Of a stretch of 29,903 nucleotides of DNA, positions 1 to 29,903 are shown piece by piece. The position numbers and the translations under genes were made by a program. The DNA is taken from the IMG/VR virus record IMGVR_UViG_3300046804_004097, positions 1 to 29,903 of that record; one strand, 5' to 3'. Under the pieces are notes generated by a model. That model did no database searches. It saw nothing but the letters and a program-made list of their open reading frames with translations, and had not been told where the DNA came from. Position 1 is the stretch's first letter. Each line of letters starts with the position of its first letter. This DNA comes from a virus.

Positions 1-288
1 CTGCTCTCTAATTGTAATTTGTATCGAAGCCCCATAAAATGCAGTCCCAGAAAAAACAATATCACTTGTAGCAGTATGTCCAAATACGGTTGTCGTTTCA
101 GTATATTGTAAATTAGTCCCTGGACTTAGAACATTTAAGTTACCTAATATATTAGATACAACTTCATCTTGGTTATCACCTTGTGCATCTCTTGTTATAT
201 TAAGGGCATCAGAATAATCTCCTTTCGGCAATCTGTAAGGATTGTCGTCATAATTCATTTTGCCACTAAATGTTCTTACTTCTATCAC
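1..288 (-). CDS. Phage tail protein, N-terminal part (nozzle/stabilisation-like), cut at window edge
   Basis: Only the first 96 codons are present; the frame is open to base 1. I chose the GTG at 288, three bases after the stop of the upstream gene, because the segment before the internal ATG (258) reads naturally into it (VIEVRTFSGKMNYDDNPYRL). The motif GKMNYDDNPYRLP...DYSDALNITRD resembles the start of large beta-rich phage proteins at the tail tip or nozzle, which often begin with a G-G-x-N-x-D pattern followed by 'DALN'. This resemblance is from memory of such families and not from a search. Its place after connector-like genes at the downstream end of the virion operon fits a tail component. 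ATG 258 is the alternative start. Confidence 0.6.
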   Translation of the reverse strand, partial: MIEVRTFSGKMNYDDNPYRLPKGDYSDALNITRDAQGDNQDEVVSNILGNLNVLSPGTNLQYTETTTVFGHTATSDIVFSGTAFYGASIQITIREQ

Positions 289-291
289 TTG

Positions 292-1062
292 TTATATTTT
301 TACGGTGAGTCGTTGCGATTCTTGACTCCATTGGTAAGCGGATTCTAAGTCAACTGGACGATATCTAGCGTTAGCTATTCTTCTTTCGTTGTGATACTGC
401 CTTCTTCTTTGTTCTTTATCTCCTAGAGTCCCTTTGCGGCTATTAGGAAGCATAGCGATATCATTGTAAGCAATGTACCACATCAATGCAGTCTTGAATT
501 GAATAGGAATATAATACTCTTCGCCTTGCTTTGGAGTAGCTATATATTCAAGCATCACATAATCATATCCAAAATTTTCACTTAAAAGCAAAACTCCGTT
601 GTGATTATCTATTTTAAAGTTTCCGATAAATGGCGAACCAGACGGGATGCCATATAAAGTAGAAAAAGCACCATTGTTCCAATAATTATACCATATAGGC
701 GTATTGAATTGAATGATATCTATGATTGTATTGTCTTGTGTTTGAGCCAATCGGTTTGGCTGCAAGTCGGCATATGTAGTCAAATTGCTATTATATCCCA
801 TTGGGATTATTTCGCCTACACTATTTAATACTCCTACTTTTGAATAATTAAGATAATCATCTGGAAGAGAAACCGTAAGATTTGAAAGTACAGGAAGTTT
901 AACTGATTTTATTTGATAGAAAAAATCAAGACCCATTTCCTCCATTCCAGAAAAAGCTAATTGCCAACACTTATAATATTTGTGCGCACTTTGTTCTGAA
1001 CGATCTAAATATAAATTCACCACAGTATCTAATGATACATATTGCTGGTGTGTGTTGCTCAT
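292..1062 (-). CDS. Putative head-tail connector / neck structural protein, 256 aa
   Basis: A soluble protein with no signal peptide or membrane helix. The N-terminal third is helical (SLDTVVNLYLDRSEQ, then YKCWQLAFSGMEEMG). The middle is rich in beta segments and aromatic residues, and the C-terminus is basic and helical (DKEQRRRQYHNERRIANARYR). A helix, beta domain, helix layout is common in ring or gatekeeper proteins between portal and tail in podovirus-like Bacteroidota phages. The assignment rests on this layout and on position between the co-chaperonin and the tail protein, so the exact role is inferred. Its leader shares a 24-base repeat with the capsid gene, which suggests high translation, as expected for a virion component. 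Confidence 0.55.
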   Translation of the reverse strand: MSNTHQQYVSLDTVVNLYLDRSEQSAHKYYKCWQLAFSGMEEMGLDFFYQIKSVKLPVLSNLTVSLPDDYLNYSKVGVLNSVGEIIPMGYNSNLTTYADLQPNRLAQTQDNTIIDIIQFNTPIWYNYWNNGAFSTLYGIPSGSPFIGNFKIDNHNGVLLLSENFGYDYVMLEYIATPKQGEEYYIPIQFKTALMWYIAYNDIAMLPNSRKGTLGDKEQRRRQYHNERRIANARYRPVDLESAYQWSQESQRLTVKI

Positions 1063-1083
1063 TTTGCATAAATTTAAAGTGTT
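1060..1083 (-). repeat. Leader repeat copy A (start codon and upstream bases shared with the capsid gene)
   Basis: Read on the minus strand, the bases before the ATG of the 256-aa gene (AACACTTTAAATTTATGCAAA then ATG) match those before the capsid gene at 5239-5262 at 23 of 24 positions. Bacteroidota lack strong Shine-Dalgarno use and rely on A/T-rich unstructured leaders, so a copied leader may act as a translation enhancer. The function is inferred. Confidence 0.6.
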
Positions 1084-1337
1084 GCTAAAATAGCACTATC
1101 ATCCATTAAATAAAAAGATTCTCCATTCTTCTCTACTAAAGTTCCCCACTCATGAACTCGGAAAGCCGTCATTCCTTTTTGCAATCTCATTGGCCTTTCT
1201 TTTGTTCCCGGACCTACTTCTACTATCAATCCCTTGTCTGAATCTTTTAAATAACTCTCTGGCAAAAATAAGCCTCCTTGAGTTACTTTGTTGTCATTAA
1301 TTGGTTTAAATAAAATTTGGTTTTTGATTGGTTTCAT
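1074..1337 (-). CDS. GroES-like co-chaperonin (Cpn10), 87 aa
   Basis: Length and layout match GroES (about 97 aa). It has an N-terminal 'KPIKNQILFKPI' strand and a mobile-loop-like stretch ending in GGLFLPE, where the hydrophobic triplet corresponds to the GroEL-contacting IVL of GroES. These are followed by GLIVEVGPGT, the usual 'G-x-V-x-x-V-G-x-G' turn. It finishes with a strand pair and 'MDDSAILATL', matching the terminal 'D-I-L-A' of GroES. Known phage relatives (T4 gp31) replace host GroES to widen the GroEL cage for the capsid protein. No GroEL gene is in the window, so the partner is presumably the host chaperonin. It sits inside the virion operon, between two connector-like genes. It lacks any extended C-terminal region. 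Confidence 0.88.
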   Translation of the reverse strand: MKPIKNQILFKPINDNKVTQGGLFLPESYLKDSDKGLIVEVGPGTKERPMRLQKGMTAFRVHEWGTLVEKNGESFYLMDDSAILATL

Positions 1338-1348
1338 ATGTGTTTTTA

Positions 1349-1975
1349 TTAAGCTTTATCATTTCCATCATTTGCTGAATCTTGTATTTGCGCTCTAGCT
1401 GCAATTAATGATTTAACTACATAATCCACAATTATAGGCAAATAATCATCAGGTATATTTAATGTGCTTGTCAAATCACTACTATCGCCTCCAGAAACTA
1501 TTGTAGCTGTAGCTGTGTATTGATTTAATATCAAGGTACTATAAATTCTTACAATATCTCCATTTTGAGCTGCTAATATTTTTCCCGGTGGCTGTTGAAG
1601 AGATTGAAAATATGTAACTTGGTTTTGTGAAAGTAAAATAATTGGCTTAGATATTTCACCTGCGCTATTTTTTATCTGTAAATTAGAAAGTCCTTCGTTC
1701 TTACCAATAGCCAATGGCACTTGTGGTAGCGTAAGCTTCCATATAAAATTCTCTTCTTGAGTTATTGCAAGTCCTTTAAATGTAGAATAAAAACTATTAT
1801 TTACATAGCCTACTCCATCTAATTGAATTGCATCCTTATAATTTTGCTTTACTGCAAGCCCTATGCCTTGATTAATTAATTGATTGACTAATCCTGGAGT
1901 TATCGTGCTATCGTCTGTGGGTTGTGTTCCGTAAACTTGACGAATTATTTGTTCTATAAGGGCTTTTCTAATCAT
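1349..1975 (-). CDS. Putative neck/connector structural protein, 208 aa
   Basis: The N-terminal 50 residues are helical (RKALIEQIIRQVYG, LVNQLINQGIGLAVKQNY), followed by a beta-rich body with a tyrosine/serine 'YVNNSFYSTF' stretch. The C-terminal helix is YLPIIVDYVVKSLIAARAQ. Helix pairs of this kind at both ends of a beta domain are typical of phage head-completion or ring proteins. I do not recognise a named family. It lies 11 bases upstream, in transcription order, of the co-chaperonin gene and follows the small basic protein gene. A role in the head-tail interface is inferred from context. Confidence 0.55.
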   Translation of the reverse strand: MIRKALIEQIIRQVYGTQPTDDSTITPGLVNQLINQGIGLAVKQNYKDAIQLDGVGYVNNSFYSTFKGLAITQEENFIWKLTLPQVPLAIGKNEGLSNLQIKNSAGEISKPIILLSQNQVTYFQSLQQPPGKILAAQNGDIVRIYSTLILNQYTATATIVSGGDSSDLTSTLNIPDDYLPIIVDYVVKSLIAARAQIQDSANDGNDKA

Positions 1976-1983
1976 TTTACTTT

Positions 1984-2106
1984 TTATTTTCCTTGTCCAC
2001 GATATTTAGATACCGACTTATCTTTTGGGCCTTTACTTTTCTGCGCTTTACCGCCTTTTCTAGCACCAAATGTAAGTTTTTGTGAATTTGATGTAGCCTT
2101 TGCCAT
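1984..2106 (-). CDS. Small very basic phage protein, 40 aa
   Basis: A short gene starting at ATG 2106, which overlaps the TAA stop of the preceding gene by one base (TAATG), an arrangement typical of translational coupling. The product (MAKATSNSQKLTFGARKGGK...SKYRGQGK) has about a quarter Lys/Arg and few hydrophobic residues. Similar short proteins ending in '(Y)RGQG(K/R)' occur near neck genes in Bacteroidota phages, as I remember them. It could bind DNA or RNA or be a minor virion component. No function is established by the sequence. Confidence 0.75.
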   Translation of the reverse strand: MAKATSNSQKLTFGARKGGKAQKSKGPKDKSVSKYRGQGK

Positions 2107-2807
2107 TATTGACCTTGATTTTTAATTTGCATTGAATATTGTTCTACTGTATTCAGTTGTAAATTTACACCAATAATAGCCAATGCCCTAACAATTATTT
2201 CAAGAATAGATGCATCATCCCAAACGGGTTGAACGCTGCCTGTTGATGGATAAATTCCCGCTCCAGTTTGTGTTGGAGCATACTGAGGGATGCCATTACC
2301 GTCTAATGTATAAGCCCATACCATATTAGGTGGATTTCTTACATAACTCAATTTAGCTTCTCCAATATCTTCTGGAAAAAATCTAAATCCTAAATCTTCT
2401 AATATATAAATTGGATTAGTTTCAATAGGGTCTATAACTGAATTATAATAAGAATAGAGCGAATCCTGTTGGACCGCTCTAATCCTATTATATCCATAAA
2501 TTGAAAACATTGCATCCGTTTGTAGATAATCACCGGGATAATCTGAAAATCCATCGGGATCTACACTAAGATCATACCAATAAATTATTGGAGCTAACCT
2601 TGTACGGATTATTGTATTTTGACCGAACTCTACCCTAGCAACTGGTCTGCCAGGCATATATTGTTGAAATGAACCAAGTAAATATGCTACATAGGATTTC
2701 TGCCCCTGATTGATACAAAGATTGAAATCATCTGGACTTACATACCCTTGAGAAGCGTTTTTTGCTGTAGCATAAAGTACTATTTGGTAAATTTCCTGAA
2801 TCGTCAT
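2106..2807 (-). CDS. Putative virion (neck/tail adaptor) protein, 233 aa
   Basis: The N-terminal helices are TIQEIYQIVLYATAKNASQ and DDFNLCINQGQKSYVAYLLGS. A large beta domain rich in Tyr, Pro and Asp follows (IIYWYDLSVDPDGFSDYPGDYL). A C-terminal helix (DASILEIIVRALAIIGVNL) closes the protein. Helix, beta, helix topology and position in the virion operon suggest an adaptor or ring component. The TAATG junction with the next gene indicates tight coupling. There is no signal peptide and no catalytic motif. The family is unassigned by me; homologues are common in Bacteroidota phage contigs, by memory only. Confidence 0.6.
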   Translation of the reverse strand: MTIQEIYQIVLYATAKNASQGYVSPDDFNLCINQGQKSYVAYLLGSFQQYMPGRPVARVEFGQNTIIRTRLAPIIYWYDLSVDPDGFSDYPGDYLQTDAMFSIYGYNRIRAVQQDSLYSYYNSVIDPIETNPIYILEDLGFRFFPEDIGEAKLSYVRNPPNMVWAYTLDGNGIPQYAPTQTGAGIYPSTGSVQPVWDDASILEIIVRALAIIGVNLQLNTVEQYSMQIKNQGQ

Positions 2808-3706
2808 TTCATTGTTTCATTTAACTGTTTTTGGAATAACCTTCCCTCTTCGGTGTTAGTTAAAGCCAATTCAGTTAAGTATTCTGCTGGTTGTTTGCTT
2901 GATGGAATAACTCCTATCAATCCACCACCATTTGCCCAGAACGCTCTTCCTGGTTGACTTCCGATATCAATCTTAGCAGAAAGTATGGCCTTTTTTACCA
3001 TATAAGCTATTTCTACTTCTTTTGATTTACTATTCACCAAATTTTGAAAGATCTTTGGGTTTCTTTTAGCGTACAACATTAATTCTTTTCTAAGAAGATC
3101 TGTTGTTTTTAATTCGCCAATTTCATCATACATTGGTATTTTAACGAAACTAACATATTTTTTCATAGTTATCTCGTCCATATCCCTAGCTACCAATGCC
3201 ATTTCAATTTCAAGGCTTTCTCTTTCTAACGCTTCGGCTGCTTGCTTAGCTGGATCATATTCAAAAAACTCAAACTTACTGCCACTTTTTCTATTTGGAC
3301 TTCCTATATTATGTCTGCACAAACGAGCAAATAGCAAAGCTGTTTTATCCCAATCTGGAATTCTCAAACATTTTGCGCCTCTTGGAAAAACTAAACTCTT
3401 TGCATTTTGTTTAATATAGTCGGCATCCAATCCTTTTTGATCTTTAATCCAAATAGAATCAACTCCAGTCAATAGCCTTGCTCTTTCTTCTCTGCCTGTT
3501 TCTGGATTTATTACATCGTCAATATTTGGGATGTAAGTTCCTCCTTTCTTTTTTGTGTCCACAAGTTTAAAAATATGATACTTTATTTCTTGTGGAGCTG
3601 GCGTATCGCTAACTGCAATCTGCGCGATTTCCATTTGATGTATCTCGTTTAGAGAATCTTGTGTTTCTCCCGTTATGGAGAATTGCACATCTTTTAATTT
3701 TGCCAT
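2804..3706 (-). CDS. Conserved phage protein of unknown function in virion operon, 300 aa
   Basis: The reading frame opens at ATG 3745, but I prefer ATG 3706 (MAKLKDVQFSITGE). It is preceded by an A-rich leader typical of this phage, and the 13 extra codons look like untranslated leader. The protein is mixed alpha/beta with charged middle helices (AAEALERESLEIEMALVARDMDEI) and a repeated helical section (LLRKELMLYAKRNPKIFQNLV). The C-terminus is 'LTNTEEGRLFQKQLNETM'. No enzyme motif is visible. It is the first gene after the capsid-gene terminator and overlaps the next gene by 4 bases. A structural or assembly role is inferred from place only. Confidence 0.6.
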   Translation of the reverse strand: MAKLKDVQFSITGETQDSLNEIHQMEIAQIAVSDTPAPQEIKYHIFKLVDTKKKGGTYIPNIDDVINPETGREERARLLTGVDSIWIKDQKGLDADYIKQNAKSLVFPRGAKCLRIPDWDKTALLFARLCRHNIGSPNRKSGSKFEFFEYDPAKQAAEALERESLEIEMALVARDMDEITMKKYVSFVKIPMYDEIGELKTTDLLRKELMLYAKRNPKIFQNLVNSKSKEVEIAYMVKKAILSAKIDIGSQPGRAFWANGGGLIGVIPSSKQPAEYLTELALTNTEEGRLFQKQLNETMK

Positions 3707-3768
3707 TTTTTTATTATTAGATTTAAGGCTTAATGCCTCCCACATACATGGGATATTGTTTTTAAATA

Positions 3769-3792
3769 GCCGGGGCTTTTTACGACCCCGGC
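3769..3792 (-). terminator. Strong hairpin downstream of the capsid gene
   Basis: A 7-bp all-GC stem (GCCGGGG / CCCCGGC) with a 10-base loop stands 19 bases beyond the capsid stop. It is by far the most GC-rich structure in the virion region. On the minus strand it is followed by TATTTAAAAA, a weak U-tract; on the plus strand by a run of T. It probably lowers readthrough from the capsid gene into the neck genes or protects the capsid mRNA 3' end. Confidence 0.7.
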
Positions 3793-3810
3793 ATTTTTTT
3801 ATTGTGATGA

Positions 3811-5241
3811 TTAGCTAGCTTGAACAATAACAAACTGATTGGCTGCGACCACCCTTGTCCCACGGTAGGTTATAGTTTCAATGTTGTCGGTCATTGTCCC
3901 AGAAGTTGGGTTCTGAGAAGCACCACCCCATTGCCATACTCTGATAGCGTTACCAACAGTTCCACCTTTTGGAGGAGCTTGGTACATAACTGTGATGTTT
4001 TTGTAAGCTTTAGTTACATCTTTTGCATCACGAGTTTCGCCTTGAGGGCAGATGATACCGAAGTTACGGAAGTAGTCATTTACAGGAGTAAGACCAGTAG
4101 TCATTTCTGTATTGAACTGCTTGTACTTCTTAACCTTGAACAGATAACCATCTATTCTAAGTGTATCTACGCCATAGTTGATAGCGGCATCTTCTGATTT
4201 TTCGTTCTTACCCCATACGTAAGCACCAGCAGGGAATTCTTTGAACAAACCATCAGAGAAGTTTTGACGCTGATAGATATCTTGCAGCCACATATTTTCG
4301 TTGGCGCAACCATTGATATCCATGATACGAGTGATTTCATGCAACTTAGCGATATCCAATGTACCAGGAGTGTAACCTACTGTTTCGCCATCAGAAAGAA
4401 CTTTAGGGATAATACCCTCAGAACCTACTGAAGATGAAGTAGTCAATCCTGTATTGTTTACGATATTACCACGCATGAGCTTGAACTCTACGTTGTTGAT
4501 GAAACGTTGGTTGCTTTTTACAAGACCTTTGTAAGTGAAGTAGCTAGTACCAGCTTGTGCGCCACCAGCCATTTCCATTCCAGATACGCCAGTATTGTAA
4601 AACACTTCTGTCATTTCAGCCAAGTCTGTAGCAGACCATGACTCTCTCATTTCAGTAATGTTGTTATCATACTTTTGATCCAAATGGATAAGTGGGTTGA
4701 TGCTTGTAGAAGCTTCACCAGCATCCATATCACCACCGAGCAAAAGCACATCTGTAGCAAGGAAGCTACTTGATCCTGCTGAAGCCAATGATTGGGTAGA
4801 GATTTTTGGACGAACCGTAAAGGTAAATGCATAAGCAGTAGTACCTGTAATTGCAAGGATTTCACCTTCTACGTTTGTAGAGGCAACACGAACAGTTTCA
4901 CCTGCGCGAAGTGGAGTTTCTGTGCCGCTATTGTAATGGTCGCCAGAAGCCAAAGTAAGAGTGATAGTAGCACCAGCAGAAGCAGATACGTTACCTGCTG
5001 ACTGAATACCAACCATCAATTTACCACGATTCTCGAACCAAAAATAGTTACGGTTTTTAACTTCTTCCATTCCACCATAAGTGGCTAACCACCAAGTGAA
5101 ATCTTCGTTACCGTATTTTTCAACGTACTGCTTGTAGTACTGAGGAGTCAGCAATTGAAGATCAGAGATCAACTGCCTATTTACATACTGGGACGCAATT
5201 GCACCCGGTTGCAAATTGTTTGAGGTAGGAATTCCTGCCAT
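3811..5241 (-). CDS. Major capsid protein, HK97-fold candidate, 476 aa
   Basis: The assignment comes from size, context and composition. It follows directly after an acidic coiled-coil scaffold-like gene and the portal operon. It has an N-terminal arm (IPTSNNLQPGAIASQYVNRQL), a conserved-looking aromatic block (EDFTWWLATYGGMEEVKNRNYFWFE), and an inserted Ala/Ser/Thr/Gly-rich beta segment around residues 85-150. The rest is a long mixed domain with many Gly, Asn and aromatic residues. Codon use in this gene is richer in C at third positions than its neighbours, as expected for a very highly expressed gene. The hairpin after the gene and the repeated leader before it also point to high expression. 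No cleavage motif is obvious. Confidence 0.85.
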   Translation of the reverse strand: MAGIPTSNNLQPGAIASQYVNRQLISDLQLLTPQYYKQYVEKYGNEDFTWWLATYGGMEEVKNRNYFWFENRGKLMVGIQSAGNVSASAGATITLTLASGDHYNSGTETPLRAGETVRVASTNVEGEILAITGTTAYAFTFTVRPKISTQSLASAGSSSFLATDVLLLGGDMDAGEASTSINPLIHLDQKYDNNITEMRESWSATDLAEMTEVFYNTGVSGMEMAGGAQAGTSYFTYKGLVKSNQRFINNVEFKLMRGNIVNNTGLTTSSSVGSEGIIPKVLSDGETVGYTPGTLDIAKLHEITRIMDINGCANENMWLQDIYQRQNFSDGLFKEFPAGAYVWGKNEKSEDAAINYGVDTLRIDGYLFKVKKYKQFNTEMTTGLTPVNDYFRNFGIICPQGETRDAKDVTKAYKNITVMYQAPPKGGTVGNAIRVWQWGGASQNPTSGTMTDNIETITYRGTRVVAANQFVIVQAS

Positions 5242-5262
5242 TTTGAATAAATTTAAAGTGTT
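5239..5262 (-). repeat. Leader repeat copy B (start region of the capsid gene)
   Basis: This is the partner of the repeat at 1060-1083. The minus-strand sequence AACACTTTAAATTTATTCAAA then ATG differs at one base from copy A. Two virion genes about 4 kb apart share it, so it may be a duplicated translation-start enhancer. Confidence 0.6.
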
Positions 5263-5275
5263 TTAAATAAGTTTT

Positions 5276-6457
5276 TTATTTGGCAAACATTATAGCCGCA
5301 AGCTTATCCATTTCAGATTGCCTGTTATCTGGCGTAAATGTGCCTTGATCCGAATTGCCAAAATTGATATTGCTTTGCTTTTTTAAATGCATTGCTAATC
5401 TTTTATTGGCGGCATCGTTTACATACTTCTGAGTTATTTTGCCTTCATTTTGTAACAAAAACAAATCTTTTGCCATTTGTTTTGTGTTGATAGTGCCATC
5501 TTCGTTTACCCATCTGTCGGCAAACAACATATTAGCATCTAAATTGTTTTCAGCAAAATACTTCATCTGTTGAGCAACGGCCTGTTTTTCTTCATCAGAT
5601 GGAACGTACGCAACATTAAAATCCGCTCCTTCATCTTTTACTGTTGCAGTAAATCCTTCAAATGAATTTATTACTTCATTAACCGAACCAAAATAATTAT
5701 CCATGTATTTCTTCTGAGCCTCCAATACTTCTGGAGTAATCTCAGGCTGAACTTCCTTTGGATTAATATCTGGTAATACTAATGAACTTTTTAATTTTTC
5801 AAGCTCTGGTTTGGCTAATTTAGCTTCAATAACCAGTCTTTTTTCAACTTCATTAATTCTGCTTTCCCACGCTGATACTCTTTCTTCAAATTCTGAATCA
5901 AGTTCATCAAGTCTTTGTTCTGGCTTTGCAGGTTTTTGAAATTTTTCATTAAACAAAAAATCTATTTCAGATTGATCTAGATCTTTGTTTTTTTGATACA
6001 TACTCAATTTCACTATCTCTTCAGCAACGCTTGCGTTTTTGATTTCAGAGGTAGCAAGCCTATCTAATTTCTTTTTTTCTTGTAAGAAATTTAATAATTC
6101 ATCTTCCTTCTGTTCTTTTGCATATTCATAGAACTTTTTGCTTGTTTCATTTTCAAAATCAATTTTTGGAGATGATTTCAAGCGTTCTATTTCTTGTGCA
6201 GCAGTTTCCCAATTATCAAATCCAAGTTTTTGTTTTAAATACTCATCAGCATCATAAATTTCTTCATCAGAATTTGTTGATGCTGATTTTGGATTTTGTG
6301 ATTGAGTTTCTGTCTGAGAACTTTCTTGAGATTGAATCTGTGTATCACTTACATTTACGGATGGATCTATCCAACTTTCTTCTGAGAAAGGATTGGCAAG
6401 CGTTTGTTGCTGCTCAATTGTAGTGGTTTCTTGATCAATTGTTGTTTGTTCTGACAT
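5276..6457 (-). CDS. Capsid scaffolding / assembly protein candidate, 393 aa
   Basis: A highly charged, Glu/Gln/Ser-rich protein. The first 80 residues are a low-complexity Gln/Thr/Ser segment (TIDQETTTIEQQQ, TQIQSQESSQTETQSQ). From about 90 to 260 it is a chain of long charged helices (KEDELLNFLQEKKKLDRL, EFEERVSAWESRINEVEKRL) likely to form coiled coil. The C-terminal 100 residues are a helical domain ending in EMDKLAAIMFAK. Acidic coiled-coil proteins directly upstream of the capsid gene are the classic position for scaffolds. No protease motif is visible, so it may be processed by another enzyme or leave intact. Confidence 0.75.
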   Translation of the reverse strand: MSEQTTIDQETTTIEQQQTLANPFSEESWIDPSVNVSDTQIQSQESSQTETQSQNPKSASTNSDEEIYDADEYLKQKLGFDNWETAAQEIERLKSSPKIDFENETSKKFYEYAKEQKEDELLNFLQEKKKLDRLATSEIKNASVAEEIVKLSMYQKNKDLDQSEIDFLFNEKFQKPAKPEQRLDELDSEFEERVSAWESRINEVEKRLVIEAKLAKPELEKLKSSLVLPDINPKEVQPEITPEVLEAQKKYMDNYFGSVNEVINSFEGFTATVKDEGADFNVAYVPSDEEKQAVAQQMKYFAENNLDANMLFADRWVNEDGTINTKQMAKDLFLLQNEGKITQKYVNDAANKRLAMHLKKQSNINFGNSDQGTFTPDNRQSEMDKLAAIMFAK

Positions 6458-6476
6458 ATATCTATTAATTGTTTTA

Positions 6477-6854
6477 CTAGCTTAAAGTAAGTAGATATTG
6501 CGTTTTAGCAAACAATCCGCTTAATGCTTGTGCGGTATTTTCTATATCACAATATCCCTTGCCTTCTGCCCACTCTTCTAGCTCGGCAGAAAATGCAAGG
6601 CCTTCTTTCACTAATGCTGTTACAGCTTCTCCGCTATAAGTAGGCATTTCGTCAATTTTGGTTTTCCCTATTCTTTTGCCATTTTGATAGCCCATAACAA
6701 GTTCAGATATATCATCTCTGAATGTAATTAAACCTTCATAAGCAAACTGTAATGCTTTATGTTCGGCATAAGAACGAGTATCTAAATGCAAAATATGAGC
6801 TGCATCTGAAAAATAAAATAGCTTGCTTCTAATAATTTCTGGAGTAAGTGCCAT
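6477..6854 (-). CDS. Four-helix, ferritin/Dps-like phage protein (DUF5856-like), 125 aa
   Basis: The sequence is predicted almost entirely helical in four stretches. The second carries 'AHILHLDTRSYAEHKALQFAYEGL', a spacing of His, Asp and Glu like the ferritin/Dps-type family I remember as DUF5856. A second acidic helix (LVKEGLAFSAELEEWAEG) and 'CDIENTAQALSGLFAKTQYLL' complete the bundle. Homologues occur in Bacteroidota phages next to head genes. Whether it binds metal is unknown: a His/Glu pair is present in helix 2, but a complete di-iron site is not evident to me. It lies between beta-rich head proteins and the scaffold, so it may be a virion or assembly component. Confidence 0.6.
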   Translation of the reverse strand: MALTPEIIRSKLFYFSDAAHILHLDTRSYAEHKALQFAYEGLITFRDDISELVMGYQNGKRIGKTKIDEMPTYSGEAVTALVKEGLAFSAELEEWAEGKGYCDIENTAQALSGLFAKTQYLLTLS

Positions 6855-6856
6855 TA

Positions 6857-7228
6857 TTAACTAATTTTATGAAAGTGAACTAATACTCTTGTTGCAGCAG
6901 CACTTGCGCCACCAAATTTTACAAAGTTAGCCACATGGTCAACTCTATATAATCCAGCAGTAGATACTGCGCTAACGTAAGTTACAGTCGTTTGGCTTAA
7001 TTGTTGGGCAACTGCTGTTTGAAAATTTGTTGCCGTTAATGAACTACCAGAAAATGTAGAAGGCGCACTTGATGCTGGTTCTCCATTATCATTTGTAGCA
7101 GTTATGCTTACTGTTCCTGATGGACTTACGAATTGCCAAATTGCATAATCCCAATTTGACAAATCTATAACATATCCGTTTCCAGCATTGAATTCGGCTG
7201 TTACATCCTGGGTTAAACTTAATGCCAT
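6857..7228 (-). CDS. Beta-rich virion protein candidate, 123 aa
   Basis: Thr/Ser/Ala/Val-rich with alternating strand patterns (GYVIDLSNWDYAIWQFVSP, GTVSITATNDNGE) and no charged helices, signal peptide or membrane segment. This composition is common in head decoration and head-fibre proteins. It ends two bases before the ferritin-like gene in the head operon. The decoration role is inferred; the sequence gives no motif to confirm it. Confidence 0.55.
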   Translation of the reverse strand: MALSLTQDVTAEFNAGNGYVIDLSNWDYAIWQFVSPSGTVSITATNDNGEPASSAPSTFSGSSLTATNFQTAVAQQLSQTTVTYVSAVSTAGLYRVDHVANFVKFGGASAAATRVLVHFHKIS

Positions 7229-7246
7229 TTTTTTACTTTTTTAATA

Positions 7247-7513
7247 TTAATAAGTTACTGTTACGGATGCCGCAAGCTGACCTACAGCAGTTCCATCAAA
7301 TCTTTTATTTGGTTGTATTGGAGTTACTTCAAATGAATTACCATAAACATCAATTGCACTAATAGTGCCAGTATTTGAAGATCCGCTTGCCGTACAAACT
7401 GTACCCAATACCATTGTTGCCAGTTTAGCTGAATCAGTTGAGTCTAATGTTACTTTTACAGATTCCCCACGCAATGCTGAGGCTGCTACTCTGTTTGTTA
7501 CTGTTGTTGACAT
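7247..7513 (-). CDS. Small beta-rich virion protein candidate, 88 aa
   Basis: A Thr/Ser/Val/Ala-rich chain (ALRGESVKVTLDSTDSAK, GNSFEVTPIQPNKRFD, ending QLAASVTVTY) with no charged helices. It resembles the small beta-barrel decoration or head proteins found between portal and capsid genes in many phages. Its ATG overlaps the preceding stop (TAATG at 7511-7515), so translation is probably coupled. The role is inferred from composition and place. Confidence 0.55.
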   Translation of the reverse strand: MSTTVTNRVAASALRGESVKVTLDSTDSAKLATMVLGTVCTASGSSNTGTISAIDVYGNSFEVTPIQPNKRFDGTAVGQLAASVTVTY

Positions 7514-7671
7514 TATTTTTTCTTTTTAAGTTTTGCTTGAATTATTTTGCCAGGCAATTTCATGCCTTTGCTTTCCTTATCCCATTCAGCCACTTTAGCC
7601 GCTCCGCCTAATGCTTTCATACCTTTTTCAGTATGCGCCCATTTTCTCTGCTGTTCTGATGAATATGGCAT
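7513..7671 (-). CDS. Small basic phage protein, 52 aa
   Basis: Starts at ATG 7671 and reads MPYSSEQQRKWAHTEKGMKA...AEWDKESKG with a Lys-rich end (QAKLKKKK). The N-terminal 'SEQQRKWAH(T)' followed by 'KALGG...VAEWDKESKG' is a recurring small-protein pattern that I remember near portal and capsid genes of diverse phages. Its function is unknown. It is flanked at both ends by almost zero spacing, which supports it being a real gene of the head operon. Confidence 0.75.
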   Translation of the reverse strand: MPYSSEQQRKWAHTEKGMKALGGAAKVAEWDKESKGMKLPGKIIQAKLKKKK

Positions 7672-7676
7672 TTTAT

Positions 7677-7880
7677 TTATTTTTTACGACCAGTTAAAAT
7701 ATTTGCTGCGAAAATCGCCTGCTTTTGTGCTTTAGGGCCATAATCACCTTCTTTAGCAGCTTTCATTTTGCCTTCTGGAATTTTTTCATCTTTTTTAACA
7801 TGAAGGGTCGCGTGCAATCCACCTTCTTTAAATTTAATTGGCTTATAACCTTCTTTTTTTATTACTTTTAATTTTGCCAT
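7677..7880 (-). CDS. Small basic phage protein with 'LHATLHV...IP..K' pattern, 67 aa
   Basis: The sequence MAKLKVIKKEGYKPIKFKEG is followed by LHATLHVKKDEKIPEGKMKAAKEGDYGP and a helix AQKQAIFAANILTGRKK. The block 'LH..L.V....KIP..KM..A..G.YGP...K...F..N.LTG' is a widespread short module in phage and actinobacterial proteins, from memory, usually of unknown role. Lys content is very high, so nucleic-acid contact is possible. It lies 11 bases downstream of the portal gene in the same operon. Confidence 0.7.
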   Translation of the reverse strand: MAKLKVIKKEGYKPIKFKEGGLHATLHVKKDEKIPEGKMKAAKEGDYGPKAQKQAIFAANILTGRKK

Positions 7881-7891
7881 TTTTATAAGTT

Positions 7892-10318
7892 TTAAGCCAT
7901 TTCTTGCTCAGATACTTCTTGCTCTTCTTCTTGTTGTGTTTGTTCTTCTGGAGCTTCTTGAGCTTCTTCCGCAGGCCCTTGTTCTGCTTGCATTTGTTGC
8001 TGTTCTGCTGCCGCCTGTTGTCCTTGTGTTATAGCTTCTTCACTATGCACATTTTCCGCAAATAAAGGTAAAGCAATATTTTGTATAATTTCAGATTCTA
8101 ATGCTTTTAATTCTTGTGGGACTGGAACGCCTTTTTGATACAATCCAAATAATCCTGCCACCATTGATTTTTTAATGTCATTGGTAGTTTCCATATCACT
8201 AATCATTTTCTTCATTTCCAATTCCATCTCCAATGATTTCCGCTTTTCTTGCTCTGCAACTTGAGCCGATTGCATTTGACCTTGTATTGTCATTTGCTGA
8301 TTTTGCATGGCTTGCTGTTGCTGAGATTCAAGCATTTTTTTCATCGAAATTCTATAATACTCTTCCGCCAATTTTACATCTTCTTTTGCTATTCTTATAA
8401 TTTTAAATGTATCAATATACATTGCAAATTGAGGATTAGCGGCAATAGCTTGATTCATTTTAGCATCAAGCATCATTATTTCTTGTCCAGTTGGCAAAAG
8501 CCTAATATCACTATTAAATACTCTTGAATCTACATCTCTTTCTCCTAATAAATGCCTATATGCTTTAGCCCCATATTGTACTGATTTACTCAACAAGCAA
8601 CTGATTTTTCTAGCCGTTTGCTTCATGCACTCTACATAAGCATCGTACATATAATCAGTAGCGTTTGCCGCTACTTGTTGCGCAGTATCAATGTTTCCGC
8701 TAGTAACTCTAGGTTGCAATGCACTTGCGGCTAAGTTCGGATCTTCACCCAACTCGTCCTTTAATACACTATAATGAAAATTGTAAAGCTGAATTAAACC
8801 TTGCATTTGAGGCAAAAATCCAGAATTACTTAATTCGGTAATAGGAACAGGAACGGGATTCCCTTCATCATCTCTACCACGATAATAAAGTGTACCCGTT
8901 TGATCGTACAACTTCATTACGTCTATTGTTTTATTAGCATCCCCCAATCCGTAATCTATTGACTGAAGCGCATCCCAATTTATCAAAGCCCCAGTTGGTC
9001 GCATTTTGGCTACCAATTGCTGAATTTTCAATCTAGCCAAAATCATTTGATCAGATGGCTCTTCTATTTTTTCAGGTACAGCCATATTTGTAAGGCTATA
9101 GTTCTGATACATATATAATGAATATGAAAATTCTGCGTTACCTGCTTCTTTAGGATCTTGCGGCCTAATCATATTTCTTTTCAATCCCCACTCTAGCATT
9201 ACATTACGAACACGAACCATTACGCCTCTATATATATTCCATTTTGTATCATCTATTTGCTCTTCATTATCGGCTAATTTCTCTTCTCTACTTTTCTTTA
9301 AAAGAGTACTCTTGTTCTTTTTAGTAGTAACTACAGTATATTTATCAGTATCTATAGTTTTTATTTCAAAATCAAGTACATCAACATTGAATTCATCATA
9401 TGGTCTAAAGAACGTAACATTCCAGTTTACATCCCAGCGCAGTTTATCATTATATTGAAAATCTTTTGAAGTAGCTGCAATTTCCCATATTTGTTCTTCG
9501 GTCAAAGACCCGCCAAACTCTTTGCCATATCTTCTTCTAATTTCACTAATTTTCAATGACTTTACTTGTCCTCTCCATGCAGTATCTCTAAGATCATTAT
9601 AATCACTATAGGAATAAATCATATTTTCTGGCTTCACATAGTCAACATGAATCACTCCTTCTTCATCCATCCAAGTGTAAGTACCCACCAAGCCAACTTC
9701 CGCGCTATCATGTAGCATCTTAGCCTTCAATGTATCAAACCAGCCGTTTGCTCTTAAAATGTCATTACAAGCAAGCTCGTAGATTATTTCTTCTGGAAGT
9801 TTTTGAAATTGAGTAGCCCAAAGATTTAATTCATCTTTGGTTTCTGGAATATCTTTATCTGGGACTAATCTCATCCCAGACTCTTGCTCAAGTTTTTCTA
9901 AATATTCTCTATTTGAAATTAAAAAATCAAGCTCTTTATATTCTTCAATTTTTTCTTTAGTAGAAAGATTATCTATTGCTTGTATTTGAATCTTTTCATT
10001 CCTTTCCATCCATCTCCCAACCAAGCCCGATATGATTCTATTGACAATTTTTATTGATTGCCAATTGATATTTGCATAATTTATTTTACCGTTAAAATCA
10101 AGCATATCCTGGAACTTGGCCATGTTGATTTTCCCGTTAGCTGCATTTCTATTAAGTTTAAATCTATTATTCCTTGCCCAATAATAAGAACTAATTCCAC
10201 CTCCAATGGTAGAATCAATATACATGGCTATTTTCAAGCCATAGGCAGGGTCTGATTTATCTTTTATAGATATATTCCCTAATTGGAATTCTTTTATTAT
10301 TGGTCCTGTATTTTCCAT
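7892..10318 (-). CDS. Portal protein, 808 aa
   Basis: A long protein immediately downstream of the large terminase, the canonical place for a portal. The N-terminal half has a wing/clip-like alpha/beta architecture (NRIISGLVGRWMERNEKIQI, EVGLVGTYTWMDEEGVIHVDYVKPENMIYSYS), where the last segment resembles the crown-side beta block of large portals. A long helix region around 540-600 (DTAQQVAANATDYMYDAYVECM) would be the stem/wing. From about residue 660 the chain becomes a Gln/Met/Glu-rich helix and ends in a low-complexity Glu/Gln tail (AEEAQEAPEEQTQQEEEQE). The length (about 800 aa) and Gln-rich barrel-like C-terminus match portals of crAss-like and P22-like podoviruses. Confidence 0.85.
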   Translation of the reverse strand: MENTGPIIKEFQLGNISIKDKSDPAYGLKIAMYIDSTIGGGISSYYWARNNRFKLNRNAANGKINMAKFQDMLDFNGKINYANINWQSIKIVNRIISGLVGRWMERNEKIQIQAIDNLSTKEKIEEYKELDFLISNREYLEKLEQESGMRLVPDKDIPETKDELNLWATQFQKLPEEIIYELACNDILRANGWFDTLKAKMLHDSAEVGLVGTYTWMDEEGVIHVDYVKPENMIYSYSDYNDLRDTAWRGQVKSLKISEIRRRYGKEFGGSLTEEQIWEIAATSKDFQYNDKLRWDVNWNVTFFRPYDEFNVDVLDFEIKTIDTDKYTVVTTKKNKSTLLKKSREEKLADNEEQIDDTKWNIYRGVMVRVRNVMLEWGLKRNMIRPQDPKEAGNAEFSYSLYMYQNYSLTNMAVPEKIEEPSDQMILARLKIQQLVAKMRPTGALINWDALQSIDYGLGDANKTIDVMKLYDQTGTLYYRGRDDEGNPVPVPITELSNSGFLPQMQGLIQLYNFHYSVLKDELGEDPNLAASALQPRVTSGNIDTAQQVAANATDYMYDAYVECMKQTARKISCLLSKSVQYGAKAYRHLLGERDVDSRVFNSDIRLLPTGQEIMMLDAKMNQAIAANPQFAMYIDTFKIIRIAKEDVKLAEEYYRISMKKMLESQQQQAMQNQQMTIQGQMQSAQVAEQEKRKSLEMELEMKKMISDMETTNDIKKSMVAGLFGLYQKGVPVPQELKALESEIIQNIALPLFAENVHSEEAITQGQQAAAEQQQMQAEQGPAEEAQEAPEEQTQQEEEQEVSEQEMA

Positions 10319-10322
10319 ATAT

Positions 10323-10351
10323 AAAAAACCATTAGCCTTATCAACTAATGG
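10323..10351 (-). terminator. Hairpin with T-run just before the portal start (terminator or leader attenuator)
   Basis: The minus strand reads CCATTAG, a 9-base loop, CTAATGG and then TTTTTT, ending only four bases before the portal ATG. The shape is that of an intrinsic terminator for the terminase transcript, with a T-run on the other strand too. Because a promoter-like box lies upstream at 10418, the hairpin would also sit inside the portal mRNA leader. Confidence 0.72.
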
Positions 10352-10417
10352 ATTTTTTTTATTGTTTACTTATTTTAAGCATAGGGAGTCTATTGGAATA
10401 AAACCTAATATACAGCC

Positions 10418-10425
10418 CAAATATA
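10418..10425 (-). promoter_or_regulatory. Bacteroidota-type promoter box for the portal-head operon
   Basis: The minus strand has TATATTTG (consensus TAnnTTTG) about 100 bases before the portal gene. A TTTG lies upstream at 10442-10445, but the 16-base spacing is shorter than the usual 19-21. There are no genes in 10319-10452 and the stretch is otherwise AT-rich. It would let head genes be made independently of the terminase operon. Confidence 0.5.
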
Positions 10426-10452
10426 TAAAAAATTTAAACGCCAAAATATTTT

Positions 10453-12549
10453 TTATTTTGTAACAAACGGCATATGAATATTTGAAGTGGGCGCATTATT
10501 GAATATTCTGACTAATGGGGCGGACAATTTCTTTTCTGCCGGGGCTGGCTCTAAACTACTTACTAAAGTAATCATGGCACTTACTGATCTATCGGATGGA
10601 GTTCTTTTATATGGCTTAAATTTTAGTAAATCATCCAATAATTCCTCGTAATAAATCTTATTGCAATAATGCTCTATGTAAGTTATCATTGCATCGTTTT
10701 GCTTAGTAAGAGCAAATTCAGTTGTTGGAAACCCAAAATGCCTTTCTACTTTATCATTTTTTAATTTTACTGGATCTATTGAATTCTTTGGGAAACGGCC
10801 TAAATAACCTAATCTACCTCTATTTTTAAAGTATGTATAGTAATCGTCTGATACAAATTCAAAATAAGTAGGAAAGCTCATGTATTCCGAACAAAGTAGG
10901 ATTTGATTATACATATCCTCTTTTTCGTTTGGCCTACCATAAATATGCCCCCCAAAAATACCTGTATTTTCTGGGTCATTAATATCAAACTTGATAAAAT
11001 ACCACCCAGATAATTTAGATCCATATTCTTTACCACCTTGCGAATTTGAATATCCATCAATCCCAATTACGCCAATATTTCCTCTTGTTGGCATTCTCAT
11101 GTTGCCATTCATCTTATATTGGTTGTCTTGTCCATTAGGTGGCAAAACTAAAACTTTCCAATACAAATCCGTTTTTGTGGGATCAACATCACGCCATCTT
11201 ACTTTTTGGGTATCTAAATCCCTATAAAAATTCAAAAATCTAAATCTTAAAACCGGATATTGTCGTAAATAGGCTATTTGAGCATTTATATTCTGCACAT
11301 TAAAAATACAATCGTCAGCATCGTTACTAAAGGCTTCTTCTATAGTTCTGGCTTCTTTTTTAATACGTTTTGCGAGAGATCTGGTATTATGTTTTACTGA
11401 TTCTCTATCCGCAAGTATCTCTTTTATTGTTTTTTCTACATCAGGAATGCCATACAAATCAAAATTCTTGGCCCTATCCGCTGACATGAAAAACCTATAA
11501 AGGCCGCTTGGAGTACGCCCATTTGGTTGTTTTGCATTTTGGTCGCTATCATCCCATAACTTTCTTGCAGCATCTTGAATGCCATCCCTTTCGGTTTCTA
11601 ATTTTTCTACAGTAGAGCTATAAAGTGCTTTACCAATTATCTTTCCTTCATCATCTAAAAGGCAATAACGAATAACCTCATGCCTATCGTAAATATTTAC
11701 CTCGGTCGTTTTGGCCCACTCATCGGAAAAGTATCTATGTATTTTTTGGCCATCATAGTGAATAGTATCAGCACTACCCCAATCTATCATTGATCCCAAT
11801 TCTTCTTTTTCTATATTATCCTCTGCTTTCTTACCCCTTACGTTAGTTTGTTGGAATCTAATTTCTGATTTAGGCGTAATGCCTAAACTAGTATCATATT
11901 CTGGTCTAAAGAATTTAGGAAGTTTTTTGAATGGAGCTACAACTGCCTTAGCAAATACTTTTTTAGCATCATTACCAGTTTTACTTTGAATGCCTGCATT
12001 GGTCATTCTAGTTCTAGTAATGTATTCATAAAGAAATAACCCACCGCGATATGTTTTACCGAACCTTCGCTTAGTAACCTCAAGCATTCCCATGCATTCA
12101 GGATCTTCTACAACGTATTGTAGGAAGTAAAAATATTCTAAATCAGGTTGACGAAATCTAGGATAACCAATATCAATCTGAAACCATTGCATATACATAT
12201 AATGCGCCCCGGTTATGTACGTTGGTTTCCCATTGTTCATAAACCAAAAGCCATTAAGCCTTCTGTCCCATTCTTGTTGTTTGTAAACTTCTAGTTGTTC
12301 ATCATAAAATGGAGGATCATCTTCTTTTCTTTTCTTATCATAAGCATCCTCTCTTTTCATTACATCCTTATACCAGCTAGGCAAAGGGGTTCTTTCCCAA
12401 TATTGTTCTTTTGGATTTGATGAACGCTTGTGAATACCTCTATATTCAACCTTTCGTGTGGCTAAATTAAAAACATATCCCTCTGCAGGAATGTTACAAA
12501 CTAAACCTTGTATGTCTATTGATGAACCGCCTTCTATTGGACTAAACAT
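10453..12549 (-). CDS. terL: Terminase large subunit, 698 aa
   Basis: This is the ATPase-nuclease motor that packages DNA through the portal. The ATPase has a Walker A-like loop TKRRFGKT (residues 159-166) preceded by 'MLEV'. A Walker B strand HRYFSDEWAKT has the acidic pair at 276-277, and a coupling motif ALYSSTVE sits near 308-315. The nuclease domain starts with IGVIGIDGYSN (Asp 498), continues with FEFVSDDYYTYF (Asp 568/569) and ends with PSDRSVSAMI (Asp 653), giving the expected RNase H-like acidic triad. A 150-residue N-terminal extension precedes the ATPase, as in large Bacteroidota phage terminases. The start overlaps the stop of the upstream gene by 8 bases. Confidence 0.93.
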   Translation of the reverse strand: MFSPIEGGSSIDIQGLVCNIPAEGYVFNLATRKVEYRGIHKRSSNPKEQYWERTPLPSWYKDVMKREDAYDKKRKEDDPPFYDEQLEVYKQQEWDRRLNGFWFMNNGKPTYITGAHYMYMQWFQIDIGYPRFRQPDLEYFYFLQYVVEDPECMGMLEVTKRRFGKTYRGGLFLYEYITRTRMTNAGIQSKTGNDAKKVFAKAVVAPFKKLPKFFRPEYDTSLGITPKSEIRFQQTNVRGKKAEDNIEKEELGSMIDWGSADTIHYDGQKIHRYFSDEWAKTTEVNIYDRHEVIRYCLLDDEGKIIGKALYSSTVEKLETERDGIQDAARKLWDDSDQNAKQPNGRTPSGLYRFFMSADRAKNFDLYGIPDVEKTIKEILADRESVKHNTRSLAKRIKKEARTIEEAFSNDADDCIFNVQNINAQIAYLRQYPVLRFRFLNFYRDLDTQKVRWRDVDPTKTDLYWKVLVLPPNGQDNQYKMNGNMRMPTRGNIGVIGIDGYSNSQGGKEYGSKLSGWYFIKFDINDPENTGIFGGHIYGRPNEKEDMYNQILLCSEYMSFPTYFEFVSDDYYTYFKNRGRLGYLGRFPKNSIDPVKLKNDKVERHFGFPTTEFALTKQNDAMITYIEHYCNKIYYEELLDDLLKFKPYKRTPSDRSVSAMITLVSSLEPAPAEKKLSAPLVRIFNNAPTSNIHMPFVTK

Positions 12550-12886
12550 CTTGTGCTTTGTTATCTCCTAATTGGTTGGCAATGCTTTCTGGGGTAGTGA
12601 TAATTTTGCTTCTTTTTACGTCTTTTTCCTCGTCCCCGGTAATGCCTATTGCCATGGCTAATCCAGTTATAGCCGTAGTTATACTAGTGGCATCATTCCA
12701 AATTATTTTCATTCTCTCAAAGGTCTTATCCTTTGCATCCGATAAATCTAATGCCCTAAGATTTGTGTTGTTTAAAATATCGGCCATTTCATTGGCTTTC
12801 CTATTTAAACTATAATAAAGTTTGGCTGGACCGTTTTGTTCGTACAAGTCCAGCCTTTTTTTAAAATCATCTATGTTTTCTGCCAT
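12542..12886 (-). CDS. Small helical protein upstream of terL (possible small terminase), 114 aa
   Basis: Mostly helical and charged: DDFKKRLDLYEQNGPAKLYYSLNRKANEMADIL, then KTFERMKIIWNDATSITTAITGLAMAIG. The C-terminus is flexible and ends in the terL start overlap. The position directly before terL, with an 8-base overlap, is where terS usually lies, but there is no clear helix-turn-helix at the N-terminus as expected for a classical small terminase. Similar proteins occur beside terL in other Bacteroidota phages, by memory. The terS role is therefore a positional guess. Confidence 0.5.
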   Translation of the reverse strand: MAENIDDFKKRLDLYEQNGPAKLYYSLNRKANEMADILNNTNLRALDLSDAKDKTFERMKIIWNDATSITTAITGLAMAIGITGDEEKDVKRSKIITTPESIANQLGDNKAQDV

Positions 12887-12891
12887 AAATT

Positions 12892-13518
12892 TTATTGATT
12901 CCTAACCGAAAGTCTTACTTGGGGGGTTGCTTGCCGAGGTGCTGCTTGTTGAGCATTCATTTCTTTTAAAGATCTTTCGTAATGTGCGCCAGCAACAAAA
13001 GGCAATTTTTTCATATCTAAAGTACCATGAATACCTTTGCCCATCTGATATTTATTAAGAAAATTAATATCGTTTTTGTTAGCACCTTTTATTAATTCAG
13101 GGAAAGCGGCAGCAAATTGATCTTGTGTTTTTATTCCAGCTTTATCGGCTTGCCTATAAGCATAATCCAATACATTATTGAGTTTAATTGCGGCAGGCAC
13201 ATCCTCTTCTCCTAGTTCTATCATTTTCGCTCCAGTTTGACCTAAGCCTCTTTCCATTGATGTCTGTTCTAGTCCTCTATTTTTAATAGCCGAAAAATCA
13301 ACATTGCCAAATCCTTCCCCAACAACAGATGGATCTATTTTACGAAGCTCCATTGATATATTTGCTACACCACCCTTATTTTTATCTTTAACGTAATCGG
13401 CAACACCTATTGCGTTTGTTGTATTAGGAGTAATTGGCGGTGGCGTACTAGCCAAATTTCTTCTTGCCTCAGCTATTCTGTTAGGCATATTTTGCATCAA
13501 TTTTGAATCAAGTCCCAT
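12892..13518 (-). CDS. Phage protein of unknown function, 208 aa
   Basis: An Ala/Asn/Gly/Gln-rich soluble protein with a Pro/Thr-rich early segment (STPPPITPNTTNA) and a helical middle (DVPAAIKLNNVLDYAYRQADKAGIKTQDQFAAAFPELI). The tail is Gln/Ala-rich. Proteins of this composition can be internal virion or ejection proteins or assembly factors, but nothing in the chain proves it. It lies 5 bases upstream of the small helical protein gene and belongs to the terminase transcript. Confidence 0.5.
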   Translation of the reverse strand: MGLDSKLMQNMPNRIAEARRNLASTPPPITPNTTNAIGVADYVKDKNKGGVANISMELRKIDPSVVGEGFGNVDFSAIKNRGLEQTSMERGLGQTGAKMIELGEEDVPAAIKLNNVLDYAYRQADKAGIKTQDQFAAAFPELIKGANKNDINFLNKYQMGKGIHGTLDMKKLPFVAGAHYERSLKEMNAQQAAPRQATPQVRLSVRNQ

Positions 13519-13530
13519 AGTTTTTAGTTT

Positions 13531-14340
13531 TTATAGTGTAAATATAATATATTTTGCATCTTTTGATGAAATTCCAACCAATAATTCTTGATTTAAAGCT
13601 TTTTTTGTCAGAATTGGGTCAATTGCGATTATCTCTTCTCTTTCATTTACTTCATTTTCATAATGCCTGCATCTTATAATTCTTTCTTCATATCCATTAT
13701 TTCCCATGAATATAATCTCATAATCACAAGCCTTTAAAGTATGTACAACTTGCTCTTTTAATTCCCCAGATGTTATGTACAAAACATTTTTTATTTGCTT
13801 TGGCTCAATACCCAATAATGTTCCATTATATGGCTCAAATACACGCAATGCCGTAACAAATCCTTTCAATGGTAGCCATTCGCCTTCTTCATTTTTCCAT
13901 AAATAACATTGATCCTCTGGTATGGAATAATATTTTACATCAGAATTATCTTCAATAAAACTATGGATTTTATTAGAATCGTTAATCGCGTTAGGGTGTA
14001 TTAATATTTCAGCTCCTTGCGGAATCTGATCGGAACTAATTGTAATGGCATTTACTGGCTCTGTTTCTCTTCTATTCAAATTATTGAATTGTCTGCCTAT
14101 ATATATTTTTTGACCATTACTAAATGTATGCGAATTTTTACCTTCTAAATTTATAGATATAACTACTTTGCCATAAACATTTTTCAACCCTACCTTTTCT
14201 TTTAACTTTAATTCGTTTATTTCATCTACTCGTTTTTGATTTTTAAGCAATTTTTTTTGCCTATCTTTTTCAATTTGATTAATTTCTCTTTTGGATAATT
14301 TTTTATCCTCAATAAAAACAAAGTGTTTGGTTGTTGCCAT
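13531..14340 (-). CDS. Phage protein of unknown function, 269 aa, possible beta-barrel (co-chaperonin-like) domains
   Basis: A basic coiled N-terminus (KKLSKREINQIEKDRQKKLLKN) is followed by two beta-rich blocks. The first has AITISSDQIPQGAEILIHPN. The second has NVLYITSGELKEQVVHTLKACDYEIIF, then NGYEERIIRCRH and EEIIAIDPIL. The order strand, 'DYEIIF' step, short loop and 'EIIAID' is reminiscent of GroES-type barrels, but the similarity is weak and seen only by eye. It is the last gene of the glycosylation block and precedes the terminase genes. No enzyme motif is visible. Confidence 0.5.
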   Translation of the reverse strand: MATTKHFVFIEDKKLSKREINQIEKDRQKKLLKNQKRVDEINELKLKEKVGLKNVYGKVVISINLEGKNSHTFSNGQKIYIGRQFNNLNRRETEPVNAITISSDQIPQGAEILIHPNAINDSNKIHSFIEDNSDVKYYSIPEDQCYLWKNEEGEWLPLKGFVTALRVFEPYNGTLLGIEPKQIKNVLYITSGELKEQVVHTLKACDYEIIFMGNNGYEERIIRCRHYENEVNEREEIIAIDPILTKKALNQELLVGISSKDAKYIIFTL

Positions 14341-14346
14341 AAATTA

Positions 14347-15108
14347 TTATTTATATACTCTTTTTTTTGCCCAATCTTTAATTAATGCAGGAAGCGGTTC
14401 GTCTATAGGTCTTAAATCTTCTTTAGGATTAAACCATCTGTCTGGCTCAAAGTAGTCTATACCATCAAGCTTTTTATCATAATCAACCTTGAATATATCT
14501 CTTTGTATATGTATAGCTTTATCTTTCATTATTTTTCTATCCCGAACAAATCCCATGTGATATATTACAATGTCATGAATAAACTTAATGCTTACATTAG
14601 GTACTGCCAAACTTTCTGCATCATCATAAGACCTATATTCTGTTTTAGCTAATCTTACTATTTCAGTAGAACAAGGCTTTCTATTTTGGGGGACAACCAA
14701 TTGGAAATATGGGCTTTTCCATAGATTAATTCTACTTACCATAAAGCCATTTTCGCTTTCACTTATTGCTTTTCTTATAAATTTGTAGCTTTTCTCATGA
14801 ACTATTTCATCCGCCTGTAGATTAAATTGCCATTCATATCCATCTTCTTGAGCTTTTTTAATGGCAATGTTTGTAAAATAATTCAACTTCTCTCTGCCTA
14901 TCTGAGAATCCCATTCTTCTTTATCTCTTTGTATAAAAGTTAAATTGTCTGTTTTTAAAGATAATATTTCCTCTACAGTTCCATCTTCAGACCCAGCATC
15001 TACTACATATACATGGTCACAAAATTCAAGTAAGCATTTTATGCTTTCCTTAAAATTATAATCATATTTAATTCCATTAAAAACAAAAAGAGTACCAGCT
15101 AATTTCAT
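14347..15108 (-). CDS. Glycosyltransferase, GT2-like (GT-A fold), 253 aa
   Basis: It transfers an activated sugar to an unknown acceptor. The N-terminal Rossmann-like half has 'VYVVDAGSEDGTVEEIL' (residues 33-49), the GT2 nucleotide-sugar motif. The metal site 'NLQADE' (96-101) stands for the D-x-D. The rest (ISESENGFMVSRINLWKSP, VIYHMGFVRDRKIM) is an acceptor-side domain also seen in phage GT2 proteins. There is no membrane helix, so it acts in the cytoplasm. It starts inside the stop of the methyltransferase gene (ATGA overlap), indicating one cluster for glycan modification. Confidence 0.85.
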   Translation of the reverse strand: MKLAGTLFVFNGIKYDYNFKESIKCLLEFCDHVYVVDAGSEDGTVEEILSLKTDNLTFIQRDKEEWDSQIGREKLNYFTNIAIKKAQEDGYEWQFNLQADEIVHEKSYKFIRKAISESENGFMVSRINLWKSPYFQLVVPQNRKPCSTEIVRLAKTEYRSYDDAESLAVPNVSIKFIHDIVIYHMGFVRDRKIMKDKAIHIQRDIFKVDYDKKLDGIDYFEPDRWFNPKEDLRPIDEPLPALIKDWAKKRVYK

Positions 15109-15701
15109 AATAAATGCTTTAATTCTTTAATTACCCTATCAAAATCCTTGTCTATATTTTTGCAAGTCCAAAAGAAAAAAGCCCCCAACCCATTTTCAGC
15201 TAATGTTGGATGCCACTTAGGAAAGGTTAAAAAAGCCCATTTATTAGGCATCATTTTTTCTAACTTTTCTGGAGTCCATTCTGATTTATGAGAATCTGGA
15301 TTATTATCATTGGGATCAGTTGTCATGCAATATTCGCCCAATGGAGTAAACCAAATTTGCTTATTTGATATTTTAGAAGTTAATTCAAGGAAATTAAGCG
15401 CATCCTTTTCCCTGAAATGCTCTATTGTATCTGTGCTTATAGATACATCAAACTTTGTTTTTGATTTTTTTGCTGATTTTAAATATTCGATTACATCCAT
15501 TACTATTAATTTGCCGCCTCCTATGAGTTCCCTATCCACGCAATCTACATGAGTTTTTTCTTTAAAAATTATTCTACCTGTTTGTGGCGCACAGCCACAA
15601 GCTAAATCAACCATAGTTTGATTCTCGCAATCTCCGCAAATAGCTTTTAAAATTTCTATTTGAAGCTCTCCGCTACCATTTTGATTAAATATTTGCTCCA
15701 T
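15105..15701 (-). CDS. Class I SAM-dependent methyltransferase, 198 aa
   Basis: Motif I MVDLACGCAPQTG (residues 30-42) fits the AdoMet-binding loop. It is followed by 'VDCVDREL' (acidic residue at the end of strand 2) and VSISTDTIEHFREKD, matching the 'D-x-I-E-H' loop of small-molecule and sugar methyltransferases. A 198-residue length is short but complete for the Rossmann core. It sits between two glycosyltransferase genes, so a sugar or glycan substrate is likely. A nucleic acid or protein substrate cannot be excluded. It overlaps its upstream gene by 17 bases. Confidence 0.8.
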   Translation of the reverse strand: MEQIFNQNGSGELQIEILKAICGDCENQTMVDLACGCAPQTGRIIFKEKTHVDCVDRELIGGGKLIVMDVIEYLKSAKKSKTKFDVSISTDTIEHFREKDALNFLELTSKISNKQIWFTPLGEYCMTTDPNDNNPDSHKSEWTPEKLEKMMPNKWAFLTFPKWHPTLAENGLGAFFFWTCKNIDKDFDRVIKELKHLL

Positions 15702-17109
15702 CTAATGTTAATTTATGTAAATTATTAATTGCTTCAATAACTTGTTCCGTTTCCGCTATGCAACAAGGGGGCATTTCTTTGTTAATTACACAATCCACCC
15801 CAGTTACCGTCCCTGCTACATGATAACAATGCTGGTAAATGCAAGGCTGCTGTATAACTTCTAATCCATTCATATCAGGATGAACATATTCTGGATTTAC
15901 TGACCCAAAAAAGCCAACGCAAGGTTTGTTATAAGCCATAGCAATATTTAAAGGGCCGCTATCAATTCCTATAAATAAATCGCATCCAGCTATTACAAAT
16001 TTAAGAAATCCTAACGAAGATGTATTTATTTCAGCTCCTATACTTTCATGTTTTTCTTTCCCTATCTGAATTACTAAATATCCATAAGCTTCTAAATGTT
16101 TTTTTACCGCTTTCCAATTAACTCCATAAATATTTCTGTGAGGAATATCTTTTTGATCAATATGAATAACCACATATTTTTTAAACAACTTTGTGTTTTT
16201 GTCAATCAATGGAAACAATATAGGTCTGGTTAATTTATAATCCTTTATTCCGCAAAATTCAAAGTAACTCTTTAGCCTATTTTGCTTCGGTTTAACTTCG
16301 TAGGCAAAATCTAAATTAAATACTTTCTCCGGGGTAATTCTACCTATATCAAATTGAGAAATATGCGTTACCTGAAAATAGTGTTTATTAAATAATTCGT
16401 AGAATTCTAATGGAGTATCTAGTACTACATTATATCCTTTATTTATAAAATGCCTCATTACTGGCTCTACTAAAATAACATCACCTATAGCAGCAGTTCT
16501 TTTTATTAATACCGTTGGTTTGTATGGATAGTGGAAATTACCATGAAAGCCAAATGTAGGTTGATTTGGTTGCCTTAATTCAAAAGCAAAAGATTCTGCA
16601 AGTTTTTCAGGGGCAAACTTTATGTTGTATTTTTTTTCTAAATATGGCCTATAAACCCTACAAATAGCATCATCTTCTGGATGTAAATTTGAAACTTCTG
16701 GGTCTAATGCTAAAATATCTAATAGCTTTTTTGAACGCAAGCTAAAACCGCCATTCCCTACATTTCTGCCATCAGAATAAAGCCATGGCGCACCAATGTA
16801 ATCATAATTTAAAAAATCTTCATTCCAGGCTTTTTCATCTAAAACATATCCATCCCATTGAACTAAAAGACAATATGGCGTTTGAACATATTTATAAAGT
16901 TCTTTAATACAGAATTCGCTATAATCTTCTTTAGATTTTATCGAATCAATTAAAACTGTTTTTATACCATCTACTTCAATGTCAATATCAGTTAAAAATA
17001 ACGCATCTTCAAATTTTATTTTTTCTATACTTTTTTGAAGAGCAGATATGGCTTTTCCATAATTGTAACAATCAATGCAAACTATCGTTACATCTAGCAA
17101 ATTTCTCAT
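15685..17109 (-). CDS. Two-domain glycosyltransferase: DUF5672-like plus GT9 (heptosyltransferase-like), 474 aa
   Basis: Residues about 5-190 match the DUF5672 pattern: QWDGYVL (84-90), NYDYIGAPW (101-109), VGNGGFSLRS (117-126), HPEDDAICR (143-151) and FGFHG (186-190). Residues about 199-474 match a GT9 layout: VLIKRTAAIGDVILVEPVMR (N-terminal nucleotide-sugar side) and GIDSGPLNIAMAYNKPCVGFFG (381-402), the ADP-heptose transferase signature. A Cys-rich end follows (CIYQHCYH...DCV...CC). Both halves are complete, so one polypeptide probably adds two sugars or combines two steps. There is no signal peptide. It overlaps the small gene upstream by 38 bases. Confidence 0.85.
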   Translation of the reverse strand: MRNLLDVTIVCIDCYNYGKAISALQKSIEKIKFEDALFLTDIDIEVDGIKTVLIDSIKSKEDYSEFCIKELYKYVQTPYCLLVQWDGYVLDEKAWNEDFLNYDYIGAPWLYSDGRNVGNGGFSLRSKKLLDILALDPEVSNLHPEDDAICRVYRPYLEKKYNIKFAPEKLAESFAFELRQPNQPTFGFHGNFHYPYKPTVLIKRTAAIGDVILVEPVMRHFINKGYNVVLDTPLEFYELFNKHYFQVTHISQFDIGRITPEKVFNLDFAYEVKPKQNRLKSYFEFCGIKDYKLTRPILFPLIDKNTKLFKKYVVIHIDQKDIPHRNIYGVNWKAVKKHLEAYGYLVIQIGKEKHESIGAEINTSSLGFLKFVIAGCDLFIGIDSGPLNIAMAYNKPCVGFFGSVNPEYVHPDMNGLEVIQQPCIYQHCYHVAGTVTGVDCVINKEMPPCCIAETEQVIEAINNLHKLTLDGANI

Positions 17110-17302
17110 CTTTATTTATTTTATAGGTTTGATTATTCCATATCCTTATTTGATCCGTAGTAAAATGTCTAACTTGCCCACCATTCATTAATATACAAGT
17201 AATCTCATCATTTTCTAAATATCCATTTGGCTTTATATACCATATATAAGCATCACCTAATGGCGTAGTACAAGCTATAGGATTATTTAATTCATGTATC
17301 AT
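17072..17302 (-). CDS. Small protein of the glycosylation cluster, 76 aa
   Basis: The beta-rich sequence contains TPLGDAYIWYIKPNG, ENDEITCILMNGGQVRHFTTDQIRIWNNQTYKI. Short proteins with the blocks 'G(D)A/GY..Y', 'NDE...L..GG..RHF..DQ.R' recur in phage glycosylation gene clusters, from memory. It may be a carbohydrate-binding or accessory subunit, but no function is known to me. The ATG at 17302 overlaps the upstream stop by four bases, indicating coupled translation. Confidence 0.65.
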   Translation of the reverse strand: MIHELNNPIACTTPLGDAYIWYIKPNGYLENDEITCILMNGGQVRHFTTDQIRIWNNQTYKINKDEKFARCNDSLH

Positions 17303-18102
17303 TTTCCAAAATGCTTTAATGCGAAATATTCCAAAGCTCTTTGATTATAAAAAGCATATCCGTTTGCGCCAGTAGGAAATGTGTTTGGGAACTGCGAACA
17401 AAGTTCTAATATCCTAGGAAGTTTCATCGCATCGGCTAAGTGCCATAAAAAACTTTGATTATAAAGTCCGCCTACATAAGAAAGCATCATTCCTGCAACT
17501 TCTAAAAAATCTTTTGATTCAAAATAATCTATATCCAATTTAAAAGTTTGACAAAAAAGCTCATGCTCTGATTTAGTACCCATAAAAATAAGCCTATCTT
17601 TAAAATGCTTTAAAAAGTAATAATTTATATAGGCATTGTTATATCTCTGAGTCCTATTTATTATGATTTTATCTATAATGCCTATAGTTTTTTGAGGAGC
17701 TTTTATCCATGGCTCTGATAAATCACAACTCATTTCAGGAAATACAGAAAAAGCATAATGATGTATTAGCCCAGCAGGCATTGGAATCATCCTGCTATCT
17801 CTAGTTAAATCTATATTGAAATCAATTTCTTGGCCATCAAATATCTCAAAGCTCTCTATATAATCTTGATATTCTATTAATGGTTTTAACCTATTAAACA
17901 TTTCGAGATTCATGCAAACTTGAGTGCCATCTTGGTCAACTATGGGGCTTATTGCGCCTTGATAATAAAAAGCAGGAAGATTAAGAACTTGACAAATTCT
18001 TATTTTTTTGCCGAAACTTTTATGCAATTGCTTTAAGCCAGCCATTAATACTATCAAATCACCTGCATTATAGCTATGCTTTATCGTAATTTTATCATTC
18101 AT
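17299..18102 (-). CDS. GT9-like (heptosyltransferase-like) phage protein, 267 aa
   Basis: The start is taken at ATG 18102 (MNDKITIKHSYNAGDLIVLM), since the 17 codons between ATG 18153 and this one overlap a plus-strand promoter box and look non-conserved. The N-terminal strand-loop 'IKHSYNAGDLIVLMAGLKQL' parallels the GT9 start 'I.R...lGDvi...P.l..L'. Near the end LSYVGGLYNQSFLWHLADAMK resembles the 'G.dS...HlA.a...P' acceptor/nucleotide motif. The fold is inferred from these two sites and the neighbouring clear GT9. It is the first gene of the leftward glycosylation block. Confidence 0.65.
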   Translation of the reverse strand: MNDKITIKHSYNAGDLIVLMAGLKQLHKSFGKKIRICQVLNLPAFYYQGAISPIVDQDGTQVCMNLEMFNRLKPLIEYQDYIESFEIFDGQEIDFNIDLTRDSRMIPMPAGLIHHYAFSVFPEMSCDLSEPWIKAPQKTIGIIDKIIINRTQRYNNAYINYYFLKHFKDRLIFMGTKSEHELFCQTFKLDIDYFESKDFLEVAGMMLSYVGGLYNQSFLWHLADAMKLPRILELCSQFPNTFPTGANGYAFYNQRALEYFALKHFGK

Positions 18103-18122
18103 AATTATATGTAAAAATATGC

Positions 18123-18130
18123 TATTTTTG
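18123..18130 (+). promoter_or_regulatory. Bacteroidota-type promoter box for the lone plus-strand gene
   Basis: TATTTTTG fits TAnnTTTG and lies 40 bases before ATG 18170, leaving a leader of about 33 bases. No clear TTTG at -33 is present, so strength is uncertain. The box lies upstream of the chosen GT9-like start on the opposite strand, so regulation of the two may be linked. Confidence 0.55.
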
Positions 18131-18169
18131 TAACCTAACAATCTTTCTTTCATTCAAAAAACACAAAAA

Positions 18170-18427
18170 ATGGCAGCATTAAATTACATTCCGGTTTCCA
18201 TTTATGGCGCAAACCAAAATGACTGGAATACGCCTCAAGGGACTTCTATGGGATTCCCAATTCAACAAATTGTAGTTAGAGAGGTAACTCCTAACGTAGC
18301 CTACTCTGGGGTTACTTGTAAATCTCAGATACAATTGTTGCCAACTGGGCCTAGCCCAATTCAACCTGTTTATTATTCAGCTAAAACTGTTGCTGAATTA
18401 GTATCTCTGATTAACACAGGATCTTAA
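18170..18427 (+). CDS. Small plus-strand protein of unknown function (virion-like composition), 85 aa
   Basis: The gene has its own upstream promoter box, an A-rich leader (ACACAAAAAATGG) and an intrinsic terminator 20 bases after its stop, so it is a single-gene unit on the strand opposite its neighbours. The protein (MAALNYIPVSIYGANQNDW..., ending VYYSAKTVAELVSLINTGS) is neutral, rich in Thr/Pro/Val and beta-like, comparable in composition to the small head proteins of this phage. There is no DNA-binding helix. The role is unknown: a decoration protein or a host-takeover factor would both fit. A minus-strand frame in the same DNA was rejected because it lacks these signals. Confidence 0.8.
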   Translation: MAALNYIPVSIYGANQNDWNTPQGTSMGFPIQQIVVREVTPNVAYSGVTCKSQIQLLPTGPSPIQPVYYSAKTVAELVSLINTGS

Positions 18428-18447
18428 AAATCAGGTTATGAATTTTG

Positions 18448-18471
18448 AAGCCCCCAGAAATGGGGGTTTTT
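18448..18471 (+). terminator. Intrinsic terminator between converging genes
   Basis: AAGCCCCC, a six-base loop, GGGGGTTTTT: five GC pairs extended by a GU and two AU pairs and followed by a run of T. It ends the plus-strand 85-aa gene. On the minus strand the same stem lies just after the 79-aa gene stop (18470), so it can serve transcripts from both sides. Confidence 0.85.
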
Positions 18472-18709
18472 AATTATCCCTTTCCCAAAAAGTTTCAAAC
18501 AACTGCCACTCTTTGGTTTTTAACATAAGAGGATAGGATTTTAAAGGGCATTCATTGGGGGTAATCAAATCTTCGTTGCTATTTTCCTCTATAATCAATA
18601 TTTTGTCCGAATCTTCAAAGTATGGATGCCCACAAAAATAAGTAAGCCCAAAACTTAATTTACTTAATGGACAATTATTGCAGCTATCTACCAAATATTC
18701 CGTACCCAT
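18470..18709 (-). CDS. Small cysteine-rich phage protein, 79 aa
   Basis: Cysteine pattern C-N-N-C-P-L, then Y-F-C-G-H-P, then N-E-C-P-L-K, suggesting a zinc or disulphide site of the type C-x2-C...C-x-H...C. The rest is acidic (EDSDKILIIEENSNEDL). Short phage proteins with 'C..CP...C.HP...(P)..CPL' are frequent and unassigned, by memory. It is the last gene of the leftward early/replication transcript, directly before the terminator. Confidence 0.7.
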   Translation of the reverse strand: MGTEYLVDSCNNCPLSKLSFGLTYFCGHPYFEDSDKILIIEENSNEDLITPNECPLKSYPLMLKTKEWQLFETFWERDN

Positions 18710-18710
18710 T

Positions 18711-18902
18711 TCAAATTCTTTGGGTAAATATATGATTAATTTTTTTTTTGAATTCGTTGATTTTTTTAAAATCTAGTTCCCATTTATATGGTATAGGATA
18801 AAGTTTTTTTATATCGCGAATGTAGAAATAAATCTGAGTTAAGTCATTAACTACTATAGGCTTATCATCATTACTAATTACTATTCTTTTCTTTTTATTC
18901 AT
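18711..18902 (-). CDS. Small basic protein of unknown function, 63 aa
   Basis: Lys-rich, with a helical C-terminal half (WELDFKKINEFKKKINHIF) and an N-terminal strand (KRIVISNDDKPIVVND). No recognisable motif. The start overlaps the stop of the preceding gene by one base and the stop is one base before the next ATG, so it is tightly packed between two genes that also seem real. Confidence 0.55.
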   Translation of the reverse strand: MNKKKRIVISNDDKPIVVNDLTQIYFYIRDIKKLYPIPYKWELDFKKINEFKKKINHIFTQRI

Positions 18903-19198
18903 TAAAACAATTCTAAAGCTGAATATTTATCTTCTTTATTAATTAGCTGATAAACATAAGCATTTCTGCCATATTTTGTTTTTCTTTTTTCGCCAGGTTT
19001 ATAGACAATATTATTAATCTCCAATTCCGACATTCTTCTAGCCGCCCTATTCCTATCATCCCATTTTAAATAAGCGGCTATTTCTTCGGATGTAGCTTTG
19101 CCCAAAACTTGTAAAGCTGATACAATTTTAGAATGATGCTCTGATAGCATTTCATCGGTTGCCATTTTATAGGCTTCTCTTGATGTTTGTGGTATCAT
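18902..19198 (-). CDS. Winged-helix DNA-binding protein, 98 aa
   Basis: Residues about 20-90 form a winged helix: SKIVSALQVLGKATSEEIAAYLKWDDRNRAARRMSELEINNIVYKPGEKRKTKYGRNAYVYQL. The 'ATSEEIAAYL..D.....RRMSEL' helix-turn-helix and the following beta wing match small phage proteins of this type, which use the pattern '(A)T..EIA..L......(R)..ELR..G.V....'. It probably regulates phage or host transcription. It overlaps the next gene by one base, so it lies in the same transcript as the primase-helicase genes upstream. Confidence 0.72.
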   Translation of the reverse strand: MIPQTSREAYKMATDEMLSEHHSKIVSALQVLGKATSEEIAAYLKWDDRNRAARRMSELEINNIVYKPGEKRKTKYGRNAYVYQLINKEDKYSALELF

Positions 19199-19201
19199 AT
19201 T

Positions 19202-19513
19202 TTAAATATCTTTTAGTATTTTATATTTATAATTTCTATGAATTTTCATAGTTTCCGCCCATTCTTTACCACCTTTATAATAAATCATAGTTCCACCTCG
19301 TTTTCTTCTATCTGATAAATTTTTCATCTTCCTTTCTGGGAATAATTCGAACTGAATCAATCGCTTATTAACATTAAAAATTTTAGATATTTTTGTAATA
19401 GAAGTTCCTATTTTATACCAATGATGAATCATTTCTTTTTGACAAGGCAAAAGTTTGATACGCCTATCTAAAAAAGGGCAATCTATTTTTATTTTGTCAG
19501 TTTTATATGGCAT
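19202..19513 (-). CDS. Helix-turn-helix phage protein, 103 aa
   Basis: The central segment RIKLLPCQKEMIHHWYKIGTSITKISKIFNVNKRLIQFELFPERK looks like a resolvase/sigma-type helix-turn-helix: 'GTSITKISKIFNVNKRLIQF' is the turn and recognition helix. The C-terminal half is basic with YY and HR motifs (KNLSDRRKRGGTMIYYKGG, MKIHRNYKYKIL). Similar short proteins with 'RR.KL...QK..I...' plus '...YK...L' recur in Bacteroidota phages, by memory. A DNA-binding role is likely and the target unknown. Confidence 0.7.
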   Translation of the reverse strand: MPYKTDKIKIDCPFLDRRIKLLPCQKEMIHHWYKIGTSITKISKIFNVNKRLIQFELFPERKMKNLSDRRKRGGTMIYYKGGKEWAETMKIHRNYKYKILKDI

Positions 19514-19515
19514 AA

Positions 19516-19947
19516 TTAATATTTAGTTTTTTTAAATTCAAAATATTCAAACTGGTTATTTCTTTCTTTTGTAAAATAATTTACCGAAACTGCAATTCTA
19601 TCATCGTCATTACAATGAACCCATTCATCAGCACTTACCCTATTCATTGATTTATTATAGTAAGCCTTTATATAGCTTCTCATACTATCATTAAGAGGTA
19701 TAAGATATACTAAGTTGCAGATAGAATCTTTATCAAAAAAATAAGCGATATACCCAAATTCAGCTGTAACATAAAAATGATAACCAGAATCTTCAGCGTT
19801 TTTGCCAAATTCTTGCCCCGTATACCCTGGTAAACTAAATTCTTTTTTTACATCATCAAAAGAAAAACCAATTCTTGATTGAGATTTTACTTTTGAAAAA
19901 ACAAAAACCATTGCAATTAAAAAAATTGTGATTTTGATTGTTTTCAT
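19516..19947 (-). CDS. Exported protein, moron-like, 143 aa
   Basis: A clear Sec signal peptide: basic start MKTIKI, hydrophobic core TIFLIAMVFVF, and a likely cleavage near KSQ (residues 21-23). There is no lipobox cysteine. The mature part (SRIGFSFDDVKKEFSLPGY, YYFDKDSICNLVYLI) resembles small periplasmic proteins of Bacteroidota hosts. As it carries its own promoter box and has no replication role, it is probably a moron acting in the host periplasm, for instance in superinfection exclusion or envelope change. The function is inferred. Confidence 0.75.
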   Translation of the reverse strand: MKTIKITIFLIAMVFVFSKVKSQSRIGFSFDDVKKEFSLPGYTGQEFGKNAEDSGYHFYVTAEFGYIAYFFDKDSICNLVYLIPLNDSMRSYIKAYYNKSMNRVSADEWVHCNDDDRIAVSVNYFTKERNNQFEYFEFKKTKY

Positions 19948-19985
19948 AACTTTAATTTTTTATGTTATCAATTTCGTTTCCATCA

Positions 19986-19993
19986 CAAACATA
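19986..19993 (-). promoter_or_regulatory. Promoter box of the exported-protein gene
   Basis: The minus strand has TATGTTTG (TAnnTTTG consensus), about 40 bases before ATG 19947, placed in a 98-base gene-free stretch. No TTTG occurs at the ideal -33 spacing. This supports independent transcription of the moron. Confidence 0.55.
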
Positions 19994-20010
19994 CAACATA
20001 AAAATACGTT

Positions 20011-20030
20011 TTTACCACAATTTACCACAC
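20011..20030. repeat. Tandem decamer TTTACCACA(A/C) beside the promoter
   Basis: Two adjacent ten-base repeats (TTTACCACAA, TTTACCACAC) in one helical-turn register, just upstream (in minus-strand terms) of the promoter box at 19986-19993. This arrangement fits a binding site for a dimeric or cooperative regulator. No regulator is assigned. Confidence 0.55.
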
Positions 20031-20045
20031 TTAACACTACTTTAA

Positions 20046-22106
20046 CTAAAACTCTTCATTTGCGCTTATTGGCCTCCAACCATTTTGTATTAATTTATCT
20101 TCAAATGGCATTGGCTGTTGCACTAGTTCGTTTTTTAAATGCCATGAATAAATAGGATCTACGGCAGTTCCGCCTTCTTCCAATCTTTCGATAAAAGCAC
20201 ATCCTCCCTTATACATTTCAAATTTTACTGGGAAGTCTTGCGGAGTTGGCCTTCCGCCTGTTTCCGTATCTTTTATTTTTCTTACATGAAGCTCTGTTAT
20301 CATCCAATCTGTAGGATGTTGGGTAATTCTATGAATAGTAAGAAAATCATCCGCTTTGTTTGCAACTTTTTGCCCACCTTCGGTATCTTGTTTGCCGGGA
20401 GCTAAAACATATTTTTTCTCTGCATCTTTTGTTCTTGCAGCGGCCGTTACAGCATGGTGATTAACAAACCAGCCAAAATTATTTTTCTGACCATATGCCT
20501 TTATTTCGCTCAAGGCCTCATAATGATATTCGTGAGTATTTAGTTTGCTAAATCCACTTAAATCAATTTTCAAGGAATTGTAAGGATCTATCATGCCATA
20601 ATTATGCCTTTTTATTTTCTGGGCTTTTTTTACCATGTTGATTATATCCTTATAGTTGTAAAGATCTTCTTGCGCTTTTATTAATGTAAAATGATCTTCT
20701 ACAAATTTTTTAGCTATTTGATATTCAGTTTCATTCATAGCAAATTTACCTTGTAATGGCTTGCCCCAATAAAACTGGATCATCTTTCTCATAAACGCTC
20801 CAAGTGTATTTTCGCTTGAGAATATTATGCCTTTCCAATCATGATACATAGCGGCCAATAAGCATAAATACCATGTAAAAACAGATTTACCTGTATTATC
20901 TATACCATTAGTCATTACCAAATTACCTTCCTTAAACAAAAAATACTGATCAAGAAAGGGACTTCCAGTAGTAAGGCCCATTTGCAAAGTACCATCTCTA
21001 ACTGATTGTAAATAAGAGTCATAATCCTCTGGTTTAGCTAAAAATGAATAATCCTGATCATCGACATCTACTCTTGAAGTGATAACCCTTGTGCTTTGTG
21101 GTTTTTCTTTAACTTCTTCCCTATCTCCATATCCTAAATCGTAAAGTTTTTTAGCCGCTTCGGTAAAATTACCATTGCATTCAAGTATAGCAAAAACAGC
21201 ATATGGCAAATAAGCTTTTTCAGGCTCAAATTCTGTACTTGTAGTAAATACGCTAAACCATCTTTTGCCTTCATCAAAGTTGCCTGATGTTTGTGAGGTT
21301 GCTTGTCCAGGTCTTAAAAATATCGTTTTTTGGCCCTGCCTTTTAACCACTCTCCATCCATAACTTTCAAGCAAACCAACTACATCCCCCCGATTATTGT
21401 AATCATCAAACGAAGTAAGTCCTTTTATTTTTTTAGGCAAAGCCGCCTTTGGAATACTAACTTCATTAATAATTTGGTTAAACTCCCTTGCTACCCCAAG
21501 CAATATATCCCTTTCTTCAGAAGTTATTTTAGTCAAACTATAATAATCCCCATGAATAAGCTCATAGCCTGTAGATGGATTACAGACGATAAATCCGCCT
21601 AACCCCCTTGTTTCGATAAGAACCCTTACCTTATCATTTATCTTCGATTTTTGGGCTGTTTCTGTGGCTCTAGCGTGATCCTTGCCGTTGGTAACCTCAC
21701 TTTCGTAAGTTTTTTTAAAAGTTTCTTCTTTTTCAGTATCTGTTGTTGGGCGATTTGCAAGTTTCATGTTCCCTTCAATCGTATCGCAGCGGTAAAGAAA
21801 ATGATAGCCCCCGTTTTTAGTTTTCTGAACTACTAGCTTAGAAAGTAAGTTTGGGTCTACTGAATGGATTAACCTTTTGTAATTTTTAAATAAATTTCCA
21901 TCAAGGCTATATTTCTCATCAATGTCTATAACCTCTAAATTTCCGCTTAAAGAACCGCAAACAATACCTACAGCTTCGCAATTAGTTAAATCGTAAGTAA
22001 TGTCATTTGTTTGCCAATTTTTATGAATCGGTTGTTTGTTCGCCCTAACGGGCATAAATTTAATACCAGGAATTTGATTTAATTCTTCACAGTTCATAGC
22101 CATCAA
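20046..22106 (-). CDS. Prim-pol/DnaB-type primase-helicase, 686 aa
   Basis: The N-terminal archaeo-eukaryotic primase (prim-pol) domain has VIDID (Asp 61 and 63, metal site), GGYHFLYR (His 102) and ETRGLGGFIVCNPS (Glu 165 and following). A linker of about 150 residues with a small beta section follows. The C-terminal SF4 helicase/RecA-like domain has Walker A NGIDNTGKSV (GIDNTGKS, 401-408) and a catalytic-type SSEN (Glu 432). Walker B is YGMIDPYNS (Asp 507), and a His motif FVNHHAVT follows (549-550). It primes and unwinds at the phage fork. The start has nested ATGs at 22106, 22103 and 22097, and overlaps the preceding gene by 20 bases. Confidence 0.9.
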   Translation of the reverse strand: MMAMNCEELNQIPGIKFMPVRANKQPIHKNWQTNDITYDLTNCEAVGIVCGSLSGNLEVIDIDEKYSLDGNLFKNYKRLIHSVDPNLLSKLVVQKTKNGGYHFLYRCDTIEGNMKLANRPTTDTEKEETFKKTYESEVTNGKDHARATETAQKSKINDKVRVLIETRGLGGFIVCNPSTGYELIHGDYYSLTKITSEERDILLGVAREFNQIINEVSIPKAALPKKIKGLTSFDDYNNRGDVVGLLESYGWRVVKRQGQKTIFLRPGQATSQTSGNFDEGKRWFSVFTTSTEFEPEKAYLPYAVFAILECNGNFTEAAKKLYDLGYGDREEVKEKPQSTRVITSRVDVDDQDYSFLAKPEDYDSYLQSVRDGTLQMGLTTGSPFLDQYFLFKEGNLVMTNGIDNTGKSVFTWYLCLLAAMYHDWKGIIFSSENTLGAFMRKMIQFYWGKPLQGKFAMNETEYQIAKKFVEDHFTLIKAQEDLYNYKDIINMVKKAQKIKRHNYGMIDPYNSLKIDLSGFSKLNTHEYHYEALSEIKAYGQKNNFGWFVNHHAVTAAARTKDAEKKYVLAPGKQDTEGGQKVANKADDFLTIHRITQHPTDWMITELHVRKIKDTETGGRPTPQDFPVKFEMYKGGCAFIERLEEGGTAVDPIYSWHLKNELVQQPMPFEDKLIQNGWRPISANEEF

Positions 22107-22602
22107 TTTTGTTTTGTAATTTTCTATCTAAAATGTTTCTAATCGTAAGGTAGTTTGATAAAACCTTGGCGATATAATCAACGTTTATGCAATTGCCATA
22201 AAAAACAATTTGTTCAATGTCTAACCCAGAAAAACTTGCGTAATTCTTAAAATTTCCTTTTGCATTAATCCTAAAAGCCAAAATTATTTCTGCCAAAGTC
22301 AATTCCTTATACCCAAAATCTAAAATGTAAGCAGATATTTCTTCGGCAATAAATTTAGCAAAAAAATCAGTATCAGGTAAATTGCATCCGCAAATAGCTG
22401 CTCCCCTAAGCATAATCTGATCAATACAAATTTTTTTATCGGAATCTGAAAGTTGAAAAAATGACTTCCCCTCAATCCTGCTTTTAACTATCAACTTCTC
22501 TATTTTGCTTAAATTTATCGTGTTGACTAAATCTGTAAGCAAATAACTCTTCCCCCTGTGATCTAAAATTGCCGCTCGGTTTAAATTGTCCATTTTCTTC
22601 AA
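22087..22602 (-). CDS. Replication-associated helical protein (possible helicase loader, DUF6633-like), 171 aa
   Basis: A mostly helical protein with SYLLTDLVNTINLSKIEKLIVKS near the N-terminus and FIAEEISAYILDFGYKELTLAEIILAFRINAKGNFKNYASFSGLDIEQIVFYG in the middle. The last pattern ('LTL.EI..AFR....G.F..Y..F.GLD...I') recalls small proteins encoded beside phage primase-helicases and initiators that I remember as DUF6633-like. A helicase-loading role follows from position only. It overlaps the initiator-like gene by 119 bases in a different frame, an unusual amount. The alternative start ATG is at 22593; the next Met would remove the N-terminal third. Confidence 0.65.
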   Translation of the reverse strand: MKKMDNLNRAAILDHRGKSYLLTDLVNTINLSKIEKLIVKSRIEGKSFFQLSDSDKKICIDQIMLRGAAICGCNLPDTDFFAKFIAEEISAYILDFGYKELTLAEIILAFRINAKGNFKNYASFSGLDIEQIVFYGNCINVDYIAKVLSNYLTIRNILDRKLQNKIDGYEL

Positions 22603-23044
22603 AATTTTCGTTTTGACTTTTTTTAGTTAAACTTAATATATCCTTATCCTTATCTTTATCCTTGGTCCTCTCTTTCTGGTCAATTAGTCCCCTTATTGTC
22701 CTCAAATCAATATTATATTTTTTGTAAATATTACTTGCCCCTAAATGAACATTATTATTCAGATTTAATATAGGCCCATATTGAAATACAAAAAAATCAG
22801 GAATAAGCCATACGTCTTGTCTAACTTTGATTATTCTTTCTTTACCAACATTAAATAATTCAAAAGCTTTTTCTGATGATAAATTAATTTGATTTAATGT
22901 ACAATAAGGTCTTAAATTAACCTTAAAAACGCCAGAATGATCGCAATTGGATAGCATATAATACCAAAATAATTTATATTCCGTTGGCATATCTATAAAC
23001 CAATCCTCATTCCATATTTCAGTAGAAAAAAATCTTTTGGCCAT
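22484..23044 (-). CDS. Replication initiator / DnaD-like N-terminal domain protein, 186 aa
   Basis: The first 110 residues match the winged-helix-like N-terminal domain of phage replisome organisers: WNEDWFIDMPTEYKLFWYYMLSNCDHSGVFKVN, then VFQYGPILNLNN.VH. The rest is charged and low in complexity (KERTKDKDKDKDI) followed by a short tail, as in linkers leading to the helicase-contacting end. It probably recognises the origin or helps load the replicative helicase. The C-terminal 40 codons overlap the next gene in another frame; this tail is less conserved-looking, as expected for overprinted sequence. Confidence 0.8.
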   Translation of the reverse strand: MAKRFFSTEIWNEDWFIDMPTEYKLFWYYMLSNCDHSGVFKVNLRPYCTLNQINLSSEKAFELFNVGKERIIKVRQDVWLIPDFFVFQYGPILNLNNNVHLGASNIYKKYNIDLRTIRGLIDQKERTKDKDKDKDILSLTKKSQNENFEENGQFKPSGNFRSQGEELFAYRFSQHDKFKQNREVDS

Positions 23045-23046
23045 AT

Positions 23047-23499
23047 TTAAAATATTTTATATTTTTTATTGTCAATTGAATACAATATTTTATCCAAATA
23101 GTAATAATAATTGATTAATTTTTCAATTTTTCTTGATAAAGATTCATATGTGTGTAAATAATTGATTGGCTTGTTAGATAATAGACATTCTAAATAATAC
23201 ATCTTTTTTTTAATATCCACTTCGCATTTATTTTTCTTACTATCTGTTACTATTCTAAATTGATTTATTGGATAACACCATTTTTTATTATTGCACTTTT
23301 TGCATAGTATAGTTAAATTGGAAAATTCATTAGAACCTCCAATATTTATTGGCATTATATGGTCTATAACTAAATTTTTAATTTCACTATCATTACAAAA
23401 AACGCAAAATGGATTTTTTTCAATTAAAAATTGACGTTCATAAGGAGTAAAACATTTTCTGCTTGACTTGTTTTCATTAAAAAGCAATTCTTTTATCAT
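23047..23499 (-). CDS. HNH endonuclease, 150 aa
   Basis: An HNH site is visible: first zinc pair C-x2-C at 32/35, then VIDHIMPINIGGSNEFSNLTILCKKCNNKK (Asp 46, His 47, Asn 61, Cys 66, Cys 69, Asn 70), the classic 'DH..P...GG.....NL..LC..CN..K'. The N-terminal basic segment and the Tyr-rich, very AT-coded C-terminus suggest DNA contact. It sits with 2-base spacing between the regulator and the initiator-like gene. It may be a free-standing homing endonuclease or a nuclease of phage development. Its base composition is among the lowest in GC here. Confidence 0.85.
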   Translation of the reverse strand: MIKELLFNENKSSRKCFTPYERQFLIEKNPFCVFCNDSEIKNLVIDHIMPINIGGSNEFSNLTILCKKCNNKKWCYPINQFRIVTDSKKNKCEVDIKKKMYYLECLLSNKPINYLHTYESLSRKIEKLINYYYYLDKILYSIDNKKYKIF

Positions 23500-23501
23500 G
23501 A

Positions 23502-23693
23502 CTATTGTTCAAATTTGTAATTCAATCTTTTTTCAATTCTTTGAAGCTCATCTTGTGTAAAAGGAACTTTATTTTTCATTCGTTTCGATAGTTCAACTTC
23601 TGGGATTCTAACTTCAAATGCTAACCATCTTTGCGTGCGCCCATCAAGAGCCTCAATAACCTGTTCGGTAATTGTTTTTTTTGTTTTTTTCAT
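23502..23693 (-). CDS. Cro/XRE-like helix-turn-helix regulator, 63 aa
   Basis: A small one-domain helix-turn-helix: ITEQVIEALDGRTQRWLAFEVRIPEVELSKRMKNKVPFTQDELQRIEKRL. The 'TQRWLAFEVRIPEVELSKRM' segment is the turn and recognition helix of a lambda-repressor-type fold, and 'FTQDELQRIEK' matches the last helix. Its gene is the first of the leftward replication operon and has a good promoter 18-50 bases before its start. It faces the plus-strand recombination gene group across a 112-base regulatory gap. It may repress one or both transcripts. Confidence 0.75.
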   Translation of the reverse strand: MKKTKKTITEQVIEALDGRTQRWLAFEVRIPEVELSKRMKNKVPFTQDELQRIEKRLNYKFEQ

Positions 23694-23710
23694 ATTGAGT
23701 GTATTTTTTA

Positions 23711-23743
23711 CAAATGTAGATAATTATTTTCCAATTTATCAAA
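23711..23743 (-). promoter_or_regulatory. Bacteroidota promoter of the replication operon
   Basis: On the minus strand TTTG (23740-23743) is followed after 21 bases by TACATTTG (23711-23718), a near-perfect TTTG-N19-21-TAnnTTTG pair. It is about 18 bases before the regulator ATG at 23693. This is the best promoter match in the window. A plus-strand box for the gene at 23806 is only degenerate in this gap (TATCTTG near 23777). Confidence 0.75.
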
Positions 23744-23805
23744 AAAATATTTTTTCTTTTTATCATTATGTTTTATTATCTTGCGCTCAATAAAAAATAA
23801 AAACT

Positions 23806-24000
23806 ATGATTTGTAGAAAATTTTCAGAATTAAGCCCACTTGAAAAAGTAATGTTTGTAGGTGAATTAACTCATGCCTGTATGAATGATGATTTATTTTT
23901 TGATATGGGCGAAAAGTTGATTGAAATGGCTAAACAGCAAGGTGTATTTGAAAATGTAAAAATAATGCCTAAAACAGAAAATGATGATACCGAGAACTAA
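23806..24000 (+). CDS. Small phage protein of unknown function, 64 aa
   Basis: Helical protein (CRKFSELSPLEKVMFVGELTHACMNDDLFFDMGEKLIEMAKQQGVF). The block 'F.....(L).(E)...F.GEL.HA.......M...IEMA...G.F' recurs in small Bacteroidota phage proteins, by memory. It is the first of three plus-strand genes, with A-rich leader AAAAACTATG. It overlaps the NinG-like gene by 20 bases, indicating co-translation. The function is unknown. Confidence 0.65.
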   Translation: MICRKFSELSPLEKVMFVGELTHACMNDDLFFDMGEKLIEMAKQQGVFENVKIMPKTENDDTEN

Positions 24001-24571
24001 ATTTGGAGATTGCAGCAATACGGAATGTGGTAAAAAAGAAACCGAATGCATTAAGGTCGGTAAAGATTTGTTTTGCATAAATTGTAGAAATAAACAAAAA
24101 GTTAATAAACAATTAAGTAAAAGTCAAACTAGAGCCATTTCTAATAAATTATATAAATTACAAGATAGGCAAGAAGCGGAAAGGGCTTATTTAATTCAAG
24201 ATTTAGACGATGTTTTTTCTAAGTATATAAGGATAAGGGAAGCTGATTCTAATGGCATTGTAGTTTGCTATACTTGTGATAAAAAAGATCATTGGAAAAA
24301 GTTACAATGTAGCCATTATATATCACGAAAATCAATGGGTTTAAGATGGGATATTAGAAATGCTAGGCCCGCTTGTGTAACTTGTAATGAATTTTTACAA
24401 GGCAATATTGAGGAATATACTAAAAGATTAGAGCTTGAATGCCCTGGGATAACTAATCAATTGAAAGAAGAATCAAGAGATATTGCTAAATTTTCAAAAG
24501 AAGATTTAAAGCATATGGTTATAAATTTCAGAGAAAAGCTTAAATTAGCGCAAAGTAGATTTAATTTATGA
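23981..24571 (+). CDS. NinG/Rap-type recombination protein, 196 aa
   Basis: The N-terminal zinc-ribbon-like Cys pattern lies at C11, C16, C23, C32 and C35. A coiled middle (LYKLQDRQEAERAYLIQDLDDVFSKYIRIREADSNG) leads to a second Cys-His region (CYTCDKKDHWKKLQCSHYISRKSMGLRWDIRNARPACVTCNEFLQGN). The 'S.YIR..(E)AD..G.V.CYTC...(H).....QC.HYISR...GLRWD..NARP.C..CN....GN...Y' pattern matches lambda NinG (Rap), a Holliday-junction or branched-DNA endonuclease factor. It probably assists phage recombination during replication. It is encoded on the plus strand, divergent from the replication operon. Confidence 0.85.
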   Translation: MMIPRTKFGDCSNTECGKKETECIKVGKDLFCINCRNKQKVNKQLSKSQTRAISNKLYKLQDRQEAERAYLIQDLDDVFSKYIRIREADSNGIVVCYTCDKKDHWKKLQCSHYISRKSMGLRWDIRNARPACVTCNEFLQGNIEEYTKRLELECPGITNQLKEESRDIAKFSKEDLKHMVINFREKLKLAQSRFNL

Positions 24572-24672
24572 AGCCAAGGTTATCGATAATAATGACTTAT
24601 GTTTTTATATTATTGATAACAATTTTATTATGGTCATTTATATTAAAGGCTTTACTTGGCCTTCTCCTATAA
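24568..24672 (+). CDS. Tiny one-helix membrane peptide, 34 aa
   Basis: Starts with ATGA overlap on the NinG-like stop (24568-24571), so it is probably translated by reinitiation. The peptide is MKPRLSIIMT followed by a single hydrophobic helix of about 20 residues (YVFILLITILLWSFILKALL). It lacks a tail. The 3' end overlaps the converging 83-aa gene by 35 bases. A role in membrane targeting or lysis timing is possible but not shown. Confidence 0.6.
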   Translation: MKPRLSIIMTYVFILLITILLWSFILKALLGLLL

Positions 24673-24889
24673 GAGTTTTTTCCTTATTTTTTATCTTATA
24701 AATATAATAATGCAAAGAGCTTTTTCTAGCAATACAATTTGCTCTTTCTTTTAAAATTTTTATACTTTCCTCTTCGTTTAATTTTGTGGTTACAAATGAA
24801 TATAAATGTTCTCCTTTAGTACATAAAATGTATTTAGTTTTTTTATCCCTATCTATATCCATTATGTACTTTAATCTTTCTGCATCCAT
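24638..24889 (-). CDS. Small basic phage protein, 83 aa
   Basis: Alpha/beta protein (ERLKYIMDIDRDKKTKYILCTKGEHLYSFVTTKLNEEESIKILKERANCIARKSSLHYYIYKIKNKE). Two beta strands precede a helix and a further strand pair, and there is no recognisable motif. It is the last gene of the long leftward early transcript and meets the plus-strand group tail to tail with a 35-base overlap. Confidence 0.6.
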   Translation of the reverse strand: MDAERLKYIMDIDRDKKTKYILCTKGEHLYSFVTTKLNEEESIKILKERANCIARKSSLHYYIYKIKNKEKTLIGEGQVKPLI

Positions 24890-24899
24890 TTAATTGTTT

Positions 24900-25244
24900 T
24901 TAATTTTCTATTACTTTTACTTCCTCGCCTTTTCTCATTGACTCTAAAAGATTTTCAATAAATTCTCTTTGACTTGTATCTAGATGTATTAATTTGTCAA
25001 TTATTGATTCTAATGCTATAGAATCTTCTAATTCTTTTTTCAATACAGATCTATTTTCATCAGTCAGCCTATCTCTCATATCATTTAAAATCCAATCTGT
25101 TTTTTGTATGTACTGGTTGAATACGGATTTAACTGCACCGGAAGTACCTAATCTAACATCTTCAAAATAAGCTTTGGCTATATTTATATGATGTAGACCT
25201 TTTGCTAAAGAATATGTATTATCAACAAAGCTATTTTGACTCAT
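24900..25244 (-). CDS. Helical phage protein of unknown function, 114 aa
   Basis: Nearly all helical: NTYSLAKGLHHINIAKAYFEDVRLG, then FNQYIQKTDWILNDMRDRLTDENRSVLKKELEDS and DKLIHLDTSQREFIENLLESMRKGE. The pattern 'L.KGL.HI.IAKAYFED' with 'YIQK.DWI..' appears in small proteins of Bacteroidota phages, by memory. A helical bundle partner or anti-host protein is possible. The first codons overlap the gene upstream by 14 bases. The assignment of function is open. Confidence 0.6.
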   Translation of the reverse strand: MSQNSFVDNTYSLAKGLHHINIAKAYFEDVRLGTSGAVKSVFNQYIQKTDWILNDMRDRLTDENRSVLKKELEDSIALESIIDKLIHLDTSQREFIENLLESMRKGEEVKVIEN

Positions 25245-25395
25245 TTTTTGATTTTTTTTCTTCAGTTAAATATTTTTGAACTACTAAAATGCATTCTTGA
25301 TAAGCCCCATAATTTGATTCAAATAAATGCTCATTATCTGCTTTTTTTTGCAAATGTTTAATATCGTCTATTATTTTTAATAGTACATTTTCCAT
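25231..25395 (-). CDS. Small helical protein, 54 aa
   Basis: Starts at ATG 25395 and ends at 25231, with a 14-base overlap onto the next gene start. The peptide MENVLLKIIDDIKHLQKKADNE...GAYQECILVVQKYLTEEKKSK is charged and helical and probably forms a small bundle or coiled coil. No family is recognised. An A/T-rich leader with TTAAT lies before it. Confidence 0.6.
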   Translation of the reverse strand: MENVLLKIIDDIKHLQKKADNEHLFESNYGAYQECILVVQKYLTEEKKSKNESK

Positions 25396-25417
25396 TTTAA
25401 TAAGGTTTAATTGTTAA

Positions 25418-25591
25418 TTAATTTTCTTTGTAGATTCTTTCTATTTCTTCATAATACTGATCCCAGGTAAATGTAGCTCCTAAAAATGCAGATCTAAATA
25501 AGTCAAATACTTGCGAAACTGAATTTTCGGTTTTTTCAATATGTTCAACTGTTACTTTAATTCCTTCATGCTCGATTGTTAATTTTGTCAT
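25418..25591 (-). CDS. Small alpha/beta phage protein, 57 aa
   Basis: Starts at ATG 25591 and reads MTKLTIEHEGIKVTVEHIEK, then SVSQVFDLFRSAFLGATFTWDQYYEEIERIY. A beta hairpin (TKLTIEH, IKVTVEH) followed by two helices matches short conserved phage proteins, by memory. The function is unknown. The two genes on either side are similarly short, showing a cluster of mini-genes. Confidence 0.6.
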   Translation of the reverse strand: MTKLTIEHEGIKVTVEHIEKTENSVSQVFDLFRSAFLGATFTWDQYYEEIERIYKEN

Positions 25592-25608
25592 TTTTAATGG
25601 TTTAATTG

Positions 25609-25737
25609 TTATTGATAATAATTTTTATAGCAAGATGGTTTGTGGTAGCCATGTGTATAACCGCATACATGGCATTTAGGAGGCTTTTCTTTGATTCCTA
25701 AAATTCTTTTAATTAGTTTAATAATTGATTTTAGCAT
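25609..25737 (-). CDS. Tiny zinc-ribbon-like protein, 42 aa
   Basis: The basic helix MLKSIIKLIKRILGIKEKPP is followed by CHVCGYTHGYHKPSC: C-x2-C, two His and a last Cys give a possible small zinc knuckle. A basic amphipathic helix with a zinc knuckle could contact nucleic acid or membrane. It is a real gene by its compact spacing (start 12 bases after the upstream stop). The role is unknown. Confidence 0.55.
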   Translation of the reverse strand: MLKSIIKLIKRILGIKEKPPKCHVCGYTHGYHKPSCYKNYYQ

Positions 25738-25749
25738 TTTGGATATGTA

Positions 25750-26064
25750 TTAATTTTTAAATTTACAAGATAATACTCCCGAAATTTTCCTTTTGCCAAT
25801 ACCAGGATATCCATCTGAAATATAAATTTCTTTTTCACCTAATAAAGCAACATGATTTTCTCTTGCCATTCTTACTGCTACTGGGAAATCAAAAATAATA
25901 TTTTTATGCAATCTAGAGCGTTTTGCGTAGGCATTAAATATTCTATTGTTATTCCACTTGCTATCCTCGTTGAATATATATCTTTTCGCTATAGCCAAGC
26001 TCTTGAAAATCCCAATTAGTTCTTTCTTGTCTGTATTATATAAGCAAACTATTGTTTCTTCCAT
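25750..26064 (-). CDS. Phage protein of unknown function, 104 aa
   Basis: A TTG start at 26070 also exists in frame, but ATG 26064 is preferred: it gives MEETIVCLYNTDKKELIGIF and lies just after the upstream TGA. The protein has a beta start, a helix with 'SLAIAKRYIFNEDSKWNNNRIFNAYAKRSR' that could be a DNA-binding segment, and a closing part 'VRMARENHVALLGEKEIYISDGYPG'. It looks like an intact small domain, but no family is certain. Confidence 0.55.
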   Translation of the reverse strand: MEETIVCLYNTDKKELIGIFKSLAIAKRYIFNEDSKWNNNRIFNAYAKRSRLHKNIIFDFPVAVRMARENHVALLGEKEIYISDGYPGIGKRKISGVLSCKFKN

Positions 26065-26066
26065 AA

Positions 26067-26222
26067 TCAAAAGTCATTTTCAATGTCATTTAAGTCAATT
26101 TTCATTTTCTTTAAATATATAGAAATTATTCCTTCGTGCATTTTCCATTTTAAATAAGTTTTCCAATTAGGAAACTTTTTTCTGCCAGCTCTTCCCTTTT
26201 TTCTAAATAGTTTCTTTTCCAT
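26067..26222 (-). CDS. Small very basic protein, 51 aa
   Basis: Starts at ATG 26222 inside the 3' end of the zinc-ribbon gene (20-base overlap) and stops at 26067. It has an Arg/Lys-rich start (EKKLFRKKGRAGRKKFPNWK) and a helix (YLKWKMHEGIISIYLKKMKI). Strong positive charge suggests nucleic acid contact. No further motif is visible. Confidence 0.5.
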   Translation of the reverse strand: MEKKLFRKKGRAGRKKFPNWKTYLKWKMHEGIISIYLKKMKIDLNDIENDF

Positions 26223-26397
26223 TTTTTTTGGATTTACATTGGTTACAATATTGAGGGGGGAGATGCGTCCCTTTTATCATAGCATAGTCTAGTTCCTCTT
26301 GAGTAAAGTCTTTACCTGTTTTTATGATTACTCTGCAATCGTTGCATAGTAAAGCTAAATTCCCTCCGTTGAATTTAATGATGGCTTTATCATTCAT
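26203..26397 (-). CDS. Small zinc-ribbon protein, 64 aa
   Basis: The two-pair Cys site is C-N-D-C and, later, PPQYCNQCKSK, separated by about 30 residues with 'IIKTGKDFTQEELDYAMIKGTHLP'. This is a classic small ribbon (C-x2-C...C-x2-C), seen in short phage proteins of the form 'FNGGNLALLC..C..II..G.DF...E'. It may bind DNA or RNA or a protein partner. It has an AT-rich hairpin-containing leader at 26398-26458. Confidence 0.7.
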   Translation of the reverse strand: MNDKAIIKFNGGNLALLCNDCRVIIKTGKDFTQEELDYAMIKGTHLPPQYCNQCKSKKNGKETI

Positions 26398-26458
26398 TAC
26401 TTATCATTTTTTTAGATAATGTGGCTTATATCGGACAAAAACCGATGATTTGTGTATT

Positions 26459-26641
26459 TTATGACACATTATCGTCTTGTTCCCAATATCTACAATGAAA
26501 GTGTTCCCCTAATGCATCTATAGCTTCTTTAGGATAACCTTGCTCTATAAGCCAAGGTATTGGGTCGTATCTTCTATCCTCAGGAATAGGTTTGGGAAAT
26601 CCATATTTCCATCCTGATGGTGGGTCAATAATTAGTGCCAT
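26459..26641 (-). CDS. Small conserved phage protein, 60 aa
   Basis: Short protein with 'IDPPSGWKYGFPKPIPED' followed by PWLIEQGYPKEAIDALGEHFHCRYW. 'DPPSGW.YGFPK.IP' followed by 'WL...GYP...I' is a recurrent Bacteroidota phage pattern, by memory. The function is unknown. It is soluble with no membrane or export signal. Confidence 0.65.
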   Translation of the reverse strand: MALIIDPPSGWKYGFPKPIPEDRRYDPIPWLIEQGYPKEAIDALGEHFHCRYWEQDDNVS

Positions 26642-26656
26642 AGTGGAAAATCTTTG

Positions 26657-26944
26657 TCAATTTATCTTTGTTAGTGGAAAATAATCAACGCAATACACTT
26701 TAATTACATCAAGTTCTGTAATTTTTTCATCATGTAAAATCATTGTGTATGAATATGTAAAATGCCCTTCATAGCTGTCAGGGTACTTTGTATTATAGGG
26801 AACAAATCCCAAACATTTAGCCTCGGTACTTTCAACAGCATAGTAATCATCTAACCCTTTTCTTAAGTTATCAAATGATTCTGCTGTCATAATAGGTTGA
26901 CCACTATCTCCTATGGCTACGTATGTTACTTTTATTCTGCTCAT
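26657..26944 (-). CDS. Phage protein of unknown function, 95 aa
   Basis: Alternating beta/alpha: KVTYVAIGDSGQPIM, helix DNLRKGLDDYYAV, then AKCLGFVPYNTKYPDSYEGHFTYSYTMI and ITELDVIKVYCVDYFPL. Compact alpha/beta domain with a mid-chain loop, typical of small anti-host or regulatory proteins, but nothing specific is recognised. It begins with a 4-base overlap on the following gene region. Confidence 0.5.
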   Translation of the reverse strand: MSRIKVTYVAIGDSGQPIMTAESFDNLRKGLDDYYAVESTEAKCLGFVPYNTKYPDSYEGHFTYSYTMILHDEKITELDVIKVYCVDYFPLTKIN

Positions 26945-27186
26945 TTCTTTTTTTTATTTGGGAAAAGGGACTTTTCTATTCTGTCAAATAGCTCTTGCAG
27001 TTCCCCTAAGTTATCAATACTCCATCCATTTGTGTTTATTTCATAGAAACAACTTCCCATTGCATCAATACCAATATCTGCTCTGCATTTTATTTCAATC
27101 TGCTCAATGCTATCATTAAGGCAGTTTGCTTCCTGAGTAAATATAAATATGGCTTCATCCAACTTTGGCTTTTGTTCTTCTGTCAT
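26941..27186 (-). CDS. Phage protein of unknown function, 81 aa
   Basis: Acidic helical start (EEQKPKLDEAIFIFTQEANCLNDSIEQIEI), a short loop with CRADIGIDAMGSCFYEIN and a final charged helix ending NKKKK. Its start codon lies inside the gene-junction repeat shared with 27295-27329, so this start region is probably derived from a duplication. No family is assigned. Confidence 0.5.
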   Translation of the reverse strand: MTEEQKPKLDEAIFIFTQEANCLNDSIEQIEIKCRADIGIDAMGSCFYEINTNGWSIDNLGELQELFDRIEKSLFPNKKKK

Positions 27187-27236
27187 TGTCTTTGTTTTAA
27201 TTGTTCTCTATACCATTTAAGGTCTATTTTTATGTG
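27183..27236 (-). pseudogene. Remnant of a gene tail (WYREQLKQR)
   Basis: A short open stretch without a start encodes LKWYREQLKQRQ and stops at 27183. It matches the tail VKWYKEQLKQRL of the 86-aa gene whose stop lies at 27294. A stop codon precedes it at once. The most direct reading is a decayed copy of that gene's 3' end, now lying between genes. Confidence 0.6.
27184..27218 (-). repeat. Gene-junction repeat type 1, copy A
   Basis: 35 bases (tail of a 'WYxEQLKQ' gene plus the next start codon) matching 27295-27329 at 33 positions. Copies lie 111 bases apart and flank the 26-aa membrane peptide gene. Confidence 0.75.
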
Positions 27237-27297
27237 CTATTATACAACCTAATACAAATCCTAAGAAAAGTGCTAATACTACAATGTAACTATTCAT
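27217..27297 (-). CDS. Tiny membrane peptide, 26 aa
   Basis: ATG 27297 overlaps the preceding TGA (ATGA). The peptide MNSYIVVLALFLGFVLGCIIAHKNRP is one hydrophobic helix with a short basic tail. The 'VLGC' could be read as a lipobox, but the following residues are also hydrophobic, so a plain single-span membrane peptide is more likely. It sits between two repeat copies, suggesting insertion or gain by recombination. Confidence 0.5.
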   Translation of the reverse strand: MNSYIVVLALFLGFVLGCIIAHKNRP

Positions 27298-27554
27298 AGT
27301 CTTTGTTTTAATTGTTCTTTATACCATTTTACGCCTTGTTTAAATCCATAAATACCATCAGTAAATTCAAATTCATCTGCTTTTTCTTCTATTTCTTCAT
27401 CTGATATTTCTTGTTGGGGAAGATGTTCCATTGGTAGATATGTGTTTTCAATCATCATCTCAATAGCTTGGTAACATCTATCCCATTCAATAGGCATAGA
27501 TAATTTAGTTCTTTCTTCTCTCATTTGATTGAGAAGTTGTTGCATTGGTGTCAT
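27294..27554 (-). CDS. Small acidic phage protein with 'FKQGVKWYKEQLKQ' tail, 86 aa
   Basis: Helical start (MQQLLNQMREERTKLS), a middle WDRCYQAIEMMIENTYLPMEHLP, then an acidic patch (EISDEEIEEKADEFEF) and a tail GIYGFKQGVKWYKEQLKQRL. The tail type ('G..GFK.G.KWY.EQLK') is a module shared among several small Bacteroidota phage proteins, and its DNA is duplicated nearby at 27184. The function is unknown. Confidence 0.65.
   Translation of the reverse strand: MTPMQQLLNQMREERTKLSMPIEWDRCYQAIEMMIENTYLPMEHLPQQEISDEEIEEKADEFEFTDGIYGFKQGVKWYKEQLKQRL
27295..27329 (-). repeat. Gene-junction repeat type 1, copy B
   Basis: Partner of 27184-27218. This copy is in-frame coding sequence for the end of the 86-aa gene and includes the start codon of the 26-aa gene. 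Confidence 0.75.
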
Positions 27555-27580
27555 AATTAATCTTTTTTAGGTTGTTTAAT
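27552..27580 (-). repeat. Gene-junction repeat type 2, copy 1 (tail KQPKK remnant plus start codon)
   Basis: The minus strand has ATTAAACAACCTAAAAAAGA then TTAATTATG, which in a dead frame spells IKQPKKD-stop. The gene that should own this tail ended earlier (27580), so the stretch is a relic. Related copies lie at 27769-27797, 27978-27999 and 28936-28970. Confidence 0.7.
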
Positions 27581-27771
27581 TAGTTTCTATTATCTCCTCT
27601 TGGGTCAGATTGACCTTCTGTTCCAAAAAAGTCATTATCACGTTGCATATCTAACATTTCGTTTAAATCATTTACCATTACTTGTTTATCACCCTTCTCT
27701 GAATTTTTGAATAACTCTTTCATGTTATCCAATACTGTTTCAAAATTCTTAATTGTTACTTTTTTTGCCAT
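27580..27771 (-). CDS. Small phage protein, 63 aa
   Basis: The basic start MAKKVTIKNFETVLDNMKEL is followed by a helix and NDLNEMLDMQRDNDFFGTEGQSDPRGDNRN. The end block 'NDLNEML..QRDNDFFGTEGQ.DPRGD' recurs in Bacteroidota phage proteins, by memory, without function. It is followed by a relic tail and overlaps the first base of a junction repeat. Confidence 0.65.
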   Translation of the reverse strand: MAKKVTIKNFETVLDNMKELFKNSEKGDKQVMVNDLNEMLDMQRDNDFFGTEGQSDPRGDNRN

Positions 27772-27797
27772 AATTATTATTTTTTAGGTTGTTTAAT
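27769..27797 (-). repeat. Gene-junction repeat type 2, copy 2
   Basis: This copy is live: it encodes the TIKQPKK-stop tail of the 67-aa gene and the next start codon. It differs from copy 1 in a few bases after the AAAAAA run. Confidence 0.7.
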
Positions 27798-27980
27798 AGT
27801 TTTCCAAATAGCATCCATTGTGGTAGGTTGCTGATTATCTGAGTTCAATAATAAGTCAATAGCATTCATTTTTTTAATTATACCATCTCTTTTACCCCAA
27901 TTATGACTATTAGTAGAATCTCTTTCTTGCATGAGTTCTCCCCAATACTCAAGAAGCATATCTATTAACTCTTGTTTCAT
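27777..27980 (-). CDS. Small phage protein ending in TIKQPKK, 67 aa
   Basis: Acidic helix start (MKQELIDMLLEYWGELMQERD), basic middle (NWGKRDGIIKKMNAIDLLL) and the tail DAIWKTIKQPKK. The tail 'KQPKK' is shared with neighbours and is probably a small conserved domain end. The start overlaps the preceding stop by four bases. No known function. Confidence 0.6.
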   Translation of the reverse strand: MKQELIDMLLEYWGELMQERDSTNSHNWGKRDGIIKKMNAIDLLLNSDNQQPTTMDAIWKTIKQPKK

Positions 27981-28483
27981 TGTTTAGGTTGTTTAAGTGA
28001 TTGGATAATTTCTTTTGTTGTGTATTTAAAGCCAAATATTCCATCTCTTGCCATATCTATTGCTTCCCAAACTTGTTCATCTGTATATAGAGTTTCTTTG
28101 GCTTTGTTGTAACCTTTTTTAAAGCCATGTCTTAAAGTATTTGTGTGATGATTTTGGTGGTTATCAATGTTACTATCAATTAAATATGGAAATTCTTGTT
28201 CAGCCAACTTTTCAACATCATCTTCTACCGATTGAATATGTCCCATAGGCGCATCCATCCATTCTTGTTCTTCATCTGATATTTTATCAACATCGTTATT
28301 GATTATTTTGGCATAAGTACAACCTTTGCCATCATCATAGGTTTCAGTTACTATCTCAAACTCTACTCCCATGCCATTCATACCATTTACCACACTATAA
28401 AAATTTTTAGGATGTAATGGTAAAAAAGAAGTACCGTAAGTAACTACCCATCCTTGTTCTGTTTTAGTTAATGTTCCTTTCAT
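27977..28483 (-). CDS. Phage protein with repeated 'DEEQEWMDAPMGHI' module and SLKQPKQ tail, 168 aa
   Basis: The N-terminal domain LTKTEQGWVVTYGTSFLPLHPKNF is a short beta module that I remember from gut and aquatic phage proteins. It is followed by an acidic block VDKISDEEQEWMDAPMGHIQS (near 87-107), whose DNA is repeated at 28982-29040. A His-rich stretch (NHQNHHTNTLRHGF) and a helix (TDEQVWEAIDMARDGIFGF) end in IIQSLKQPKQ. It seems a mosaic of three shuffled modules. The function is unknown. Confidence 0.65.
   Translation of the reverse strand: MKGTLTKTEQGWVVTYGTSFLPLHPKNFYSVVNGMNGMGVEFEIVTETYDDGKGCTYAKIINNDVDKISDEEQEWMDAPMGHIQSVEDDVEKLAEQEFPYLIDSNIDNHQNHHTNTLRHGFKKGYNKAKETLYTDEQVWEAIDMARDGIFGFKYTTKEIIQSLKQPKQ
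27978..27999 (-). repeat. Gene-junction repeat type 2, copy 3
   Basis: Encodes the end LKQPKQ-stop of the 168-aa gene and the start codon of the next. It shares the CTTAAACAACCTAAA core with copies 1 and 2. Confidence 0.65.
28236..28294 (-). repeat. Internal 59-base coding repeat, copy A
   Basis: 59 bases matching 28982-29040 with three differences, within the 168-aa gene. It encodes DKISDEEQEWMDAPMGHI. Copies lie 746 bases apart in different genes. Confidence 0.85.
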
Positions 28484-28485
28484 TG

Positions 28486-28938
28486 TTATTTAGTTTTAAT
28501 TAGTTCTATAAGTTTCTTTAGACAAGCAAGTTCTGCTTCTTCGTAAGTAGAATACTTTACACTTCTATCTTCTTTTTTTACATGTTCCATAAATTCTTTA
28601 CCATTCCATAATAAATTATGAACTGAGAAGTCCCATAGTTTAGTATTTGGGTAATGATTAAGTATTCCGTTTAAGTTATGCTTTTCTCTGAACCATCTAA
28701 ATGCTTGTTGGTATAGTGGTGCTGAAATTTGAGGATAATCTGTTTCTATTTCATTAAAGTTTTCCCAAACTCCACTTTCATCGTGATATATTATTTCTCT
28801 TGGCTTATATTTCCATTTTAATTCAAAAGGAGATTGAACTACTCCATTGTCATAAAAATAGAAAGCAATACAAGGTTCATCAAAACCAAGTTCTTTAAGT
28901 TCTAATGCTTGTTCGTAAGGGATAAATTCTTTATTCAT
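28486..28938 (-). CDS. Conserved phage protein of unknown function, 150 aa
   Basis: Reads FIPYEQALELKELGFDEPCIAFYFYDNG, then PREIIYHDESGVWENF, then PQISAPLYQQAFRWFREKHNLNGIL and YSTYEEAELACLKKLIELIK. The combination 'YEQAL.LKELGF..PC...Y', 'SAPLYQQAFRWFREK' and 'YEEAE.ACL.KLI' is very recurrent in Bacteroidota phages, always of unknown role, by memory. It is compact alpha/beta without membrane or catalytic signs. Its start overlaps junction repeat copy 4. Confidence 0.75.
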   Translation of the reverse strand: MNKEFIPYEQALELKELGFDEPCIAFYFYDNGVVQSPFELKWKYKPREIIYHDESGVWENFNEIETDYPQISAPLYQQAFRWFREKHNLNGILNHYPNTKLWDFSVHNLLWNGKEFMEHVKKEDRSVKYSTYEEAELACLKKLIELIKTK

Positions 28939-28970
28939 AATTAATCTTTTTTAGGTAGTTTTAAGTGATT
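28936..28970 (-). repeat. Gene-junction repeat type 2, copy 4 (tail frameshifted)
   Basis: The tail of the 111-aa gene reads QSLKTT-stop. Removing one A from its A-run would instead give QSLKLPKKD-stop, very close to the KQPKK tails of neighbours. This supports a recent one-base insertion in a once longer shared tail. Confidence 0.6.
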
Positions 28971-29286
28971 GTTGGGATTTTATATGACCCATAGGTGCAT
29001 CCATCCATTCTTGTTCTTCATCTGATATTTTATCAGCATCATAACCTAATTTTGGCACATCCTCATTACCTAATTTATCTACATAGGTTTCTTGATAGTA
29101 TTGTTCTCCTGTTATAAATGGTTTTTTGTCTACAGCCATATCAACACCATCTCTATTTGCTTTTATTATCTCTTGCTTATGTAATTGCTTGGCTTGTAGC
29201 AGATACTTCTGCCACTCCAATACATTTGGCTCTGCGTTAAGTAGTTGTTGTGCTAACCATTCTACCGATGTCTGTTTGTTGCTCAT
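28951..29286 (-). CDS. Phage protein with repeated 'DEEQEWMDAPMGHI' module, 111 aa, frameshifted tail
   Basis: The start MSNKQTSVEWLAQQLLNAEP and the central helix WQKYLLQAKQLHKQEIIKANRDG are followed by GEQYYQETYVDKLG and DADKISDEEQEWMDAPMGHIKSQQSLKTT. The 'SVEWL..QL' and 'GEQYY.ETY' blocks are usual in small phage proteins of this group, by memory. The last 25 residues repeat the module of the 168-aa protein. The end appears shortened by a frameshift (see the repeat at 28936). It is the first gene downstream of the operator-like palindrome and terminator. Confidence 0.7.
   Translation of the reverse strand: MSNKQTSVEWLAQQLLNAEPNVLEWQKYLLQAKQLHKQEIIKANRDGVDMAVDKKPFITGEQYYQETYVDKLGNEDVPKLGYDADKISDEEQEWMDAPMGHIKSQQSLKTT
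28982..29040 (-). repeat. Internal 59-base coding repeat, copy B
   Basis: Partner of 28236-28294, three differences in 59 bases. It lies at the 3' end of the 111-aa gene, in frame. Confidence 0.85.
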
Positions 29287-29327
29287 AATTTTAGATTTTT
29301 GATAATCAAAGTATTTTGTTGTTAATG

Positions 29328-29348
29328 GATATCACAATATGTGATATC
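29328..29348. promoter_or_regulatory. Palindromic operator-like site GATATCAC-N5-GTGATATC
   Basis: Perfect 8-base arms with a 5-base spacer, 42 bases upstream of the 111-aa gene and just past the terminator. A near-promoter TACTTTG (29307-29313) follows downstream on the minus strand. This arrangement suits a repressor site controlling the early operon. The regulator is unknown; the Cro/XRE-like protein at 23502 is a candidate only. Confidence 0.6.
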
Positions 29349-29354
29349 AAGTTT

Positions 29355-29392
29355 AAAAAATGGTAGTTTTTCTATCACCACCTGAACTACCA
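29355..29392 (-). terminator. Intrinsic terminator (minus strand)
   Basis: The minus strand gives TGGTAGTT, a 16-base loop, AACTACCA and then TTTTTT: an 8-bp stem with a T-run. It ends the transcript covering 29393-29903 before the operator-like site. It separates the GC-rich RNA candidate from the downstream operon. Confidence 0.78.
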
Positions 29393-29500
29393 AAACAGTG
29401 CCTACCAACGATTAGGAAGTACCTTTGCAGCTGTGCAGGACATGAAGTCCATTCTGAGAGCTGTTACTTGTCTTTCGATTCCCTGCGCCACGGGACTAAT
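29393..29500 (-). ncRNA. Candidate structured non-coding RNA
   Basis: This stretch has no convincing gene and has about 47% GC, against roughly one third in the flanks. It carries nested complementary pieces (plus-strand coordinates): AAGTA 29417-29421 with TACTT 29465-29469, CAGCT 29428-29432 with AGCTG 29459-29463, and GGAC 29438-29441 with GTCC 29447-29450. Two more short stems are CCTA 29401-29404/TAGG 29413-29416 and CCC 29481-29483/GGG 29492-29494. The terminator at 29355-29392 follows on the minus strand, fixing the likely strand. It does not fold as a tRNA. The assignment is inference from composition and pairing. Confidence 0.5.
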
Positions 29501-29504
29501 TAGT

Positions 29505-29765
29505 TTACACTACCAAATCATCAAGCTCAACACATTTGTCTTTTAGTATTTCCCAATACCGCTGATACATCATATCAACTATATTATAGATATCCTCTTT
29601 TGTTACCTCATCAGGCAACATTTCTACCTGACTATAAATCTTCTTCTTAGTATTATACATTATTTCCCATAACGCTAAGCATACATCTAACGACTTAACA
29701 GCTCTCATGTGAGCCATCTGCTCATCGCTATCGTTTAGATCAAATGTTATTGTGGCTTGTGGCAT
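29505..29765 (-). CDS. Small conserved phage protein, 86 aa
   Basis: An all-helical acidic protein: TFDLNDSDEQMAHMRAVKSLDVCLALWEIMYNTKKKIYSQ, then DEVTKEDIYNIVDMMYQRYWEILKDKCVELDDLV. The block 'DLND.DE.MAH.RA.KSLD.CLALWEI.YN.KKK' is a frequent Bacteroidota phage pattern, by memory. The function is unknown. It lies directly upstream (in transcription) of the RNA candidate, and its stop is 5 bases from that stretch. Confidence 0.7.
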   Translation of the reverse strand: MPQATITFDLNDSDEQMAHMRAVKSLDVCLALWEIMYNTKKKIYSQVEMLPDEVTKEDIYNIVDMMYQRYWEILKDKCVELDDLVV

Positions 29766-29777
29766 TGTTGTTGTTTT

Positions 29778-29903
29778 TTAAGAAGTGCAGGCGCAATCAA
29801 ATGCTGGTTTAATTTCATTTAAATCGTAATCTTTAAAAAGATTGTTTTGTGCTATTTGTTTTAATTGCCTATAAGTAATATCTGGGAAATAAGTATGTCC
29901 ACC
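29778..29903 (-). CDS. C-terminal part of a phage protein, cut at window edge
   Basis: Open frame from base 29903 to the stop at 29778, 41 codons. It reads GGHTYFPDITYRQLKQIAQN, then LFKDYDLNEIKPAFDCACTS. The start and most of the protein are outside the window. No motif is recognised. The gap of 12 bases to the 86-aa gene indicates the same transcript. Confidence 0.6.
   Translation of the reverse strand, partial: GGHTYFPDITYRQLKQIAQNNLFKDYDLNEIKPAFDCACTS

Follow-up and report, generated by a model that had tools for sequence, protein, structure and literature searches.

A conserved pseudoknotted RNA predicted in a phage genome and its probable movement between phages

Judged by covariation among its homologues, a genuine structured RNA of about 150 nt (~148) is encoded on the minus strand at positions 29355-29502 of the window, by which we mean all of the DNA analyzed, a linear viral record that is 29,903 bases long. 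The predicted fold consists of a hairpin (P1), a linker, a two-part arm (P2-P3), another hairpin (P4), and then a 3' H-type pseudoknot made of P5 and a short helix. As far as the searches described below reach, the RNA family is undescribed and has no Rfam entry. We slightly favor the view that it is a trans-acting phage ncRNA, a module of a mobile RNA-gene island and a small counterpart of GOLLD and ROOL, with a cis-acting leader as the main rival and second choice.

The minus strand carries nearly all of the large ORFs of the window. The terminase, portal and primase match phage families, and the nearest named relatives of the terminase are Flavobacterium, Cellulophaga, Tenacibaculum and Maribacter phages, at less than 30% identity among the matches listed, suggesting that the window most likely comes from a tailed phage that infects Bacteroidota. 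An earlier note on this DNA had described positions 29393-29500 as a GC-rich stretch free of genes, and this description was accurate. The stretch is flanked by two minus-strand ORFs (29505-29765 and 28951-29286) with no gene between them, and its GC content is 48.1% compared to 32.8% for the whole window, a level reached by 0.6% of 108-nt windows. The conserved element is larger than the stretch in the earlier note and covers about 29355-29502. The upstream gene (29505-29765, minus strand) encodes 86 aa and has homologues in G014 and G029. The downstream gene (28951-29286, minus strand) encodes a 111-aa member of a small protein family, "SIEWL", and this protein gave no significant match in Pfam or PHROGs. 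Two repeats were also seen on this side of the element. A 65-nt direct repeat, 92% identical, lies inside two neighboring ORFs (28230-28294 and 28976-29040) and is a sign of a recent duplication of a gene segment. Between the terminator described below and the next gene there is a perfect 9-bp inverted repeat, GATATCACA/TGTGATATC (29328-29348), which is a possible operator.

Read 5' to 3' on the minus strand, the RNA begins with a conserved UAAYYAG (29496-29502), as placed by alignment A3 and the ORF coordinates. P1 (29480-29495) is a UCCC/GGGA hairpin with the loop GUGGCGCA. Five different fully paired P1 stems occur among the 7 sequences, 4/4 pairs are changed on both sides, and the loops hold GG and a short palindrome in all members. 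The single-stranded linker that follows, AUCGAAAGACAAGUAA in the window (29464-29479), is conserved in alignment A3 as AUCGAAAG between P1 and P2-P3. The next arm (29428-29463) is supported by covariation, with P2 as the outer stem (CAGCU/AGCUG) and P3 as the inner helix (GGAC/GUCC), both of which show C-G to G-C switches. The internal loop of this arm, CUCAGAAU/UGCAC, is invariant in 7/7 sequences and was itself part of a search pattern. Since the patterns fixed parts of the P2-P3 core, the invariance of the core is partly an artefact of the search; P1, P4, P5 and the pseudoknot were in no pattern. P4 (29401-29416) is a CCUA/UAGG hairpin, with 3/4 pairs changed on both sides and a conserved loop, AUCGUUGG, in which AUCGU is the constant element.

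P5 (29361-29392; inverted repeat I4), with the strands UGGUAGUU/AACUACCA, is an 8-bp stem with a 16-nt loop in the window, and 4/6 of its conserved pairs are changed on both sides. It forms the second helix of the pseudoknot, and a U6 tract (29355-29360) follows directly on its 3' side. The 8-bp stem and U6, at -7.9 kcal/mol, have the form of an intrinsic terminator, and P5 doubles as one in the window. A simple terminator scan, with a loop limit of 8, missed this site because of its 16-nt loop; when the scan was widened, no more than three sites of this kind appeared on the minus strand of the window. The earlier note was therefore right that a minus-strand intrinsic terminator exists but wrong to place it inside 29393-29500, as it lies just beyond, at 29355-29392.

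The remaining helix, of three pairs, came from an alignment-wide search for further helices. It joins bases just 5' of P5 to the first bases of the P5 loop; in the window CUG at 29396-29398 pairs with CAG at 29382-29384. All three pairs are changed on both sides (3/3) and pairing is 100%, with the qualification that this helix was chosen among many candidate pairings, which makes its own shuffle count optimistic. A clean double change between the window and one homologue (L016) is, by alignment, stronger evidence for the pseudoknot than the shuffle count. The window has CUG/CAG and L016 has CAG/CUG, with U replaced by A on one side and A by U on the other, and from P4 up to where the P5 loop begins the two otherwise hardly differ.

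The nested complementary segments that the earlier note saw at 29393-29500 do exist. However, their single-sequence folding energy is ordinary, with z scores of +1.65 for 29393-29500 and -0.76 for 29320-29504; folding of the single sequence was no better than that of shuffled DNA and was discarded as uninformative. The covariance check that the earlier note had proposed gave a clear result. With five helices and 7 distinct sequences, falling into roughly three similarity groups, 98.8% of the cells are paired and 14/23 pairs are changed on both sides; with the pseudoknot added, these values are 98.9% and 17/26. The observed covariation was reached by 0/500 shuffles, and all slid controls collapsed. 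A functional RNA is thus indicated by structure that is kept in homologues while the letters change. The conclusion of the earlier note, a functional phage RNA, holds on this ground, whereas GC content and folding energy did not serve as indicators of it.

Two further interactions were considered and set aside. A pairing of the P1 loop with the region before P5 is allowed by some of the sequences only. The P5 loop of the window and L022, CAGGUGGUGAU, resembles the complement of the 16S 3' tail, and the other family members do not keep CAGGUGGUGAU. The palindromes in the P1 loops (GGCC, GCGC, GUGCAC) suggest that kissing dimers may form, although the palindromes may be due to chance.

Homologues were found at six other distinct phage loci (L002, L016, L018, L019, L022 and L048), and a further copy, L020, is identical to L002 across the RNA region. 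L002 entered through a search for relatives with the downstream protein of the window, and comparison of its DNA with that of the window revealed an RNA homologue whose stems had changed in step on both strands. Conserved-core patterns found L016, L018, L019, L020, L022 and L048, the last being the sole new member from relaxed and extra pattern scans, which gave none beyond it. A covariance model built from six sequences recovered L048, which was outside its training set, at 110 bits (E 2e-23). The match of the covariance model in the window spans 29356-29506, and model R1 scores this copy at 158.6 bits, the window being among the R1 training sequences. Matches of about 20 bits in G017 and G018 and of 24 bits in L073 and L081 were rejected, as loops and stems are not kept together. 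A blastn search against named phages returned chance matches only (E 0.04 or worse), one of which sits in a coding gene, and both matches from a scan of a genome collection were also due to chance. The named isolates elemoF, immuto, phi19:3, Panino and others contain no copy of the RNA. In agreement with the statement in the earlier note that no known class is recognized, Rfam 15, whose families include GOLLD, ROOL, tRNA, tmRNA and known ribozymes, gave no family at or above the gathering score across the whole window, and permissive Rfam scans of three copies (window, L183, L048) gave chance matches or none. ARAGORN calls no tRNA in the window, and there is no Rfam tRNA match.

The RNA starts at, or within a few bases of, the stop codon of an upstream gene in 5/7 loci. 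The conserved 5' UAA is itself that stop codon in L002, L018, L022 and L048, and in the window the upstream stop lies a few nt further upstream; no gene ends at the 5' end of the RNA in L016 and L019. On the 3' side, tRNA or tRNA-like genes adjoin the RNA in 4/7 loci. In L048 it is followed directly by tRNA-Gln, a tRNA-Leu-like gene and tRNA-Glu, and in L002, L018 and L019 by tRNA-like sequences with paired acceptor ends that are not called by ARAGORN. The copies in the window, L016 and L022 have no tRNA or tRNA-like gene near them. In L022 another stem, with its own U-tract, lies 3' of the RNA; the L022 copy of the RNA itself has no U-tract, and neither has the L048 copy. The P5 U-tract occurs only in the window and L016, the copies with no RNA gene behind them, and this pattern fits a module whose 3' end would be set by whatever comes next.

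Other RNA-like sequences were noticed in these neighborhoods. Four degenerate tRNA-like sequences (L180:3851-3920, L183:1268-1345, L002:1513-1596 and L182:3618-3700) have AGUCAGG acceptor strands and abnormal arms, and only the first is called by ARAGORN, with no readable anticodon. Downstream of the tRNA cluster of L048, a sequence read by eye (560-1060, minus strand) resembles an intron that interrupts an RNA gene, and an HNH-type ORF follows it. A second candidate RNA element is common to two phages (L184:5120-5195 and L180:4115-4238, minus strand in L180). It has a stem GCCCAUUU ... AAAUGGGU around ACCAAAUAAGG / UUGGUGUCCUU and then a U-rich tail, and its inner insert differs between the two phages.

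The distribution of the RNA was compared with the relatedness of its carriers. The RNA is absent from 79 terminase relatives of the window phage, including L100/G029, whose terminase is 94% identical, although L100/G029 and most of the other relatives are contig fragments and some absences may be due to incompleteness. G029 keeps a homologue of the upstream gene without the RNA, and at that place it has a different stem and a short tRNA. This tRNA (L180:4059-4118, minus strand; Rfam, 44 bits) is 60 nt long and appears to lack a normal anticodon arm. The RNAs of the window and L022 are 79% identical and the two have one ORF in common, and the RNAs of L018 and L019 are 91% identical while their shared proteins average 40% identity. 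In the related phages G017 and G018, which share 27 ORFs, the RNAs are only 70% identical. The similarity of the RNA does not track protein similarity or phage relatedness and, together with its absence from the closest relatives, this suggests that the RNA probably moves horizontally between phages.

The ordinary folding energy and the 29-codon ORF at 29402-29491 would agree with a gap that is GC-rich by chance or with a small coding sequence that was overlooked. This explanation is refuted by the covariation across homologues and is left with a negligible likelihood. Stop codons occur in nearly every frame of nearly every homologue, and single-base gaps and indels separate the homologues, so that the conservation of one coding frame, which the earlier note had named as evidence against an RNA, was not seen. 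In the trans-acting reading, the RNA would be transcribed together with the upstream gene, and its 3' end would be freed by termination at P5 or, as adjacency suggests, by processing of the next tRNA-like RNA. It would then persist as a stable compact molecule and, as one part of an RNA-gene island passed horizontally between phages, would act in trans during infection on some factor of the host or the phage. Another possible explanation, though a doubtful one, is that the pseudoknotted RNA is a cis-acting leader of the small-protein gene downstream. It would regulate the transcription or translation of that gene by working as a riboswitch, an attenuator, or a processive antitermination element directed at the terminators behind it. 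The main support for a leader is that a SIEWL-family member is the next family-sized gene downstream in 5/7 loci and the only member detected in 4 of those 5 contigs, a linkage that a cis regulator would produce. The window (the query) and L002 (found by its protein) are not independent in this count, whereas only the RNA pattern led to L018, L019 and L022. The U-tract of P5 in the window and L016 also agrees with a leader. However, the SIEWL-family gene lies at a variable distance of 70 to 340 nt from the RNA, and the intervening DNA holds tRNA-like genes and terminator-like hairpins of its own; in L048 three tRNA genes come after the RNA, and in L016 a different gene does. Also, the SIEWL family is present in 13 contigs without the RNA, in most of which its gene sits in an ordinary gene run and has hardly any gap, or none, upstream, and the alignment showed no conserved alternative pairing able to free P5.

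In several loci the RNA lies after a stop codon and before tRNA-like genes, and this placement, along with the compact pseudoknotted fold and invariant internal loops, could instead point to an RNA-processing element or a self-cleaving ribozyme that parts the upstream mRNA from the tRNA island behind it. We consider this unlikely, as no Rfam ribozyme family was matched at permissive thresholds and there is no tRNA for the copies in the window and L016 to set free. The RNA might also be the partner of the adjacent small protein in a type III-like toxin-antitoxin or counter-defence pair, given the order RNA, terminator, small ORF in the window and L022 and the linkage in 5/7 loci. A type III system is expected to have tandem repeats upstream of a ToxN-like nuclease, but this RNA has no repeated units, the protein has no significant Pfam or PHROGs match, and its family often occurs without the RNA, which makes such a pair very improbable. 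By analogy with the tRNA-like structures of plant viruses, the RNA could be a stand-alone tRNA mimic, in which three hairpins, among them P1 with the constant GG of its loop and P4 with the constant AUCGU, and a pseudoknotted 3' arm would imitate the tRNA elbow and acceptor. In infected Bacteroidota such a mimic would engage a factor that normally binds tRNA, either as a decoy or as a ligand, a quite unlikely proposal. Candidate targets would be a synthetase, RNase P or a defence enzyme that cuts tRNAs, and the RNA would travel between unrelated phages with tRNA-like modules.

The family is supported by covariation, has no Rfam entry and is small enough for structure work. Its distribution suggests that RNA genes are swapped between phages having almost no proteins in common. 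The stand-alone RNA modules of phage tRNA islands mostly lack a known job, and a compact 150-nt member would make this question testable. The wider phage groups have isolates, such as the Flavobacterium elemo and immuto phages, and those examined lack the RNA.

Several known RNAs resemble the element in part. RNAs C and D from the tRNA cluster of phage T4 are small, stable, non-tRNA RNAs made with the phage tRNAs. The element resembles them in this description, and to our knowledge they have no covariation-defined family or horizontal spread. Viral tRNA-like structures of the TYMV type have a series of hairpins and then a 3' pseudoknot, and the loop just ahead of the pseudoknot contains UCG. 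The element shares this layout, and its P1 loop keeps GG like a D-loop; unlike the TYMV type, it has no conserved CCA end, constant anticodon-like loop or Rfam match. The manA and wcaG motifs are structured RNAs carried by phages and have been proposed as cis regulators (PMC2864571). They occur in cyanophages and are linked to metabolic genes, whereas the element precedes a small uncharacterized protein, often with RNA genes between. GOLLD and ROOL are structured ncRNAs of phages and prophages, often near tRNA islands, and no protein partner is known for ROOL (PMC12286853). They are hundreds of nt long with other structures, whereas the element is about 150 nt long with a 3' H-type pseudoknot, and both its size and the sequence-structure comparison (Rfam 15) place it outside them. 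GOLLD and ROOL are nevertheless the closest kind, being likewise phage-encoded and near tRNA genes, the latter here in L048, L002, L018 and L019 only.
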